Source of the DNA: Saprospiraceae bacterium | GTDB lineage: Bacteria > Bacteroidota > Bacteroidia > Chitinophagales > Saprospiraceae | NCBI GenBank assembly: GCA_020631405.1 | Contig: JAHDHH010000003.1 | Coordinates: 62,001-126,000, forward strand | DNA: 64,000 bases | Reading direction: 5' to 3' | In this document: piece by piece, positions 1 through 64,000 of the stretch | Position numbering within the stretch: the stretch's first letter is position 1 | Layout: every line of letters begins with the position of its first letter | Notes under the pieces: model-generated | What the model was told of the DNA's origin: nothing | What the model saw: only the letters and a program-made list of their open reading frames with translations | Database searches by the model: none | Made by a program: the position numbers and the translations under genes

Positions 1-87
1 TTAGTAGATCGCTTTGGAATATCTAGTGCTTATCCCAGTGAGCCCACAGAACAAGGGATGCTAGACTCACTGTTGCCACTTCTTTAA
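1..87 (+). CDS. C-terminal tail of a gene cut by the window edge
   Basis: An open frame from base 1 reaches a TAA stop at 85-87 and encodes 28 residues ending in SLLPLL. The real start lies outside the window. The fragment has no recognisable motif, so I assign no function. It runs in the same direction as the next gene, whose ATG is 71 bases beyond the stop. It could instead be a chance open frame, but its position and lack of an overlapping gene favour a real C-terminus. Confidence 0.45.
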   Translation, partial: LVDRFGISSAYPSEPTEQGMLDSLLPLL

Positions 88-158
88 CATATACTGAAAG
101 GAGTAGATAGCATTCAGCGAAATATTATATAGTTTTATGTTCTATATAATGACAGAGC

Positions 159-2114
159 ATGGGAAAGAAAACATCATCTGCTAAGAAAAAAAAGAAGGCA
201 TTAAGCAAATCAGCTAGTCTGCAAAAGCCAAAATACAAACTATCTTCTGCACAGTGGGTCAGCTTGGCCATCCTACTTGCTATAACATTGATTTGCTTTT
301 TCCCAGCATTACAGGCAGAATTTGTCAACTGGGATGATGATCGCAATTTCTATGAAAATGAACTCATAACTACTCTCAATAGCGAAAACTTCTTTGCTAA
401 CCTTAAGTCAATCTTTGTCACTCCAGTCATTGGCAATTATAATCCACTCCCTATAGCGACCTTTGCAATAGAACAAAGGTTGTTTGGTCTTGACCAACCC
501 TTTTATTGGCATCTTAATAACATCCTACTTCACCTTGGCTGTATTGCCTTAGTCTACATGATAGGACTACGGATGTCACTCTCCACACTAGGAGCTCTAT
601 TATTAGCAGGGCTATTTGCAGTACATCCAATGCGGGTCGAATCAGTAGCATGGGTGACAGAACGAAAAGATGTCCTTTTTGGACTATTCTATCTCTGGGG
701 AATGTTGTTATATATTAAAACCAAGGTGGAAGATAAGTCCATATGGAGGTCAGTGGCAATCCTATTATGCTTTGTACTCTCACTTTTTTCAAAGATTCAA
801 GCTGTTATCTTTCCAGTTACGTTAATTCTGATAGACTACTGGTTTTCTGGAACGATTACTTGGAAAAGTATCTTTTCTAAAGTGCATCTCTTTGCCTTTT
901 CTATTGGGTTTGGATTGCTCGGCATATACTTTCTGAGAGACCAAGGATCGCTAGACAGTAGTGCAGACTACACCTTCTTCGAACGCATATTCGTCGGGTC
1001 ATTTTCCTATTTCATTTACTATGTTAAAGCCATCATTCCATTCAGACTCAGCCCACTCTACCCTTATCCAAGCAACATGCCTGCTTACTTCTACCCAAGC
1101 ATCTTATCCTTTGTGGCAGGTGGGGCAGCTCTTTTGTACACCTATTTCAAAGGCTTGAAGACGTGGTTCTTCGGTATTGCTTTCTTTACTGTGAATATAT
1201 TTTTCTTATTACAGATTTTAGGAGCGGGACAAGGCTTCATGGCCGATAGGTTTACTTATATCGCTTACTTTGGCTTGTTTTTCATCGCTGCATACTACTT
1301 TGATCACTATACAACCAATCTCAATACACCTATCAAGTACGCTATTCTTGCATTGCCACTGCTTAGCTATGGGGTTATGACATTTCAGCAATCACGGGTA
1401 TGGACCAACAGTGGGACACTATGGACTCATGTGTTAAAATATTACAACAAAGTGACCCTTCCCTATGGCAATAGGGCCAACTACTATCGAGACATTGGAG
1501 AAACTGAAAAGGCACTAGCTGACTATGCAGCTACTATTGCTCTTGATGGGAGTAAAGCAGGACCATACAACAGTAGGGCTAGATTATTCTTTGATTCTGG
1601 CAAAAACTCTGACCTGCCTAAGGCTCTGGAAGAGTATAATAAAGCTATAGAAATCGAACCGCTAGAAAGTGAGTACTACACTAACAGGGGTGCCACCTAT
1701 GCAAGACTCGGCAAACTCAATGAAGCGCTTAGCGACTTGAACAAGGCCATTGAGATTAATCCACAATTTGCCAATGCCTACTTGAATAGAAGCGTCATCA
1801 ATAGTCAGCTCAATAATGTGGACGGAGCCATTTCTGATATCGAAACTCATCTATCTTTCAAGCCTTACAATCCAGATCTGTGGTATGAATGTGGAAGACT
1901 CAAGAATCTAAAAAACAACTATGCAGGGGCAATTCCCAACCTCAACAAGGCTATCCAATATAATCCAAACAAGGGAATGTACTATGTGGAACGAGGTAAG
2001 GCATTGTTCTCAACTGGCCAAGGACAGCAAGCTATCGCTGACATCCAAAGAGCCAAGAGTCTAGGCTATGCAGTGCCTGACAATGTGTGGAATACCATCA
2101 TGCAGGGAAGGTAG
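159..2114 (+). CDS. GT-C-like membrane protein with C-terminal TPR repeats (TMTC-like)
   Basis: The 651-residue protein starts with a very basic cytoplasmic tail (lysine run at residues 9-14). A multi-pass membrane region of roughly residues 30-430 follows, then several tetratricopeptide repeats at about 450-640. An acidic VNWDDD motif comes just after the first membrane helix, and HPMRVESVAWVTERKD near residue 155 is a hallmark of the TMTC/PMT-related family. By family knowledge these are lipid-linked-sugar-dependent glycosyltransferases or close relatives, with the TPR part binding protein. Substrate cannot be read from the sequence. The ATG at 159 is the first good start. No operon partner is evident. 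Confidence 0.75.
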   Translation: MGKKTSSAKKKKKALSKSASLQKPKYKLSSAQWVSLAILLAITLICFFPALQAEFVNWDDDRNFYENELITTLNSENFFANLKSIFVTPVIGNYNPLPIATFAIEQRLFGLDQPFYWHLNNILLHLGCIALVYMIGLRMSLSTLGALLLAGLFAVHPMRVESVAWVTERKDVLFGLFYLWGMLLYIKTKVEDKSIWRSVAILLCFVLSLFSKIQAVIFPVTLILIDYWFSGTITWKSIFSKVHLFAFSIGFGLLGIYFLRDQGSLDSSADYTFFERIFVGSFSYFIYYVKAIIPFRLSPLYPYPSNMPAYFYPSILSFVAGGAALLYTYFKGLKTWFFGIAFFTVNIFFLLQILGAGQGFMADRFTYIAYFGLFFIAAYYFDHYTTNLNTPIKYAILALPLLSYGVMTFQQSRVWTNSGTLWTHVLKYYNKVTLPYGNRANYYRDIGETEKALADYAATIALDGSKAGPYNSRARLFFDSGKNSDLPKALEEYNKAIEIEPLESEYYTNRGATYARLGKLNEALSDLNKAIEINPQFANAYLNRSVINSQLNNVDGAISDIETHLSFKPYNPDLWYECGRLKNLKNNYAGAIPNLNKAIQYNPNKGMYYVERGKALFSTGQGQQAIADIQRAKSLGYAVPDNVWNTIMQGR

Positions 2115-2390
2115 CACTACTGCTATATCAGTCTAAGGTATTGACTTAGCAACCATTATAAAAATAGGGAGACAATCTGATAGCAATCCTTTGCTTCATC
2201 TAGGATTATACTTTGACTAAGTTCACACTAGAAAGCTATCTAAAATGTGTAGTTCGAACCTGATAGTAACAAATAAGAAATCAAACTTAGATAATACTGT
2301 GGCTATTTCCTAAAGACATGAGTCTTTGGAATAGAGTCTCAGATAGGAAACTGTGACCAAGAAGAATGGCAAACCCTAATGCGGATTACA

Positions 2391-3026
2391 TTATATACTT
2401 ACCAACTTATGTGCAACTGCATATTTGACGAGTCCTACAGTATTCTTTGCCCCTACTTTCTTCAGCAGGTTCTTTCTGTGTGTCAGGACTGTATGCTCAC
2501 TGATAAATAGATCTTGAGCAATTTCTACAGATGTTTTCTCTTCACAGATCATTCTTAAGATTTCTCTTTCTCTTTTTGAGATTTCAATGCTTGACACAAA
2601 TGAAATATTTCTGTCAACCCATTTTTTCATCTCCTTTCTAGTCTTTCGGGTGTATTGCATATCACCGTCAAAAGTCTTTTTTAGAGTTTTTTGAAATCCT
2701 TCGAGGTCATGGTCATTACTGACATAGGAGAGTACCTTGTACTTAAAGGTCTCAGAGACTATCGTCGGATCTGAAAGATCAGCAATAGCTATTACCTGAG
2801 GTCCATCCTCTAATCCAGTAAGAAACCTAATAACTTCTAAAGAAGATCTGTCATAGAGACCTGTGTCGACTAGAGCAAAATCAAAATCACCTAGTGACTC
2901 TTGTGACTGTTTTAGCTCTTCGAAGGTCTCTATTTGGTCAATTTTCTTGACCGCGAGATCATTTTGGAGAGTGCCGATTATATAATCAGCAACTAACTGT
3001 TTGTCTTCAACTAGTAAGACTTGCAT
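2391..3026 (-). CDS. LuxR/NarL-type response regulator with atypical receiver domain
   Basis: The 211-residue protein has an N-terminal receiver-like domain (about 1-120) and a C-terminal LuxR-type helix-turn-helix (about 148-208; ISKREREIL and ISEHTVLTHRKNLLKK). The acidic pair E7/D8 and the candidate phosphoacceptor D54 in ALVDTGL are present. The conserved lysine that normally follows in the fifth strand is replaced (VLSYVSND around 98-105), so signalling may be altered or phosphorylation-independent. It probably regulates transcription. No histidine kinase is adjacent. It lies 49 bases downstream of fabI on the same strand and could be co-transcribed. Confidence 0.85.
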   Translation of the reverse strand: MQVLLVEDKQLVADYIIGTLQNDLAVKKIDQIETFEELKQSQESLGDFDFALVDTGLYDRSSLEVIRFLTGLEDGPQVIAIADLSDPTIVSETFKYKVLSYVSNDHDLEGFQKTLKKTFDGDMQYTRKTRKEMKKWVDRNISFVSSIEISKREREILRMICEEKTSVEIAQDLFISEHTVLTHRKNLLKKVGAKNTVGLVKYAVAHKLVSI

Positions 3027-3075
3027 ATTAAAAAAATTTTATGGGGTTATAATCTTTTTTCTAAATCATCATTCG

Positions 3076-3876
3076 CTATTCTAATAGTGCTGGGCTCATA
3101 CCCATATTAGAAAATCCTCCATCGTGATAGAGGTTTTGCATTGTCACCATTCTGGTATAGTCAGAAAACATCATTACACAATATTTAGCACAAGATTCTG
3201 AACTTGCATTGCCTAATGGTGACATTTTATCGGCATATCCAAAGAACTCATTAAATCCCTTGATACCAGCACCTGCAGTCGTAATTGTAGGTGATTGAGA
3301 GATAGTATTCACTCTGACATGATTCCTAACTCCAAAGTGGTAACCAAAACTTCTTGCAAATGATTCAAGTAATGACTTGGATTCTGCCATTTCGCCATAA
3401 TCAGGAAAGACTCTCTGTGATGCAATATAGGTAAGTGCTACTATAGATCCATGGTCTACCATGCAATCTGACTTGTACGCTACCTGCATCAACTTATGGA
3501 ACGAAATCGCTGAAACATCGAATGTCTTTTGCATCCAATCATGGTTGAGATCTGTATAGGCTTTCTTCTTTCTGACATTGACAGACATCCCAATACTATG
3601 CAAGATGAAGTCAATCTTTCCGCCAAGTATCTCTTGAGACTTTGTAATAAGGTTTTCTAAATCTTCTATTGAAGTCGCATCAGCAGGGATGATTTCTGCA
3701 CCTATCTGTTCGCTTAGTACTTGCAATTGACCAAATCTCAACGCCACTGGTGCATTCGTCAATGTGATCTTTGCTCCTTCTGCGTGACACTGCTCAGCCA
3801 CCTTCCAAGCTATGGATTTGTCATCCAATGCTCCAAATATAATTCCTCGTTTTCCTGCTAATATTCCTGATCCCAT
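3076..3876 (-). CDS. fabI: Enoyl-[acyl-carrier-protein] reductase (NADH)
   Basis: The 266-residue protein is a short-chain dehydrogenase of the FabI type. It catalyses the last reduction of each fatty-acid elongation cycle in the cytoplasm. The N-terminal dinucleotide-binding stretch (GIIFGALDDKSIAWKVAE) resembles FabI rather than FabG. The LTY tyrosine and the Tyr-x6-Lys pair (DYGEMAESK, about residues 155-163) match the FabI catalytic arrangement. The SQSPTITTAGAGIKGF segment corresponds to the substrate-binding loop. Length is normal for the family. It stands between recN and the response regulator, all on the minus strand. Confidence 0.96.
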   Translation of the reverse strand: MGSGILAGKRGIIFGALDDKSIAWKVAEQCHAEGAKITLTNAPVALRFGQLQVLSEQIGAEIIPADATSIEDLENLITKSQEILGGKIDFILHSIGMSVNVRKKKAYTDLNHDWMQKTFDVSAISFHKLMQVAYKSDCMVDHGSIVALTYIASQRVFPDYGEMAESKSLLESFARSFGYHFGVRNHVRVNTISQSPTITTAGAGIKGFNEFFGYADKMSPLGNASSESCAKYCVMMFSDYTRMVTMQNLYHDGGFSNMGMSPALLE

Positions 3877-3958
3877 GAATAGATATTTTTGAAATTAGTA
3901 TAATGCCGACAAGATATTAAATTTCTAGTAGATACTACTCTAGTTGTTACCAATCTCA

Positions 3959-5617
3959 TTAATCGTCATTAATGAGTTCTTTGGCATTCTGTAAGGCAAT
4001 TTCACTTGGAGTGTTGCCACTGAGCATCTTAGCTATAGCTAGTATCCTGTCTGTGTTATTGAGTTCTTGTATTTCACTCACTGACCTTTCGCCTTCATTG
4101 TTCTTGACTACTTCGAAGTGTTTGTCTCCCTTAGCTGCTACTTGTGGGGAGTGAGTGATTACTATGACCTGGTGGTTTTTACTGATTGCATTGAGCATTT
4201 CTCCCATTTTATGAGCTACTTCTCCTGATACTCCAGTATCTATTTCATCAAATATCAGTGTAGGAAACTCAATACTCTCAGCAGCCGTAGTCTTCATACA
4301 GAGCATTAGTCTTGACAGCTCACCTCCAGAGGCGATACCCTTGATTGACCGAAATTCCCCACCCTTGTTAGATGAAAAGAGTATTTCGATGTTATCGAGG
4401 CCATACTTGCTGAGTTCTTCTTGTTTGCTGTGTGACACTTTGATCTGAGCATGCTCCATTAAGAGTCCTGAGAGTAAATGATTGACTGCTTTCTCTATAG
4501 TTGCAAATTTACTTGTTCTCTTTTTTGAAAGTCCATTTGCCTTTGTAAGCAATTGCTTATGTGTCTTTACTATGTCCTGCTCTAACTTACTAATGTCTTG
4601 CTCCATTGCTGAGGTCGATGAGAGCGATGATCTCCACTCATCAGCTAGTCCAAATAGCGCCTCTACATCACTGACTTGGTGCTTGAGTAAGATATTGGCA
4701 ACACTATTACGCCTTGCCTCTAGTTCTTCATAAGATACCTCAGTATCTACATCAATGTCAAGCCCTCCCACTGTAGATGAGATGTCCGTGAGTTCTTCCA
4801 TTGTCGAAGTGAGTCTACTTGCTATGTCTTCATAAGCCTTGTCTACTTTTGACAGGTCAGACCAGGCTAGGCTTAATATTCGCAATCTCTCAATGACAGA
4901 GTCATCGCTGCTGACTAGTGAGTCATCTGTCTGCTGTGTCAAGGTAATAATATCTTGAAGTCTGCTCAGCTTTTCTAGAGTCGCCTCTGTAGACTCATAT
5001 TCACCTTCTACTAGACCCAACTCATCTACTTCATTAAGCTGAAACTGTATATAATTCTGGTCCTTAGTACTTTGTAAGAAAGCCTCCTTAAGTGCTACCA
5101 GATCTTTTTGTAGTTGAATAAGCTGACGGTAGCCTGATCCATAGTCTTGGCCCTCTTCTTTCGACAGTGCAATAGAATCTATAAGTTCGTAGTGAAAGTC
5201 GACACTTTGGACATCCAATAGATCGTGCTGCCTATTGAGGTCAATCAATGCATTACCAAATGCTCTTAATATCACTACAGTGACTGGCGTATCATTGACG
5301 AAGGCTCTAGACTTGCCACTTGGAGAGACTTCTCTTCTAATAATGATGCCATCTGGGTAGGGGTCAAGATCGTGTTCATTGACCAACGAAGCTAACACTG
5401 GTGTGACTGGGCTAAATAGTGCCTCGGCTACACATTTGTGTTCAGGATTGTATATCTGATTCTTATCTGCTCTTCCTCCAAGTAGCAATTGGATTGCCCC
5501 AAGCATAATAGACTTACCAGCTCCCGTTTCACCTGTTATGATGTTCAATTGTTGAGAAAAGTCTATTTCAATTTTCTCAATGAGGGCATAATTCTGAACC
5601 GTTAGTTTTGATAACAT
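3959..5617 (-). CDS. recN: DNA repair protein RecN
   Basis: This is a 552-residue SMC-like ATPase acting in double-strand-break repair. A Walker A motif (GETGAGKS, about residues 29-36) follows the N-terminal LTVQNYALIEKIEIDF strand, a long coiled-coil middle spans about 150-370, and the ABC signature SGGELSRLML and Walker B LIFDEIDTGVSG lie near the C-terminus. Length is standard for RecN. The upstream lipoprotein gene ends only 4 bases before its ATG, which suggests translational coupling although the two functions are not obviously related. Confidence 0.97.
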   Translation of the reverse strand: MLSKLTVQNYALIEKIEIDFSQQLNIITGETGAGKSIMLGAIQLLLGGRADKNQIYNPEHKCVAEALFSPVTPVLASLVNEHDLDPYPDGIIIRREVSPSGKSRAFVNDTPVTVVILRAFGNALIDLNRQHDLLDVQSVDFHYELIDSIALSKEEGQDYGSGYRQLIQLQKDLVALKEAFLQSTKDQNYIQFQLNEVDELGLVEGEYESTEATLEKLSRLQDIITLTQQTDDSLVSSDDSVIERLRILSLAWSDLSKVDKAYEDIASRLTSTMEELTDISSTVGGLDIDVDTEVSYEELEARRNSVANILLKHQVSDVEALFGLADEWRSSLSSTSAMEQDISKLEQDIVKTHKQLLTKANGLSKKRTSKFATIEKAVNHLLSGLLMEHAQIKVSHSKQEELSKYGLDNIEILFSSNKGGEFRSIKGIASGGELSRLMLCMKTTAAESIEFPTLIFDEIDTGVSGEVAHKMGEMLNAISKNHQVIVITHSPQVAAKGDKHFEVVKNNEGERSVSEIQELNNTDRILAIAKMLSGNTPSEIALQNAKELINDD

Positions 5618-5621
5618 AGAG

Positions 5622-6248
5622 TTACTTACCTACTCTTTGCATGATTTTTTTACCCAATCTTAGGGCAGCATCTTTTTGTTCTGCCTCTGTCATATCTTCA
5701 TTGAATGCAATCATATAGACGTAGTCATTGCCTGTTCTCCAGATATACTTTTCAAGGTTATAAGAGTACGATCCATCGTCTCCTAATCCTTCGAACTTTG
5801 AATACTTATATGTCTCTCCATCACCCGAGAAATTAGATTCACCACTTGTCCTCTTCGATGCTACGAATGAAGTTGGCCATTCAGGAAATTCATCACCTAC
5901 TGGATTTTTTTGTACTTGTACTAGTAGCCCAGCATTTATTCTCTTCCCAATCCACTTGAAGAAACATGACTTAGCATGCCCTGCTCTAGCTGTAGATCCA
6001 TCCTTTACTTGGATTTCGTCTGCTGGCACATTTAATATTTCTTGGATATCCTCTATCGTAAGCAGTGAACATGCATCAGGTAGGGGCAAGGTACTCGCTT
6101 TGAATGCTGGTTCTGCCTGTCTCTGCACTGGTGGTGCAACTTCTGTCTTTGCAATTTCTTTACTTCCTTCCTTAGTATCAGAAGCACATTGGACTAGTGT
6201 CAATGCACAACAAATACAAATTGCAGCTTGATATAGCGTATTGATCAT
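5622..6248 (-). CDS. Predicted lipoprotein, DUF3558-like
   Basis: The 208-residue protein begins with a lipoprotein signal (ICICCALTLVQC, lipid-modified Cys near residue 21) and a short low-complexity linker. The rest is a soluble domain opening with DACSLLTIEDIQEIL. That motif resembles DUF3558-type lipoproteins, in which a Cys-Leu-Leu-Thr segment pairs with a second cysteine, here probably KSCFFKW. The role is unknown. It is directly upstream of recN with a 4-base gap. The family suggestion rests on one motif and is tentative, but the lipoprotein prediction is strong. Confidence 0.7.
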   Translation of the reverse strand: MINTLYQAAICICCALTLVQCASDTKEGSKEIAKTEVAPPVQRQAEPAFKASTLPLPDACSLLTIEDIQEILNVPADEIQVKDGSTARAGHAKSCFFKWIGKRINAGLLVQVQKNPVGDEFPEWPTSFVASKRTSGESNFSGDGETYKYSKFEGLGDDGSYSYNLEKYIWRTGNDYVYMIAFNEDMTEAEQKDAALRLGKKIMQRVGK

Positions 6249-6320
6249 AATAGTATTTCTGTCTTTATCTTATTCTTATAACAAATGCAAAGTTACCAAT
6301 CTTAACTTGATATCTCTTCT

Positions 6321-6680
6321 CTAATCGATGTAATCTTGCCTCATCACAAGATAATAAGTATGCTCATCTATTTGAGTATATCCGTACTCATAGCAGTAGC
6401 GGTAAACCTTACCACTGGTAGTAATGAATTCATTGGTAAAGTAGTTCATCTTCAAGCCAGACTCGAGGAGCCTACTTTTAGATATCTTCTTTTTGCCATC
6501 GGGATTCAGACTTGCTAGTATTCTTCTATTTCTCCTGAGGATATTATTGATATTCCTCATGAGGTTAGAGCCATCACTGTTTAGCTTATTATTATATGTG
6601 GTCCTGCACTGATCACTACAGTACTTCTTATCTACCCTACCTCTTACTTCTCGACCGCATTCTAAACAAGGTTTTGCCAT
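6321..6680 (-). CDS. Small zinc-ribbon protein of unknown function
   Basis: The protein is 119 residues from the ATG at 6680; a TTG two codons upstream (6686) is possible but less likely. The N-terminus holds a four-cysteine zinc-binding motif, CLECG followed by CSDQC, as in small DUF2116-like Zn-ribbons. A basic region (RRNRRILASLNPDGKKK) and an aromatic C-terminal half with YRYCYEYGY come next. The basic segment would fit nucleic-acid binding, but this is inference. It starts 18 bases after the ricT stop, so it is probably the last gene of the holB-ricT transcription unit. Confidence 0.75.
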   Translation of the reverse strand: MAKPCLECGREVRGRVDKKYCSDQCRTTYNNKLNSDGSNLMRNINNILRRNRRILASLNPDGKKKISKSRLLESGLKMNYFTNEFITTSGKVYRYCYEYGYTQIDEHTYYLVMRQDYID

Positions 6681-6698
6681 GGCCAATAGATGATTGCG

Positions 6699-7985
6699 TT
6701 ATGACTTCTTAGTATTATCAGGTTTGTTACCATCTGGCTTACGACTGTCAGGACGCTTACCGCTTGGCTTTCTTGAGTCTGGCTTCCTACTATCTCTTGA
6801 CCTATTATCCCTACTTCTGTTGTCCCCTCCCCTGCTATCTGGTTTTCTACCATGTCTTTTCTTCTTGTAAGGCTTCTTTTTCTTGGCCACTGAAGGCAAC
6901 TCTATGACACCTGTGACATCTGCAAATTGGTGCTCTTCTTCTTTAGCTTCGGGCACATCTGCTATATACTGATATGAAAGGATGTTGACTTCTTTGTCTC
7001 CGTCTTCGTTCTTTGCTTTAATCTTGAGTACTTGCTCCTTTGTCAAGCCGATAACTATAATCCTACCGGTCTCACTTTTGATAGAATAGTACATGAGCTT
7101 TTTGAAAATATCAACTTTTAAGAGTTCTGCTCTTCCTGTATTTCCCCAAAGCTTTTGAATATGTTGTGGATAGTCTTCTAATGCCTCAATATACATGTCA
7201 AGCTCAAAGTTCAGACAACACTTAAGTCGCCCACACTGCCCAGATAGTTTCGTCTGATTAATTGAGATATTTTGGTATCTCGCAGCTGAAGTATTGACAC
7301 TCTTAAAATCTGACAACCACGTACTACAGCAGAGTTCTCTACCGCATGACCCTATACCTCCTATTCTAGCTGATTCTTGCCTCGAACCGATCTGCCTCAT
7401 TTCTATCTTCACTCTAAATTCCTTGGCAAATATCCTGACTAATTCTCTAAAGTCTACTCTACCTTCTGCTGTATAATAAAATGTAGCCTTACGCTTATCT
7501 CCTTGAAACTCTACATCACCCAACTTCATATCCAAGTCAAGTGTCCTCGCCAATTGCCTAGCATTGACAAGGGCTCTGTGCTCAATACTTCTTGCTTCTT
7601 CCAGCTTTTCTAAGTCCCTCTGATTAGCTCTTCGGAGTACTTTGAATTCAACCCTGCCTTCTGTAGTGTTCTTCTTTTTCATTTGGAGTCTCACCAACTC
7701 GCCTGAGAGAGTTACTCTTCCTACGTCATACCCATTAGAAGATTCTACCACTACCATATCACCTGTGATGGCATCAATGTAGTCTGGCAGGTGAAAAAAG
7801 TCCTTTCTTGCACCTTTTTTAAAGCTTATTTCTACCATTGGATAGGCATTTGGATCATAAAAGTCATCCATTGCCAACCAGTCAAACGTATTTTTTTTAT
7901 TACACGATCCTGAGCTACAATGCCCCTTGTCTCCACATCCTGATGGAGTCCCATCCTTACTTACTGAACAATTCGTACATCCCAT
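6699..7985 (-). CDS. ricT: PSP1-domain protein, RicT/YaaT homologue
   Basis: The 428-residue protein has a cysteine-rich N-terminus (first 30 residues), a PSP1 domain of about 50-290 with GIGSCGRELCCSTW and SGQCGRLKCCLNFE cysteine clusters, and a basic low-complexity tail. By family knowledge, RicT of Bacillus forms a complex that adjusts RNase Y activity and carries iron-sulfur clusters; whether that holds in Bacteroidota is not known from this sequence. The tail of about 40 residues repeats RSRD and DSRKP units and resembles RNA-binding tails. holB ends 34 bases before its start. Confidence 0.88.
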   Translation of the reverse strand: MGCTNCSVSKDGTPSGCGDKGHCSSGSCNKKNTFDWLAMDDFYDPNAYPMVEISFKKGARKDFFHLPDYIDAITGDMVVVESSNGYDVGRVTLSGELVRLQMKKKNTTEGRVEFKVLRRANQRDLEKLEEARSIEHRALVNARQLARTLDLDMKLGDVEFQGDKRKATFYYTAEGRVDFRELVRIFAKEFRVKIEMRQIGSRQESARIGGIGSCGRELCCSTWLSDFKSVNTSAARYQNISINQTKLSGQCGRLKCCLNFELDMYIEALEDYPQHIQKLWGNTGRAELLKVDIFKKLMYYSIKSETGRIIVIGLTKEQVLKIKAKNEDGDKEVNILSYQYIADVPEAKEEEHQFADVTGVIELPSVAKKKKPYKKKRHGRKPDSRGGDNRSRDNRSRDSRKPDSRKPSGKRPDSRKPDGNKPDNTKKS

Positions 7986-8019
7986 TTATCCTTCTATTTA
8001 TATTTGATTCCACGCATAC

Positions 8020-9141
8020 CTAAGCTGCTGACTTCAGCACCTCACCAAAGTATAACGTGTACTTTGTAAACATAATTTTAGCATTAATATTTCTATTTAG
8101 CAATACTAATCCTTCTTCTAATTTTTCTAATATCTGTGTAGCCTTATGATAGTCAATAATTTTGACCATTTTCAATATGATATCTTTCTCTTTGTCGACT
8201 AGCCTTACTTTGTTGTGATCCTTGGTATAGATATAAATTAAATATTGGCGAAAGAAGTGAATTGAATACTGTATAAACATCAATCTCTCTTCCTTCCCAA
8301 GTCCCATTAAGTTGTCTATAAATGGGAATACATGGTCAGGGTGAGATTGCCAACTTACTCTCATCCAATTAAGTACTAAATCAGAATATTCTACTTGTGC
8401 TCCATCCTTGAATTGGAGAGCAGCGCAGAGATTGCCATTTGCTAAAAAGAGCTCCCTTTCTGTTACTTTGATTCCTTTCGTTGCTGTATAGTCTACGATC
8501 TCAGCATCTGTAAATGGCTTCATCTTAAATATCTGGCACCTAGAGACTATAGTATTAAGTAAGCCTTCTTCGTGCTCAGCTATGAGGATGAGCAAGGTAT
8601 TAGGTGTTGGCTCCTCTATTAACTTAAGTAGTCTATTCCCCTCTTTACCAAGAAACTGTGACTGCCAGATAATCTGCACCTTATGACTCCCTTCAAATGT
8701 CTGTAGACTGAGATGGTGCAAGATATTCTTACATTCTGTAGTATTAATATTGGGTGCTGTATTGGTATCTCCCATAGCAGCCTGCCAGCTATCCAAAGAG
8801 ATATACGGCGAAACATCCAATCTTGTCCTCCAATGTTTAAGAAAATCAATACTGGTGATATCCTTCCTTGCCTTACTTCCAAGCTTGCCAACAGGATAGG
8901 TAAAGTGAATATCTGGGTGGATATTTTTTAATGCTTTTTGACATGCCGAACAGGCCTGACAGACATTGTGTTCTTGCTTATCCATGCACTGCACATAGTT
9001 GGCCAGTGCTATAGCCATAGCCAACTTACCACTTCCTTCTGGTCCCAGAAACAAAATGGCATGCGGCAGTTTGTCTTGCTTGACAAGACTCACGAGTTGT
9101 TGCTTAATGTCCTCCTTTCCAGGAATGTCGCTAAATGTCAT
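8020..9141 (-). CDS. holB: DNA polymerase III delta-prime subunit
   Basis: The 373-residue AAA+ protein is a clamp-loader subunit. It has a P-loop-like GPEGSGK near residue 33, a zinc-binding-type cysteine cluster (CQACSAC, about 61-67), the NRLLKLIEEPTPNTLLIL sensor-1 region, and SRCQIFKMKPF, all typical of HolB and the DnaX family. It helps load the beta clamp during replication. It heads the holB-ricT-Zn-ribbon run, an arrangement common in Bacteroidota. Length is slightly above that of E. coli HolB. Confidence 0.92.
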   Translation of the reverse strand: MTFSDIPGKEDIKQQLVSLVKQDKLPHAILFLGPEGSGKLAMAIALANYVQCMDKQEHNVCQACSACQKALKNIHPDIHFTYPVGKLGSKARKDITSIDFLKHWRTRLDVSPYISLDSWQAAMGDTNTAPNINTTECKNILHHLSLQTFEGSHKVQIIWQSQFLGKEGNRLLKLIEEPTPNTLLILIAEHEEGLLNTIVSRCQIFKMKPFTDAEIVDYTATKGIKVTERELFLANGNLCAALQFKDGAQVEYSDLVLNWMRVSWQSHPDHVFPFIDNLMGLGKEERLMFIQYSIHFFRQYLIYIYTKDHNKVRLVDKEKDIILKMVKIIDYHKATQILEKLEEGLVLLNRNINAKIMFTKYTLYFGEVLKSAA

Positions 9142-9182
9142 CCAATGAGTATTGGATTCTAATCAAGTACTATTGATGTTGT

Positions 9183-9656
9183 CTAAGCTTTTACCCAGCC
9201 AATGATCTCCTCACTAGCTGGAGCTACTGCTGATGCATAAAAGTGTGCTAATTGGCCATCCTCATTCACTAGGAATTTACAAAAATTCCAATTTACCTCA
9301 GCGTCCACTACCCCATTTGCCTCCTGAGAGGTCAACCATGCATACAATGGATGCGTCTCATTGACTATTCCTAACTTTTTAGTCATTGGGAATGTCACCC
9401 CAAAGCTAGTTGAACAAAAAGACTGTATCTCTTGCTCACTACCAGGCTCTTGTCCTCCAAAGTCATTGCAAGGGCAACCTAGCACGACTAGTATATCGCC
9501 AAACATATTATGTAGCTCTTGCAAGCCCTCATACTGCGGAGTGAATCCGCAAGCTGAAGCAACATTGACTATGAGCAACTTCTTACCCTTATACTTTGAT
9601 AGAGATATTACTTCTCCATCAATCATCTCCACATCAATAGAATGAATAGAATTCAT
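9183..9656 (-). CDS. Glutathione peroxidase family thiol peroxidase
   Basis: The 157-residue protein has the family motifs VNVASACGFTPQY (peroxidatic Cys near residue 36), NDFGGQEP (active-site Gln) and WNFCKFLV (Trp and Asn of the tetrad). Bacterial members with Cys instead of selenocysteine usually use thioredoxin as reductant. The usual lysine before the peroxidatic cysteine is alanine here, a minor variation. It has no signal peptide, so it acts in the cytoplasm against hydroperoxides. It sits 41 bases upstream of holB and may be separately transcribed. Confidence 0.93.
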   Translation of the reverse strand: MNSIHSIDVEMIDGEVISLSKYKGKKLLIVNVASACGFTPQYEGLQELHNMFGDILVVLGCPCNDFGGQEPGSEQEIQSFCSTSFGVTFPMTKKLGIVNETHPLYAWLTSQEANGVVDAEVNWNFCKFLVNEDGQLAHFYASAVAPASEEIIGWVKA

Positions 9657-9753
9657 CTTTAATTAATCTAAACTTTTAAATAAGTTCTAAAGTTACTACC
9701 ATAATCTTAGATTTGTTCATCATATAACTTATTAATTGATTAGTACGCCTCCT

Positions 9754-10167
9754 ATGAGAATCACAATTGTCAGAAAAGCTCACTTTAATGCTGCACACAG
9801 ATTGCATAATCCTAATTGGTCAGAGCAAAAAAACAAGGATATCTTCGGACTTTGTAATAGTGGCAACTATCATGGTCACAATTATGAACTAGAAGTCTAC
9901 CTCACTGGTGAAGTCAATCAAGAAACAGGCTACCTCTTTGACCTGAAGGACCTTAAAGACATTATCAAAGAAGAAGTAGAAGATAGATTTGATCATAAAA
10001 ATTTGAATCTGGACACTTCTGAATTCAAAGACATGATTCCCTCAACAGAAAACCTCTGCTACGTCATCCACGGTTTATTAAGCAAGAGAATGGGTAGTGA
10101 GTTTGATGTTAAAATAAGACTTTGGGAAACACCAAGAAATGGTGTGGAATACCCACCTATAAGTTGA
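9754..10167 (+). CDS. queD: 6-carboxytetrahydropterin synthase / 6-pyruvoyltetrahydropterin synthase family
   Basis: The 137-residue protein starts at the ATG at 9754; a TTG at 9736 would add six residues not expected in the family. Zinc-ligand histidines are visible in FNAAHRL and YHGHNY, and the C-terminal WETPRNG carries the catalytic-type glutamate. The family converts dihydroneopterin triphosphate into queuosine or tetrahydrobiopterin intermediates. The sequence alone does not separate QueD from PTPS, though QueD is the commoner role in bacteria. No other queuosine genes are nearby. Confidence 0.88.
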   Translation: MRITIVRKAHFNAAHRLHNPNWSEQKNKDIFGLCNSGNYHGHNYELEVYLTGEVNQETGYLFDLKDLKDIIKEEVEDRFDHKNLNLDTSEFKDMIPSTENLCYVIHGLLSKRMGSEFDVKIRLWETPRNGVEYPPIS

Positions 10168-10200
10168 GTATTAGATTGTAGCCAATCATAGAGCAAGTCG

Positions 10201-10677
10201 TTAATCGACTGCTTCTCTTTCTTTTCTTGACTTAAAAAACTTCTGCTCTACAGCTAATAGCCCGAAAGACTCACAGTCTTCTTTAGTAGTCTTCGCATGA
10301 TGAGCTCCATGTGCCTTGAGTATTGCTCGACTATACTTACTATCAAGTTGCTTAAACCATTTGAACCTTCGGTGGATATAGACATCGTGGATCAAAAAGT
10401 AAATCAAACCATAGATGCTAATACCAATTCCAACAAACAATAAAAACACATAAGGGGTGTTGGTGCCAAGTATATAACAAGTGGCAGAAGGAATGGCAAA
10501 CACTAAGAAAAACAGATCATTCTTTTCAAAAAAGCCTTCTTTGTCGTAATGAGGCCTGTGATGATCTTCATGCCATGACCAGAGCACACCATGCATGATA
10601 TACTTATGAGCAAACCATGCAACAAACTCCATCAGACAAGCTGTCCCTAATGCGATACCAATATAATATAGTGCCAT
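10201..10677 (-). CDS. crtZ: Beta-carotene hydroxylase, fatty-acid hydroxylase superfamily
   Basis: The 158-residue membrane protein shows histidine clusters for a di-iron centre: FAHKYIMHG, WHEDHHRPHYD, HDVYIHRR and AHGAHHA. These match the CrtZ pattern exactly in order, and the length is standard. CrtZ hydroxylates beta-carotene rings to give zeaxanthin. No other carotenoid gene is visible in the window, so the substrate is inferred from family. It is convergent with queD, with stops 33 bases apart. Confidence 0.93.
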   Translation of the reverse strand: MALYYIGIALGTACLMEFVAWFAHKYIMHGVLWSWHEDHHRPHYDKEGFFEKNDLFFLVFAIPSATCYILGTNTPYVFLLFVGIGISIYGLIYFLIHDVYIHRRFKWFKQLDSKYSRAILKAHGAHHAKTTKEDCESFGLLAVEQKFFKSRKEREAVD

Positions 10678-10880
10678 ATCTCTGAATTACTACAATATGA
10701 AACGAAGGTAAATGACTTTTGTTTATTTAATCTCTTCGAATATCTACTATCACTCACCCCTCGGATAATTACCTAAGATGAAAGATTAGCTCTTTCAGCA
10801 AGAATTGGATTAGCTCAACCCTTATATTTGTTGATATTCTGTTCTTTTTCTGTAATAATACTAGTAAATGTAACTGAAGC

Positions 10881-10910
10881 TTGTAAAATTATAGAATTAG
10901 ATTATCTTTG
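10881..10910 (+). promoter_or_regulatory. Bacteroidota-type promoter of rplU-rpmA
   Basis: TTG at 10881-10883 and TATCTTTG at 10903-10910 are separated by 19 bases and match the Bacteroidota -33/-7 consensus. The -7 box ends 26 bases before the rplU ATG, leaving a short leader. A second TATATTTG at 10823-10830 lacks a well-spaced -33 element. Confidence 0.75.
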
Positions 10911-10936
10911 CAGTCCGATTTTCAAAAGGACAGAAC

Positions 10937-11245
10937 ATGATAGCTATAGTTAATATTCAAGGACAACAATTTAAAGTATCACAAGGACAAGAAATATTTG
11001 TCCACCAGCTTAAGGCCAAAGAAGGTGATAAAGTATCATTTGATGAAGTACTAATGACTGCAGGTGACAATGGTGCTACTATTGGAACTCCTACTATCTC
11101 AGGAACTTCAGTAAAGGCTACTGTACTTGGTCACCAAAAAGGTGATAAGGTTGTAATCTTTAAGAAGAAGAGAAGAAAAGGATACAGAGTAAAGAATGGT
11201 CACAGACAGTCTTTTACTAAGATCAAGATTGACTCAATAGCATAA
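10937..11245 (+). CDS. rplU: 50S ribosomal protein L21
   Basis: The 102-residue protein matches L21 throughout. It has an N-terminal IVNIQGQQFKVSQGQ strand, the PTISGTSVKATVLGH core and a C-terminal KKKRRKGYRVKNGHRQ RNA-binding loop. It is part of the large ribosomal subunit. The purine-rich AAAGGA a few bases before the ATG is a plausible ribosome-binding site. L21 has the minimal length here, while the extension domain seen on some Bacteroidota L21 proteins is instead on the neighbouring L27. Confidence 0.98.
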   Translation: MIAIVNIQGQQFKVSQGQEIFVHQLKAKEGDKVSFDEVLMTAGDNGATIGTPTISGTSVKATVLGHQKGDKVVIFKKKRRKGYRVKNGHRQSFTKIKIDSIA

Positions 11246-11282
11246 TTATCATATTTTAAGAACACAAGAAAACCTTTAAACG

Positions 11283-11942
11283 ATGGCACATAAGAAAGGA
11301 GCTGGTAGTACGGATAATGGACGTGACAGTAAGAGTAAAAGACTGGGTGTAAAATTATTCGGTGGTCAATATGCTAAGGCCGGCAATATCTTAATTAGAC
11401 AAAGAGGTACTAAGTATCATGCAGGACAGAATGTATATCTTGGAAAAGATTATACTGCTCATGCTAAAATAGAAGGTACCGTATACTTTACTAAAGGTAA
11501 AAACAATAGAACATTCATCAATATCAAGCCAATGGGTGATGTTGCAGAAACAGTGGCGCCTATCAAGGTTGCTAAGAAAGCTGCAGCTCCAAAGCAAGAA
11601 GCTCCTAAAGCGGCTCCTGCACCAGAAGTGAAAGCTGAAGCAGCGGCTCCAGTTGCAACTCCTGCACCAGCAGCACCTAAGAGTGATAGCAAGCCAGATG
11701 ATCTCAAGAAGATCGAAGGTATCGGACCAAAAATTGCTGAGCACCTTAACAATGGTGGAATTATGACTTTCCAAGACTTAGCTGATGCAAAAGTGGAAAG
11801 ACTACAAGAAATCCTTGACAATGCTGGACCAAGATACAGAATGCACAATCCTGGATCATGGCCAAAGCAATCTGCACTAGCTGCAGCAGGAAAGTGGGAT
11901 GAACTACAAGTTCTTCAAGACGAACTAGACGGAGGAAAATAA
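11283..11942 (+). CDS. rpmA: 50S ribosomal protein L27 with C-terminal HhH-domain extension
   Basis: Residues 1-84 are a standard L27 ([28 protein letters not shown]). The protein then continues to 219 residues. An Ala/Pro/Lys linker spans about 85-140 and a helix-hairpin-helix domain about 141-219, with [14 protein letters not shown], then GSWPKQSA and GKWDEL. The same roughly 80-residue domain occurs twice in the membrane protein at 47083-48072. The frame is uninterrupted across the linker and a terminator follows the stop, so the extension is genuine. L27 lies near the peptidyl-transferase centre through its N-terminus, so a long C-terminal arm on the surface is sterically plausible. The domain's role is unknown. 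Confidence 0.96.
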
Positions 11943-11963
11943 TCTTCCATCACACCATATATC

Positions 11964-11996
11964 AAAAAAGCCTTCATCTTCAATGAGGGCTTTTTT
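11964..11996 (+). terminator. Intrinsic terminator after rpmA
   Basis: An A6-GCCTTCAT arm at 11964-11977 pairs with ATGAGGGC-T6 at 11983-11996, with a five-base loop and one wobble pair. It lies 22 bases after the rpmA stop. Confidence 0.88.
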
Positions 11997-12044
11997 AGTT
12001 ATTTGCACTGCCTTAACAAGGTTAGTGTGCCAATCATTCTCTAC

Positions 12045-13274
12045 TTAGAAGTCACTTGCCATCAATAGATTGATTGAAGTATACTTCATCCCAAATCTTT
12101 GACTGATATATTCATTGGTCAGACAACCTTTGAATGTATAAATCCCATTCCTTAAGCCTGGGTCATTGTAAATTAGATTTTCAATAGTCTTTGCATTACC
12201 AATCTTTACTAAAATGGTGGTAATGATATTTGATATTGCAACAGAAGCCGTTCTTGGCACCTTTGATGGGATATTAGGTACGCAGAAGTGTATGACATCA
12301 TGCTTAGTGAAGGTTGGACTACTCAGTGTTGTCATCTCAGAAGTCTCGATACAACCTCCTTGATCTATACTTACATCAATAATGACTGCTCCCGGCTTCA
12401 TTTTCATCACCATCTCCTCAGTTACTAAGATTGGAGCTCTTCCAGTACTACTATGAACAGCACCTATGACTACATCTGCACTCATCAGTTGGTAGCCCAG
12501 GTAGACAGGATTGAATGTACTGGTATGCAAGGACTGCCCTACTACCTTTTGTATCCTCATGAGCTTGGAGACGTCATTATCAAATACCCTCACTGAAGCT
12601 CCTAGTCCTAAAGCAGCCTTCGTTGCAAACTCTCCAACTACCCCTGCACCTAATATAATGACTTTAGCAGGTGGCACTCCTGACACTCCTCCTAACAACA
12701 CGCCTCTACCACCATTAGTGGAACTGAGCAACTCTGAAGCAGTCTGGATGATACTCATCCCAGCAATCTCACTCATAATTCTTACAATAGGAAATGATCC
12801 ATTCTCAGCTTGGAGGTATTCCATAGCTATGGCATTTACCTTCTTCTTCTTTAGTAACAAGATGAATTCTTCAGTCAGCGTAGGTATGTGAAGTGGAGAG
12901 ATCAATATCTGATCGTGGGTAAACATCTCAAGCTCTTCTATAGTTGGTGGCGTCACCTTGACCACTATACTTGATTCAAAAACCTGTTGTTTACTAGAGG
13001 TGATCTCAGCTCCTGCCTCACTAAAATCATGGTCTGAAAAGTGTGAAGCCTCTCCTGCTCCTCTCTCTACTACCACCTTTAGGCCATAGCCAGCTAGTGT
13101 TCTTATCGAATTAGGTGCGATCGCTACCCTTGTTTCACTTAATGTAGTCTCTTTGGGTATGCCTATGACTATTTCCCTTCTTTTAGGAGATACTTCTAAG
13201 GTCTCAGCTTGAGTCTGATATTGACCTTCTGCAAAAAATTCAGAAAAGCTTCTACCACCACCAGATCCAGTCAT
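12045..13274 (-). CDS. ald: Alanine dehydrogenase
   Basis: The 409-residue protein has GIPKETTLSETRVAIAP at the substrate-binding N-terminus, the NAD-binding VIILGAGVVGEFATKAALG and the family signature IDVSIDQGGCIETS. It interconverts alanine and pyruvate with NAD. About 35 extra residues precede the conserved start, as seen in related Bacteroidota proteins that are sometimes annotated as transhydrogenase alpha-like. The signature favours Ald. It is convergent with the ribosomal operon, and helicase pcrA lies just beyond its start. Confidence 0.88.
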   Translation of the reverse strand: MTGSGGGRSFSEFFAEGQYQTQAETLEVSPKRREIVIGIPKETTLSETRVAIAPNSIRTLAGYGLKVVVERGAGEASHFSDHDFSEAGAEITSSKQQVFESSIVVKVTPPTIEELEMFTHDQILISPLHIPTLTEEFILLLKKKKVNAIAMEYLQAENGSFPIVRIMSEIAGMSIIQTASELLSSTNGGRGVLLGGVSGVPPAKVIILGAGVVGEFATKAALGLGASVRVFDNDVSKLMRIQKVVGQSLHTSTFNPVYLGYQLMSADVVIGAVHSSTGRAPILVTEEMVMKMKPGAVIIDVSIDQGGCIETSEMTTLSSPTFTKHDVIHFCVPNIPSKVPRTASVAISNIITTILVKIGNAKTIENLIYNDPGLRNGIYTFKGCLTNEYISQRFGMKYTSINLLMASDF

Positions 13275-13330
13275 GATTGTTTTGTTTAGATTTTACACTA
13301 AGTTAGTGCAATTTTGAAAATATACCAGAC

Positions 13331-15592
13331 TTAATCTAGTACTTGCAGCTTAGCATATTGGAGCATGATTCTTTTCTCAGGACTATCATGCATCTGCTCG
13401 AATCTAATCGTCGCCACCTTTCTTTCATCTACACTGACTACTGTACCTTTTCCAAACTTAAGATGTAAGACTTGCTTACCTTCCTTGATCTCATCCAAAG
13501 TACTCGCTTTGAAATTCTTAGTATCAGCCTCAGTGAGCGATGGTTTTGCAGGAGCTAGTTTCTTGAAATTGCCTAGGATCTTAGGCTCACCGAATGTTTG
13601 CTTCTTCTTGAGCACCGCCGAATCAGTCATATGCTCAGGAATCTCTTCCACAAACCTACTAGGATCATTGAATCTCATCTGACCAAACTGATACCTGCTA
13701 TTGGCAAACGTCAGGGTCAACATCTCCTCAGCTCGGGTAATCGCAACATAGAAGAGTCTTCTCTCTTCTTCAATTTGATCTGGAGAAGACAGTGACATGA
13801 ACGATGGAAAAAGATTCTCTTCCAATCCGACAACGAATACCGACTTATACTCTAGACCCTTTGCGGCATGGACCGACATCAAGGTGATAGTATCAACCTC
13901 TGTCTTATCTTCATCTTGATCAGTCATCAAGGATATTGATTGTAAAAATCTAGCCAGAGACTTATCTTCTGGAGCATCCTCTCCTGGTGCTATTTCGTCA
14001 TTCTCTACGAACTCTTGGATGCCATCAAGCATCGCTGTGATGTTCTCTATCCTACTTTTACCTTCTGGGGAAGTATCTGCCTTGAGTAGGTCAATGATAC
14101 CAGACTTCTGAGCAATATATAGTGCCGCTTGGTATGCATCTTCGACAATGACCTTTTGCATCATCTGCTTCATACTATTGATAAATCCACCAATCGTACG
14201 CTTATGAGCTCCTTTGAGTTCTATCTGTGTGATGACTTGCCATAGACTGATATCATTATCATCTGCGACTTGCATGAGTTTGTCTACTGTAGTCTTGCCT
14301 ATTCCTCTTTTGGGATAATTTATAATTCGCTTAAGTGCCTCATTATCCTTAGGATTGACACAGAGTCTAATGTAGGCTATGACATCTTTGATTTCCTTCC
14401 TTTGATAGAAAGACACACCTCCATATATCCGATAAGGTAGGTTGTATCGTCTTAGGTGTTCCTCAAATACTCTTGACTGAGCATTGGTCCTGTAGAGAAT
14501 GGCAATATCATTATTCGAATAGTGATACCTATTCTTTTGTTCGACGATAGTATCTGCTACCCTTCTCCCTTCTTCACTATCCGTCATCGTCTTAATGACC
14601 TTTATCTTCTTACCACCACTGTTTTCGGTCCAGATTTTTTTCTGGATTTGCTTAGTGTTGTGGTTGATAATCTCATTTGCGGCATCTACAATAAAATTTG
14701 TAGACCTATAATTTTGCTCTAGCTTGAATACCTGAACATTAGGAAAGTCATTCTCAAATTGCAATATATTCTCAATAGTGGCACCCCTAAAAGAGTAGAT
14801 ACTCTGAGCATCATCTCCCACGATGCAGACATTATGCTGACTACCATCATATACTGTCAGTAACTTAAGTATCTCATACTGCAGTGAGTTGGTATCCTGA
14901 AACTCATCGACTAATACATAGCGGAATTGAGACTGATACTTATCTCTGACGCCATCTGGATTCTTAAACAACAAGTTGAACATTTGCAAGAGCAAGTCAT
15001 CAAAATCCATGGCTCCTGCCCTCTTACACTTTTTGACGTAGAGCTCGTAGATCTTAAAAATCATCGGACGACGATTCATCCTATCAAGAGCTAGTAAGTC
15101 CTCACTATTGGCATATGCCTTAGGAGACATCAAGTTAGATTTGGCAGTAGATATTCTTGATCTGACTGCTCCTACATTATAGACTTTAGAATCGAGGGAT
15201 AATGACTTGATTATCTCTCTGATCAAACTCTTAGAGTCATCTGTGTCGTAGATACTAAAGTCATTAGGATACCCTATACGATGTGCTTCTACTCTAAGAA
15301 TTCTTGCAAACAATGAGTGAAAAGTACCTGCCCACACCTTCTGTGCTCCTGACCCAATCACGTTTTCGATCCTGTCCTTCATCTCTCGGGCAGCCTTATT
15401 CGTAAAGGTCAGAGCTAGAATATTCCAAGGTGCTACACCTACATTGATCAAGTGGGCTATCTTGTATGTCAATACCCTAGTCTTCCCCGATCCGGGACCA
15501 GCAATAACCATGACGGGACCATCAGTGGTCGTAACAGCATTTCGCTGAATATCATTTAATTGGGATAAGTATGATTCGCCGACTTGTTCCAT
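13331..15592 (-). CDS. pcrA: UvrD/PcrA-type superfamily 1 DNA helicase
   Basis: The 753-residue protein has the ordered SF1A motifs: Q motif LNDIQRNAV, Walker A AGPGSGKTR, motif Ia TFTNKAAREMKDRI, Walker B DEFQDTN, GDDAQSIYSFRGA (motif III), QNYRST (IV), VHAAKGLEY (V) and VAITRAEE (VI). A tudor-like C-terminal segment with VLHLKFGKGTVVS is typical of PcrA/UvrD. It unwinds DNA 3' to 5' in repair and in clearing blocked replication. Length is standard. UvrD and PcrA cannot be told apart from sequence here. Confidence 0.95.
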   Translation of the reverse strand: MEQVGESYLSQLNDIQRNAVTTTDGPVMVIAGPGSGKTRVLTYKIAHLINVGVAPWNILALTFTNKAAREMKDRIENVIGSGAQKVWAGTFHSLFARILRVEAHRIGYPNDFSIYDTDDSKSLIREIIKSLSLDSKVYNVGAVRSRISTAKSNLMSPKAYANSEDLLALDRMNRRPMIFKIYELYVKKCKRAGAMDFDDLLLQMFNLLFKNPDGVRDKYQSQFRYVLVDEFQDTNSLQYEILKLLTVYDGSQHNVCIVGDDAQSIYSFRGATIENILQFENDFPNVQVFKLEQNYRSTNFIVDAANEIINHNTKQIQKKIWTENSGGKKIKVIKTMTDSEEGRRVADTIVEQKNRYHYSNNDIAILYRTNAQSRVFEEHLRRYNLPYRIYGGVSFYQRKEIKDVIAYIRLCVNPKDNEALKRIINYPKRGIGKTTVDKLMQVADDNDISLWQVITQIELKGAHKRTIGGFINSMKQMMQKVIVEDAYQAALYIAQKSGIIDLLKADTSPEGKSRIENITAMLDGIQEFVENDEIAPGEDAPEDKSLARFLQSISLMTDQDEDKTEVDTITLMSVHAAKGLEYKSVFVVGLEENLFPSFMSLSSPDQIEEERRLFYVAITRAEEMLTLTFANSRYQFGQMRFNDPSRFVEEIPEHMTDSAVLKKKQTFGEPKILGNFKKLAPAKPSLTEADTKNFKASTLDEIKEGKQVLHLKFGKGTVVSVDERKVATIRFEQMHDSPEKRIMLQYAKLQVLD

Positions 15593-15725
15593 AGCTTACA
15601 AAGATGCAGTTTTTTAGACATATTTATAATTATTTTATATGTCAATATCCAAACAGTTTTGACTGATTCTATTTCATCATACTGATGGTCAAATAGTTTA
15701 TGAAATATCGCATCTTTATCATCAA

Positions 15726-17318
15726 ATGAAATCAAGACTTGACAAAGTTAGGATTGGAATATTCTTAGGTGTAGCAGGACTGCTAGCCATAAGTCATATC
15801 TATTACTTCTATGGTCACTTTGGTGTAGATGATATGGGATATGCCAGACTTGCTTTTGACTTATCACAAGGCAACTATGATTGGGGTAATCACTACGCCT
15901 ACAGATTAAGCATCTTAGCCCTTACCGCATTGTCTTACACCTTGTTTAGTATCAATGATCTTGCCTCCGGACTGCCAGCCATGCTATTGAGTCTAGGCAT
16001 TGTGTATTTACTCTTTGACTTACACAGAGATGCAAAATTAGGGACTCTATTGATAGCCCTTGGACTTTACTTCTGCGTTAGGTGGAACTTATTCTATGCT
16101 GACAAACTTATGCCAGATATCTATGTTAGCGCCTTCGTATTCTTTTCTTGGTGGTCATATCAGAAGCTAAGACAGGGAAAACATTCTACTAGTTTGAATG
16201 CCATAGTATTTAGCTTGAGTCTATTCCTAGCGTTTGTGAGCAAGGGAACAGTGATCCTTATCCTTCCTCTTTTGCTATACTACGTAATCCGTGATATAGC
16301 AAAAGGCCAACATCTCAGGTTTTGGATATTAGTAACTTGTCTACATGTCATTATCTACTCGGTGTATTTTGGAGCGATTGCTTATCTCACGGGTGATATA
16401 CTTGCTAGGTTCCATGCTATTGATGCTAATAGCTATTTCAATGCATGCTCCTACAGCCAAATGCCAATTGAAGAAACCTACAAGCGATTAAGCATTGACT
16501 TCTTTAGTTTTATCTCTAGAGAGAACATCGTAATCTATCTAATCATCATCCTTACAGGAGCAATCTCTGGGATGAGAAGTCGTACAATTCAAAATGCAAA
16601 CAACCATGAATGGTTAGTGACAGCAGCAATTTGTTTGCTTTCGGCTAACTTTATGACTATCTCCCTCACTAGTTACAACCCTACCTGCCTAGACATCAGG
16701 CACTATCTGTTGTTCTTCCCTATTCTTGCATGCTGTTGTTCACAGGTGATAGCTCAAGTTAGAGAGGATAAGATTGCGCTTTGGGCTGGGCTTGCTATTT
16801 GCATTGCCGCACTAGCAATCAATCGAAACATCTATGACAGTACTCACATCCTCCCACTCATCGGTATGATGGTATTGTTCATACTTATGTTACTCCCGCA
16901 GTTCAAACATAATTACAGAATAGGATCAACACTCATTACACTAGCTCTACTCTATCCTAGCATCCAATACATGTCCTATTCAAAAAGCCTAAATTACGCC
17001 TCAGTAAAACGTGAATTCATAGACCTCCTTGTCAGAGAACAGCCAAACACAACGATATACTGCTCACATGTGGCAGGCAACCTAGGAAAGTACTTTTTAG
17101 CATTTGACAGTACTAATTATAAATTTAGAGATATTAGGCGAGATTCATTTGATGGGAATAATGAGGCATTCTCAATCCTAATAAAAAATTGGTATTGCGA
17201 CTGGCACAGTGAAGTTGAAGAAAATACATATAATGAATGGTTGGAATATGAGGGTTTAGTTGGCAAATTGAGAAAAAATGATAAAGAAATTATCCTTGTT
17301 TATGATTTAAAGAAATAG
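15726..17318 (+). CDS. Multi-pass membrane protein, GT-C/PMT-like glycosyltransferase
   Basis: The 530-residue protein has around ten hydrophobic segments. An acidic FGVDDMGYARLAFDL motif follows the first helix, the usual position of the catalytic acidic residues in GT-C (GT39/GT83-like) enzymes that use lipid-linked sugars. A soluble C-terminal domain of about 100 residues follows. Fold assignment rests on topology and this motif, and the substrate is unknown. It has no operon partners: the helicase upstream is divergent and the ExbB operon downstream has its own promoter. Confidence 0.65.
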   Translation: MKSRLDKVRIGIFLGVAGLLAISHIYYFYGHFGVDDMGYARLAFDLSQGNYDWGNHYAYRLSILALTALSYTLFSINDLASGLPAMLLSLGIVYLLFDLHRDAKLGTLLIALGLYFCVRWNLFYADKLMPDIYVSAFVFFSWWSYQKLRQGKHSTSLNAIVFSLSLFLAFVSKGTVILILPLLLYYVIRDIAKGQHLRFWILVTCLHVIIYSVYFGAIAYLTGDILARFHAIDANSYFNACSYSQMPIEETYKRLSIDFFSFISRENIVIYLIIILTGAISGMRSRTIQNANNHEWLVTAAICLLSANFMTISLTSYNPTCLDIRHYLLFFPILACCCSQVIAQVREDKIALWAGLAICIAALAINRNIYDSTHILPLIGMMVLFILMLLPQFKHNYRIGSTLITLALLYPSIQYMSYSKSLNYASVKREFIDLLVREQPNTTIYCSHVAGNLGKYFLAFDSTNYKFRDIRRDSFDGNNEAFSILIKNWYCDWHSEVEENTYNEWLEYEGLVGKLRKNDKEIILVYDLKK

Positions 17319-17431
17319 AATATTATTCTTATAATTGTGTTGAATACAACCAATTCAGGAATAAATTCATCTTTAAGATTGAAAGTAATTGGAATAAGAA
17401 ATGTCTTATTGAATTACTATGGATAACAAAG

Positions 17432-17463
17432 TTTGGTCATAACGTGCTCGAACGTTAACTTTG
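17432..17463 (+). promoter_or_regulatory. Bacteroidota-type promoter of the exbB-exbD operon
   Basis: TTTG at 17432-17435 and TAACTTTG at 17456-17463 are spaced by 20 bases, an excellent match to the Bacteroidota consensus. The start codon of exbB is 113 bases beyond, giving an unusually long leader that includes a small hairpin (TTAGA...ATTCTAA near 17513-17537). Confidence 0.8.
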
Positions 17464-17576
17464 GTCAAATTCTTTAGAGTTGAGACTATCGATTCTTAAA
17501 GTTATTTTTCTACATTAGAGAATCTTTTTATTCTAAGACAAAAACTGTTAAATCAAATTTAGAAAACAAAAAAATC

Positions 17577-18308
17577 ATGCGAAAATTAGTTGTTTTAAGT
17601 GTATTGTTCGGTCTCCTCTCTTCAGTTGGAGCTTTAGATCTTATGGCTCAGGCTGCAGAAACTGCGGAAAGTAGCTCAATGTTTCAAGTATTAAAAGAAA
17701 AGTTTATTGAAGGTGGATGGGAATTCATGAGTCTAGTACTTGTCTGTCTCATCCTTGGGTTAGCATTCTGTATTGAGAGAATCATTACTTTGAACATTGC
17801 TACAACAAATACAGATAAACTTATCAACAGAATAGATGAGAGATTAGCTGATGGAGACTTAGAAGGAGCTAAAGAAGTAGCTAGAAGTACTCCTGGTCCA
17901 ACTGCAAGTATCATGTATGAGGGATTAAGAAATGCACCGAATGGTCCTGAGGCTGTTGAAAAAGCTATCGTGTCTTATGGGTCTGTACAAATGGGACTTT
18001 TAGAAAAAGGATTAGTTTGGATATCACTATTTATCGCAATTGCACCGATGTTAGGGTTCATGGGTACGGTAATTGGTATGATTGGAGCCTTTGATAAAAT
18101 CGAAGCAGTAGGAGATATCTCTCCATCAATCGTTGCCGGTGGTATTAAGGTAGCCTTATTGACAACAGTATTCGGACTTATCGTGGCGATTATCCTTCAA
18201 ATCTTTTACAATTACATCGTATCAAAAATCGACGGAATCGTAAACAGAATGGAAGATGCTTCTATCGGTCTTGTTGATGTCATGGCTAGAAATGGCGTTT
18301 GGAAGTAA
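17577..18308 (+). CDS. exbB: ExbB/TolQ/MotA-family proton channel
   Basis: The 243-residue protein has an N-terminal signal-like hydrophobic segment ending in LMAQA, then three transmembrane helices. The conserved GLVWISLFIAIAPMLGFMGT and VIGMIGAFDKI stretch lines the channel in this family. Together with ExbD subunits it forms an inner-membrane motor that energises outer-membrane transport through TonB, or a TolQ/R-like process. It heads a four-gene operon. Gaps downstream are short (53, 6 and 30 bases). Confidence 0.93.
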   Translation: MRKLVVLSVLFGLLSSVGALDLMAQAAETAESSSMFQVLKEKFIEGGWEFMSLVLVCLILGLAFCIERIITLNIATTNTDKLINRIDERLADGDLEGAKEVARSTPGPTASIMYEGLRNAPNGPEAVEKAIVSYGSVQMGLLEKGLVWISLFIAIAPMLGFMGTVIGMIGAFDKIEAVGDISPSIVAGGIKVALLTTVFGLIVAIILQIFYNYIVSKIDGIVNRMEDASIGLVDVMARNGVWK

Positions 18309-18361
18309 GCTCAGTAAGTATTGAGTTAATAATTAACATTCCAAACTAAAAACTAGATAAC

Positions 18362-18868
18362 ATGATAGGATTATATAATTTTTTACAAAAGAAAGGGCAA
18401 CTCTTCTCTCTATTATTGGGAGTAGTGTGTGTGGCGATTGTACTTATGTCAATCTTCAGTGGCCTTAAGAGTGCTGGCTTCGATGCTGGTACTGACCTTA
18501 ATACTGTATTGAAAAATGGCGGTGGAGATGGTTTTAACTTCCTCGACCCAGCCATTATGATACCGATGGTTCTTGTTATGGCAACAGCAGCGGTATGGCT
18601 TTTATCAAGCTTATTAAGAATGATCATGAACCCTAAGTCATCACTTATAGGGATCGTAGCTATAGCAGTAATATTGGGTGTTTTCTTTGTGCTTTATTCA
18701 TCTGCGGACATCAATCACGGTCCAGCAATGGCTGCAATACATGAGAAATTCAATATTACAGACGGAGTAAGTAAGTTTATCAGCGCAGGACTAAAAACAA
18801 CAGTCGGACTTGCAGTAATAGCTTTCTTCTCAATGGTAATATCTGAGATCATTAACCTTTTTAAATAG
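18362..18868 (+). CDS. Small four-helix membrane protein of the ExbB/ExbD operon
   Basis: The 168-residue protein has about four transmembrane segments (near residues 15-35, 65-85, 95-112 and 142-165) joined by short loops, one rich in glycine (GGGDGFNF). I recognise no family motif. Genes of this kind between exbB and exbD are common in Bacteroidota, so it is probably an accessory subunit of the motor. It ends 6 bases before the first exbD. Confidence 0.75.
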   Translation: MIGLYNFLQKKGQLFSLLLGVVCVAIVLMSIFSGLKSAGFDAGTDLNTVLKNGGGDGFNFLDPAIMIPMVLVMATAAVWLLSSLLRMIMNPKSSLIGIVAIAVILGVFFVLYSSADINHGPAMAAIHEKFNITDGVSKFISAGLKTTVGLAVIAFFSMVISEIINLFK

Positions 18869-18874
18869 TAGAAC

Positions 18875-19420
18875 ATGGGCAGAAATTCAAGAATGAGTAA
18901 TGAAGTGAATGCTGGGTCAATGGCCGACATTGCCTTCTTACTATTGATTTTCTTCTTGGTGACTACTACTATTGATGTAGATAAAGGTGTACTCGTAAAG
19001 TTACCACCTTGGTCAGAAGAAGAACCAGAAACTCTAGAACTCAAAAAGAGAAATGTATTCTCAGTATTAGTAAATGCTGATAATCAATTGCTCGTAAGAG
19101 GGGACCTTACCAATGTTAAAGACCTTAGGGAGAAAGCAAAGGAATTCATCAGAAATCCTAACAAGCTTGACAACATGGCAGAAAACCCTAACAAAGCGAT
19201 CATATCTCTCAAGAATGATAGAGGTACAGAATACTCCACTTACCTTGAAGTATACAATGAGCTAAAAGCTGCATACCGAGAGTTAAGAGAAGTAGAATCT
19301 CAACGTAAATTTGGTAAGATGTATGAATTCTTACCTAGGGATAAGAAGAAGGAAATTAATGCAATTATTCCTTTGGTACTATCAGAAGCTGAGCCTACTA
19401 ACTTCGGGGAAGAGAAATAA
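18875..19420 (+). CDS. exbD: ExbD/TolR-family protein (first copy)
   Basis: The 181-residue protein has the ExbD architecture: a short basic N-terminus, one transmembrane helix carrying the essential aspartate (SMADIAFLLLIFFLV, about residues 15-30), and a periplasmic domain. The periplasmic part is longer than in the Proteobacterial protein. It would assemble with ExbB. The ATG is 6 bases after the preceding gene. A second, divergent ExbD follows, so the motor may be heteromeric. Confidence 0.92.
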   Translation: MGRNSRMSNEVNAGSMADIAFLLLIFFLVTTTIDVDKGVLVKLPPWSEEEPETLELKKRNVFSVLVNADNQLLVRGDLTNVKDLREKAKEFIRNPNKLDNMAENPNKAIISLKNDRGTEYSTYLEVYNELKAAYRELREVESQRKFGKMYEFLPRDKKKEINAIIPLVLSEAEPTNFGEEK

Positions 19421-19450
19421 TTTTTAACAAACATTCTAAAACCAATATAA

Positions 19451-19918
19451 ATGGCAAAGTTTGCAAGAAAAAGAGGGAAAGACTCTCCAGCGATATCTAC
19501 GGCTTCGTTGCCTGATATCATTTTCATGCTTCTCTTCTTCTTTATGGTAGTAACTGTAATGAGAGATTCGACTCTGCAAGTAGCTAACAATGTACCAAAT
19601 GCGACGGAGTTAACTAAGTTAGAGAAGAAGTCACTCGTCAACTATCTATACATAGGTAAGCCAGTAGAAAAATATCAAGCAGTATACGGTACTAGTCCTA
19701 GACTTCAGTTAGGGGACAAGATTGCTGATATCTCTGATATTCCTCTATTTTTAGAAGAGCATAGAAGTGGTGTTCCAGAAAAGCAAAGACCAGGAATCAC
19801 ATCGTCACTTAAAGTTGATGGTGAGGTAACAATGGGTATTGTTACAGATGTCAAGACTCAATTGAGAAAATCAAATCAGTTGAAGGTAAACTATTCAGCA
19901 AAGCCTAGAGTAGACTAG
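19451..19918 (+). CDS. exbD: ExbD/TolR-family protein (second copy)
   Basis: The 155-residue protein has a basic start (MAKFARKRGK), one helix with the family aspartate (SLPDIIFMLLFFFMVV) and a periplasmic domain that shares little with the first ExbD beyond the helix. Both probably sit in the same ExbB-based complex. It is the last gene of the operon and a strong terminator follows. Confidence 0.92.
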   Translation: MAKFARKRGKDSPAISTASLPDIIFMLLFFFMVVTVMRDSTLQVANNVPNATELTKLEKKSLVNYLYIGKPVEKYQAVYGTSPRLQLGDKIADISDIPLFLEEHRSGVPEKQRPGITSSLKVDGEVTMGIVTDVKTQLRKSNQLKVNYSAKPRVD

Positions 19919-19952
19919 TCAAATTCGCAAAACAATTCGACTTATAAATAGT

Positions 19953-19989
19953 AAAGCGAGGGTTATTCAATTAACTCTCGCTTTTTTTT
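19953..19989 (+). terminator. Intrinsic terminator of the exbB-exbD operon
   Basis: A 13-base arm beginning AAAGCGAG at 19953 pairs with CTCGCTTT ending in a T-run up to 19989, with a small loop and one wobble pair. Confidence 0.88.
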
Positions 19990-20186
19990 ATGCCTATTGG
20001 CTACTAACGCTATAGCTAGTTATAGCAATGTCACAGACTACAACTGTCCACTCCATATATAACAAGGTGTAGAGAGTTTCATCAGAGATCATCGCTCAAC
20101 TTTCACTGCTTATAATGCCACAAGAAGTAATAATATCGATTGAATTGAGCACTAGCTGCTATGCATCAAGAGAAGGCTACTACTTA

Positions 20187-20624
20187 CTATCTCAACCTAT
20201 CCATAGACTTGACTAGCTTGTCATCCTTCTTGATGAATCTAGCTGCTAGTCCAGAAAATACAACACCAAGGACAGGTAGGTAGAGTCCAAGACCATCTTC
20301 AACTCCATTGCCCTCTACCATCTGGTGGCCAGCGTTGAAGAACAACCAGATTGCTAGTATTGGCAACAAGATTGCCATGACAATACTGATGTAAGTGATT
20401 CTAAGTTGCAAGGGTCTATTCTTAAATAAAAAGATAGCTCCGAGTGCTCCCACGATACCAAGTATTGTAATAATGAGTAAGCCAACATGATCTTGGATAT
20501 TGTATATACTGTCTTCAAAAAAGACTTGCTCCTTGCCTTCACTTGATGCAAAAGGCAATAAAAATTGACCAGCGAAAGTCCCTGAAGCTAGTGCTAAAAA
20601 AATGGTTTGTATTCTTTGAATCAT
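20187..20624 (-). CDS. DUF4293 family membrane protein
   Basis: The 145-residue protein starts with MIQRIQTIFL, the usual beginning of DUF4293, and has four hydrophobic segments around a short lysine-rich C-terminus. The family is confined to Bacteroidota and its function is unknown. It stands alone between the ExbD operon (convergent) and the flavoprotein gene (divergent). Confidence 0.85.
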   Translation of the reverse strand: MIQRIQTIFLALASGTFAGQFLLPFASSEGKEQVFFEDSIYNIQDHVGLLIITILGIVGALGAIFLFKNRPLQLRITYISIVMAILLPILAIWLFFNAGHQMVEGNGVEDGLGLYLPVLGVVFSGLAARFIKKDDKLVKSMDRLR

Positions 20625-20704
20625 TTATCTCTAAATTTGTATACAATATTAGCCTATTCTATCATAAATAAAAAGGGCTAGAACTACATCAAATAAAAAT
20701 AATC

Positions 20705-21829
20705 ATGCTCAGTCATTGGGAAAAAGATACTTGGTACGATAATATAGACTTCCTTATAGTAGGCTCTGGAATAGTTGGGCTCTCTACAGCTATCTGGCTC
20801 AAGCGTCAAGCTCCTGACAGCAAGGTCCTAATTGTAGAAAGAGGACGACTTCCCCATGGAGCTAGCACTAAAAATGCTGGATTCCTGTGTTTTGGTTCGG
20901 TAGGCGAATTGATGAGTGACCTAGAGTCAACCTCCGAAGACATCATGCTAGCAACACTAGCAATGAGAATAGAAGGACTAGCAGAACTAGAAAGCTTAGT
21001 TGATTTGTCTCAAATAGACTATAGTCGATGTGGAGGCACAGAGTTATTCGCTAATGCTACTGAGTTCAAGTCAGCAGAACAGGCTATACCCTATCTTAAT
21101 GAGCTCATAGACAAGCACTTTCGATTAACAGACTGCTTTGCCAAGCAAGTTGGTAGTCACCCATTCTCACTATACAATCATTCTATAATCAATCAATATG
21201 AAGGAAGAATACATACTGGATCTATGATAAGTCAGCTATTTCGATTAGCTATCTCATCAGGAGTTCTATACTTACCATCTACCGAAGTCACCACTTGGGA
21301 AAGGCATGGAGGTGGACTCACGATCCATTGTACTGAAGGTGAAATCAACACAAAGCAACTCATGCTCTGCACAAATGCCTTCACCCAAGCTCTGGTTGCT
21401 GAAGATGATATCACACCCTATCGCAATCAAGTGATTGTCACAACACCCTTAAGTACTAGTATCCCCGATACCTGCTATCACTTAGAAGAAGGGTACCTCT
21501 ACTTTAGGCCTATAGGCAATCGCTTGTTAATTGGTGGAGGGAGAAATCATTTTGGACAAGAAGAGCAAACAGCTACTCTGGCAAATTCTGCAGAAGTCGT
21601 AGACTACTTAGTCAATGTTGTCAATAGTTTACTTCCTCAAGAAGATATAAGTCCAAGCCTCACATGGAGTGGGATCCTAGGCATAGGCAAGGAGAAAACC
21701 CCAATTATTAAGCAATTAGAGCATTCTGTCTATCTTGGAGCTCGACTTGGAGGTATGGGTGTGGCTATAGGGTCAAAGGTTGGCAAAGATTTAGCACATC
21801 TAGTACTCAAGGACAATGGTTACATTTGA
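20705..21829 (+). CDS. FAD-dependent amine/amino-acid oxidoreductase (DAO family)
   Basis: The 374-residue protein has an N-terminal dinucleotide-binding fold (FLIVGSGIVGLSTAIWL, about residues 16-32), the GASTKNAGFLCFGS segment typical of glycine-oxidase and glutamylputrescine-oxidase relatives, and a C-terminal GARLGGMGVAIGSKVG FAD-contact region. It probably oxidises an amine or amino acid, but the substrate is unclear. It is followed 47 bases later by the OstA-like gene on the same strand, with no evident functional link. Confidence 0.85.
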   Translation: MLSHWEKDTWYDNIDFLIVGSGIVGLSTAIWLKRQAPDSKVLIVERGRLPHGASTKNAGFLCFGSVGELMSDLESTSEDIMLATLAMRIEGLAELESLVDLSQIDYSRCGGTELFANATEFKSAEQAIPYLNELIDKHFRLTDCFAKQVGSHPFSLYNHSIINQYEGRIHTGSMISQLFRLAISSGVLYLPSTEVTTWERHGGGLTIHCTEGEINTKQLMLCTNAFTQALVAEDDITPYRNQVIVTTPLSTSIPDTCYHLEEGYLYFRPIGNRLLIGGGRNHFGQEEQTATLANSAEVVDYLVNVVNSLLPQEDISPSLTWSGILGIGKEKTPIIKQLEHSVYLGARLGGMGVAIGSKVGKDLAHLVLKDNGYI

Positions 21830-21876
21830 TGTTTCGTTTGTCCTCGTAGAATAGACTTTATTTAATATCTCAATAT

Positions 21877-23787
21877 TTGAAGACCTTAGTTGCATTCATA
21901 CTGTGTTGTTATACTGTCACCACTTGTCTGGCACAGGCAGATACACTCTATGATCCAATAAGAGTGGTATATTCTGATAAGTTCGTAGCTGATACTAAGA
22001 CAGATACTGCTAGGCAGTATTATACAGGCAATGTCAAGATACTACATGACTCTACCTATTTTTTTTGTGATAGTGCTATTACATTTCAAAACAACTTACT
22101 TGCGTTCGAGGATGTAACGATACTCAAGGCAGATACGATAGAGACTTATTCTGACAAACTCACTTACAATGGAGATATCTCTCTAGCTACTTTAGAATAT
22201 AATGTAGTCCTTGTGAATGGTGACGAACGCCTATTCACCGAACGATTACTTTTCAATCTAGATACTGATGTAGCGAGTTATACTGATACCACGCTGATGA
22301 TCTCGAAGACGAGCAAGCTCAGTAGTCTCAGAGGCAATTACGACCTCAATAGAAAGATTGCTCACTTCTACAATCAAGTGACTTTGGTAGACTCAAGCTT
22401 TAACCTCTTAACTGACACCTTGATCTATAATCTCAACACTTCCAAGGCTGAATTTTTTGGGCCTAGCTATATTTACCAAGAAGATACTAAAATCTATGCT
22501 GAAAAAGGTTTTTACAATACAGATGCAGGAGATGCCTATTTTGAGCAGAATGCCAAATACAATTCTGAAACAGGAGTAGCAAGTGCTGATAGAATGCGCT
22601 ACATCCCAGACCAAGACAAGATCATCCTAGACGGGAATGCAGAGGTCCAAGACTCTAACTACTATGCAAGTGCTGACAAAATAGAATACTACAATCAAGA
22701 TAGCATAGTCATACTGACTGGTAATGCCCTATTTCAAGATGAAGAAAATGTAGCCAAGGGTCAATACATCAAAATTGATCAAACTACAGATGAGATTGAA
22801 ATTATAGGAGATGGCTACTATGCCAATGCCAATAATGTATTAGAAAGTGACACGATATTTTATAATTCTATCAGTAAGCAAGGAGAGACAATTGGCAACT
22901 CTATCTACACTGACACAATAGAAGACCGTAGACTGTATGCAGACTATCTTAAGTACAATCCCGACGGCACCTACAGAGCATACAATAGTTCTGGTAGACC
23001 CTATATGGAACAAATCAACGACGATGGTGATACCACTTACCTTGTGGCAGATACACTCTACTCCATATTAGTACCACCAGATAGTCTTAGGCTTGATACT
23101 ACCGAGTACTTCATCGGCTACCCAGATGTCAAAATCTATAGCGAGAGCTTCCAAGCTGTTGCAGATTCACTGGTCTATGCCCTATCTGATACTACTTTGA
23201 CCCTTTTTGGAGACCCTATGTCCTGGGCAGATACTTCGCAGTTTGAGGCTGATACCATAATAATGAAAAATCAAACTAGTAACAAAGGTGACGTCGACCT
23301 TTATGGTAAAGCCAATGTCATCAACTACCTAGATGCCCAATATCAAGATCAAATCAAAGGCAAGGTCATCCATGCCAAACTAGATAGTCAGAAGTTGAAA
23401 TCACTAAGAGTGGAAGGCAATGCTGAAGTCATTTACTTTGTAAGAGATGAATCAGGCCTCTACATTGGGGCCAATAAGACTATCTGTAGCTTGATTGATT
23501 TTTGGTTTGTTGGAGGAGAGCTGGAGGATATCAAATTCAGAGGTACGCCAGTGAGTAAGATGACTCCAATAACTCAAGCCAGTGAATCCGATGTCAAACT
23601 CAAACAAATTGCCTGGGACGAAACCAGGAGACCAATGTCAAAGGACGATGCATTCGCCCCTTCGAAAAGAGTGGCAATAGCACCTAAGGAAAAGACCAAG
23701 GAGGATTCTTTAGAGAAACCAAAAGAAGTTGATATTTTTGAAGAAGAAACAAGGAAGATTCTAGATAAACAGAAAAGAAAACAGTGA
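21877..23787 (+). CDS. OstA-like lipopolysaccharide-transport-type protein
   Basis: The 636-residue secreted protein starts at TTG 21877, since no ATG fits the signal peptide (TLVAFILCCYTVTTCLAQ). The body is a long series of beta-rich repeats of the OstA/LptA type, with motifs such as YTGNVKILHDS and VILDGNAEVQDSNYYASADK. A charged C-terminal tail is rich in Lys and Glu. OstA-fold proteins carry lipopolysaccharide across the periplasm or guide its insertion. It is much longer than LptA and lacks an obvious LptD barrel. The next gene starts inside its stop codon. Confidence 0.85.
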   Translation: MKTLVAFILCCYTVTTCLAQADTLYDPIRVVYSDKFVADTKTDTARQYYTGNVKILHDSTYFFCDSAITFQNNLLAFEDVTILKADTIETYSDKLTYNGDISLATLEYNVVLVNGDERLFTERLLFNLDTDVASYTDTTLMISKTSKLSSLRGNYDLNRKIAHFYNQVTLVDSSFNLLTDTLIYNLNTSKAEFFGPSYIYQEDTKIYAEKGFYNTDAGDAYFEQNAKYNSETGVASADRMRYIPDQDKIILDGNAEVQDSNYYASADKIEYYNQDSIVILTGNALFQDEENVAKGQYIKIDQTTDEIEIIGDGYYANANNVLESDTIFYNSISKQGETIGNSIYTDTIEDRRLYADYLKYNPDGTYRAYNSSGRPYMEQINDDGDTTYLVADTLYSILVPPDSLRLDTTEYFIGYPDVKIYSESFQAVADSLVYALSDTTLTLFGDPMSWADTSQFEADTIIMKNQTSNKGDVDLYGKANVINYLDAQYQDQIKGKVIHAKLDSQKLKSLRVEGNAEVIYFVRDESGLYIGANKTICSLIDFWFVGGELEDIKFRGTPVSKMTPITQASESDVKLKQIAWDETRRPMSKDDAFAPSKRVAIAPKEKTKEDSLEKPKEVDIFEEETRKILDKQKRKQ

Positions 23788-24539
23788 TTAGATTATTCTC
23801 AATAGTTAGTATTTACCTAGGTGTAGTATTTAGTCTGCTTGGGCAGTCTCCTGTGGAGCTCTTCAATCAAGCTAACTCTCAATATGCTGAAGCAAACTAT
23901 ACCGAAGCAATCAAACAATATCTGGCTGTGATAGAAGCTGGCAAGGTCAGTCCTGAGCTCTACCACAACCTCGGCAATGCCTACTTTCAAACTAATCAAA
24001 CAGGCAGAGCTATGCTAGCCTATGAAAGAGGCCTGCGCCTTGACCCAAATAATTCAAGTATACAAAGTGACCAAGAAGTAGTGAAAGAGGTTATTGAGTC
24101 AGACATCTTTGAGGTACCACCTTTTGCACCAATTCGATACTGGCGAGCATTCACTAACTTACTATCGCCTAATATGTGGGTGATCCTTCAAATGCTAGGA
24201 CTTGGATTCATTCTGTTCTATCTGAGTAGACTGTGGTTGAAGCCCTACTTACCAATGGAGAAATGGATGTCTATAGGCAAAACAATCGCTATCTGTGTAG
24301 TCGTCACCTCTACCCTAGCTCTTATCAGTCTATGGGTACAAAAGCATAATTCCGTAGAAGCCATCGTACTCAGCGATACTCAACTCTATGTTGGACCTGA
24401 CGAAAGAAGTGGAGAAGTTAACCCAATTCCCGAAGGTGAAAAGGTGACTATATTAGACGATTTTGATGGGTGGTGGAAAGTCCAACTCCTTAACTTGGAA
24501 GAAGGTTACTTACAGCAGTCAGCAGCTGAGAAAATCTAA
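23784..24539 (+). CDS. TPR and SH3 domain membrane protein (BatE-like)
   Basis: The 251-residue protein has a signal peptide ending near LLGQ, two to three tetratricopeptide repeats (about 22-95; LYHNLGNAYFQTNQTGRAML), two transmembrane helices (about 130-150 and 165-185) and a C-terminal bacterial SH3-like domain (about 195-251). This is the BatE layout, though the other Bat genes are absent here. The GTG start overlaps the TGA of the OstA-like gene (GTGA), so translation is coupled. Confidence 0.82.
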   Translation: MIRLFSIVSIYLGVVFSLLGQSPVELFNQANSQYAEANYTEAIKQYLAVIEAGKVSPELYHNLGNAYFQTNQTGRAMLAYERGLRLDPNNSSIQSDQEVVKEVIESDIFEVPPFAPIRYWRAFTNLLSPNMWVILQMLGLGFILFYLSRLWLKPYLPMEKWMSIGKTIAICVVVTSTLALISLWVQKHNSVEAIVLSDTQLYVGPDERSGEVNPIPEGEKVTILDDFDGWWKVQLLNLEEGYLQQSAAEKI

Positions 24540-24560
24540 CTAACTACTCTAATCTGCGAC

Positions 24561-26687
24561 TTAAGACAACATTGTAAAACCAATAAATGCAGCCACATAG
24601 GCTACCACAGTCATAAAGACAAATTGGATAATAGGCCACTTCCAACTCTTCGTCTCTCGCTTAGTTACAGCGAGTGTACTCATACACTGCATTGCAAAAA
24701 CATAAAACAATAGCAAGGAGAATGCAGTAGCTGCATCATAGCGCTTCCCACCAGTAATTGGGTTAATCTCTGCAGCCATTTTCTCTCTCACAGTTGATTC
24801 ATCATCCGTACTACCAATACTGTAGATTGTAGCCATGGTTCCAATGAATACCTCTCTTGCCGCAAAAGAAGTCAGCACAGCTATACTCATCTTCCAATCA
24901 AATCCTAGAGGTCGTAACACTGGCTCAATCGCCTTGCCAATGTGGCCAATATAACTTGCTTCAAGCTTTTTAGATGCTAGCTCATCCTCAAATTGAGCTT
25001 GAGTAATAACGCCAGACTCAACCATTTCAGCTAATTCTACCTCTACTGCTTGCATACTGTTACTTGGGCCATAGGTCGCTAGTACCCAAAGTAATATAGA
25101 AATGATCAGAATGATCTTACCTGCTTCTATGATGAATGTCCAGACCTTCTCAAAAGTATCGATGAAAACATTCCTCCACCTCGGAGCCTTGTAAGTCGGC
25201 AATTCTATCATGAGGAATGATCTACCCTCTGGTTGAATGATTTGCTTAAATACCCATCCAGCAACCAAGGCTGCTATGATTCCTAATAAGTATAACCCCA
25301 TGAACGCCAATCCTTGGTTATTGAATGGCCCAGTCTGACCCTGCGGTACAACGAAGCCCACTAAGACAGTATAGACTGGTATCCTTGCACTACAGCTAAT
25401 AAATGGAGTGACCATGATTGTGATCAACCTCTCCTTCCAATTGGTAATAGTCCGGGTACTCATGATTGCAGGAATAGCACATGCAGCTCCAGAAACTAAA
25501 GCCACGATACTCCTACCATTGAGTCCAAACTTTCTGAGTATATCATCAAACATGAAGACTACCCTTGACATGTAGCCTAACTCCTCTAATATTCCAATAA
25601 GCAAAAACAAGATTAATATCTGGGGGATAAAAACTAAGACTCCAGCTAATCCTGCTAAGATTCCATCAGCCATCAAGTCCGCCATCCAGCCTTCTGGTAG
25701 CATATTCCGAGACTGGTCACTCAAGAACCCAAAGGCATCTTCGATCCAAGTCATCGGTGCTTCTGACCAAGCGTAGATAGCCTGAAAGACAAATAACATA
25801 ATCCCAAAGAACAATAGCGGTCCGAATATCCTATGTGTCAAGATTCCGTCAAGTCTTTCGCTCTTGCTGACTTCCTTGTCTTCTGCAGAAGACACCACAT
25901 CCTTACTTAATACCTCTATTCTCGAAAAGCGTGCTAAAGTTTCATCAATCTGGCCTTTGACATTATTAAACCCTATCGCGTCTAATTTACTGACAATGCC
26001 GGTCTGATTCGCTGGTGTAAACTGAGACAGCCATGATCCATGATGTGCTACTACCTTGGCTTGGTAGTCTGTGTTGAACTCTTCAAACTGGCTTATGACT
26101 GCGATTGCTTCTTTGTCTTGTTTTGATATTTGATAAAATCCTTTGGTAGGACGATTAGTATTTTGATCGCTAGTCCATGCATCGATTGTAGATAATAACT
26201 CCTCTACGTTGTTTTCCTTTCTTGCTGAAATTGTGACAACTGGTATCCCTAATTCTGCAGAGAGCTTGGTTTGGTCAAATGTCTTAGCATTGTCTTCAAA
26301 GACGTCAACCATATTCGCCACTAGGATCATTGGAATATTCAAGTCAATGATCTGGCTAACAAGCAACAAGTGTTTTTCCAATTGATTGAGATCGACCACA
26401 CTCACTACTAAGTCTGGATAGTGCTCACTCTTTGGGTTACAAAGGATGTCTACCACTAACTTCTCATCAGAGCTATTTGGGTAGAGACTATAGATTCCGG
26501 GAAGGTCCACAACATTGACTTCTCTTCCCGAACTCAAGGATAGCCTACCTACTTTCTTGTCGACAGTCACCCCAGGAAAATTGCCAATATTTTGCTTCAA
26601 CCCTGTGAGGATATTGAAGAGTGTTGACTTACCACTATTCGGATTGCCAATAAGGCAAACATTATTGATTTGGTTGGAATCTGGCAT
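24561..26687 (-). CDS. feoB: Ferrous iron transport protein B
   Basis: The 708-residue protein starts at ATG 26687, which overlaps the feoA stop as TAATG; a start 11 codons upstream would lie inside feoA. An N-terminal G domain (GNPNSGKST, DLPGIYSLYP, NMVD) is followed by a helical regulatory region and a multi-pass membrane domain with paired gate motifs (GYMSRVVFMFD, GAACAIPAIMSTR). It imports Fe(II) across the inner membrane. It is convergent with the BatE-like gene, with no clear terminator between them. Confidence 0.97.
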   Translation of the reverse strand: MPDSNQINNVCLIGNPNSGKSTLFNILTGLKQNIGNFPGVTVDKKVGRLSLSSGREVNVVDLPGIYSLYPNSSDEKLVVDILCNPKSEHYPDLVVSVVDLNQLEKHLLLVSQIIDLNIPMILVANMVDVFEDNAKTFDQTKLSAELGIPVVTISARKENNVEELLSTIDAWTSDQNTNRPTKGFYQISKQDKEAIAVISQFEEFNTDYQAKVVAHHGSWLSQFTPANQTGIVSKLDAIGFNNVKGQIDETLARFSRIEVLSKDVVSSAEDKEVSKSERLDGILTHRIFGPLLFFGIMLFVFQAIYAWSEAPMTWIEDAFGFLSDQSRNMLPEGWMADLMADGILAGLAGVLVFIPQILILFLLIGILEELGYMSRVVFMFDDILRKFGLNGRSIVALVSGAACAIPAIMSTRTITNWKERLITIMVTPFISCSARIPVYTVLVGFVVPQGQTGPFNNQGLAFMGLYLLGIIAALVAGWVFKQIIQPEGRSFLMIELPTYKAPRWRNVFIDTFEKVWTFIIEAGKIILIISILLWVLATYGPSNSMQAVEVELAEMVESGVITQAQFEDELASKKLEASYIGHIGKAIEPVLRPLGFDWKMSIAVLTSFAAREVFIGTMATIYSIGSTDDESTVREKMAAEINPITGGKRYDAATAFSLLLFYVFAMQCMSTLAVTKRETKSWKWPIIQFVFMTVVAYVAAFIGFTMLS

Positions 26688-26926
26688 TACTGATTGAGAC
26701 TTACGATGATTGATTGGCATTCAGACTTTCGCATTGCGACGAAATTACTCCCTACTTTAACATACATGGACTGACCTATTGGAGACCTTCTGAGTACCTT
26801 GACACGAGTATTGGGAAGCATCCCCATAGATAGTAGGGTACAAGTAAATGTAGTATGCTTGAGATGGGTAATACTAGCCTCTGTATTAATAGGAATTTGG
26901 TCCAAGGTAAGGTCAGCTGTGTTCAT
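26687..26926 (-). CDS. feoA: Ferrous iron transport protein A
   Basis: The 79-residue SH3-like protein has the family pattern of a small beta barrel: LKHTTFTCTLLSMGMLPNTRVKVLRRSPIGQSMYV. FeoA assists FeoB on the cytoplasmic side. Its stop overlaps the feoB ATG by one base, so the two are translationally coupled. I could not identify a Fur box or a convincing promoter in the 207 bases upstream. Confidence 0.93.
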   Translation of the reverse strand: MNTADLTLDQIPINTEASITHLKHTTFTCTLLSMGMLPNTRVKVLRRSPIGQSMYVKVGSNFVAMRKSECQSIIVSLNQ

Positions 26927-27134
26927 ATATAGACTAAATTAAGATAAGTCCTCTAAAGTAAACATATGCTTGTAATATCTTTGGTAGATTTACTTCAAAT
27001 ATTATGGTGACTGAGTGTGTGGATGTGATTAGCTTGAGTAGTCGTATTTTGAACATAGGTTAATCATTAAAGGGCAATACTATCCTACTTGCTGGTCCAC
27101 ATTTGCATTACGCATATTTAAAACATATAAGACT

Positions 27135-28382
27135 ATGCCTACAAGAAAAATCAATTTCGTAAATAAGCGTGGCTACAACCTGTCTGCCAAGATAGACCTA
27201 CCACTCAAGAAGAATCCGTATCCCTTTGTCATCTTTGCCCATGTCTTCACTGGCAATAAGAACCTAGTGGCGTCTAAGCATATCAGCCGTGCTCTTACCA
27301 TGAATGGTTTTGGAGTCATGCGGTTTGACTTTACTGGTCTAGGAGAAAGTGAAGGTGACTTCTCAGATACTAATTTCACATCCAATGTAGAAGACCTAGA
27401 AGCTGCTGCTGAGTATATCACACGTGAATACATGGCTCCATCTGTCCTCGTTGGCCACTCTTTAGGTGGGGCTGCTGCCATATTCGCCTCAGCAAAAATA
27501 GAAAGTATCAAAGCTGTAGTCTCAATAGGATCACCGTCATACCCAGAACATGTAGCCCACCTACTTAAGGATAAAAAACAGGTTATAGAACAAGATGGCT
27601 CTGCTGAAGTCAATATTGGTGGAAGGAAATTCATGATCAAAAAACAATTTCTAGATGACCTTAATGCTCAGAACCATATCCCGATTATCAAGAATCTCAA
27701 CAAGGCCCTCCTCGTGATGCATTCGCCACAAGATACTATTGTGAATATTGACAATGCTGCGAATATTTACAAGCTTGCCAAACACCCTAAAAGCTTTGTA
27801 ACACTGGATGGAGCTGACCATATGCTGACTAACAAAGATGATGCATTCTATGCTGGTAGTGTCATAGCGAGTTGGGTTAAGCGCTACATTGAGTTTCCTA
27901 GCATAGAGCCTTTGGCAACTGACAAGCAAGTAGTAGTGAGACTAGAAGGAGATGACTTCACTACTGAGATACAGGCTGGTGACCATTCGATTATCGCAGA
28001 CGAACCCTTGGCCTTTGGTGGTAATAACTTTGGTCCATCTCCCTATGAACTTATCAATGCTGGTCTCGGAGCATGCACTGCTATGACTCTCAAGATGTAT
28101 GCTAGGCGAAAAGGTTGGCCTCTTGACGATGTGCTAGTCCACCTCAGTTACAGCAAGTCCAATGACTATGCAACACACAAGACTGATCCAGAAAACCAAC
28201 ACAGTAGGATAGATAGATTCGAAAGAGAAATAGAGCTCATAGGCAATCTAGATGTTGACCAACGCCATAGACTCCTAGAAATAGCGAATAAATGTCCCGT
28301 CCATAAGACCATCGCCTCACCTTCAGAATTTGCAACTAAGTTGCTCGAAGAAGAAGGTTGGAATATCGAACGCTTTGGGTAA
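27135..28382 (+). CDS. Bifunctional alpha/beta-hydrolase and OsmC-family protein
   Basis: The 415-residue protein joins an alpha/beta hydrolase (about 1-255; nucleophile elbow GHSLGG, late histidine in GADHML) to an OsmC-like domain (about 270-410; GACTAMTLKMYARRKGW and NKCPVHKT with the two peroxidatic cysteines). OsmC proteins reduce organic hydroperoxides. This fusion is known in many bacteria; the hydrolase substrate is not. The gene stands alone. Confidence 0.92.
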   Translation: MPTRKINFVNKRGYNLSAKIDLPLKKNPYPFVIFAHVFTGNKNLVASKHISRALTMNGFGVMRFDFTGLGESEGDFSDTNFTSNVEDLEAAAEYITREYMAPSVLVGHSLGGAAAIFASAKIESIKAVVSIGSPSYPEHVAHLLKDKKQVIEQDGSAEVNIGGRKFMIKKQFLDDLNAQNHIPIIKNLNKALLVMHSPQDTIVNIDNAANIYKLAKHPKSFVTLDGADHMLTNKDDAFYAGSVIASWVKRYIEFPSIEPLATDKQVVVRLEGDDFTTEIQAGDHSIIADEPLAFGGNNFGPSPYELINAGLGACTAMTLKMYARRKGWPLDDVLVHLSYSKSNDYATHKTDPENQHSRIDRFEREIELIGNLDVDQRHRLLEIANKCPVHKTIASPSEFATKLLEEEGWNIERFG

Positions 28383-28613
28383 TTGCTTAGGGTTCTTAGT
28401 GTAATCTATTCTCTTGCTTATGAAGTATATAAGGCGACAGGAGATAGCATCATGAATACTAAGCGTAGCAACATAGAGCTCCCATATGACAATTTCATAG
28501 AAAATAGTCTTGGATTTTGCGTTTTAACACCCGATTTTACTAATTAATAGAAGTTCTTACAGACTTTTATTTTGTTAATGCCTACTTTGGGTATCCAATA
28601 AATACTGAGAGAT

Positions 28614-29708
28614 ATGAGAGCAGAGGCAGTCAAGTTTAATACCCAAAGAAACACTGAGTTTTTTAAAGAGGTAATCAAGCGAGTCAACCAACATTTTACC
28701 AAAAACAACATTCCAAAAACTGGCAATATGGGTATGGTGTTTAAGACTGTAGTCATGTGTAGCCTCTACTTCATTCCTTTTGGTCTGATTTTGAGTGGAG
28801 TATTCACATCTGTCTGGCTCAATATGTTGATGTGGGTCATTATGGGGTTTGGAATGTCTGGGATTGGACTTTCAGTAATGCATGATGCCAACCATGGCTC
28901 ATACAGTAGCAACAAAAATGTCAACAAATTTGTAGGGTATATTATCAATTTTGTTGGTGGCTACCATGTCAACTGGAAGATACAACACAATGTACTACAC
29001 CACTCTTTTACCAACATACATGGACTTGATGATGATATTTCTAAAAATAGCCTCATGCGGCTTTGTTCTCACCAAGAAAAAAAGCCAGCGTACAAATATC
29101 AAGCATTCTATGCTCCATTATTCTACAGCATACTCTCTCTTTACTGGTTTCTGGGAAAAGATATTGAGCAGACAATTAAATATAGCAAGGAAAACCTTGT
29201 ACAAGAACAAGGCATATCTGTAAGAAGAGCTGCTATTGAAATATTCTTTGCTAAGCTTGGATACTTAATCCTGTTTATAGTCTTACCCATCATATTTGCA
29301 CCTATCCTTTGGTGGCAGACATTGTTAGGATTCTTACTTATGCATATCATCTGTGGTCAGATGTTGGCTTTGATATTCCAATGTGCCCATGTACTAGAAG
29401 AGACCGACTTCTTTCAACCGCACGAATCAGGCAGCATGGAAAACACCTGGGCAATTCACCAGATGCGTACCACTGCTAACTTTGCGAATAAGAGTACATT
29501 CTTTTCTTGGTTTATTGGAGGACTGAATTTTCAAATAGAGCATCACTTGTTTCCTCATATTTGCCATGTCCACTACAAAGACATTTCTACTATAGTGAAG
29601 AGTACTGCTCAGGAGTTCAATGTCCCATACAATGAACATGAGACATTCTTAGATGCCCTTAAGAGTCACTTTACTGTATTACATAAGCTAGGAGTAGGGA
29701 GTATTTAG
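28614..29708 (+). CDS. Membrane fatty-acid desaturase (linoleoyl-CoA desaturase type)
   Basis: The 364-residue membrane protein has the three histidine boxes of acyl desaturases, HDANHG, HNVLHH and QIEHHLFPH. The glutamine opening of the third box is characteristic of front-end-like (delta-5/6) enzymes. It introduces a double bond into membrane-lipid acyl chains. It has no cytochrome b5 domain, as in other bacterial members. Position specificity cannot be read from sequence. Confidence 0.92.
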   Translation: MRAEAVKFNTQRNTEFFKEVIKRVNQHFTKNNIPKTGNMGMVFKTVVMCSLYFIPFGLILSGVFTSVWLNMLMWVIMGFGMSGIGLSVMHDANHGSYSSNKNVNKFVGYIINFVGGYHVNWKIQHNVLHHSFTNIHGLDDDISKNSLMRLCSHQEKKPAYKYQAFYAPLFYSILSLYWFLGKDIEQTIKYSKENLVQEQGISVRRAAIEIFFAKLGYLILFIVLPIIFAPILWWQTLLGFLLMHIICGQMLALIFQCAHVLEETDFFQPHESGSMENTWAIHQMRTTANFANKSTFFSWFIGGLNFQIEHHLFPHICHVHYKDISTIVKSTAQEFNVPYNEHETFLDALKSHFTVLHKLGVGSI

Positions 29709-29745
29709 AATAGAAATATTATCTTGATCGAGATAATATCTAATT

Positions 29746-30915
29746 ATGAAAATCTTCCTCGTTGTTCTAGTTATTGTTCTTAGCTCCACAATTCATTCAC
29801 AGTCTGAGTCAGGAATGTCTTCCGAACCTGGCCAATGCCATGCAAAGTGTTATATTCAAGATACTTACGAGACAATAGGTACTAGACTTGTGCATCCCAT
29901 CAGCTCAGGGAGTAATACACTTCCAACTAAGCAGATAACGATAATAAATCAGCCCGCGGCACAAGAATGGGTAAAGCGGAGAGTTAATAAGAATTGTCTA
30001 CCTAATGATCCCAACGATTGTCTCGTGTGGTGTTTAGTTGACACACCAGAAAAGGTTTCGCATTTTATTATTCCATATTACTCGCAGCAGTATAGGAAGT
30101 CATTAGTAGAATCTGAGGATTCTATTCTATTCGACACCAGGTCTATGAAGACACGAGTGCTTATTAGTCAAGGAGGGTTTACAGAATGGAAAAAAGTGAT
30201 TTGTGGTGACAGATCTGATTACGGTCAAATAGTAATAGAAGTTCAAAATGCATTAAAGAAGAGAGGATTTGATGTTGGAGTTCCTGACAACCAATTCGGA
30301 TATCAAAGCAAAGCTGCTCTTGAAAAATTTCAAAAAGCTAATGGGCTTCCAATCGGCAACTTAGACTTCGAAACTTTAAGGGCTTTAAGAGTTGATCATG
30401 GGGATCCTAATCAAGTTGACTACGATAGTACTGATGTTGACTTAACCCAAGATCAACCAACCATGGATGATGAAGCGTGCTGGGGAGTCTATGTGCTAAA
30501 TGAAGAGCCAGTCTATGAAGCCTCTCAAGTCCAAAAACCAATCTATATTGGCAGTAATCCAAAAGAATTAAATCTGGTCGATTTCTACGGAAAGCCTATT
30601 GCCAAAAATGATAGAAAACTAAAAAAACTATTGAAGAAACATCCAGAATCCATACAATGGGAAACTATAGAAACCCAAGTAGAAGTCAAGGGAGAAGATG
30701 ACATCGTTAAACGACAGATACTCTGCGATGATCGAGCCGACTACCCTACTATCCTAAATATGGTACTTGATAAACTCAGTTTCTATGGCTACGAAGTAGA
30801 CATAGACTTCACGCCAAAGTCTAGAGCTGCCTTAGCAAAGTATCAACAAGAGCATGGATTATTAATGGGCTATCTTGATTATAAGACACTTGACCACCTG
30901 GGGATATCATTCTAA
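29746..30915 (+). CDS. Secreted protein with two peptidoglycan-binding-like repeats
   Basis: The 389-residue protein has a signal peptide ending near residue 18 (STIHSQ). Two homologous modules follow, about 150-215 and 325-389. Each begins with CGDR or CDDR and Asp-Tyr and contains a peptidoglycan-binding-1-like helix bundle (QSKAALEKFQKANGLPIG; KSRAALAKYQQEHGLLMG). The N-terminal region has several cysteines (CHAKC, CLVWC). Function is unknown; cell-wall association is inferred from the fold. Its stop codon overlaps that of the convergent dinB-like gene. Confidence 0.72.
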   Translation: MKIFLVVLVIVLSSTIHSQSESGMSSEPGQCHAKCYIQDTYETIGTRLVHPISSGSNTLPTKQITIINQPAAQEWVKRRVNKNCLPNDPNDCLVWCLVDTPEKVSHFIIPYYSQQYRKSLVESEDSILFDTRSMKTRVLISQGGFTEWKKVICGDRSDYGQIVIEVQNALKKRGFDVGVPDNQFGYQSKAALEKFQKANGLPIGNLDFETLRALRVDHGDPNQVDYDSTDVDLTQDQPTMDDEACWGVYVLNEEPVYEASQVQKPIYIGSNPKELNLVDFYGKPIAKNDRKLKKLLKKHPESIQWETIETQVEVKGEDDIVKRQILCDDRADYPTILNMVLDKLSFYGYEVDIDFTPKSRAALAKYQQEHGLLMGYLDYKTLDHLGISF

Positions 30916-31370
30916 GTCTTTGGCTTATCTGTATCGTAAAAGATAAAATCAGACCGATGTGGGGGTATTCCTACTTTTCTTAAGTCTGAGATAATCTGCC
31001 CTCGATGATGCATCGTATGATTCCCGATATGGAATAAGATATCTCTTAGACTCTGCTCGAAGAGTTCTCCCTTATTGTTCTGGTACTCTATGATATCATC
31101 TATGCTATAGTGAGCTAAAATATCTAGGGTATCCTCATAATTCTGTTTATCAAGCTCAAGACACTCATCTATGGTATACTCTTGCTTCAGGTCACTAAAG
31201 TCAGCATTGCCAACTACCCTCCTATTCCAAACAATATGAGCATTAATATTATGTGAAAATAGCGGTATACTTCTTTCAGAAATTTGATCAATGTTATCCT
31301 TTAGAGTCTGTCCGAATAGCTGGTTATGATGGTGGTGGTAGTCAAAGATTTTCTTGAAGAAGTCGATCAT
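30912..31370 (-). CDS. DinB-family protein
   Basis: The 152-residue protein fits the DinB/YfiT four-helix fold, with metal-ligand-type histidines in NAHIVWNRR and HIGNHTMHHRGQI. Family members are thiol-dependent transferases or hydrolases of varied function. Its ATG overlaps the stop of the preceding DUF4956 gene (ATGA). It is therefore the last member of a four-gene coupled operon. Confidence 0.88.
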   Translation of the reverse strand: MIDFFKKIFDYHHHHNQLFGQTLKDNIDQISERSIPLFSHNINAHIVWNRRVVGNADFSDLKQEYTIDECLELDKQNYEDTLDILAHYSIDDIIEYQNNKGELFEQSLRDILFHIGNHTMHHRGQIISDLRKVGIPPHRSDFIFYDTDKPKT

Positions 31371-31999
31371 TGTTCTTCATTTTCATAGTTCTTCATCTGA
31401 TCCTGATCATAGAAAAATATTCTAACTGTAGCTACATCTCTCAGCATATCTAGCTTACCTACTTCTATCCTATTGATGATCAGACCTGTCCTGTTCTCTA
31501 GGTCTTGTTTTAGCGCTTCATACTTCTCGGGTTTGACCAATTCGATATTGTCATACAAGATGACCTTCCTTGTCTCGTGCTTGAGCAACCAAACTTTTTC
31601 TAAAAGAAAGGCCATCACAACTAGCGTACCATTAGCAAACAGTACTTCAGAGAGTGACATCTTCTTATTAGCCAAGGCATTCATGACAGATATACCTATA
31701 ACCACAAAGAGGTAAGTCATCTCCTTGATAGGAATAGTATCAGTCCTATACCTGAGGATACCAAAGATTGCGAATAAACCCAACGCCATTCCAAGGCCCA
31801 ACTCAAATTTCTTCAATGTAAAACAAATAAAGAATACCACAGTTGAAATCAAAATATAGGTCAACAAGTAATCCTTACGCTTGGTACTGGAGTAATAAAT
31901 ATACCTGACTAAAATCAATGTAAAGATTAGATTCAACCCAAACCTAAAGGCCATCTTCAGGAAGTCATCATCATAAAAGGGCATTTCGAAAAACTCCAT
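31367..31999 (-). CDS. DUF4956 membrane protein
   Basis: The 210-residue protein has about five transmembrane segments in its first 130 residues and a soluble C-terminal domain with an ELVKPEKYEALKQDLENRTG helix. DUF4956 proteins are commonly encoded beside VTC-domain proteins, as here, and may provide the membrane part of a polyphosphate-related complex; this is inference from neighbourhood. Its ATG overlaps the VTC stop as TAATG. Confidence 0.85.
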   Translation of the reverse strand: MEFFEMPFYDDDFLKMAFRFGLNLIFTLILVRYIYYSSTKRKDYLLTYILISTVVFFICFTLKKFELGLGMALGLFAIFGILRYRTDTIPIKEMTYLFVVIGISVMNALANKKMSLSEVLFANGTLVVMAFLLEKVWLLKHETRKVILYDNIELVKPEKYEALKQDLENRTGLIINRIEVGKLDMLRDVATVRIFFYDQDQMKNYENEEQ

Positions 32000-32739
32000 T
32001 AACTCGCTAATTTATTGATGTAATTATATTTTGAAAGCATTGTATTCTTTTTGACATGGTCATAGAGCATAGAGACACCTAGACAATACTTACTGATACG
32101 CTTGGGATAGTACCGCATAGCCTTCAGTTGTTTGAATATAGGGCTTGATCGGTTGACTCGTGGTTGTTTGATCTCAACTATACAGAGATTTGGCACATCT
32201 ACCGCTTTCGCCTTATTCCAAAATGACAAGCCTGTATCGATGGTTACGCGTTCTGTATACTTAAAGTTGACCAAGGTGATCCTGCTAAACTTGTTCACCA
32301 GCTTGAGTTCAAGATTGTCTTTCATCCCAGTGATACTATTGACATAGTCAGCCTGACTTGCCATCAAGGTTTCTTGGACTTCATCAGTAGGTTGCCTTTT
32401 CTTATTGGTGACACCTTTGTTATCTTTTTTCTTGATTTCTAAGAAGTGTAGTTTCGATTCAATATACTCCCTGATCCTTACTTTAAGTCGCTTTGTTCTA
32501 CCTCTGACATGTTCGTTGTAAAAGTGAAATCCCTGAGTATCATAGTACGATGTCTGATAACTCAACAGCGACTTCCCCTCAATCTCTAGGCACTGATACT
32601 CTTGAGCTATACTTGATAAGAGTAATGGCAAGTCTTTTTCTGCTATTAAGAATTTACTATCCACCCGCTTCATCAAAGCTAATGCATTGATACCATCAAG
32701 GTCTAACTTGTCAAACTGTAACAAAGTGGATGCTATCAT
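31999..32739 (-). CDS. VTC-domain polyphosphate-polymerase-like protein
   Basis: The 246-residue protein is a single VTC tunnel domain with basic and acidic residues of the active tunnel in the expected order: KRVDSKFLI, SYYDTQGFHFYNEHVRGR, RLKVRIREY, LEIKKKDNKG and IVEIKQPR. In yeast this fold makes polyphosphate. Bacterial single-domain relatives are assumed to act on phosphate polymers but are less characterised. It is coupled to DUF4956 downstream and separated by one base from the DUF2490 gene upstream. Confidence 0.9.
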   Translation of the reverse strand: MIASTLLQFDKLDLDGINALALMKRVDSKFLIAEKDLPLLLSSIAQEYQCLEIEGKSLLSYQTSYYDTQGFHFYNEHVRGRTKRLKVRIREYIESKLHFLEIKKKDNKGVTNKKRQPTDEVQETLMASQADYVNSITGMKDNLELKLVNKFSRITLVNFKYTERVTIDTGLSFWNKAKAVDVPNLCIVEIKQPRVNRSSPIFKQLKAMRYYPKRISKYCLGVSMLYDHVKKNTMLSKYNYINKLAS

Positions 32740-32740
32740 A

Positions 32741-33391
32741 CTAAAACTTATAGTTTAGCACTGCTTGTATGACATTGACATCTACCTCTTCTATATCATA
32801 ACTAGTTTCATATCGATATCCTAATGAAATGGAGAGACCCTTTAAGATTTTATAAGATGTACCCAGCGTATATCGGACCTTTTCCTTGGCATAGCCTTCT
32901 CCTTCATCAGCAGTGAAAAATTCTGCCGCAAAGAATGGGTCTAACTTCCACTGTCTGATGTCATAATTTACTTGCCCCTTGAACCTAACTTTGTCAGTGA
33001 TCTTTTCTTTTTTCTTTGGCGTGGTCTTCTGTCGCTGCCATTGTATTCTTGGTTTAAACTCAAACCTAGCAACCTCTATCTTAGACTTTAGAAAGTATGA
33101 AAGTCTATCAAACTTCACAATATCTCCACTGCCTCTTCTATTATCACCGAATCTATACTCTCCTCCAATATCCAAATACTTATTGACGTCGAATTCCATT
33201 CCAATAACAGTAAATTCCTTTTCTAATTGGTTGGTAGTCATACCATATCTAATTTGATGGTCGGCATAGATTTCTAGGTCCGAAAGTTTATGACTTAAGC
33301 CTATCCCATACCAGACCTCACTGACTGACTGACTATAGCCTGCTGATGTCAATAAGACAAAGCCAAGCAATACTGCAATTTTAATTCTCAT
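32741..33391 (-). CDS. DUF2490-like outer-membrane beta-barrel protein
   Basis: The 216-residue protein has a signal peptide (LGFVLLTSAGYSQ) and then alternating amphipathic strands ending in a C-terminal phenylalanine (VIQAVLNYKF), the outer-membrane barrel signature. The pattern fits DUF2490. It is the first gene of the VTC/DUF4956/DinB operon, so an envelope-linked role for the polyphosphate-like module is plausible. Confidence 0.78.
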   Translation of the reverse strand: MRIKIAVLLGFVLLTSAGYSQSVSEVWYGIGLSHKLSDLEIYADHQIRYGMTTNQLEKEFTVIGMEFDVNKYLDIGGEYRFGDNRRGSGDIVKFDRLSYFLKSKIEVARFEFKPRIQWQRQKTTPKKKEKITDKVRFKGQVNYDIRQWKLDPFFAAEFFTADEGEGYAKEKVRYTLGTSYKILKGLSISLGYRYETSYDIEEVDVNVIQAVLNYKF

Positions 33392-33481
33392 GCGTAATAT
33401 TTATTCTTGAATCCTTCGAATAACATTCAAGTAACGTAAATCTAATGTTTTAATCACATAGCTAGCTCAATGTTTTCCACA

Positions 33482-33523
33482 AAAAAATCCCTACTATCTA
33501 CATCGAGACAATAGGGATTTTTT
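33482..33523 (-). terminator. Intrinsic terminator after porV
   Basis: Perfect 12-base arms, AAAAAATCCCTA at 33482-33493 and TAGGGATTTTTT at 33512-33523, give a T-run on the minus strand. It lies 20 bases beyond the porV stop. Confidence 0.85.
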
Positions 33524-33543
33524 ATTTGCACTTGGTGCAACGC

Positions 33544-34776
33544 TTATTCTATATCTATATTCAAAGTGAACCTCAATGTATTGTCAAGAGGTCCTCTTTG
33601 GTTGTTTGTCGGTACTAAGTAAGAAAGGTTGAATCCATAAACATTGTACTTCAATCCAAATCCAACAGTCAAAAACTGTCTATCACCTTTCAATTGGTTC
33701 TCATAAAAGTATCCAGCTCTCACAGCAAACTGCTTAGCATACCAATACTCTACTGCTGCAGAAATATTGATTTCTGACATCTCCTCCGAAAATCCACCTT
33801 GAGCATCACCAAATGATCCAAATACTCCTTCGAATAATGTTTTCTCTCTATAATCTGCTATGCCATTACCACTTGGATCCCATTCTTTATTAACAATGAT
33901 ATTGCCATTTTCATCCATGATGTTGAATGCTACTGGTGTAGGCAGAAGTAGTTTATTGAAATCTAAGGCAAATGTCAAGGCATTGAACTCATCAAATTCC
34001 AAGTCAAGGGCAGCACCTATTCCTAAGTTAGCAGGTAAGAAGTCCTTGATTTCGTTTCTAGTGTAAGACACCTTAGATCCTAAGTTCGTAATTGCACCAC
34101 CAATCTTCAATGCACTGTCATAACTTGTCAAGTCTAGTTCTTTTTCCCAAGTTACACTTAAGTCAACAGCAAACGCATTAGCTGCTGAGATAGGATTTCC
34201 CACCTCTGTCTGTTGTCCTGATGCCAGGTTAGAGTAGACATACTTAGCAGTCAATCCTGCAGAAAAGTCTGGAGACAGTTTTCTCGCATAAGCGAATGCT
34301 GCTTCCAATTCTCTTGGTCGTCCAGTACCAGTAGAGATACCGTCTCTATCTGTAAAGTTAATCTCTCCTAATGAAAAGAATCTCAATGATGCTCCCACAG
34401 TCTGTAGGTCATCAATAGACTTATACCCAGATAGGTAAGCTAGGTATACATCGTTCAATCCTAGATTAGTCAACCAAGGAGTGAATGTAGTAGAAAGACC
34501 AAAATCATTTTCAGTAAATGCAAGGTTACTAGCATTAAAGTGCATAGCATCACTGGTAGGGCTCAACGCTATACCAGCATCTCCCATGGCTCCAGATCTA
34601 GCATCCGGTATTATTCTTAAGAATGGCATAGCTGACAAGACTGTGTTTGGTATACAGTCGCCATTTGAGTCAACATTACATCCCTTGACTGGGTCGTAAG
34701 CAAATTGTGCTTCCATTGTAGATGTCGAACATACGATGCCAAGCAATAAGAGAATTGAAAGTTTTATAGTTTTCAT
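33544..34776 (-). CDS. porV: Type IX secretion outer-membrane protein PorV (LptO)
   Basis: The 410-residue outer-membrane barrel has a signal peptide (ending near EAQ), the family's IIPDARSGAMGDAG motif near residue 55 and typical MHFNASNLAF, GLKYNVYGFNLSY and NTLRFTLNI strands. PorV binds secreted T9SS substrates and hands them to the PorU attachment complex. It follows porU by 49 bases on the same strand, the usual T9SS order, and a terminator follows. Confidence 0.95.
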   Translation of the reverse strand: MKTIKLSILLLLGIVCSTSTMEAQFAYDPVKGCNVDSNGDCIPNTVLSAMPFLRIIPDARSGAMGDAGIALSPTSDAMHFNASNLAFTENDFGLSTTFTPWLTNLGLNDVYLAYLSGYKSIDDLQTVGASLRFFSLGEINFTDRDGISTGTGRPRELEAAFAYARKLSPDFSAGLTAKYVYSNLASGQQTEVGNPISAANAFAVDLSVTWEKELDLTSYDSALKIGGAITNLGSKVSYTRNEIKDFLPANLGIGAALDLEFDEFNALTFALDFNKLLLPTPVAFNIMDENGNIIVNKEWDPSGNGIADYREKTLFEGVFGSFGDAQGGFSEEMSEINISAAVEYWYAKQFAVRAGYFYENQLKGDRQFLTVGFGLKYNVYGFNLSYLVPTNNQRGPLDNTLRFTLNIDIE

Positions 34777-34825
34777 TAGGACTTGAATAAATTGAGTATA
34801 AATGTAATACGTATTATTATTATAT

Positions 34826-37800
34826 CTAATATATAATTACTAATTTTTGAAAATCGCTGGTTTTAGTTGTATTCGTTTCCAGCTCATTTAGCTGAATTTG
34901 ATAGTGATATAATCCCGCTGGAAGTTTATTTCCTGCCCTATCTCTACCACTCCATTCCATATCAACCTCTCTAAAACCACTACTTTGCTTGTTATATTGT
35001 AAGGTGGTAATACTTTTTCCGGTGTTGTCGAATATATTAATGAATATTTCTATATCGCCATTCACTCCTTCATGTTCAACAGAGAAATTTGTTAGGTTAG
35101 AAAATGGATTAGGATAGTTGAACACATTCGTTAGTGACTCACTATCTCCTTTTGAAACTAAGAAATCTAATTGCTCTGTGCTACTATTGTTTAAGATATC
35201 CCAAGCTACAAACTCAACAGTATGCAAGCCTTCTGCTAAGTCTCTAAACTGATATCTGACTTCTCCCTTAGTATAATCATCTAATTCAGCAGTATAGAAA
35301 TCATTGACTATATGACTCTGCTGTGTGTCGTCATCTAATGTCGCCTTGAGATCATGGCCAATACTTGTATTACTGACATTGATTCCATTGTCATCAGTAA
35401 GTTGCGCAATGAGTATTGGGTCTGCATCTGTCCTACCGCCCTTGACAAAGCTATAGTCTCCCATGTAGAGTTCTATTTGAGGACCTTCATTGTCAACAAT
35501 GTTGCCATCCAGCGAGCCACCTATAATCATCTCATCGTAGAATCCCGCAGCATCTCTAGTCCAATCAGTAGCATAAAATGCGAATTTGCCTTCACCATAG
35601 TCAAAATTGATGTCCTTTGGTATAATGAACTCCGTACTAAACTTACCATCAACAACAGATGCCTTACCCTTAAATAAGATAGTATTTCTAAGTCCAAATG
35701 TGAAAGACCCTGACTCACTATCATTCCTAAGTGTCTGAACTTGATTCTCCTTATCAAATAGTCTGATAAATAACTCTCCATTGAAATCAGTAAGGAGCTG
35801 ACTATTCTCTTCTACTTGTCCCTCTATGGATATCTTCTCCAAAGCAGATAATGTATCTACCGTATTCTCATCGACATTTATTCCATTGAGCTTTGTCAAC
35901 TTGATATTGTAGGTTGGGATTGCTAATTCCATGGCTGGATCTCCCAATAGCGTATACTTCCTTGTATTTTCAACATTAGAATCTCCCATAATTGTATTCT
36001 TTGCCCTCATCAGAGCTTCGCCTATGCTATTTTCACCCATTGTCACCTCTGAGAATAATTGTTCCCAACTAGCCTTGGTCAGAGCTTTATTAGCATTGGT
36101 AAATACTGACCTAGTCGTCGTCAGTAGGCTGACAACCCCACCTTTTTCGTTGAGTATGGCATGTTCTCCAGCAGATTTGATTTCGGGATCATCATAGCCA
36201 GCGAACGAACATGTCGCCGTAATCATGACTGTCATGGCGTCTAAGTTATCCCAACTATTAATATGAGAAGTCTGCAATACCCGTTCTTGAGCCCAACCCT
36301 TTGGACCACCGTGACCTAAGTAACATGTAACCAATTGTCCAGCTTGAACATTGTTGACTATGTCCTCTGTGGCCTCGGGATACCTCTCTCCTCCAGGTGT
36401 AGACTCCTGTTTGTAAGCATCGAAGAATACCTTATCGTAGACATACTTGGGATGCTCTTCTTCCATTCCAACAGCAATACTGTTGCAATCACTGATATGG
36501 AGAGTGCCGTTACCATCATCAGCACAATAAGTAAAGTCAGTCCTCCAAGGACCGAAACAACTTGCTGACGTTTCGTAATATATTATCTTATTGACTAACC
36601 CATCTGCTTCAGCTATTGTATTGACAGGCAACCTTCCAATTGCAATATCTACATCGCCTCCTAGCCCTGTATTGCCCTCTTCTCCTTCATCGTCATCTAA
36701 TAGCGTGTAGAAGTCATCTGTTGGGTAGGCATAGATGGGTCTTAAAGATTCAATTGTCTCGTGTACGGGTATAAAGTTGAGGTTGTCAGACAAGCCTTTG
36801 ATATTCTTATAGTCATACGTACCATCTCCGACTAGTAAAACGAATCTAAAGCTTTGATCACGATCATGTAACATCCTGATTAAATCTCTGATAGCTGCAG
36901 GATCTACCCTACCTGAAGAATACTCATTCCAAATTATATCAACATCTACTAACTCAACATTGTATCCATTGTATGTCCTTCTATGCTCTGCTATTCTTTC
37001 AGCAGCTGTTGCAAAATCGCTATGGTATATGATCAGCATATCAGCGGCTTCGATTCCATGTAGGTTCTGGTTTTCAACCTGCTCAACAAAACCTGGTTCT
37101 AGTGCTACTGCTGACTCTTGAAACACAACAAACCTACGCAGCAAACTATCATTATTAGTATAGAATTGATGAGTACTACCATCTGATACTAAAGGCAATG
37201 ATTTGGTATCAAAGTGATCTGTAACATCCCAAACGGTGATCCCAGATTGACTAGATTCTATAGAAAATCCAACACCATCATGCAACACCATATCCTCGTG
37301 TGTAATGTAGAGCTGTCCTGAATTGTAAGTCAGTTCCTTCTCTAACACTAAGTCGATGTAGTCAAGCCAAAACGATGACTCCCCATCACTGTTCAACAAG
37401 TAATCAAACATGACACTAGGATTAGATTCCATGACAAACTCCATCGTAGAAGTTTCAAGTCTTGCATAAGGGCTGTCTATGTTGGTCACATTTGTTGAAG
37501 AGTATCCATTTGTCATAGATTGCCCTGCAAAGTCAACCACCATAGTAGAACTTGCAGATGACCTAGCGGCACCTGAGAAAGTAAATAACACCTTACTGTC
37601 TTGGACTACATTTTGAAAATCAAACTTATCAGTATAGACTCGTTGTCTTGTATTCTTAAATTGATCCCCAAACCACAATTGCCCACTTGCTATATGTGCA
37701 GAGCTCTCACCAAGCAGATTCACTTTATTTTCTTCAAACCTCTGATAATCATGATAAGTACTATACACCTCCGTTGCAATATTAGAAGTTGATTCAGAGA

Positions 37801-38257
37801 TAGTATTGAGTTGACTTCCGCCAAACTTAATATAATAGTAGTTAGTTGCGCAATAAGGATTGTCATGAAAGACTATTGAGTTAGCGTCTGACTTCCATGC
37901 CTCGGCACCTTCGGCGTAGAATAGCACATAATCTTGAGCATCCCAGGTTCCATCGTCCAGACCTACAGCTTTGAGAGTTATTTCAGAGACATCATCTACT
38001 CTCTCTGCAGAATTGAGCCTTGGCACTAATCCTCCACCCTGACCATAAATATGGATGTTAGCTAATATAGCTGGCTCTATATTCAGACTATTCACAAAAT
38101 CAAAATCAATCTTATGCACTCCTGACTCTGTGACACTTATCTTATAGATGTCACCATTAGCCAATTCTGAAGTCATTGTAAAATCGCCGTCTTGAGCAAG
38201 ACCACTAATCAAAATACCTAGGAAAGATACAGTCGCAATAAGAGTTGATCTAATCAT
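34826..38257 (-). CDS. porU: Type IX secretion system sortase PorU
   Basis: The 1143-residue secreted protein has a signal peptide and a beta-rich N-terminal region. A C25 gingipain-like peptidase domain of about 400-770 carries the catalytic His649 in CYLGHGGPKGW and Cys683 in TATCSFAGYDD. The C-terminal domain has NVFNYPNPFSN and ends in SDFQKLVIIY. PorU cleaves the C-terminal sorting domain from T9SS cargo and attaches it to lipopolysaccharide. Length is normal. It forms an operon with porV, and its start diverges from the PorP/SprF gene. Confidence 0.96.
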   Translation of the reverse strand: MIRSTLIATVSFLGILISGLAQDGDFTMTSELANGDIYKISVTESGVHKIDFDFVNSLNIEPAILANIHIYGQGGGLVPRLNSAERVDDVSEITLKAVGLDDGTWDAQDYVLFYAEGAEAWKSDANSIVFHDNPYCATNYYYIKFGGSQLNTISESTSNIATEVYSTYHDYQRFEENKVNLLGESSAHIASGQLWFGDQFKNTRQRVYTDKFDFQNVVQDSKVLFTFSGAARSSASSTMVVDFAGQSMTNGYSSTNVTNIDSPYARLETSTMEFVMESNPSVMFDYLLNSDGESSFWLDYIDLVLEKELTYNSGQLYITHEDMVLHDGVGFSIESSQSGITVWDVTDHFDTKSLPLVSDGSTHQFYTNNDSLLRRFVVFQESAVALEPGFVEQVENQNLHGIEAADMLIIYHSDFATAAERIAEHRRTYNGYNVELVDVDIIWNEYSSGRVDPAAIRDLIRMLHDRDQSFRFVLLVGDGTYDYKNIKGLSDNLNFIPVHETIESLRPIYAYPTDDFYTLLDDDEGEEGNTGLGGDVDIAIGRLPVNTIAEADGLVNKIIYYETSASCFGPWRTDFTYCADDGNGTLHISDCNSIAVGMEEEHPKYVYDKVFFDAYKQESTPGGERYPEATEDIVNNVQAGQLVTCYLGHGGPKGWAQERVLQTSHINSWDNLDAMTVMITATCSFAGYDDPEIKSAGEHAILNEKGGVVSLLTTTRSVFTNANKALTKASWEQLFSEVTMGENSIGEALMRAKNTIMGDSNVENTRKYTLLGDPAMELAIPTYNIKLTKLNGINVDENTVDTLSALEKISIEGQVEENSQLLTDFNGELFIRLFDKENQVQTLRNDSESGSFTFGLRNTILFKGKASVVDGKFSTEFIIPKDINFDYGEGKFAFYATDWTRDAAGFYDEMIIGGSLDGNIVDNEGPQIELYMGDYSFVKGGRTDADPILIAQLTDDNGINVSNTSIGHDLKATLDDDTQQSHIVNDFYTAELDDYTKGEVRYQFRDLAEGLHTVEFVAWDILNNSSTEQLDFLVSKGDSESLTNVFNYPNPFSNLTNFSVEHEGVNGDIEIFINIFDNTGKSITTLQYNKQSSGFREVDMEWSGRDRAGNKLPAGLYHYQIQLNELETNTTKTSDFQKLVIIY

Positions 38258-38437
38258 GGTCAGTTAATTGTAGGAACTAGTTTTCTTTTCAATAGTAAAG
38301 CGAAACCTTTTTACCTTTGTTTCGTCATTAAGTATAGCTTCAGAAGTTTTACCCTTTCTGAAATTTTATTGTTAACAAAACGTTATTGGACGTAGTGTAT
38401 TGCTACATAAACCAACATTCGAAAGTTTTTGAAAGAT

Positions 38438-39442
38438 ATGTCGTGTAAGAGTCATTGGATCAAGCTTCTACTAATTGTTACGATCGGACTGGGATGGTTA
38501 CAACACTCCACAGCCCAGGACATAGTGTTTAGCCAATATCAAAGAGCTCCTTTGCTACTCAATCCTGCATTCGCCGGAGTATCAGAGTACCCATTAATCT
38601 CAATTAACTACAGAAACCAATGGCCTCAATTCGACAAAGCTTATATTACATATGCTACTTCTTACAGTCAATATGCTCCTAGTCTGCGCAGTGGATTTGG
38701 GATACAACTCCTCAGTGACCAGCAAGCAGATGGACTCTTAAAGTTCAACTCTATCGGATTGTATTATTCCTACACTTTAGAATTCTACAATGACTATCGT
38801 TTGAAGATTGGACTTTCTGGTACATTTGGTCAGACCCAACTCCAATGGGACAGATTAGTATTTGGCGATGCCATTGATCCAATCTATGGAGCTGATGGTA
38901 GCTTAGTATCCACTGAAATCAGGCCACTTAATTTAAATAATGGCTATTTTGATGTCAGTACAGGCTTCTTATTCTATAATAATAAGTGGTTCGTAGGTCT
39001 TGGCCTTTTTCACCTTAACAACCCAGCAATAGGATACTCTCTAAATAGCCAGCTTACTGATGGTCTTCCCTTGAGGTTTTCTCTACAAGCGGGTTATGAA
39101 ATTACCCTGGTAGAAAATAAAAGAGGGTTTGACTCGTTTATACAACCCCTGCTATTGTTAACGAACCAGGCAGGATTCTACCAAATCAATGGTGGGATAG
39201 CATGTCAATTCGATAGACTTACTGGAGGTGCATTCTTTAGACACACAGCAAATAATCCAGATGCTGCTATTCTGATGATGGGTTATAAACTAGACATCAT
39301 AGAACTGAGTTACAGCTACGATATAACTGTCTCGGGGATAGGGCCTTCAGGTGGAAGTCATGAAATTGGATTAGTTTTTGATTTATCGTCTTTGTACCCT
39401 CCCAAGTCAAAACTGAATGATTGTTTGAAGCTATTTAGATAG
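38438..39442 (+). CDS. PorP/SprF-family type IX secretion outer-membrane protein
   Basis: The 334-residue protein starts best at ATG 38438; a TTG three codons upstream is possible. A signal peptide ends at STAQ, and the hallmark DIVFSQYQRAPLLLNPAFAG and NYRNQWPQF segments follow, then a barrel. Family members help display adhesins or anchor the gliding and secretion machinery. Its place directly before gldJ and opposite porU supports a T9SS role. It could be any of several PorP/SprF paralogues. Confidence 0.9.
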   Translation: MSCKSHWIKLLLIVTIGLGWLQHSTAQDIVFSQYQRAPLLLNPAFAGVSEYPLISINYRNQWPQFDKAYITYATSYSQYAPSLRSGFGIQLLSDQQADGLLKFNSIGLYYSYTLEFYNDYRLKIGLSGTFGQTQLQWDRLVFGDAIDPIYGADGSLVSTEIRPLNLNNGYFDVSTGFLFYNNKWFVGLGLFHLNNPAIGYSLNSQLTDGLPLRFSLQAGYEITLVENKRGFDSFIQPLLLLTNQAGFYQINGGIACQFDRLTGGAFFRHTANNPDAAILMMGYKLDIIELSYSYDITVSGIGPSGGSHEIGLVFDLSSLYPPKSKLNDCLKLFR

Positions 39443-39490
39443 CATCTTATTAAATCATGAATTACAATTAGAATTTTATTTAAAAACATC

Positions 39491-39498
39491 TATATTTG
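39491..39498 (+). promoter_or_regulatory. Probable -7 element of gldJ
   Basis: TATATTTG matches the Bacteroidota -7 consensus TAnnTTTG and ends 21 bases before the preferred gldJ ATG. The -33 element is weak. The box overlaps an upstream TTG (39496) that would otherwise be a possible start, which argues for the later ATG. Confidence 0.55.
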
Positions 39499-39519
39499 TT
39501 AGCTATCAAAATTAGGAAA

Positions 39520-41028
39520 ATGCTTAATAGAACTTTTAACTTGCTGCTTTTAGTTTGCGTAATACTATTTGCAGCGTCTTGTAACAGAAGCGGTTCTGAG
39601 GAAAGATCTTCTGCTACAGGTTGGAAATACAATGACCCGGAATATGGTGGTTTTGAAAAACTAGCTTACGAAGGTCAAATTAACGGACCAAACCTTGTAC
39701 TTGTAGAAGGTGGTACTTTTACCATGGGACTTGCTCAGGAAGATGTCACTTTCGAATGGAATAATATTCCAAGGAGAGTTACAGTATCATCATTCTATAT
39801 GGATGAGACTGAGGTGAGTAACATCGACTGGAAAGAATATCTATACTGGACGAAAAGAGTATACAAGACTTACCCACAGGTTTGGATGGATGCACTACCA
39901 GACACATTAGTCTGGAGAGAGGAGCTTTCTTACAACGAACCATTAATTCAAACTTATTTTAGACACCCATCTTATGATGACTATCCGGTTGTTGGTGTAT
40001 CTTGGGATCAAGTTCAAGAATTTTGTAAGTGGAGATCTGATAGAGCTAACGAAATGCTCTTAATAGAAAGAGGTATCCTTAATAACAATACGCTTGAGCA
40101 GATTGACTCTGAAAACTTCAATAGTGAAGCTTACCTAGCAGGTCAATATGAAGGAAGTGTGAGAAAGAACATGGAAAACATTGCTACTGGTGGAGAAAGA
40201 CCTGTAAAGTTTGAAGATGGCATCATGCTACCTAACTACAGACTTCCAACGGAAGCTGAATGGGAATATGCAGCTCTTGCCCTACAAGGAAACTTGTCTG
40301 CTACTGGTGATGAAAACATTACTGATAGAAGATTCTTCCCTTGGGATGGCAATACAGCTAGATACCAAATCAACAATAAAACTCAAGGTAGAATCTTAGC
40401 CAACTTCAAGAGAGGTGCTGGAGATTACATGGGTATGGCTGGTAACCTGAATGATAAAGCATCAACCACTGCACCAGTACGAACATTCTTACCAAATGAC
40501 TTTGGACTTTTCAACATGGCTGGAAATGTCAGTGAGTGGTGTGAGGATGTCTATAGACCATTGACAAGTACTACTTTAAGTGATCCAGAAAATCATGACT
40601 TGAACCCACTAAGAGGAAATCAGTTTTCTGAGTTGATTCTTGATGAAGAAGGTAAGCCAGTTGAAAAAGATAGCTTAGGTAGACTTCAAAGAAAGTTAGT
40701 AGAGGATGATACACTAGGTCTTAGAGAGAACTACAGAAAGGCTGATGTAAGAAACTACCTTGATGGAGACAATGAAGAGAATATCAAATATGGATATGCT
40801 GATTATACTTTGATCAATGATAAGTCTAGAGTATACAAAGGTGGTTCATGGGCAGATAGACTATTCTGGTTGTCGCCTGGTACAAGAAGGTACAAAGACC
40901 AAGACAAGTCAAGTAGAACTATCGGCTTTAGATGTGCAATGATCAGAGTGGGTGGATCTTCTGGAAATGAAGACACTGGTGGTAACACCTTTAGAGAGGC
41001 AGGAGCCAAGAAACAACCTAGATACTAA
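39520..41028 (+). CDS. gldJ: Gliding motility lipoprotein GldJ
   Basis: The 502-residue protein starts at ATG 39520, giving a clean lipoprotein signal (LLLLVCVILFAASC). The body is an SUMF1/formylglycine-enzyme-like fold with VEGGTFTMG, DETEVSN, YPVVGVSWDQV, RLPTEAEWEY, NMAGNVSEWCEDVY and IGFRCAM. The ATGWKYNDPEYGGF start after the linker marks GldJ rather than GldK. GldJ is a periplasmic, outer-membrane-associated T9SS/gliding component that stabilises GldK in Flavobacterium. The order gldJ-murF is the one seen in other Bacteroidota. A TTG at 39496 is rejected. Confidence 0.93.
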   Translation: MLNRTFNLLLLVCVILFAASCNRSGSEERSSATGWKYNDPEYGGFEKLAYEGQINGPNLVLVEGGTFTMGLAQEDVTFEWNNIPRRVTVSSFYMDETEVSNIDWKEYLYWTKRVYKTYPQVWMDALPDTLVWREELSYNEPLIQTYFRHPSYDDYPVVGVSWDQVQEFCKWRSDRANEMLLIERGILNNNTLEQIDSENFNSEAYLAGQYEGSVRKNMENIATGGERPVKFEDGIMLPNYRLPTEAEWEYAALALQGNLSATGDENITDRRFFPWDGNTARYQINNKTQGRILANFKRGAGDYMGMAGNLNDKASTTAPVRTFLPNDFGLFNMAGNVSEWCEDVYRPLTSTTLSDPENHDLNPLRGNQFSELILDEEGKPVEKDSLGRLQRKLVEDDTLGLRENYRKADVRNYLDGDNEENIKYGYADYTLINDKSRVYKGGSWADRLFWLSPGTRRYKDQDKSSRTIGFRCAMIRVGGSSGNEDTGGNTFREAGAKKQPRY

Positions 41029-41051
41029 GATTTTAATCTTTTAGATATATC

Positions 41052-41087
41052 AATAGCCTTCAGAATTCATTTTTGAAGGCTATTTTT
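41052..41087 (+). terminator. Intrinsic terminator after gldJ
   Basis: AATAGCCTTCA at 41052-41062 pairs with TGAAGGCTATT at 41074-41084, followed by a short T-run. murF starts 11 bases beyond, so read-through would be needed for co-expression. Confidence 0.8.
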
Positions 41088-41097
41088 AATTTAAGTT

Positions 41098-42387
41098 ATG
41101 ACCATTCAAGAAATCTACACTCTATTCTCAGCCAGTACTGGTGTCTGTACAGATACTAGAACTCTAATACGAGGCAGCATATTTTTTGCCTTGAAAGGAT
41201 CTTCATTCAATGGGAATGCCTATGCTGAGGCTGCTTTGAAGGCAGGTGCAAGCTATGCTGTTGTTGATGAAGCGATTGAAACTAGTGATGCATCTCTACA
41301 AGGTAAGGTTATCCAAGTTCCTAATACCCTACTTTGCCTTCAGCAATTGAGCACCTATCATAGGAGACAACTAGGTACTACCATCATTGGCATCACTGGA
41401 TCGAATGGCAAAACTACTACGAAAGAACTCTTAGCATCCGTATTAGCTCAGCACTATACCATTCAATACACCAAGGGCAACCTCAATAATCACATAGGTG
41501 TCCCCTTAAGCTTACTCAGTATAACAAAGGACCATGAGATAGCTATCATAGAGATGGGAGCAAATCAACTCCACGATATCAAAGAACTCTGTACAATAGC
41601 AGAACCTGACTACGGCTACATCACTAACATAGGCGATGCACATCTCGAAGGCTTCGGCTCGAGAGCAGGGGTACTGACCGCCAAGACTGAACTCTATAAG
41701 TGGGTCATTGACCATGGTAACATTTGTTTTGTTAATCAGTTCGATCCCATGTTAGCTACATACCCCATTCCTAGTGCAAGTATCTGCTACCTCAGTAGTG
41801 AATTAGCAGTTGTCTCAGCAAATAATAGCCTGAATATCTCTGTCAACTATCAAGGACAGGTAGTCGAGACACAGATGACTGGATCGTATAACATTGACAA
41901 CATCAACGCGGCTATTACTATCGGTACCTACTTTGACGTGTCACCTGAGGATATCATTAAAGGCATAGTAAACTATACCCCTACTAACAATAGATCACAA
42001 GTCATCGCATTCAGAGGTGCAACTGTGATTCTAGACGCCTACAATGCCAACCCTTCTTCTATGACTAAGAGCCTCGACAACTTGATTACTATCAAAGGGG
42101 TGAAAACTATGGCCATTCTTGGCGAAATGTTGGAACTTGGAGAATATGAGGAAGAAAAGCATAAATTAATACTTAGCAAAGCACTAAATTCTGACATCAA
42201 TTCTGTCGTCACAGTTGGAAATGCATTCTATAATATTTCAGGAGAATTTTCCGACAACCCCAAGTTAACTTTCTTTGCTAGCACTAATGCATGTAAACAA
42301 TGGTTAGATGGTCAATCCTTGAGTGGATATACTATATTGATCAAAGGATCAAGGGGAAACAAATTGGAAACCTTAGTAGTGAACTAA
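41098..42387 (+). CDS. murF: UDP-N-acetylmuramoyl-tripeptide--D-alanyl-D-alanine ligase
   Basis: The 429-residue Mur ligase adds D-Ala-D-Ala to the muramyl tripeptide in the cytoplasm. It has CTDTRTLIRGSIFFALKG (substrate-binding domain), the ATP-binding GITGSNGKTTTKE (about residues 98-110), NLNNHIGVPLSLL, IIEMGANQLHDI and the third-domain VILDAYNANPSSM. All are characteristic of MurF rather than MurE or MurC. Length is standard. It follows gldJ across a terminator, the conserved Bacteroidota neighbourhood. Confidence 0.96.
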   Translation: MTIQEIYTLFSASTGVCTDTRTLIRGSIFFALKGSSFNGNAYAEAALKAGASYAVVDEAIETSDASLQGKVIQVPNTLLCLQQLSTYHRRQLGTTIIGITGSNGKTTTKELLASVLAQHYTIQYTKGNLNNHIGVPLSLLSITKDHEIAIIEMGANQLHDIKELCTIAEPDYGYITNIGDAHLEGFGSRAGVLTAKTELYKWVIDHGNICFVNQFDPMLATYPIPSASICYLSSELAVVSANNSLNISVNYQGQVVETQMTGSYNIDNINAAITIGTYFDVSPEDIIKGIVNYTPTNNRSQVIAFRGATVILDAYNANPSSMTKSLDNLITIKGVKTMAILGEMLELGEYEEEKHKLILSKALNSDINSVVTVGNAFYNISGEFSDNPKLTFFASTNACKQWLDGQSLSGYTILIKGSRGNKLETLVVN

Positions 42388-42392
42388 CTATA

Positions 42393-43349
42393 TTATATTA
42401 ACTCTAATATCCTTTGAGGGACATTGTCTTCAGCAATATTAGTATACTCATCAAAACTTACTGAGATATATTCGTTATCAGCCCCAGGATTCTTAAGCCA
42501 CCACCTACCACTAATTTCACTTTTAGCAAATTCAAAATCTTGATTCATTGTAGTTGAGTAGACTAAGTAAGACTTATTCATTGGATTTTGTGGATAATCG
42601 TTCTGACGATGCTGCCTGCCTTCGAGGAAGTACCACAATAGCAAGGCAACTTTTTCATAATACCTAGGATCATTTTCCTTATCTCCATCGATCAACACAA
42701 GATCCAGGTTGTTGGCATGTCCAAGGTACTTCATGAGGGCACATACTTCAAATATGGTAAACCCAGCAATCACACTATCAATGATATTCACATTGATCCT
42801 TGCAAACTTGGCATCTCTTACTAATGGCTCAAGTGCTTGGATATTACTTTTAGCCTCTCCAATAGATACAGACTGGCTATTCATCATACTTGCAAGTATG
42901 GCTTTTGGCGTATTGTGTCTAGAAAATCCAATATTAATCAGATTCGTACCATCTACTCTTTCAGCTCGAGGGCTGATATTGATTACAGTATGTCTTGACC
43001 TATTACTCCTACTCATCTCAATGAATGGTTCTACTACTTGCATACTGTCAGCGATCAGGATACTATCCTTTTGATTCTGAGTCCTGTTTTTGATGTGCTT
43101 GAAATCCAGAAGGTTGCCAGATTCAAGATAGCCTGTAAATCCAAAGAAAGGATCAAAGTGATTCTCTAATTGTGCAAGAGCTTGAATAACTAATGAATAA
43201 CAAGCAGAATTTTCAGAAATGATACCAAGCTCAGGTTTGAATTCTGTATCAGATTGAGTATTCACCAAGTAGTTAAAGAGTGAAGTAGAGTCCAAGTGCT
43301 CATTACTTTCTGAAAGAATTTTATTTTTTATTAAATAGGAGTTTGGCAT
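42393..43349 (-). CDS. Degenerate arginase/formimidoylglutamase-fold protein
   Basis: The 318-residue protein aligns by eye with Bacteroidota formimidoylglutamase-type ureohydrolases. Matching parts are IGFSRHNTPKAI, IGEAKSNIQALEPLVRDAKFA, FEVCALMKYLG, ALLLWYFLEGRQHR followed by DYP, and SEISGRWWLKNPG. The metal-binding signatures of active enzymes are missing: there is no GGxH or DxHxD, and the expected DxD strand reads INVNIIDS (about 185-192). It is therefore probably catalytically dead and may be a scaffold or regulator. It is convergent with murF, with stops 6 bases apart. Confidence 0.72.
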   Translation of the reverse strand: MPNSYLIKNKILSESNEHLDSTSLFNYLVNTQSDTEFKPELGIISENSACYSLVIQALAQLENHFDPFFGFTGYLESGNLLDFKHIKNRTQNQKDSILIADSMQVVEPFIEMSRSNRSRHTVINISPRAERVDGTNLINIGFSRHNTPKAILASMMNSQSVSIGEAKSNIQALEPLVRDAKFARINVNIIDSVIAGFTIFEVCALMKYLGHANNLDLVLIDGDKENDPRYYEKVALLLWYFLEGRQHRQNDYPQNPMNKSYLVYSTTMNQDFEFAKSEISGRWWLKNPGADNEYISVSFDEYTNIAEDNVPQRILELI

Positions 43350-43699
43350 ACATATATATTTATATCATGTAAAGATAGCTGTTAAAGTGTTAATTATGAG
43401 TAAAATATATTTGTAATATGTTGTTTAATCAAGATTTCTTTTTATTTTTGACTCATTAACAACCTACCTAGTAAATAAATCAGAGTCTGATATAGGGGAT
43501 AATCCTATAATTCGGGTCTTACACATGGCTACCTATAGCCAATGCTGTGCTAACACGAAATTCTGATTTTAAATCCTGATAATACAACCAACCGAGCTTG
43601 GTGCATACGTCTGCATCTTGAACGGAAGTATAATGCTTGAATTAGAATCAAATTTCATATTAAATGAAATACTTAAAGGTGAATATTAAGAAAATAATT
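43350..43699. other. Intergenic region between divergent genes, 350 bases
   Basis: This interval separates the arginase-like gene (minus) and the OmpA-family gene (plus). It contains a TATATTTG at 43406-43413 without a convincing -33 partner and small hairpins (GGCTA-CCTA-TAGCC near 43528; ATAGG...CCTAT near 43493). I see no open reading frame with family features and no tRNA. Confidence 0.5.
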
Positions 43700-45649
43700 A
43701 TGAGAACTAATGTTTTTAAAAGTGCTTTGAATCAAGGCTTCTATGCTCTTGGATTCATGGCTTTTTTGTCGTTAACCCCTAACATTTCTTATTGTCAAGT
43801 TGAAGACGATGAGTTTTTGTTAGAGTCTGATACTTTAGGTTTAGGAGACTTGGAAGTAGTGGAAAAAGTTACTGATACTTGGTCTACTGCTAGAGTAACG
43901 GATGATATGACAATAGATCCAGAACAAAACAAGCAGTGGAGAATGGGTGAGTACAAGTTCTCAGCTAAGCCAAAGCATGCTTGGGAAGTTGGAGTTCACG
44001 GTGGTCACTTCTTTATTGATGGAGACGTCGATAGATTAGTTCCAGGAGGGTACGGATTAGGATTACACCTAAGAAGAGCTGTAACCTATGTATTCTCAGT
44101 AAGAGGAGATTTGTTTTATGGTCAAGCCTTTGGTATTGATCCTCAACCTTGGAAGCATGCATTAGCGACTGCTGGAGGCACAGACAATGGTGGAGGTCTA
44201 GTAGAAGATGTCTTCAGTCCTTATGCACCAGCTGCAGACGGAAGTTTTGAAAGATGGTTCCCAAGACATAGAACTACCTATATCTATGGTGCAATGCAGG
44301 GTGTATTCAACATAGGAAACTTATTATTCCACAAGGAAAGAAACAAATGGAACCTTAATGCTATCGTAGGAGTAGGATTAGACCACCACAATACTAAGCT
44401 AGATCTTCTAGATAGTGATGGAGGTATTTACACAAACCTTATCAATAGAATGGGTTGGACTAGAGATAAGTTTGATACTCAAGCAGGAAGACAAGAAATC
44501 AGGTCTAATATCAAATCTATCTATGATGGAGAATATGAAACAGATGGATTTAAGAAAAAAGGTATCTTCAGAGTAGGCGATGACATCAACATCCATGTGG
44601 TATATACTGCGTCTATGGGTGTACAAAGAAAAATAACCAAAAGATTCAACATAGGTCTTGAGCACCAAGTAATGGTATCTGATAATGACTACCTTGATGG
44701 TATCAAGTTCAGAACATCTGAAGATCAAACTAATAACGTTGATATAGGTCACTATACTAATCTTAGAATTGGAATCAACTTAGGCAACTTTGACAACAAG
44801 ACAGAGCCACTTTATTGGTTGAACCCAGTAGATGCACTTATGAATGATATCGCATCACTTAAGCAAAGACCTGATCTTGACTTAACTGATTCTGATGAAG
44901 ATGGTGTGATTGACATGCTTGACCAAGAGCTTGACTCAGAGCCAGGTTGTGATGTAGACACAAGAGGAATCACTTTAGATAGTGATGGTGACGGAATCGT
45001 AGATTGTAAAGATTGTGAGCCATTCTCTCCTCCAGGATACGAAATTAGTGATTGTGGAGCTGCTCAAATACCAGATGAAGAATGTTGTATGGATGAGGCT
45101 GCGGTTAGAAATATCGTAAAAGATGAAGCAAGAAGCTTTAAGTCAACAACTGTAACATCTGCTCCTACAAGAACTACCACTGTAGTAAAGTCAGGATGTG
45201 GCGACTGGTACTTACCAATGATTCACTACGACTTAAACAAGTCAAATATCAAAGCAGAATACACTAGTCACATGCATCATATTGCTACTGTCCTCAAGAA
45301 GTGTCCTGAATTATGTGTAGTAGCGCATGGTCACACTGATAACAGAAACAACAATGATTACAATACTAGATTATCTTACGATAGAGCTAAGAATGCTGTA
45401 GAATATCTAGCAAGTGAGTACGGAATCGATAGAGGTAGAATGAAGGTAATGTATGGTGGTGAAGAAAGACCATTGATCCCGTCACCTACTAACGAAGCTG
45501 ACCACTACATGAACAGAAGAGTAGAATTCAGAACATGTAATGATACTGATTTCGAAATGACTGCACCAGTAGGAGCATCATCTACTAAATCTTCTTCAGG
45601 TGAAGTAATTAGAGATTACTACAACGGAAATAAAAATTCAGGTTACTAG
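43700..45649 (+). CDS. OmpA-family outer-membrane protein with calcium-binding repeats
   Basis: The 649-residue protein starts best at ATG 43700, which gives a proper signal peptide ending at SYCQ; a start 12 codons earlier is less likely. An N-terminal barrel-like region spans about 50-380, followed by thrombospondin-type-3-like acidic repeats (DSDEDGVIDMLDQE, DSDGDGIVDCKDC). The C-terminal OmpA domain has peptidoglycan-contact residues (HYDLNKSNI, HGHTDNRNNNDYNTRLSYDRAKN, RRVEFRTC). It probably links outer membrane and cell wall. A strong terminator follows. Confidence 0.9.
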   Translation: MRTNVFKSALNQGFYALGFMAFLSLTPNISYCQVEDDEFLLESDTLGLGDLEVVEKVTDTWSTARVTDDMTIDPEQNKQWRMGEYKFSAKPKHAWEVGVHGGHFFIDGDVDRLVPGGYGLGLHLRRAVTYVFSVRGDLFYGQAFGIDPQPWKHALATAGGTDNGGGLVEDVFSPYAPAADGSFERWFPRHRTTYIYGAMQGVFNIGNLLFHKERNKWNLNAIVGVGLDHHNTKLDLLDSDGGIYTNLINRMGWTRDKFDTQAGRQEIRSNIKSIYDGEYETDGFKKKGIFRVGDDINIHVVYTASMGVQRKITKRFNIGLEHQVMVSDNDYLDGIKFRTSEDQTNNVDIGHYTNLRIGINLGNFDNKTEPLYWLNPVDALMNDIASLKQRPDLDLTDSDEDGVIDMLDQELDSEPGCDVDTRGITLDSDGDGIVDCKDCEPFSPPGYEISDCGAAQIPDEECCMDEAAVRNIVKDEARSFKSTTVTSAPTRTTTVVKSGCGDWYLPMIHYDLNKSNIKAEYTSHMHHIATVLKKCPELCVVAHGHTDNRNNNDYNTRLSYDRAKNAVEYLASEYGIDRGRMKVMYGGEERPLIPSPTNEADHYMNRRVEFRTCNDTDFEMTAPVGASSTKSSSGEVIRDYYNGNKNSGY

Positions 45650-45681
45650 AGAGTAACAACAGATACAGACACCTTTAAGTA

Positions 45682-45720
45682 AGAGAGGCAGTCCTTCATT
45701 GGATTGTCTCTCTTTTTTTT
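45682..45720 (+). terminator. Intrinsic terminator after the OmpA-family gene
   Basis: A 13-base arm starting AGAGAGGCA at 45682 pairs, with wobbles, with GGATTGTCTCTCT at 45701-45713, followed by a T-run to 45720. Confidence 0.85.
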
Positions 45721-45722
45721 GA

Positions 45723-46985
45723 TTAGGGCTGATGCAAAGGCTCTATCCTATCACAGAGGTAAGTTCTAAAGAGCAATGCGTAAGATTGCATTCTTGCTAG
45801 TTGTTCTGTAGTGAAATGATTGGCATCTTTATGATATGTCATATGATTCTCTGACTCTTCATTTTCATTTGTCAGGCCCATCAGTTTCTGATCTATAGAA
45901 TGCATTTCCCAAGGATGCTTAAGACCTAAGAAGTGACCCATTTCATGGACAAGTGTTTGCCTACCCTCCAACCCAGAAAAACTAATATACATTCTATCAA
46001 AAAGTGGACTATTTTGTTCATAAGCATATTGTCTTGCCCTTAATATAGGAGTGAAACCCATCAATTCTGCTTCTATGTTTTCTTCAAAATAAGTGTTACA
46101 CACAAAGATGTTCAGATCTCCCTTTGATTCTAGGCTAGAGATTACATCTGCTATTAGAGCTAGATCTTGATTGTAAAAGTCATGGTAGATGTCAGGAAGC
46201 AGTGCCTTGCGTGGGCTAAAGTTGATTGACTTAGTCTCAAATTTTACCATTCCCTCAAATTCTGTATTGAGGTAGTCCACCCCACTCTCCACTTGATTCA
46301 ATAGGTCTTCAGAAGAATGTGAAGATTCCAAAATATGAAAACTCAATCGCAGCACAGGAGTACCTTCAACATAGGGCACCTTATCAGATTCGCTTAAGTC
46401 AATAGCAATCTGACCGGGGAGGAACTGACTAGAGAAAAAAAAACAGAAGACAACTAGTGTTTTCAATAATGAAGCATAATTAGCCTTGAGCTTCTTGACT
46501 TTGGGATTGATAACGAACTGACAATACCCTTGCTCCGGATTATGCTTATAGTAGTCTTGATGATAATCCTCAGCAGGATAGAACTTGATGTCCTTACTTA
46601 CTTCAGTCACTATAGGGTCTGTCCAAATCGCCTCTGCTCTAACTATGGCAGCATGGATGACTTCAGCATCATCAGGATCTGTATAGTAGATAGCGGACCG
46701 ATACTGAGTCCCTACATCATTGCCTTGCCTATTAAGTGTCGTAGGATTATGAAAAGCAAAAAACAGATCTAATAAAGTAGCTAAAGAAACTACATTACTA
46801 TCATAGTCAACTTTGACCACTTCTGTGTGACCAGTAGCACCACTGCATACTGATCGGTAAGTCGGACTGGTATCATGCCCACCAGCATATCCAGATATAG
46901 CAGATGTTACGCCTTTGAGGTCGGAGAATATCGGCTCGATACACCAAAAACATCCTCCTGCTAGTTGTATTGATTTTGTAGCCAT
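45723..46985 (-). CDS. msrA: Methionine sulfoxide reductase A fused to an M43-like metalloprotease
   Basis: One 420-residue frame. Residues 1-175 are a complete MsrA (GCFWCIEPIF with catalytic Cys, GYAGG, YHQDYY, GYCQFVINP) ending at ASLLK where a free MsrA normally ends. Residues 174-192 then read like a signal peptide (LKTLVVFCFFFSSQFLPGQ), followed by a zinc peptidase domain with HEMGHFLGLKHPW and a Met-turn-like NHMTYH near 380-395. Codon 174 is TTG, so the protease could start there (46466) as a separate exported protein. A nine-A homopolymer at 46435-46443 lies in the join. Either a true fusion or two overlapping genes is possible. Confidence 0.8.
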   Translation of the reverse strand: MATKSIQLAGGCFWCIEPIFSDLKGVTSAISGYAGGHDTSPTYRSVCSGATGHTEVVKVDYDSNVVSLATLLDLFFAFHNPTTLNRQGNDVGTQYRSAIYYTDPDDAEVIHAAIVRAEAIWTDPIVTEVSKDIKFYPAEDYHQDYYKHNPEQGYCQFVINPKVKKLKANYASLLKTLVVFCFFFSSQFLPGQIAIDLSESDKVPYVEGTPVLRLSFHILESSHSSEDLLNQVESGVDYLNTEFEGMVKFETKSINFSPRKALLPDIYHDFYNQDLALIADVISSLESKGDLNIFVCNTYFEENIEAELMGFTPILRARQYAYEQNSPLFDRMYISFSGLEGRQTLVHEMGHFLGLKHPWEMHSIDQKLMGLTNENEESENHMTYHKDANHFTTEQLARMQSYALLFRTYLCDRIEPLHQP

Positions 46986-47020
46986 ACTATGATAACACCA
47001 TTTATGTCAACAAGATTGCA

Positions 47021-47056
47021 CAAAAAAGGGAGCCTAGAATAAATTTCCTAGGCTCC
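47021..47056 (-). terminator. Intrinsic terminator after the tandem-HhH membrane protein gene
   Basis: GGGAGCCTAG at 47027-47036 pairs with CTAGGCTCCC at 47047-47056, and the six A at 47021-47026 give the minus-strand T-run. Confidence 0.85.
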
Positions 47057-47082
47057 CACCTCACTATATCTCATTAAGAATA

Positions 47083-48072
47083 CTATCCAGGATTCTTACC
47101 TCCCTGTAAGAAATCTTGGTACTCTTCTAATTCATCCCACATACCATCAGCAGCATACTGTGCTTGCTTAGGCCAAGTACCAGGGTCTGCTAATTTGTAT
47201 CTATCTCCTGCTGCATTTAGAATATCCTTGAGCTTATCAACAGCTGTTTCGGATAGTCCTCTCCAAGTAGTAATACCTGCATTGTTGAGCAGAGACTCAA
47301 TCTTCGGTCCAATACCTTCTACGGCTTTGAGATCGTTCTCTTTCCACTTCTTTAGTATGCCCAACTTGATCATGACTTTCTCAACCTTTGAATCAGTCTC
47401 TGCACCTGTCTGACTTCCAAGACCTTTCTGAAGTGTAATCAATCCATCCCAATTACCACTGCTTGCCAACTTAGCTTGCGCTGGCCAGTCAGAAGGGTCT
47501 ATGATTCTATACTTGTCACCATACTTGTCTAGGATACCTCTTAGGTCGTCATTTGACTTTCCCCCTAGCTCCGTCCATGTATGTACACCGTTTTCGTGGA
47601 GTACTGATTCCATTTTAGGGCCAACACCTTCAATAATCTGAAGATTGTCAGACTTTAACTTAGTGTATTTGTCAGCCTTTACAGAAGACGTTTTAGCTTG
47701 TACTGGTGCAGCAGATGCTGCTGACTCTGTCATAACAGGAGCTATAGGTGTGACTATTGATTGGGTAATCTTAGCCTGAGGTGAGTCCTTTGCTGTCTTA
47801 AGTGTTGCTATCTGATTGTCTCTCTCTCTTAGACTGCCCTTAAGCGTAGCTACTTCACTAGCGTAATCACTACCTTTCTTTCTACAAGCAGCAAGGTCTT
47901 CTTCTAATCCTTTGATGCTGGCCTTATATCCTTTGATCTCTGCTTGAGCATCTTCATACATTCTTCTCCACTTGGCCCATATTGCCCAGCCTAATAACAA
48001 CCCTAGTAAAAAAGGTAGAAACCACCATAACCACCACCAGTCGCAAAAATTAAATATGCTTAATTGTATCAT
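47083..48072 (-). CDS. Membrane-anchored protein with two HhH domains like the L27 extension
   Basis: The 329-residue protein has a tryptophan-rich N-terminal transmembrane helix (about 10-35; DWWWLWWFLP), a coiled coil (about 38-95) and an Ala/Pro/Lys/Ser linker (about 100-140). Two copies of an 80-residue HhH domain follow at 144-219 and 248-325. Each has EGxGPK, a ThrTrp segment, an Asp-Pro and WPxQA. They match the C-terminus of this genome's L27 closely. Topology suggests the HhH domains face the cytoplasm if the short N-terminus is outside. The function is unknown; nucleic-acid or ribosome binding is inference. Confidence 0.85.
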   Translation of the reverse strand: MIQLSIFNFCDWWWLWWFLPFLLGLLLGWAIWAKWRRMYEDAQAEIKGYKASIKGLEEDLAACRKKGSDYASEVATLKGSLRERDNQIATLKTAKDSPQAKITQSIVTPIAPVMTESAASAAPVQAKTSSVKADKYTKLKSDNLQIIEGVGPKMESVLHENGVHTWTELGGKSNDDLRGILDKYGDKYRIIDPSDWPAQAKLASSGNWDGLITLQKGLGSQTGAETDSKVEKVMIKLGILKKWKENDLKAVEGIGPKIESLLNNAGITTWRGLSETAVDKLKDILNAAGDRYKLADPGTWPKQAQYAADGMWDELEEYQDFLQGGKNPG

Positions 48073-48093
48073 TATGTTAAAAGTTTTGTTGTG

Positions 48094-48927
48094 TTATTTG
48101 ATAATTGTTAGTTCAGTTCGACGATTCTTTGCCCTACCCGCATCATCATTATTTGATGCTATAGGCATTGTCTCCCCTTTAGTTTGTGCAATAATTCTAG
48201 AAGGATTTACCCCTTTACCAATTAGGTAATTTTTAATCACATTAGCACGAGCAAGTCCAAGATCTCTGTTGGATGCATTGTCACCCACGTTATCTGTATG
48301 TCCAACTAGTTGTACCTTCTCTCCGGATGCCTTGACTGTTTTGGCAACATCATCCAAATAGCTTTCCACTTCTCCATCATTTAGTTTGTTAGTACTGTTG
48401 AACGGAAAGTAGATGGTAGTCCTCTTACTAACATTGTTGTCTTGATCTACTACTGTTTCCTCCTTGATCTTATCAGAGTTCACCATATTGTTGAATACGA
48501 TGGCCTCAAAAGGATTTGCACGGTTGAGCTGGTCATCGTTGACGAGTCTTGAGAGCAGCTTAGCTCGATTTTCGGCTATACCTATAGACCTCCTGACACT
48601 GTCAGCCCTTGCAATACCCAAATTTTGAAATTTGGTCTTGTTCTCTTCATTCCTGGAATATAATCCAGTAATCTGAAGAATTTGGTTATCTCTTAGCGAT
48701 CCTACAATTGAGTCTCTGTAGGAGTTCCAGTTCTTCCCATACATTGGATTGCGATCTGACCACCTAAACAGCAGTGGTTTTTCAGAGATGACTTTCGATG
48801 CTACAGCAGGTATAGTCTCTAATTGACTAACCTTGTCTCTAGAATCTCCATCACCACAACACTGTGATGCGCAATACCAATATCCCACGCCTAAAAGAAG
48901 CCAAAGAATAATTATAAATATTCTCAT
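48094..48927 (-). CDS. OmpA-domain membrane protein
   Basis: The 277-residue protein starts at ATG 48927, which gives a hydrophobic N-terminus (IFIIILWLLLGVGYWYC); an ORF start 17 codons upstream is unlikely. The middle (about 50-160) holds a BON-like or degenerate OmpA module, and the C-terminal OmpA domain (about 170-277) has LVGHTDNVGDNASNRDLGLARA and RAKNRRTEL. It would bind peptidoglycan. The HhH membrane protein starts 21 bases after its stop, so they form an operon. Confidence 0.87.
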   Translation of the reverse strand: MRIFIIILWLLLGVGYWYCASQCCGDGDSRDKVSQLETIPAVASKVISEKPLLFRWSDRNPMYGKNWNSYRDSIVGSLRDNQILQITGLYSRNEENKTKFQNLGIARADSVRRSIGIAENRAKLLSRLVNDDQLNRANPFEAIVFNNMVNSDKIKEETVVDQDNNVSKRTTIYFPFNSTNKLNDGEVESYLDDVAKTVKASGEKVQLVGHTDNVGDNASNRDLGLARANVIKNYLIGKGVNPSRIIAQTKGETMPIASNNDDAGRAKNRRTELTIIK

Positions 48928-49230
48928 GGTAATAAAATGGTTTAGAATACGGTTAATAAATGTTTTGAATAAATACAAAATAAGGAATTAACAGCAAAAA
49001 CTTTAGCATAATGCTATTAATCAACTATTTGACGAAATATTTATAGCTAGGTTACTATCTTTATAGGGTTATTGTTCTTCAAATTAACTATTAGCTCTCT
49101 CAAGGAGATTTATGCTAACAATTGTTGAATCTAAAAGCCTTTTTATTAAGAAGTGGGTCTGTGCATAAATGAGAGAATAACAGAGTAAACGTCTTCCAAA
49201 AATGCTAATTAAACTTAACGAGCATTTAAG
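48928..49230. other. Divergent intergenic region, 303 bases
   Basis: The interval lies between the OmpA-domain gene (minus) and comEC (plus). A hairpin with arms AATGCT/AGCATT (about 49201-49226) sits just before the comEC start and could affect its translation. I found no consensus promoter with proper spacing, no ORF with family features and no tRNA. Confidence 0.45.
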
Positions 49231-51327
49231 ATGAGCAGGTATCAACTTCCTACGCTGCTTATACTGATAGGGTATATAATTGGGATCATGCTAGCAAAGC
49301 ATACTCAAGTATATACCCTTTCTCTTTTCAGCCAGATAGGACTTGCCGTCGTTTTCATCACAGCACTCGTCAGCCTTGGTCTTAGTCTCTCAAAATATAG
49401 ACTATCTATCAAAAGTGCTTCTGGATTTGCACTTGTAGCTATTGTTATTGTAGGCTTTTACCGTACTGTGAGCTACAATGAACTTGGAAGAGACAATCAC
49501 TTCTCCTATTTCAAGTCTACTCAATGGCATTCAGGGACTATTCAAGATCTCCCTGTAACTGGCAAATCTATTAAGTTCGAACTATCGATAAACCATTCTG
49601 GGAATCACCTAGATAGTCTCTCCCCATCATCAGGCAATCTACTCACCTACCTACCCATCGATAGAGAATCAGAACAATTAAAGCAAGGCGATATCATTCT
49701 GATAAAGGCAAATATTAGAGCTATCAGAGATAATGCCAACCCTAGAGTATTTGACTATAAAGCTTACCTAGCAAATCGTAATATTCACTATCAAGCCTTT
49801 GTCAAAGCAGAGGATTGGTTATTGATAGGCGAAGGTGGTCTACCCTACTTCTATCAATTAGCTTCAAGGGCTAGAGACTTTAGCCTTCGAACCATTACAA
49901 CATACATCCAAAGTACCAACAATCAAGCAGTTGCCTCAGCTATGATCTTAGGGATCAGGAGTCTTATCTCAGACGAACTCTATGATGCCTATACAGATAC
50001 TGGGGCAGTACATGTGCTAGCAGTATCTGGTCTCCACGTCAGTATCATATCCAGTATGATCTTATTCTTTCTGACTCGTAGCAAGCGTAATACACCTATG
50101 ATGAAAGGTATACAATTAATAATAGTGCTTTCCTTGATTTGGGGATTTGTATTGTTGACAGGAGCAGCACCTGCTGTCAAAAGGGCAGCATGGATGTTTA
50201 CTTTGTTTTTCATAGGAAAGATATTCAACAAGGATACTAACATCTATAATGTACTAAGTCTTTCAGCCTTATTGATGCTTGTGTATTCGCCTTATATGCT
50301 TTTTCAAGCTAGCTTTCAATTCTCATTCTTGGCATTGTGGAGTATAGTCTTCTTTGTCCCAGTACTTTCACGGTATGTAAGCAGTCCTAATAAAATCCTT
50401 AACTATGGCATTGGACTCATCATCGTTGCTACTGCGGCACAGGTATTAGTTGCGCCTTTGACAATCTACTTTTTTCACAAGTTTGCTAAGTACTTTTGGT
50501 TAAGTGGGTTGTTTGTTGTAGTTCTTGCATACGGTGTCTTGGGACTTGGAATTTCTTTAATAGGGTTCGAGGCAGTCGGACTTTCCATATTGAATTCTAA
50601 TATTGTTGCACCAATCCTCAATACCTTACTCTGCTTGTTCAACTGGATAATCACAACTATTCAACAAATTCCAAATAGCAGTGCAGATGGACTCTGGCTG
50701 GATGACTGGGTTCTTGTCCTACTCTATGTTGCCATTGGATGCTTCATGATATTTGTCTCTAGACAACGGAAATCCTACTTGTTTGTTTGTCTATCTTGTT
50801 TTACTCTATTTCTTGGCAGTCAACTCATTAGAAAGTCTACGATGTACAATTCTAATAGTCTGTATGTATACGATGTCTATGGAAGCTCTCTGATAGATAT
50901 CATGCATGGCAAATCAAATACTACTCTGAAAAGCAAGAACCTGACAAGCGAAAGCGAATACTTCATCGCTACTAATAATCGAGCCTATCATGGGATTGTA
51001 GCACAACAATACGTTGACTCAGGTCAAGTAGAAGGTGGTCAAGTGACAACTAAGGAAAACTTCTTTGCTTTTGATGACTACCTCTTTATGTACGCTGGTC
51101 ATGATAGTATCTATCAATACAAGTCAACCGTACCTGTAGATGTTGCAATTATTCAAGATGACTACATTCCAGATATTCATAAGCTTAGGGAGTATTACGA
51201 CATCAGATCCATAATAGTAGATGGCACGAATAGTTACGATATCAAAACACTCGTCAGAAAAGAATGCTACAAATACAAAATACCCTTTCATGACACTCAA
51301 TATGGCGCCTATACTATGACCTTCTAA
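49231..51327 (+). CDS. comEC: ComEC/Rec2-family DNA uptake membrane protein
   Basis: The 698-residue protein has N-terminal membrane helices, a DUF4131-like domain (about 30-190) and the competence membrane domain with the marker AVSGLHVSIISS (about 263-274) and a GAAPAVKRAAWM segment. A short C-terminal soluble part (about 535-698) replaces the metallo-beta-lactamase domain seen in many Gram-positive ComEC proteins. It forms the inner-membrane channel for DNA uptake. The ComEA-like gene begins 12 bases downstream. Confidence 0.92.
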   Translation: MSRYQLPTLLILIGYIIGIMLAKHTQVYTLSLFSQIGLAVVFITALVSLGLSLSKYRLSIKSASGFALVAIVIVGFYRTVSYNELGRDNHFSYFKSTQWHSGTIQDLPVTGKSIKFELSINHSGNHLDSLSPSSGNLLTYLPIDRESEQLKQGDIILIKANIRAIRDNANPRVFDYKAYLANRNIHYQAFVKAEDWLLIGEGGLPYFYQLASRARDFSLRTITTYIQSTNNQAVASAMILGIRSLISDELYDAYTDTGAVHVLAVSGLHVSIISSMILFFLTRSKRNTPMMKGIQLIIVLSLIWGFVLLTGAAPAVKRAAWMFTLFFIGKIFNKDTNIYNVLSLSALLMLVYSPYMLFQASFQFSFLALWSIVFFVPVLSRYVSSPNKILNYGIGLIIVATAAQVLVAPLTIYFFHKFAKYFWLSGLFVVVLAYGVLGLGISLIGFEAVGLSILNSNIVAPILNTLLCLFNWIITTIQQIPNSSADGLWLDDWVLVLLYVAIGCFMIFVSRQRKSYLFVCLSCFTLFLGSQLIRKSTMYNSNSLYVYDVYGSSLIDIMHGKSNTTLKSKNLTSESEYFIATNNRAYHGIVAQQYVDSGQVEGGQVTTKENFFAFDDYLFMYAGHDSIYQYKSTVPVDVAIIQDDYIPDIHKLREYYDIRSIIVDGTNSYDIKTLVRKECYKYKIPFHDTQYGAYTMTF

Positions 51328-51339
51328 AATAATGCTTCA

Positions 51340-52305
51340 ATGTTTAACGACTTCCTCATACTGAATCGAAAAGAACGGATAGTTGTGTTCTTTCTTCTTG
51401 CTCTCTCACTAATACTTTTCATAGGTAATAAAGTACTCTTTAATACTAGTAGACAAAGCAAGCCTACCATTAACTTAGACGAAGTAGTCCAGAGAGAATA
51501 TGTCTATTCCCACAGATTCAAATCCAAGAGAAAAACCTTCGTAAACAAACATCGCTCAAAAACTAAACAAGTCAAGGAAGAGACCCAACCTGAACTAATA
51601 CCCTCTGACTACCAAGAAAAGAAAACAACTTCTAAACTCCCAAAGCAACTCTATGCCCTACGGCATTTTGATCCCAATACTGTCCAACTAGATTCATTAC
51701 TTTCTATGAAGCTACCCGAATTTTGGTGTATAAGGCTAATTAAGTACAGACAGTCAGGTGCCATTTATGAAACTATCAGCGACATCAAAAAAGTGTATGG
51801 GACAAGTGATGAACTCTATCAAGCCATAGAGCCATTTGTGAAAATCAATACTGACAACTTACCAGAAAAGGTATACAGCAAACCTAAAGTGGATACCACA
51901 ACTGCTCTGTTACAATCTATAGAATTGAATACCGCTAGTGAAGAAGACTTAGATCGATTAAAAGGAATAGGACCCGCCTATGCCAAGCGAATTGTGAAAT
52001 ATAGAGATTACTTGGGCGGTTTCCACAATCCAGACCAGCTAAATGAAATTTATGGCTTGCCTCCAGCTACTCTTTCACTATTAAAATCACAGGTGACCAT
52101 TGAGCCTTCTCTCATACTCATCAATATCAACACAGCTACTGCAGACCAACTCGCTAAGCACCCCTATATCTCTAAAAAGAAGGCTAAAATCATCAAGAAC
52201 TATATAAGAAATAATGGAGTATTTGACCAGGCAGCAGACCTAATAAGAACTAAGGTATTTAGTGAGGACGAATTGAAACTATTACTTCCTTATCTTACTA
52301 TTTAG
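51340..52305 (+). CDS. ComEA-like helix-hairpin-helix protein
   Basis: The 321-residue protein has one N-terminal transmembrane helix (about 14-30), a basic linker and three HhH modules. They centre on FDPNTVQLDSL, ELNTASEEDLDRLKGIGPAYAKRI and NINTATADQLAKHPYISKKKA. ComEA-type proteins bind incoming DNA in the periplasm. Its position directly after comEC supports that role. These HhH modules differ from the L27-type domain, which carries WPxQA. The three-module form is larger than classical ComEA. Confidence 0.88.
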   Translation: MFNDFLILNRKERIVVFFLLALSLILFIGNKVLFNTSRQSKPTINLDEVVQREYVYSHRFKSKRKTFVNKHRSKTKQVKEETQPELIPSDYQEKKTTSKLPKQLYALRHFDPNTVQLDSLLSMKLPEFWCIRLIKYRQSGAIYETISDIKKVYGTSDELYQAIEPFVKINTDNLPEKVYSKPKVDTTTALLQSIELNTASEEDLDRLKGIGPAYAKRIVKYRDYLGGFHNPDQLNEIYGLPPATLSLLKSQVTIEPSLILININTATADQLAKHPYISKKKAKIIKNYIRNNGVFDQAADLIRTKVFSEDELKLLLPYLTI

Positions 52306-52330
52306 ATAAGTCCCAATTTTAATACCTTTG
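52301..52330 (+). promoter_or_regulatory. Probable promoter of terC
   Basis: TACCTTTG at 52323-52330 matches the -7 consensus. A TTTA at 52301-52304, spaced 18 to 19 bases upstream, is an imperfect -33 element overlapping the end of the ComEA-like gene. The terC ATG is 30 bases downstream. Confidence 0.55.
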
Positions 52331-52359
52331 TACACAATTTAATATCAAAACCTCTACTT

Positions 52360-53202
52360 ATGTTTTTTCTTATTGACATGCCTGACTTTGCCTCTAGTGC
52401 AGTTTGGTTAAGTTTATTGACTTTGACATTCTTAGAAATCGTCTTAGGTGTAGATAATATCATTTTTATTTCTATTGCCAGTGGCAAGCTAGAAAAAGAA
52501 GATCAAAAAAAAGCAACTAACATCGGTCTTATCCTTGCCATGGTAATGAGGATAGCTCTATTGTTCGGAATCTCCATTCTAATTGCAATGAAAGATCCTT
52601 GGTTCTCGATAGATTTTCTAGGTATAAAAGGTGGGTTTAGTGGGCAGAGTTTGATACTCGCTATTGGTGGTGTATTCTTACTATATAAGGCAGTGACAGA
52701 AATACATCACAAGCTAGAAGGAGACCAGCATGGAGAAGGCGGCAAGAAGTCTTCAACTCTGACTCAAGCAATTATACAGATTACATTGATTAACATAGTA
52801 TTTTCTTTTGATTCAATCTTGACGGCAGTCGGGATGACTACTGGAGTAGATGGAGCCTTGATGATTATGATCATCGCTGTTGTGTTTTCTGTATTGATTA
52901 TGATGTTATTCGCAGTACCTGTTGGTCGCTTTGTCAATGACCATCCCACTATTCAGATGCTAGGTCTTTCGTTTCTGATATTGATAGGATTTATGTTAAT
53001 ATTAGAGGGAGCACACCTTGCTCATATGACCATCCTTGACAATCCAATTGGTGCGGTACCAAAAGGTTACTTATACTTTGCTATTGCATTCTCCTTAATC
53101 GTGGAGTTCCTCAATATGAAACTGCGCAAAAACCCAAAACCAGTCCAGCTACACGGCATCAGTGAAGATGCTAAGGAGGATGGTATTTTCAACAACTCTT
53201 AA
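52360..53202 (+). CDS. TerC-family integral membrane protein
   Basis: The 280-residue protein has about seven membrane helices with the family's acidic residues in LEIVLGVDNIIFI and VFSFDSILTAVG. TerC/YkoY proteins are linked to metal-ion export or metalation of secreted enzymes. A histidine/glycine loop (HHKLEGDQHGEGG) could bind metal. A second in-frame ATG at 52378 is also possible. The exonuclease gene starts 8 bases after the stop. Confidence 0.9.
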   Translation: MFFLIDMPDFASSAVWLSLLTLTFLEIVLGVDNIIFISIASGKLEKEDQKKATNIGLILAMVMRIALLFGISILIAMKDPWFSIDFLGIKGGFSGQSLILAIGGVFLLYKAVTEIHHKLEGDQHGEGGKKSSTLTQAIIQITLINIVFSFDSILTAVGMTTGVDGALMIMIIAVVFSVLIMMLFAVPVGRFVNDHPTIQMLGLSFLILIGFMLILEGAHLAHMTILDNPIGAVPKGYLYFAIAFSLIVEFLNMKLRKNPKPVQLHGISEDAKEDGIFNNS

Positions 53203-53210
53203 CACACCAC

Positions 53211-54041
53211 ATGATAGACAACTTTAAGTTTAACCTACAGAAAGAAATCGTATTTTTTGACATTGAATCCACAGGGCTCAATGTAATCAGAGATAGGATA
53301 GTACAAATAGCGTTGATTAAATACTTTCCAGACGGTAGGGAACCAGAGGAATTAGAGATGTTGATTAACCCAGGTATCCCAATCTCAAAAGAAGCAATGG
53401 ATGTCCATGGGATCACTCCAGAAATGCTCAAAAACAAACCAACATTTGCTCAAGTAGGACAACAACTCTTTCACTTTATTGGCAACGCCGACCTTGGTGG
53501 TTACAATTCTGACAGGTTTGACATTCCTATGCTTATGGAAGAGTTTGATAGAATTGGTTTAGAATTAGATGTCAGCATCCGCAACTGTATAGATATCCAA
53601 AAGATATTTTACAAAATGGAGCCTCGTACGCTAAAGGCAGCATACAAATTCTTTTGCAACGCAGAGTTGACTGATGCCCATGATGCCCTAGCCGACGTCA
53701 GAGCTACGGTGGATGTATTCAAAGGACAACTTATCAAATACGAAGGAGTAGACCATGTGGATGGGGATGACTTTGTCACACCAGCTCCGATCAAAAACGA
53801 CATGACTGCCCTAGCTAACTTCACAGCCAATAGCAACCAGGTAGATGTCACAATGAGAATGAAGTATGACCACAATGGAGTAATCGTATTTAACTTTGGC
53901 AAGCATATAGGAAAACCCGTCGGAGAAACGTTATATAAAGACCGACAATATTACGGTTGGATACTTGAGAAGGAATTTTCAGCTCAAGTAAAACAAATAG
54001 TCAAAAAGTTGGTCAAAGAATATGAACAATCTCTTTCGTAG
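53211..54041 (+). CDS. DnaQ-like 3'-5' exonuclease
   Basis: The 276-residue protein has a DEDDh exonuclease domain in its first 180 residues: FFDIESTGL (Exo I, Asp and Glu), GGYNSDRFDIPML (Exo II) and DAHDALADVRAT (Exo III with His and Asp). A C-terminal region carries a YGWILEKEFS motif common in Bacteroidota homologues of the epsilon subunit. It proofreads or processes DNA. It is not adjacent to a polymerase gene. The following lipoprotein gene starts 20 bases inside its 3' end. Confidence 0.93.
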   Translation: MIDNFKFNLQKEIVFFDIESTGLNVIRDRIVQIALIKYFPDGREPEELEMLINPGIPISKEAMDVHGITPEMLKNKPTFAQVGQQLFHFIGNADLGGYNSDRFDIPMLMEEFDRIGLELDVSIRNCIDIQKIFYKMEPRTLKAAYKFFCNAELTDAHDALADVRATVDVFKGQLIKYEGVDHVDGDDFVTPAPIKNDMTALANFTANSNQVDVTMRMKYDHNGVIVFNFGKHIGKPVGETLYKDRQYYGWILEKEFSAQVKQIVKKLVKEYEQSLS

Positions 54042-54837
54042 TTTACTTCTTTCTATCTTTTGCTGTTATGGTTGTTATGAACCAACGGAAGGCTGCTTAG
54101 AGTTTTGGGCTACTGACTACGATGTACTTGCCGATGAGCCCTGTGAGGAGAATGCTTGTTGTACACCTCCTAAGCTTAACTTCATCGTCAAGTATTATAA
54201 AAACGATAGTACAACCTATAGTTTTAATGATACACTCTTTCACTCACCAAGTGGGACATATTATAGCTTGCTCTCTGCTAACCTGTATACGCATGGCTAT
54301 ACTCTTTTTGATATAGACGGAGAGGTTATACCTACTTTAGTAGATAGTGTGTTGATTCAAGATCGATATTACACCTCTGATTTTGCTTTTAATACAAAAG
54401 TATGGTCGAGCATCCAACTTCATGAATACAAAGACGAATTTGACATACAAACTGTAGACTTCGTAGTAGGTATCCCGGCGTTGCTCCAGGACACTACAAT
54501 ATTTGGGGCCGATAGTAAAATTGTCGCCTCCGCTATAGATTCCTTGTATAATGACGTAAATCCTGGATTCTTTTCAACGTTTAGCTGTAATATTGGTTAT
54601 GATACTATAGCTATTGATACCATACAGTACAAAACCTTAGCATTAGACAGCATAGATATTAGCTTGACATTCGACAATGTCGCCCAAGTCAACTACGCAG
54701 AAAATACCACTATCACTGGCAGGGTTTATGTTACAGATTGGATGAATAGTATACCTGACCTTCAAGCTGAACAGTCAGAAATCGCTAGGCAACTCATAGA
54801 GAGTCTAGAGGAGCATATGATACTAGAACTGAATTAA
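54022..54837 (+). CDS. Predicted cysteine-rich lipoprotein of the MbnP/MbnH cluster
   Basis: The 271-residue protein has a lipoprotein signal with Cys near residue 18 (SIFCCYGC) and an N-terminal cysteine-rich segment (CLEF, CEENACC). The rest is a beta-rich region with no family I recognise. It overlaps the exonuclease gene by 20 bases and lies 11 bases before the MbnP-like gene, so it is probably translated as the first of a three-gene lipoprotein set. A role in metal handling is only a neighbourhood guess. Confidence 0.7.
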   Translation: MNNLFRSLLLSIFCCYGCYEPTEGCLEFWATDYDVLADEPCEENACCTPPKLNFIVKYYKNDSTTYSFNDTLFHSPSGTYYSLLSANLYTHGYTLFDIDGEVIPTLVDSVLIQDRYYTSDFAFNTKVWSSIQLHEYKDEFDIQTVDFVVGIPALLQDTTIFGADSKIVASAIDSLYNDVNPGFFSTFSCNIGYDTIAIDTIQYKTLALDSIDISLTFDNVAQVNYAENTTITGRVYVTDWMNSIPDLQAEQSEIARQLIESLEEHMILELN

Positions 54838-54848
54838 TGTAACACCCT

Positions 54849-55619
54849 ATGAAATTGTATAAGCATTCCATCTGCATTTTATTACTTGCTACCCTTGCCA
54901 TTATGAGTTGTGAGGATAAAGAGACACCTGCAACCAGTGGTCTAGTAGACTTAGATTTTTATGCAGTATATGATGACCAGCCATTGGTCATGCTTGACTT
55001 CTATCCATATGCATTTGATGAGAATATCAATTTTGGTACTTCCGATTTTTATTTTTCAGACTGCTACTTATCGGACAACAATGGTAATACACAACAGCTA
55101 GTCGATATTGAACTTATTGATTTTACAAATCAGAATAAGGACTTAACTGGAGCATTAGCGCCAATATCTGTTTCTGACATAGCTATTGAGCCAGGCAAGT
55201 ATACCTCTTTGACCTTCTCTGTAGGAGTTAATGAGGCACTCAACGCAACTAGACCAGAAGAATATACACCAGACAATCCCCTCAGTCTTGCTGGTCATTA
55301 CTGGACAGCTTGGGATAGTTACATATTTGCAAAGTTTCAAGGTCAACTGACCAAGCAGGATTCGGCTGATGTTAGTTGGTTATTCCACACAGGCAAGGAC
55401 GATGTGTTTAGAACATTTACCTACCCGATAGACTTAGAAGTTGATGGAAATGAAAGCACGATTAGTTTGACTTTGGATCATAAACAATTGTTTGTGTTAG
55501 AATCAGACAGCTACATGGATATCAGAAGCAAACCTACAAACCACAATCCTCAAGATCTTGAACCACTCATTCAGATTACTGAGAATATGGAACATGCCAT
55601 AAGTATTACCATTGAATAA
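54849..55619 (+). CDS. MbnP-like copper-associated lipoprotein
   Basis: The 256-residue protein has a lipobox (LATLAIMSC) and a domain with LDFYAVYDDQPLVML at the start, GHYWTAWDSYIFAKFQG near the middle and a SWLFHTGKD segment. This order matches the MbnP-like family. MbnP proteins pair with di-heme MbnH peroxidases, which modify a tryptophan into a copper-binding kynurenine. The downstream gene is exactly such a peroxidase. W residues in the motif are candidates for the modified site. The family assignment is from pattern memory. Confidence 0.78.
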   Translation: MKLYKHSICILLLATLAIMSCEDKETPATSGLVDLDFYAVYDDQPLVMLDFYPYAFDENINFGTSDFYFSDCYLSDNNGNTQQLVDIELIDFTNQNKDLTGALAPISVSDIAIEPGKYTSLTFSVGVNEALNATRPEEYTPDNPLSLAGHYWTAWDSYIFAKFQGQLTKQDSADVSWLFHTGKDDVFRTFTYPIDLEVDGNESTISLTLDHKQLFVLESDSYMDIRSKPTNHNPQDLEPLIQITENMEHAISITIE

Positions 55620-56733
55620 TTCAACCCTCTATATTATCCTTTTTGGCGTATTCATCTTGACTTGCTATAGTTGTGAAGAAGAGACAGGTAATGATGAGAG
55701 CAATGATTTGATTTCATTGGAAGATATTGAATACAATCCTATAGCTTTTGAAGTAGACTCACCTCCAGGATATCCCCTATTGGTCAGTCCAGATGACAAT
55801 CCGCTTACAGAAGATGGAATCAACTTGGGGAGGCACCTGTTCTATGATCCTATACTTTCTGTAGATAGCACCATGAGTTGTGCTTCATGCCATGACTTGC
55901 AGTTGAGTTTTACCGATGCTAGTGCTACGAGTATAGGTGTTGATGGTCTGAGTGGGATGAGGAATAGTATGTCATTAGTCAATATTGGCTATAATTATAG
56001 AGGCTTGTTCTGGGACGGAAGAGTCCAGACGCTAGAAGAGCAAGCACTTCTCCCTATTGAAGATCCAATAGAACTTCACCATTCTTGGACCGACTTAGTG
56101 GATCAGCTGCGCAGGCATGAGGACTATCCAAGATTGTTCAGAAAGGCATTTGGGATTACAAATACTGAAGGTATTACGAAGGAACTAGCAGCGAAGGCTA
56201 TTGCTCAATTCGAAAGGATCTTAATTAGCGGAGGGAACTCTAAGTATAATAAAGTAAAGTATCTTAACACAGATGTATTTACTGATTCCGAATTGCATGG
56301 TGAAGACTTGTTCATTGATACAGGCGACTCTGATGTCATAGATGCTGAGTGTAGCCACTGTCATAATGGAGGTCTATTTATGGGTGATGACTTCTTCAAC
56401 AACGGTCTGGATTCGACTGCTGATTATACCAACTTATTGGACCTTGGCAGAGGAGGTGTGACTGGCTTCGATGTTGATAAAGGAAAATTCAAAGCACCAA
56501 CATTAAGAAATATAACTATCACTGCTCCTTACATGCATGATGGCAGATTCAATACTTTAGATGAAGTCATAGAACACTACAATAGTGGCGGTCACCCTGC
56601 ACCCAATGTTGACCAAAACATTAAGATGTTAAATTTATCCGACTATGACAAGCAAGCATTACTTGACTTCTTGTCCACCCTAACCGATACTACCTACAAG
56701 TATCCAGAACTAGTTTCTAATCCTCACAACTAG
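55612..56733 (+). CDS. Di-heme cytochrome c peroxidase (MbnH/MauG-like) lipoprotein
   Basis: The 373-residue protein starts at TTG 55612, overlapping the end of the MbnP-like gene by 8 bases; this reaches the lipoprotein Cys in LTCYSC. Two CxxCH heme sites are at 90-94 (CASCH) and 247-251 (CSHCH). Conserved motifs GLFWDGRVQTLEEQ and APYMHDGRFNTLDEVIEHYN fit the di-heme peroxidase superfamily. It oxidises its partner in the periplasm. The start and overlap suggest translational coupling with the MbnP-like gene. Confidence 0.92.
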   Translation: MNNSTLYIILFGVFILTCYSCEEETGNDESNDLISLEDIEYNPIAFEVDSPPGYPLLVSPDDNPLTEDGINLGRHLFYDPILSVDSTMSCASCHDLQLSFTDASATSIGVDGLSGMRNSMSLVNIGYNYRGLFWDGRVQTLEEQALLPIEDPIELHHSWTDLVDQLRRHEDYPRLFRKAFGITNTEGITKELAAKAIAQFERILISGGNSKYNKVKYLNTDVFTDSELHGEDLFIDTGDSDVIDAECSHCHNGGLFMGDDFFNNGLDSTADYTNLLDLGRGGVTGFDVDKGKFKAPTLRNITITAPYMHDGRFNTLDEVIEHYNSGGHPAPNVDQNIKMLNLSDYDKQALLDFLSTLTDTTYKYPELVSNPHN

Positions 56734-56785
56734 CGAGTAATACGTATTATGTTTTTTTATATGTTACAATGACTGTTTTTTGTCG

Positions 56786-56816
56786 TTGGCTACAGGCTAT
56801 TCCAGTCATATATTTG
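56786..56816 (+). promoter_or_regulatory. Bacteroidota-type promoter in a gene-free interval
   Basis: TTG at 56786-56788 and TATATTTG at 56809-56816 are spaced by 20 bases, as good as the promoters of rplU and exbB. No protein gene follows on this strand before the next terminators, which points to a non-coding transcript. Confidence 0.65.
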
Positions 56817-56892
56817 TATTGTAATTAATAAGAAAGCAAAAGAGCTTTTAAAAAACAAAACAGAGATAATACATTTAGATCTGTTTTATTCG

Positions 56893-56910
56893 GATATGTT
56901 CATGGGATTA
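56893..56910 (+). repeat. 18-bp direct repeat, copy 1
   Basis: GATATGTTCATGGGATTA lies immediately before the first terminator hairpin. The identical copy is 183 bases downstream. Confidence 0.9.
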
Positions 56911-56962
56911 CTTGTTAAAGGCTAGTAGCAATGGCCGCAAGCCTTTAACAAGAACTTTTTTT
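56911..56962 (+). terminator. Intrinsic terminator of candidate RNA unit 1
   Basis: CTTGTTAAAGGCT (56911-56923) pairs perfectly with AGCCTTTAACAAG (56940-56952), with a 16-base loop and a T7 run at 56956-56962. It is 178 bases beyond the peroxidase stop, too far to be its usual terminator. Confidence 0.8.
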
Positions 56963-57075
56963 CTTCTACCAAGAGACATGATACATTTCCTTAAACATGA
57001 GAGATTGAGTTTTTCTATATATAAGTTGGTTTTCTTTTGTGCATTTTCAGAAAAATGCAAACGAACATAATAGTT

Positions 57076-57093
57076 GATATGTTCATGGGATTA
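57076..57093 (+). repeat. 18-bp direct repeat, copy 2
   Basis: It is identical to 56893-56910 and again directly precedes a terminator hairpin. Confidence 0.9.
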
Positions 57094-57130
57094 AAAAAAA
57101 TGGCTGCAGAACGATGCAGCCATTTTTTTT
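57093..57130. terminator. Bidirectional intrinsic terminator
   Basis: A perfect 16-base stem (A8-TGGCTGCA with TGCAGCCA-T8, loop GAACGA) has A- and T-runs on both sides. It can stop plus-strand transcripts from the RNA region and minus-strand transcripts of the thioredoxin-like gene, whose stop codon it touches. Confidence 0.92.
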
Positions 57131-57636
57131 TATTCCCCACTTTCGCTACTCATCCACGTAGCGTACTCTTTTACAGCATTCTCCCCAAACAACATCATAT
57201 CTGTTACTCCTTTGCCACCATACTCTTTTGCTACTACCCTACCTCTTTGGTCCAAAATGACGAATGTTGGATATTGGGATACTTGGAAAACAAACCCTAA
57301 TCGCTTTCCCTCTTCAGACTCTCCGTTTAGCTTATAGTTTACAAAAGTAGAGTTGTAATACTCAGAGAGAGGTTTGTTCATGAAAACGCTTTCGTCCATT
57401 ATCTGACAAGGCAGACACCAATCAGTATAAAACTCTACAAAGGTGAGTTTACTGGAATCATTGGCCATTTCAAGGACGTTAGAAAGCTTATTATCTATGA
57501 TGAACTCTACAAGCGTATTGTCTGAGTATTGAATGCTCAATGGTGAATCTTCGACGACCACAGTCTCTTTGACCTTACAACCCAAGTGCAGAGCAAAACA
57601 CAGACATAGCATAGCAAACCCAATAACTCTATTCAT
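57130..57636 (-). CDS. Thioredoxin-fold lipoprotein
   Basis: The 168-residue protein has a lipobox (CFALHLGC) and a thioredoxin-like domain with FVEFYTDWCLPCQ (redox CxxC) and a cis-proline segment SQYPTFVIL. It probably acts as a periplasmic thiol reductase or disulfide exchange protein. It starts 3 bases after the stop of the upstream glycosyltransferase gene, so the two are co-transcribed. Confidence 0.88.
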   Translation of the reverse strand: MNRVIGFAMLCLCFALHLGCKVKETVVVEDSPLSIQYSDNTLVEFIIDNKLSNVLEMANDSSKLTFVEFYTDWCLPCQIMDESVFMNKPLSEYYNSTFVNYKLNGESEEGKRLGFVFQVSQYPTFVILDQRGRVVAKEYGGKGVTDMMLFGENAVKEYATWMSSESGE

Positions 57637-57639
57637 ATC

Positions 57640-58398
57640 TTACGATTGTTCTTTTTGAATCATGTACAGCTTAGCATACTTCAAATACGTCTCATAAGCT
57701 TGATTTCTGCAAATAATAAAACCTATATAACCATCCAGAAATCCTCTCTTCATGAGGTAGCATTTGACAAATCTATACAGCGGACTTAGTATTAACTTTG
57801 GCAGATTAGTACGTTCTCCGTCGGCATACTTAGCCTTTGCTGCGATTTCCGAAAAATAATTCATTTGAGTAAAATGCTCTGATATCGAATTGTAAGTATA
57901 GTGCAATAAATCACCTGACAAGACCTCAGACTTACTACCATCTCGACTTACCAACTTATCGTGTGGGTTCTGTCCCACCCATACCGCACTATTGACACTC
58001 CAGAGTCTCAAGTTGATATCAGGATACCAACCACATGTCCTGATCCACTTTCCACAATAATTATTCAATCGACTTACTGCATAGGTACTATGCTGCCAAT
58101 TCTGCTTTACAGTCATGATACTCTGCTTTAGGGTATCACTGACAACTTCGTCAGCATCTAACGATAAGATGTGTTGATAACTTGCCTTGGAAGCTGCGAA
58201 TTGCTTTTGTTCTTTATGTCCCAAGAAGGCTTGCAAGTAGATTTTTGCACCCAGACTTCTAGCTATATCCACTGTATTATCTGAGGACAAGCTATCGACT
58301 ACTATGATTTCATCGGCTATACCAAGTATAGACTTGATACATCTTTCAATATTGTGAGCTTCATTGAAAGTAATAATTATAGCTGATAACTTTACCAA
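57640..58398 (-). CDS. Glycosyltransferase family 2, WaaE/KdtX-like
   Basis: The 252-residue GT-A protein has LSAIIITFNEAHNIERCI at the start, EIIVVDSLSSDNT and LSLDADEVV as nucleotide- and metal-binding motifs, and a basic C-terminal part with FVKCYLMKRGFLDGYIGF. The pattern matches LPS-core glucosyltransferases of the WaaE/KdtX group common in Bacteroidota. It acts at the inner face of the inner membrane. The sugar and acceptor are not known. It is in an operon with the downstream thioredoxin-fold lipoprotein. Confidence 0.9.
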   Translation of the reverse strand: MVKLSAIIITFNEAHNIERCIKSILGIADEIIVVDSLSSDNTVDIARSLGAKIYLQAFLGHKEQKQFAASKASYQHILSLDADEVVSDTLKQSIMTVKQNWQHSTYAVSRLNNYCGKWIRTCGWYPDINLRLWSVNSAVWVGQNPHDKLVSRDGSKSEVLSGDLLHYTYNSISEHFTQMNYFSEIAAKAKYADGERTNLPKLILSPLYRFVKCYLMKRGFLDGYIGFIICRNQAYETYLKYAKLYMIQKEQS

Positions 58399-58488
58399 GA
58401 AAAATAGTTAGCTGTTTTTACATCATATTATCAAATAACTTGGTGCAAAAACTATGCTAACTATTTAATTGCTAACTATCTGTTTTGA

Positions 58489-59106
58489 TTATAATTGATA
58501 ACCCTTCTTAGTAACCTTCGAAAAGAGTTTTCTAAAATTATCTTTTACTTCTACGACCTCTTCTTTCACAGAACTTACTACTGTCCCTATCGTCTCATCG
58601 CCTAGCGGCTTCCCTCTCAAACTCAGTGAAGGTACTAGTATCCACATCACTATATAGACTAGTGGTGAAAACCCTAGGAAAAACATTAAGGCAAAGGCAA
58701 TCCTAACCCATACAGGTTCTTCTATTCCAAAATAATGCGCTATACCACTACATACCCCAGCTACTACTTTATCATCTGCATCTCTGTACAACCTTTTCTT
58801 ATTATAAGCTTGTCTTGCTCCACCTGTCTCTGACTCTGGGATCCCTTCTTCAGTAAATGTTGCTGTATCTCCGATCTGTCCAATGCAATAATTAATGTCA
58901 TCAGAATTGACAACCAATCTCTTGCCCATTTTGTCTGAAAGTATTTCAGCGAATCTTATTTCAATATCCCTAACTATCTCTTCCCCACCTTCCGTACTTG
59001 CGAATATGGCATTGAGCTCATTAATATAGCGTTCAACTAATAGATATGCATCATCATCAATGGTAAAGGGATGCTCTCCAAGATTTATATGAATTGTTTT
59101 TTTCAT
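58489..59106 (-). CDS. PspC-domain membrane protein
   Basis: The 205-residue protein starts best at ATG 59106; a TTG 12 codons upstream is less likely. A soluble N-terminal region (about 1-100) is followed by a PspC domain (about 105-170; RLYRDADDKVVAGVCSGIAHYFGIEEPVWVRIAF), then a second hydrophobic stretch (FSPLVYIVMWILVPSL) and a basic C-terminus. PspC responds to envelope stress. It is co-transcribed with the PadR-type regulator, 41 bases upstream, a common pair in Bacteroidota. Confidence 0.9.
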   Translation of the reverse strand: MKKTIHINLGEHPFTIDDDAYLLVERYINELNAIFASTEGGEEIVRDIEIRFAEILSDKMGKRLVVNSDDINYCIGQIGDTATFTEEGIPESETGGARQAYNKKRLYRDADDKVVAGVCSGIAHYFGIEEPVWVRIAFALMFFLGFSPLVYIVMWILVPSLSLRGKPLGDETIGTVVSSVKEEVVEVKDNFRKLFSKVTKKGYQL

Positions 59107-59147
59107 GTTTCTAGTAATTTGTTCGATTAATTTTTTGTTCAATTTTG

Positions 59148-59489
59148 TTAATGGGTCGCTGCTGTAGTGTCTACGATCTGCTGTACCGACTTTTGAAGGT
59201 TATTCCAATGTTCCTGAAGGTGGTTAAGGATTTTATTTCCTTCAGAAGTAGTCTTATAATACTTCCTAGGTGGTCCAGACTCGGACTCTACCCAGTTGTA
59301 TTCCAAGAGTTCAGCCTTCTTCAATCTGTTAAGCAATGGATAAATAGTGCCTTCCACTACTATCAGCTTAGCCATTTTTAATTGAGAGAGAATGTCAGAT
59401 GGATACACTGCTTCTCTCGAGGTAATACTTAGAACACATAATTCTAGTATACCCTTCCTCATTTGTGCTTCTGTGTTTTCAACTTTCAT
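59148..59489 (-). CDS. PadR-family transcriptional regulator
   Basis: The 113-residue winged-helix protein has the PadR core: QMRKGILELCVLSI, DILSQLKMAKLIVVEGTIYPLLNRLKKAELL and YNWVESESGPPRKYYKTTSEG. PadR proteins repress transcription and often control a neighbouring membrane gene. It heads the padR-pspC operon, and a 13-base inverted repeat overlaps its promoter, so autorepression is likely. Confidence 0.95.
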   Translation of the reverse strand: MKVENTEAQMRKGILELCVLSITSREAVYPSDILSQLKMAKLIVVEGTIYPLLNRLKKAELLEYNWVESESGPPRKYYKTTSEGNKILNHLQEHWNNLQKSVQQIVDTTAATH

Positions 59490-59493
59490 AATT

Positions 59494-59542
59494 CAAAGAT
59501 ATACTAAAACATAGTACTATGCAATGCCAAGTACTATGTTTT
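59494..59542 (-). promoter_or_regulatory. padR promoter with overlapping operator-like inverted repeat
   Basis: On the minus strand TATCTTTG (59501-59494) and TTG (59524-59522) are spaced by 20 bases and match the Bacteroidota promoter. An exact inverted repeat, AAAACATAGTACT at 59506-59518 and AGTACTATGTTTT at 59530-59542, spans the -33 region and spacer. It includes a 12-bp palindrome CATAGTACTATG at 59510-59521. PadR sites of other species are ATGT...ACAT-like, and this fits as a self-operator. Confidence 0.75.
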
Positions 59543-59567
59543 CTATAAACGCTTGAGTTTTTCGCAT

Positions 59568-59599
59568 AAAAAAAGCCCGTTAGAGGACTAACGAGCTTT
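59568..59599 (-). terminator. Intrinsic terminator after the first T9SS cargo gene
   Basis: AAAGCCCGTTAG (59572-59583) pairs with CTAACGAGCTTT (59588-59599) with one mismatch; the A-run at its left gives the minus-strand T-run. It follows the 59621-60316 gene. Confidence 0.82.
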
Positions 59600-59620
59600 A
59601 ATTATCTTATAAGTAAACAT

Positions 59621-60316
59621 CTACTTCTTATTGAATCTGATGATTTTGAGAGTTTCTCCATTACCTCCAATAAGCCTAGCCATATAATAACCATTACTTA
59701 ATTCACTAACTGAGTACGCTTGTCCCACTTTATGCTCATAGCTAAACATTTCTCGTCCGACTATACTATAGACTGCTACTCTCTCTACGTTATCATCTTG
59801 TTCTATCTGAAAATAATCACTTGTTGGATTGGGGTATAAATTAAGTGTAACACTATCCACGTCATCTTTAATTGAAGAAGCAGTAGACACATCGAAGTAA
59901 AGATCAGCAACAAGCAAGGTCTCACTATGGTCGGCAGCACTAAAAAATCTCACTTGCAAAATACCCTCACCTATAGCTTGATTATGAACTAGGTCAAACT
60001 TAAACGAACCTTCGCTACCAGGTGCTATGATATTTGGTTTACTCTCTGCACACATCAAAATGCCTGGTGCATAACATAATTCTGTATCACATATAATAAA
60101 TTGCCACTCTTCGGGCATAGACTCTGACATTTGAGCTTCCCAAAGAAACTGCCCAACATCAGTACTACCTGCTTCTAAAGTTATTTCTAGTGTGGTTGTC
60201 GTTTTACTTGTAGTCCCGTAGCTTTCCAAGACGTCCCCTTGCTTGACATTTAGCTGCCCAAAAGCAGTAAATGAAATACATAATAACAATAAAGTAAAGT
60301 GTAGAGTTGTTTTCAT
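59621..60316 (-). CDS. Secreted T9SS cargo protein with three-cysteine module (paralogue A)
   Basis: The 231-residue protein has a signal peptide ending at TAFGQ. A conserved N-terminal module of about 20-150 has three cysteines (ICDTELCYAPGILMC). The C-terminal sorting domain starts at LNLYPNPTSDYFQI and ends IKIIRFNKK-like, the T9SS type A pattern. It would be exported by T9SS and processed by PorU. It is clearly a paralogue of the next gene; the module's activity is unknown. Confidence 0.9.
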   Translation of the reverse strand: MKTTLHFTLLLLCISFTAFGQLNVKQGDVLESYGTTSKTTTTLEITLEAGSTDVGQFLWEAQMSESMPEEWQFIICDTELCYAPGILMCAESKPNIIAPGSEGSFKFDLVHNQAIGEGILQVRFFSAADHSETLLVADLYFDVSTASSIKDDVDSVTLNLYPNPTSDYFQIEQDDNVERVAVYSIVGREMFSYEHKVGQAYSVSELSNGYYMARLIGGNGETLKIIRFNKK

Positions 60317-60332
60317 ACCTATGCGATTTATG

Positions 60333-60340
60333 CAAAGATA
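60333..60340 (-). promoter_or_regulatory. -7 element of T9SS cargo gene A
   Basis: TATCTTTG on the minus strand, followed by C, matches the consensus and lies 17 bases before the ATG at 60316. No good -33 element is visible. Confidence 0.5.
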
Positions 60341-60406
60341 TGAATTAGAGACCTATCGTTCTGGTAAAGTTATGTTAACGAAGTCTTATATACAACAGTG
60401 AGTATA

Positions 60407-61099
60407 CTACTTCTTGTTGAATCTGATCACCTTTATTGTCTCACCTTTAGCATCTACTAGTCTAGCCATATACAACCCACTATTCAATGTATTGATTGAA
60501 TATGCTTGCCCCGCTTCGTGATTATATCTGAATACTTCTCTACCTACAATTGTATGCACAGATACATGAGCTACATCTGTATCATTAGTAATCTGAAAGT
60601 ACTCTGAAGCTGGATTAGGATATAGCTGCATATCTTGTTGAGTAAACTCATCTTCTGTATTAGATGTAATCTTTACATCATAGTATATTTGAGCTGTAGC
60701 AAGAGTTACTGTTGGGTCATCTGCACTAAAAAGTCTGAAATCAATAAATTCTTGCCCCTCTACCATATTCGGATGAAGGTAGATATTAAATGTAAGCTCA
60801 CTTCCTGGAGCTAGCATGTTTGGGTTTGCAGGTGGACAAGACTCTATTCCTGGAATATAACACGTCACTTGATCACAGATACTAAATTTCCAACTATCAG
60901 ACATAGTCTCAGGTCTAATCACTTCCCATAAGAAATTACCGACATCTGTAGATCCTGCTTCGACAGTAAGATCAACAGTTAACTTTGTGTCTTCAGGACT
61001 TCCATATCCTTCCAACACCTGACCTTCAGGTACCAAAATTTGCGCTTGAAGAGCAAATCCAACAAAAAACAATAGTAGAAAGTGTAGTAATCTATTCAT
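60407..61099 (-). CDS. Secreted T9SS cargo protein with three-cysteine module (paralogue B)
   Basis: The 230-residue protein starts at ATG 61099; two upstream codons in the frame are not needed. It has a signal peptide ending at ALQAQ, the same module as its neighbour (ICDQVTCYIPGIESC) and a type A sorting domain (MQLYPNPASEYFQI to IKVIRFNKK). About half of the positions match paralogue A by eye, so a tandem duplication is likely. Confidence 0.9.
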   Translation of the reverse strand: MNRLLHFLLLFFVGFALQAQILVPEGQVLEGYGSPEDTKLTVDLTVEAGSTDVGNFLWEVIRPETMSDSWKFSICDQVTCYIPGIESCPPANPNMLAPGSELTFNIYLHPNMVEGQEFIDFRLFSADDPTVTLATAQIYYDVKITSNTEDEFTQQDMQLYPNPASEYFQITNDTDVAHVSVHTIVGREVFRYNHEAGQAYSINTLNSGLYMARLVDAKGETIKVIRFNKK

Positions 61100-61118
61100 A
61101 ACCAAACATGTTTATTTC

Positions 61119-61126
61119 CAAAGATA
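61119..61126 (-). promoter_or_regulatory. -7 element of T9SS cargo gene B
   Basis: TATCTTTG on the minus strand lies 20 bases before the ATG at 61099, placed much as in paralogue A. The -33 element is unclear. Confidence 0.5.
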
Positions 61127-61164
61127 TAACATTTTCTAAAATACTATGTATTATATACAATAAA

Positions 61165-61196
61165 ATAAGGCTCGTAGTTGACACTACGAGCCTTAT
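61165..61196 (-). terminator. Intrinsic terminator after the TlpA-like cargo gene
   Basis: Perfect 14-base arms, ATAAGGCTCGTAGT (61165-61178) and ACTACGAGCCTTAT (61183-61196), with a four-base loop and a T-rich tail (TTTTA) on the minus strand. Confidence 0.82.
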
Positions 61197-61252
61197 CCTC
61201 TTAATTTTCACTCAATATTCTGGATTACTTAGCATCCAACAATATTGGGCTA

Positions 61253-62779
61253 CTATTTTGTGACTACAAATTTAGTATTTGTAATTCCTGCATCTGATTT
61301 AGTAGTTAATGAATAAATACCGCTATCAAATGTGTAAACCTCAATGTTTAATGTATTTAAACCAGTTGTAGCATTTACGATTCTTGTATCTACAACTTGA
61401 CCTATAGAGTTCATCACTTGAATATATAAGTTAGAAGCAGTATTAGAAGTAAACTCTACTCTCAATACATCACTTACTGGATTAGGAGAGATAGCTATGT
61501 TAGTAACAATCTCAGTATCAATTGTATTTGATGCCGCTGCCATTGCAGCAGTTTCTACTGTAGTAGTTGCACCCCAATTTGGGTCTTCGATTACAGGCTT
61601 TAATACATTTCCTGCATTATCTACGATCTCTATACCTGGAGTATCGTGTATAGCTGGATCATGGTAAGGAAATCCATCACCGTATGAATCATCAAGTCTA
61701 ATAGTTAAACACTCAACATCAACTTGTGGCCAAGGCAACTCAACTGTATATTCATGAGTAACGTTCGCATCTGGTCCACCACCACCGAATTGATCTTCAG
61801 TTCCCGCAGCATAACCACCGAATGTAAATATCTCAGTACCGTCATCTGCCAATACTGCTCCTGAAGTCTCAAGTGCATAAAAGTCAGTAATTACTCTCAA
61901 TACAAATGAGTTGTCAGTAACAACTGGCAAGTATAGGTTTCCTTCAATACCATCAGCATTTGCTTGATCAATTGCATTGCCATTAACTGATTGTGGCAAT
62001 ACAGATATCAATGAAGATTCTGTAATTGCAATATCAGCTGCAGAAACGTTAGCCAATCCAAATACATCGATAGACTCAGAAATCTCAATAGTTTGGTTAA
62101 GTTCACCATTAACATATAATCCTAACTCTGCAGAAGTAACTGGCGCAGTACCTAAGTTTATAACTTGTACTTCTTGAGTCAAGTCAAATGCATCACATGC
62201 AGCTTTAGATTCAACACTACCTAACAAGTAGATGTCATCTTCTAAGCCAGCTACTCCAAGAGCTCTATCCCAGAAGTCAGTGTTAAGAATATTAGCTCTT
62301 AACTCATCTCCATACATATGAACAACAGTTCTGTTTGGTCTAACAATAAAAATTGAAGGGTAATAAGTGATACCAAAGTATGTAGCCCAAGCAGCGTCAT
62401 CGACGATGTTGTAAGAAACTCCTTCTGTCCAATCACCAACAGTGTTAGTTCCTGTACCAAACAAATCGTCAAGTGTTGTATCTGCATCTGACTCAGCAGC
62501 AACAACTCTAATCTGATCAGTTCCGTTTGGTCCATATTCTTCATAAATACCTTCTAACAATCCTGAATTGTGGAGAGTCCAACAAGGTCCACACCATGTT
62601 GCAAATACATCAACAACTACTGCCTTGCCATCATCTAACATAGCAAATAAATCAACAGTATTATCATTGATATCCAAACTTACGATTGTTTCATCTAGTA
62701 CAGTACCATTGGCTAATTGAGCCGTAGCACTGAAGTGAGCAAAAAACAAAATTGTAAAAACGTGTAAAATTCTTTTCAT
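61253..62779 (-). CDS. Secreted TlpA-like thioredoxin protein with T9SS sorting domain
   Basis: The 508-residue protein has a signal peptide ending at FSATAQ. A TlpA/AhpC-type thioredoxin domain of about 25-180 holds VVDVFATWCGPCW (CxxC) and YYPSIFIV. A beta-rich middle region of about 185-420 follows, and the type A sorting domain (IAISPNPVSDVLRV ... NTKFVVTK) is at the end. It is probably a surface or extracellular redox protein delivered by T9SS. It lies upstream of the two paralogous cargo genes on the same strand, each with its own signals. Confidence 0.92.
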   Translation of the reverse strand: MKRILHVFTILFFAHFSATAQLANGTVLDETIVSLDINDNTVDLFAMLDDGKAVVVDVFATWCGPCWTLHNSGLLEGIYEEYGPNGTDQIRVVAAESDADTTLDDLFGTGTNTVGDWTEGVSYNIVDDAAWATYFGITYYPSIFIVRPNRTVVHMYGDELRANILNTDFWDRALGVAGLEDDIYLLGSVESKAACDAFDLTQEVQVINLGTAPVTSAELGLYVNGELNQTIEISESIDVFGLANVSAADIAITESSLISVLPQSVNGNAIDQANADGIEGNLYLPVVTDNSFVLRVITDFYALETSGAVLADDGTEIFTFGGYAAGTEDQFGGGGPDANVTHEYTVELPWPQVDVECLTIRLDDSYGDGFPYHDPAIHDTPGIEIVDNAGNVLKPVIEDPNWGATTTVETAAMAAASNTIDTEIVTNIAISPNPVSDVLRVEFTSNTASNLYIQVMNSIGQVVDTRIVNATTGLNTLNIEVYTFDSGIYSLTTKSDAGITNTKFVVTK

Positions 62780-62915
62780 CTGTGATTTTATTAATTTTTA
62801 AGAATCCGTGAATATATGAATAAATCACCAATTAATAAGCAGCACTGAACTACAAGTCATCTTTACGACAAATGGATAACATATTGATTTTGTAATTTCA
62901 CACAAAACTATCTAC

Positions 62916-64000
62916 ATGCATATCGTAATCATAGGTAATGGAATTAGCGGAACTACCGCAGCTAGATGGTCAAGAAAACTTTCTGACCACAAGATTACTA
63001 TTATCTCCTCAGAGTCAAAACACTTCTACTCGAGGACTGCACTCATGTATATTTACATGGGACATATGCGGTATGAAGATACCAAGCCATATGAAGACTG
63101 GTTCTGGAAAAAAAATCGAATAGACTTAATTCATGACCATGTAGACAGTATAGACTTTGATAAACAAAACCTTAAACTAAGTCATAATGGCAGCCTTCAT
63201 TATGATAAACTAGTCTTGGCTCTAGGATCAAAATCTAATCTGTTTGGGTGGCCTGGACAAGACCTGGATGGGGTCGGGGGTCTTTACCATCTTCAAGACT
63301 TAGAATATATGGAGTCTTACTCAACAGGTCTAAAGCGAGCAGTAATAGTTGGAGGTGGTCTTATTGGGATAGAAATGGCAGAAATGTTTCATTCTAGATC
63401 CATACCAGTCACTATGCTTGTGAGAGAAGATAGTTACTGGAGTAATGTCCTACCCCAAGAAGAATCTGCAATGATCAATGATCACATCAACAAACATCAT
63501 ATAGACCTGAGATTAGGTGTCAACCTCGAAGAAATAGTCGGTGATTCCAGTGGCAAAGCAAAGAGTGTTATTGTCAAAGAAACTGGCGAGGAGATAGCAT
63601 GCGGATTCGTAGGCTTGACAGCAGGTGTTAGTCCCAATGTCAGATGGCTCAAAAACACGGAGCTAGAGATAGGTCGTGGCATCAAAGTCAACAACCACCT
63701 TGAATCTAATATACCAAATGTCTATGCTGTAGGTGACTGTGCCGAACTCACTCACCCTCGACCAGGTCGAAGAGGTGTAGAAGCCATCTGGTACACAGGT
63801 AGAATGATGGGAGAAACTGCTGCCTACAATATATGTGGCAAACCAGTCTCATACAATCCTGGACTTTGGTTCAATAGTGCTAAGTTTTTTGATATTGAAT
63901 ATCAGGTATACGGAGAGGTGCCCACCAACATGCCAGAGTACATGTCAACTCTCTTCTGGAAGCATGCTGATAATGAAAAATCTATTCGAATAAATTACCA
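62916..64000 (+). CDS. FAD-dependent NADH-oxidase/ferredoxin-reductase-like flavoprotein (C-terminus cut)
   Basis: From ATG 62916 the frame is open to the window end, 361 codons. It has the FAD fold VIIGNGISGTTAARW (about 4-18), a YDKLVLALGS motif and an NAD fold AVIVGGGLIGIEMAE near residue 142. The FAD-contact NVYAVGDCAEL near 268 follows. These fit pyridine nucleotide-disulfide oxidoreductases of the NADH oxidase or ferredoxin-reductase type. The N-terminal redox cysteine of NADH oxidases is absent (SESKHFYSRTALMY). The partner is unknown. Confidence 0.9.
   Translation, partial: MHIVIIGNGISGTTAARWSRKLSDHKITIISSESKHFYSRTALMYIYMGHMRYEDTKPYEDWFWKKNRIDLIHDHVDSIDFDKQNLKLSHNGSLHYDKLVLALGSKSNLFGWPGQDLDGVGGLYHLQDLEYMESYSTGLKRAVIVGGGLIGIEMAEMFHSRSIPVTMLVREDSYWSNVLPQEESAMINDHINKHHIDLRLGVNLEEIVGDSSGKAKSVIVKETGEEIACGFVGLTAGVSPNVRWLKNTELEIGRGIKVNNHLESNIPNVYAVGDCAELTHPRPGRRGVEAIWYTGRMMGETAAYNICGKPVSYNPGLWFNSAKFFDIEYQVYGEVPTNMPEYMSTLFWKHADNEKSIRINY

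Follow-up and report, generated by a model that had tools for sequence, protein, structure and literature searches.

The window analyzed here, a stretch of 64,000 nucleotides from a Saprospiraceae bacterium, probably harbors one small-RNA gene whose product is an antisense RNA with several seeds, directed in trans at the start codons of mRNAs. According to the mechanism that we propose, positions 56776 to 57132 would form a single gene in which one promoter gives rise to an untranslated RNA of ~310 nt, carrying two modules, each with a near-invariant core between hairpins, and one intrinsic terminator at the end. Each core would serve as an antisense seed and base-pair in trans with a target across its start codon; in reverse complement, the core reads AUGAAC within A/T-rich sequence. 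Pairing of the seed would block ribosome entry, and several modules would multiply the seeds per transcript. We infer that the RNA is expressed, that it represses, and that the window's copy acts on an mRNA in the same way as its relatives.

The repeated core and its surroundings in the window

The exact repetition of the 18-base core stated in the original prediction was confirmed: GATATGTTCATGGGATTA is a direct repeat, with copies at 56893-56910 and 57076-57093 and a start-to-start distance of 183 bases. Both copies lie in the interval 56734-57129, which has a di-haem cytochrome c peroxidase gene upstream on the same strand and, downstream, a thioredoxin-like gene in convergent orientation; among open reading frames of at least 50 aa, the longest one entering this gap between genes has 87 aa (57037-57300). 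The structured units proposed around the core were recovered as a hairpin at 56911-56952 (z -6.1) and a terminator stem at 57093-57130 (z -6.5 against dinucleotide shuffles), and the presumed 311-nt RNA as a whole folds with a z of -8.4 against shuffles. Moreover, the predicted promoter has the Bacteroidota form, TTG followed by 20 nt and TATATTTG at 56809-56816, and fits the motif preceding other arrays. Transcription is estimated to start near 56822. The parts of the putative gene and its neighbors are as follows.

55612..56733, + strand: upstream neighbor, di-haem cytochrome c peroxidase (CCP_MauG; Pfam PF03150, 1.1e-53)
56776..56816, + strand: predicted promoter of Bacteroidota type, with TTTTTTGTCGTTGG (56776-56789) and the -7 box TATATTTG (56809-56816), from the sequence and the motif before other arrays
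56832..56849, + strand: small 5' hairpin with AAAAGA loop (fold -5.2 kcal/mol, z -2.5)
56857..56887, + strand: 5' hairpin of module 1 (fold -9.1 kcal/mol, z -5.0); its sequence varies among congeners
56893..56910, + strand: copy 1 of the core (putative seed), GATATGTTCATGGGATTA, exact repeat, family-wide
56911..56952, + strand: 3' hairpin of module 1 (fold z -6.1), internal, not conserved as a terminator; the T-run at 56956-56962 is shorter in congeners
57040..57059, + strand: 5' hairpin of module 2 (from the fold of 57000-57132)
57063..57084, + strand: GAACATA/TATGTTC hairpin, able to mask the 5' half of core 2 in the window's genus (from the fold and the congener alignment)
57076..57093, + strand: copy 2 of the core (putative seed), GATATGTTCATGGGATTA, exact repeat
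57093..57132, + strand: terminator hairpin and U-tract, presumed 3' end (fold z -6.5; T-run at 73/84 last units)
57130..57636, - strand: downstream convergent neighbor, thioredoxin-like (Pfam PF00085, 5.2e-8)

The small 5' hairpin at 56832..56849 is almost invariant among four congeneric sequences, and AAAAGA/AAAG loops recur across the RNA family. Between the modules, GAGATTGAGTTTT (57001-57014) is kept in the genus, and similar stretches were seen in other genera.

Conservation of the core across Saprospiraceae

The conservation expected of the core in related genomes was found: with up to one mismatch, 167 of the 199 Saprospiraceae genomes contain it, covering 96 of 112 genera, against 6 matches in 5 genomes for the reversed control, and it was not found at this threshold in the other 32 genomes. 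An exact scan of named genomes returned at least 117 stretches; among the 80 matches listed, the labels were Saprospiraceae, Saprospirales or other Bacteroidetes, with one entry labeled just "bacterium". In a sample of 395 genomes across the phylum, the core was matched in 5 of the 6 Saprospiraceae members. Outside the family, 24 of 389 genomes had matches with two or three mismatches, near the level of the reversed control (14, by our own count), and no module-like hairpin was seen by eye at the five out-of-family loci examined. At one of these, from another Bacteroidota family, the 3-mismatch match lies antisense to the start of an apparent lipoprotein gene, showing the start-likeness of the core complement.

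The 160 loci collected gave 140 arrays with 281 units, 274 of them unique and with sufficient flanks. The consensus of the units extends to GG-ATATGTTCATGGGATTA-TAATTT and decays on both sides; since the units were gathered by a core search (up to one mismatch in 15 nt), conservation within the core is partly by construction, and that of the flanking GG and TAATTT is not. The core could also be read as a micro-peptide (ATG TTC ATG GGA TTA TAA), and the three bases after the core are indeed most often TAA (T 87%, A 88% and A 80%, position by position). This reading is very improbable, as TAA follows neither copy in the window and third codon positions are no more variable than the others, a pattern partly due to finding the units via the core.

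No Rfam family reached threshold in the window, and across eight related loci only a tRNA did. Sub-threshold Rfam matches other than FopS were set aside as A/T-rich hairpin noise, and no description of the array RNA was found in the literature searched. This looks like an RNA family that is absent from the databases searched and widespread in Saprospiraceae.

Viral contigs were also observed to carry the core. Among 11 with an exact 17-mer, five have the core followed by TA, mostly with a host-like hairpin by eye, and a contig from a 19-mer scan is the sixth with a host-like core. The core lies among tail genes in one of these contigs and before a terminase gene in another. In the 19-mer scan, 5 contigs matched, compared with 3 for a reversed control, numbers that alone have no significance.

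Two modules of one predicted transcript

The architecture of the arrays was evaluated in 106 arrays with 600 bases on each side, of which 84 contain two to six cores and 22 are single units. A strong T-run after the 3' hairpin marks the last unit in 73 of the 84 multi-core arrays, but follows first units in only 11 of 84 cases and middle units in 2 of 33 (single units, 16/22). Conversely, the Bacteroidota promoter motif lies upstream of first units (48/84) rather than later ones (15/117), with 10/22 for single units and 2.5% for shuffles. When 63 arrays were aligned on a related motif, they showed TTTTTGTCTTTGT-N~20-ATATTTGTATYGTGA; as this logo was anchored on the motif, only its remaining columns are independent. 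As for the first terminator of the original prediction, the 7-T run at 56956-56962 is only 4 to 5 T in the three congeners aligned, and all four sequences retain the T-run at the end. Because T-runs mark last units, promoters mark first units and the first T-run is unconserved in congeners, the two units of the window would be modules of one transcript and one gene. Thus the two RNAs originally proposed, each with its own terminator, did not hold: arrays behave like single units with one promoter in front and one terminator at the end, the first T-run is unconserved in the genus, and core 2 is half-paired there. What stands of the proposed duplicated small RNA with a conserved seed is a repeated module, supported by its structure, its conservation throughout the family and the target signature seen in relatives. 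Some separate transcripts may nevertheless exist, given that a few later units do have a promoter motif and that the window itself has a 7-T run after the first hairpin.

It is also conceivable, if only tentatively, that the transcript is cut into module-sized sRNAs which then act by base pairing. The hairpins between cores could guide such hypothetical processing, and the promoter motif at 15 of 117 later units fits module-sized products as well; such cutting and the antisense reading are compatible and could both hold. A cis-acting leader or tandem riboswitch of the downstream gene might likewise be suggested by the tandem arrangement of structured modules, with their conserved core and terminator. 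Gene orientation disfavors this, making it scarcely credible: a same-strand downstream gene was found in only 33 of 89 arrays, and in the window the downstream gene is convergent. These 89 arrays are those with both neighbors known and no overlapping open reading frame of 80 aa, which 22 of the 140 arrays had.

Structure of the modules and accessibility of the core

The region 3' of the core folds below shuffles, with a mean z of -4.65 and a z below -2 in 91% of 269 units, and the 3' hairpin scores 27.0 against 11.5 when shuffled, being better than shuffles in 252 of 263 units. For the 5' hairpin the signal is weaker, with 206 of 263 units scoring above shuffles compared with 160 of 263 in a control region. 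In an arm-swap test, the hairpins' own arms formed 7.74 of 8 pairs and swapped arms 3.27, but the hairpins had been chosen for good pairing and their own value is high by construction; the structure claim rests for this reason on the shuffle folds and the hairpin scores.

The flanks upstream of the core avoid complementarity to it (42 of 272 units have at least 5 nt of it, against ~89 in shuffles), and the core is slightly more accessible than with shuffled flanks (probability of being unpaired 0.443 versus 0.399; 84 of 120 sampled units). The cores of the window, which had been proposed to be single-stranded in both units, comply in part. Core 1 is free of pairing in a fold of module 1 by itself, whereas folding the entire RNA leaves it partly paired. 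In core 2, TATGTTC pairs with GAACATA (57063-57069) in the predicted fold, with the complementarity kept in all four congeneric sequences. This pairing of core 2 is an exception of the window's genus.

A target signature at the start of a secreted protein gene in relatives

In reverse complement, the core resembles a start region of Bacteroidota: scored as such, it ranks above 99.96% of 10573 internal ATG contexts, a rank that shuffled flanks attain in 3.3% of cases. A scan of 553 start regions from the window and the named loci yielded seven duplexes of -18 kcal/mol or below. Dinucleotide-shuffled cores gave a mean of 1.13 and none of 150 reached seven; with CAU kept fixed, 11 of 150 shuffles did, making this comparison marginal. 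Internal ATG windows and start regions were alike on average (-9.28 versus -9.01), and duplexes of -18 kcal/mol or below occurred in 3 of 1059 and 7 of 553, respectively.

One protein family stood out. Its members have ~830 aa, Big_9 and Cadherin_5 domains, and the secretion signal Por_Secre_tail, which in one of the two members examined fell just short of the Pfam cut-off. It was first noticed in the scan of 553 start regions, from which one open reading frame antisense to an sRNA unit was dropped. The start region is present in 28 of the 30 best homologue matches, often as AAATCCACGAACC-ATG-AAT-GTA, and within the sequence examined the array lies downstream of the Big_9 protein gene in 14 of the 30 loci. 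In core-bearing genomes, duplexes of -15 kcal/mol or below were obtained for 55 of 74 homologues with at least 34% identity, and for 4 of 28 more distant ones. None of six homologues in core-less genomes reached -15 kcal/mol, though these are too distant to act as a control.

For 103 scored homologues, distant ones and three non-pairing congeners included and five discovery or related loci left out, the mean best duplex was -14.5 kcal/mol, against -11.1 for 300 CAU-fixed shuffled cores, none of which reached it; 54 of the 103 attained -15 kcal/mol (shuffles, 9.6 on average and 43 at most). A narrower test of 62 homologues, with the same five loci and the three congeners left out, gave -16.1 versus -11.0 for shuffles (0/300). 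Two homologue loci lacked a usable start. In these duplex tests, each homologue's best early in-frame ATG was used, equally for real and shuffled cores, and the homologues share descent, so that their counts are not independent events.

The third codon was counted in 61 non-redundant homologues with at least 34% identity, with starts chosen independently of energy. Here, Val is GTA in 29 of 29 cases, Ile is ATA in 9 of 9 and Leu is xTA in 5 of 5; in the Big_9 genes as a whole, GTA makes up 543 of 2009 Val codons (27%) and ATA 184 of 1430 Ile codons (13%). Moreover, AATCC lies upstream of the start in 42 of the 61 homologues, compared with 1 of 28 homologues below 34% identity and 16 of 554 background start regions. 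These patterns indicate that, in relatives, the start region of the Big_9 protein is constrained at the RNA level to match the core. No other evidence speaks as strongly for base pairing as this seed-matching constraint on synonymous and untranslated bases. In some species the predicted duplex has two parts, of ~10+10 bp, around a 6-nt bulge in the mRNA. The targets prefer the wobble-forming AAT over AAC, mostly with GTA, suggesting that pairing strength may be tuned or that another constraint may act.

Several copies of the core per transcript, set between hairpins, would also suit a sponge in which the core binds an RNA-binding protein, for instance an RRM-1 protein, and titrates it. CsrB/RsmZ are protein-titrating RNAs of this kind, with a motif repeated in one structured RNA and short GGA loops; the array RNA likewise repeats its motif within one structured RNA but has a long linker core and a target-mRNA signature. 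RRM_1 genes were found in 19 of 24 relatives, among them the window's genome with one match, and Hfq in none of the 24. Even so, we consider the sponge unlikely, since it leaves the start-region signature unexplained, a near-invariant core of ~15-20 nt would be long for a protein site, and two core-bearing relatives had no RRM_1 match.

Candidate targets in the window's own genus

The search for core-complementary targets at start codons, suggested by the original prediction, pointed to the Big_9 family in relatives, but no pairing was found at the Big_9 homologue of the window's genus: the nearest homologues in the window's genome and two congeners (27-29% identity) gave -4.0, -7.9 and -7.4 kcal/mol. 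Exact CATGAAYRTATC matches in four congeneric genomes were the sRNA genes themselves or sites away from starts. A 12-bp match at the start of a glycerol-3-phosphate dehydrogenase gene (Pfam PF07479) in the window's genome reaches -18.5 kcal/mol, with ~0.2 such matches expected by a rough estimate; this start is a weak lead for a local target. Looser complements of the seed numbered 192 in this genome against 193 for the control, and among 30 loci examined most lay inside or off genes.

Other candidates were rejected. For SusC/TonB receptors, represented by 30 loci from 33 matches in the window's genome (5 over the family cut-off), the mean was -7.9 and the best value -12.8 kcal/mol, compared with -8.4 for 89 other start regions. 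Start regions of CCP_MauG genes (n=23) averaged -8.2, and those of the gene upstream of CCP_MauG (n=17, mostly MbnP-like by position) -7.7, against -9.05 for 554 others.

Relation to known small RNAs

The signals of an own promoter and an intrinsic terminator, as carried by trans-acting antisense sRNAs, are present in the sequence of the window, and conserved complementarity to an mRNA start region, the other mark of such RNAs, was found in relatives and not in the window's genus. Multicopy families such as LhrC, Qrr and OmrA/B consist of paralogous copies with common seeds, and the array RNA likewise has shared seed copies. By their general description, these families are set apart as separate transcripts with sequences unrelated to the array RNA. 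All three are named as multicopy sRNA families in the FopS account (PMC11697453).

According to that account, the FopS sRNAs of Bacteroides repress translation of SusC by pairing with its start region, and are separate RNAs with the seed in a single-stranded 5' part (PMC11697453). The array RNA resembles FopS and GibS (Rfam RF04319, RF04182; PMC11697453) in its occurrence in Bacteroidota, in several copies per genome, and in the order of seed and terminator hairpin, as well as in its predicted pairing over start regions, which in FopS are those of surface-transporter mRNAs (PMC11697453). A further trait of FopS is binding by the RRM-1 protein RbpB; the window's genome has its one RRM_1 match as a candidate counterpart. 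The FopS consensus shares UUCAUGG-x-AUUA with the array core (11 of 12 positions, by our count) and little outside it. Nevertheless, the array RNA scores 21.1 bits with the FopS model (RF04319), against a Rfam gathering threshold of 56 bits, and the model had no match over the cut-off in the window or the window's genome. Moreover, in contrast to FopS as described there, the array RNA would have several seeds inside one transcript (with an estimated start), after hairpins and sharing one terminator, and SusC targets are not supported for it, the Big_9 secreted protein taking their place. Given the sub-threshold Rfam score, the several internal seeds and the different supported target, we file the array RNA as FopS-like and not as a member of FopS, that is, as a putative new variant of trans-acting antisense sRNA that would work like FopS.

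In a broader form, to which we incline with more reserve than to the single gene in the window, these would be multivalent antisense RNAs spread through the family, with 2 to 6 seed modules, co-evolving with the start of an often-adjacent secreted surface protein, in some cases through two-part duplexes that loop out six mRNA bases, as an Hfq-free translational switch with FopS-like logic. Saprospiraceae, among which Hfq was not found in 24 relatives searched, would thereby gain an sRNA family with a testable target. Antisense pairing at start codons as a control of surface proteins, which gut Bacteroides have been shown to use, is suggested also for a distant branch of the phylum, and the reason for having several seeds in a single RNA becomes a question.

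With regard to genomic context, an MbnP-like gene (PF20243) followed by the di-haem CCP_MauG gene lies directly upstream of the array in the window (54849-56733). A CxxCH-bearing gene is the upstream neighbor in 27 of 110 arrays, with neighbors assigned by BLAST cluster and motif, and by Pfam for the window's gene only. A link of the array to copper or haem physiology is possible.
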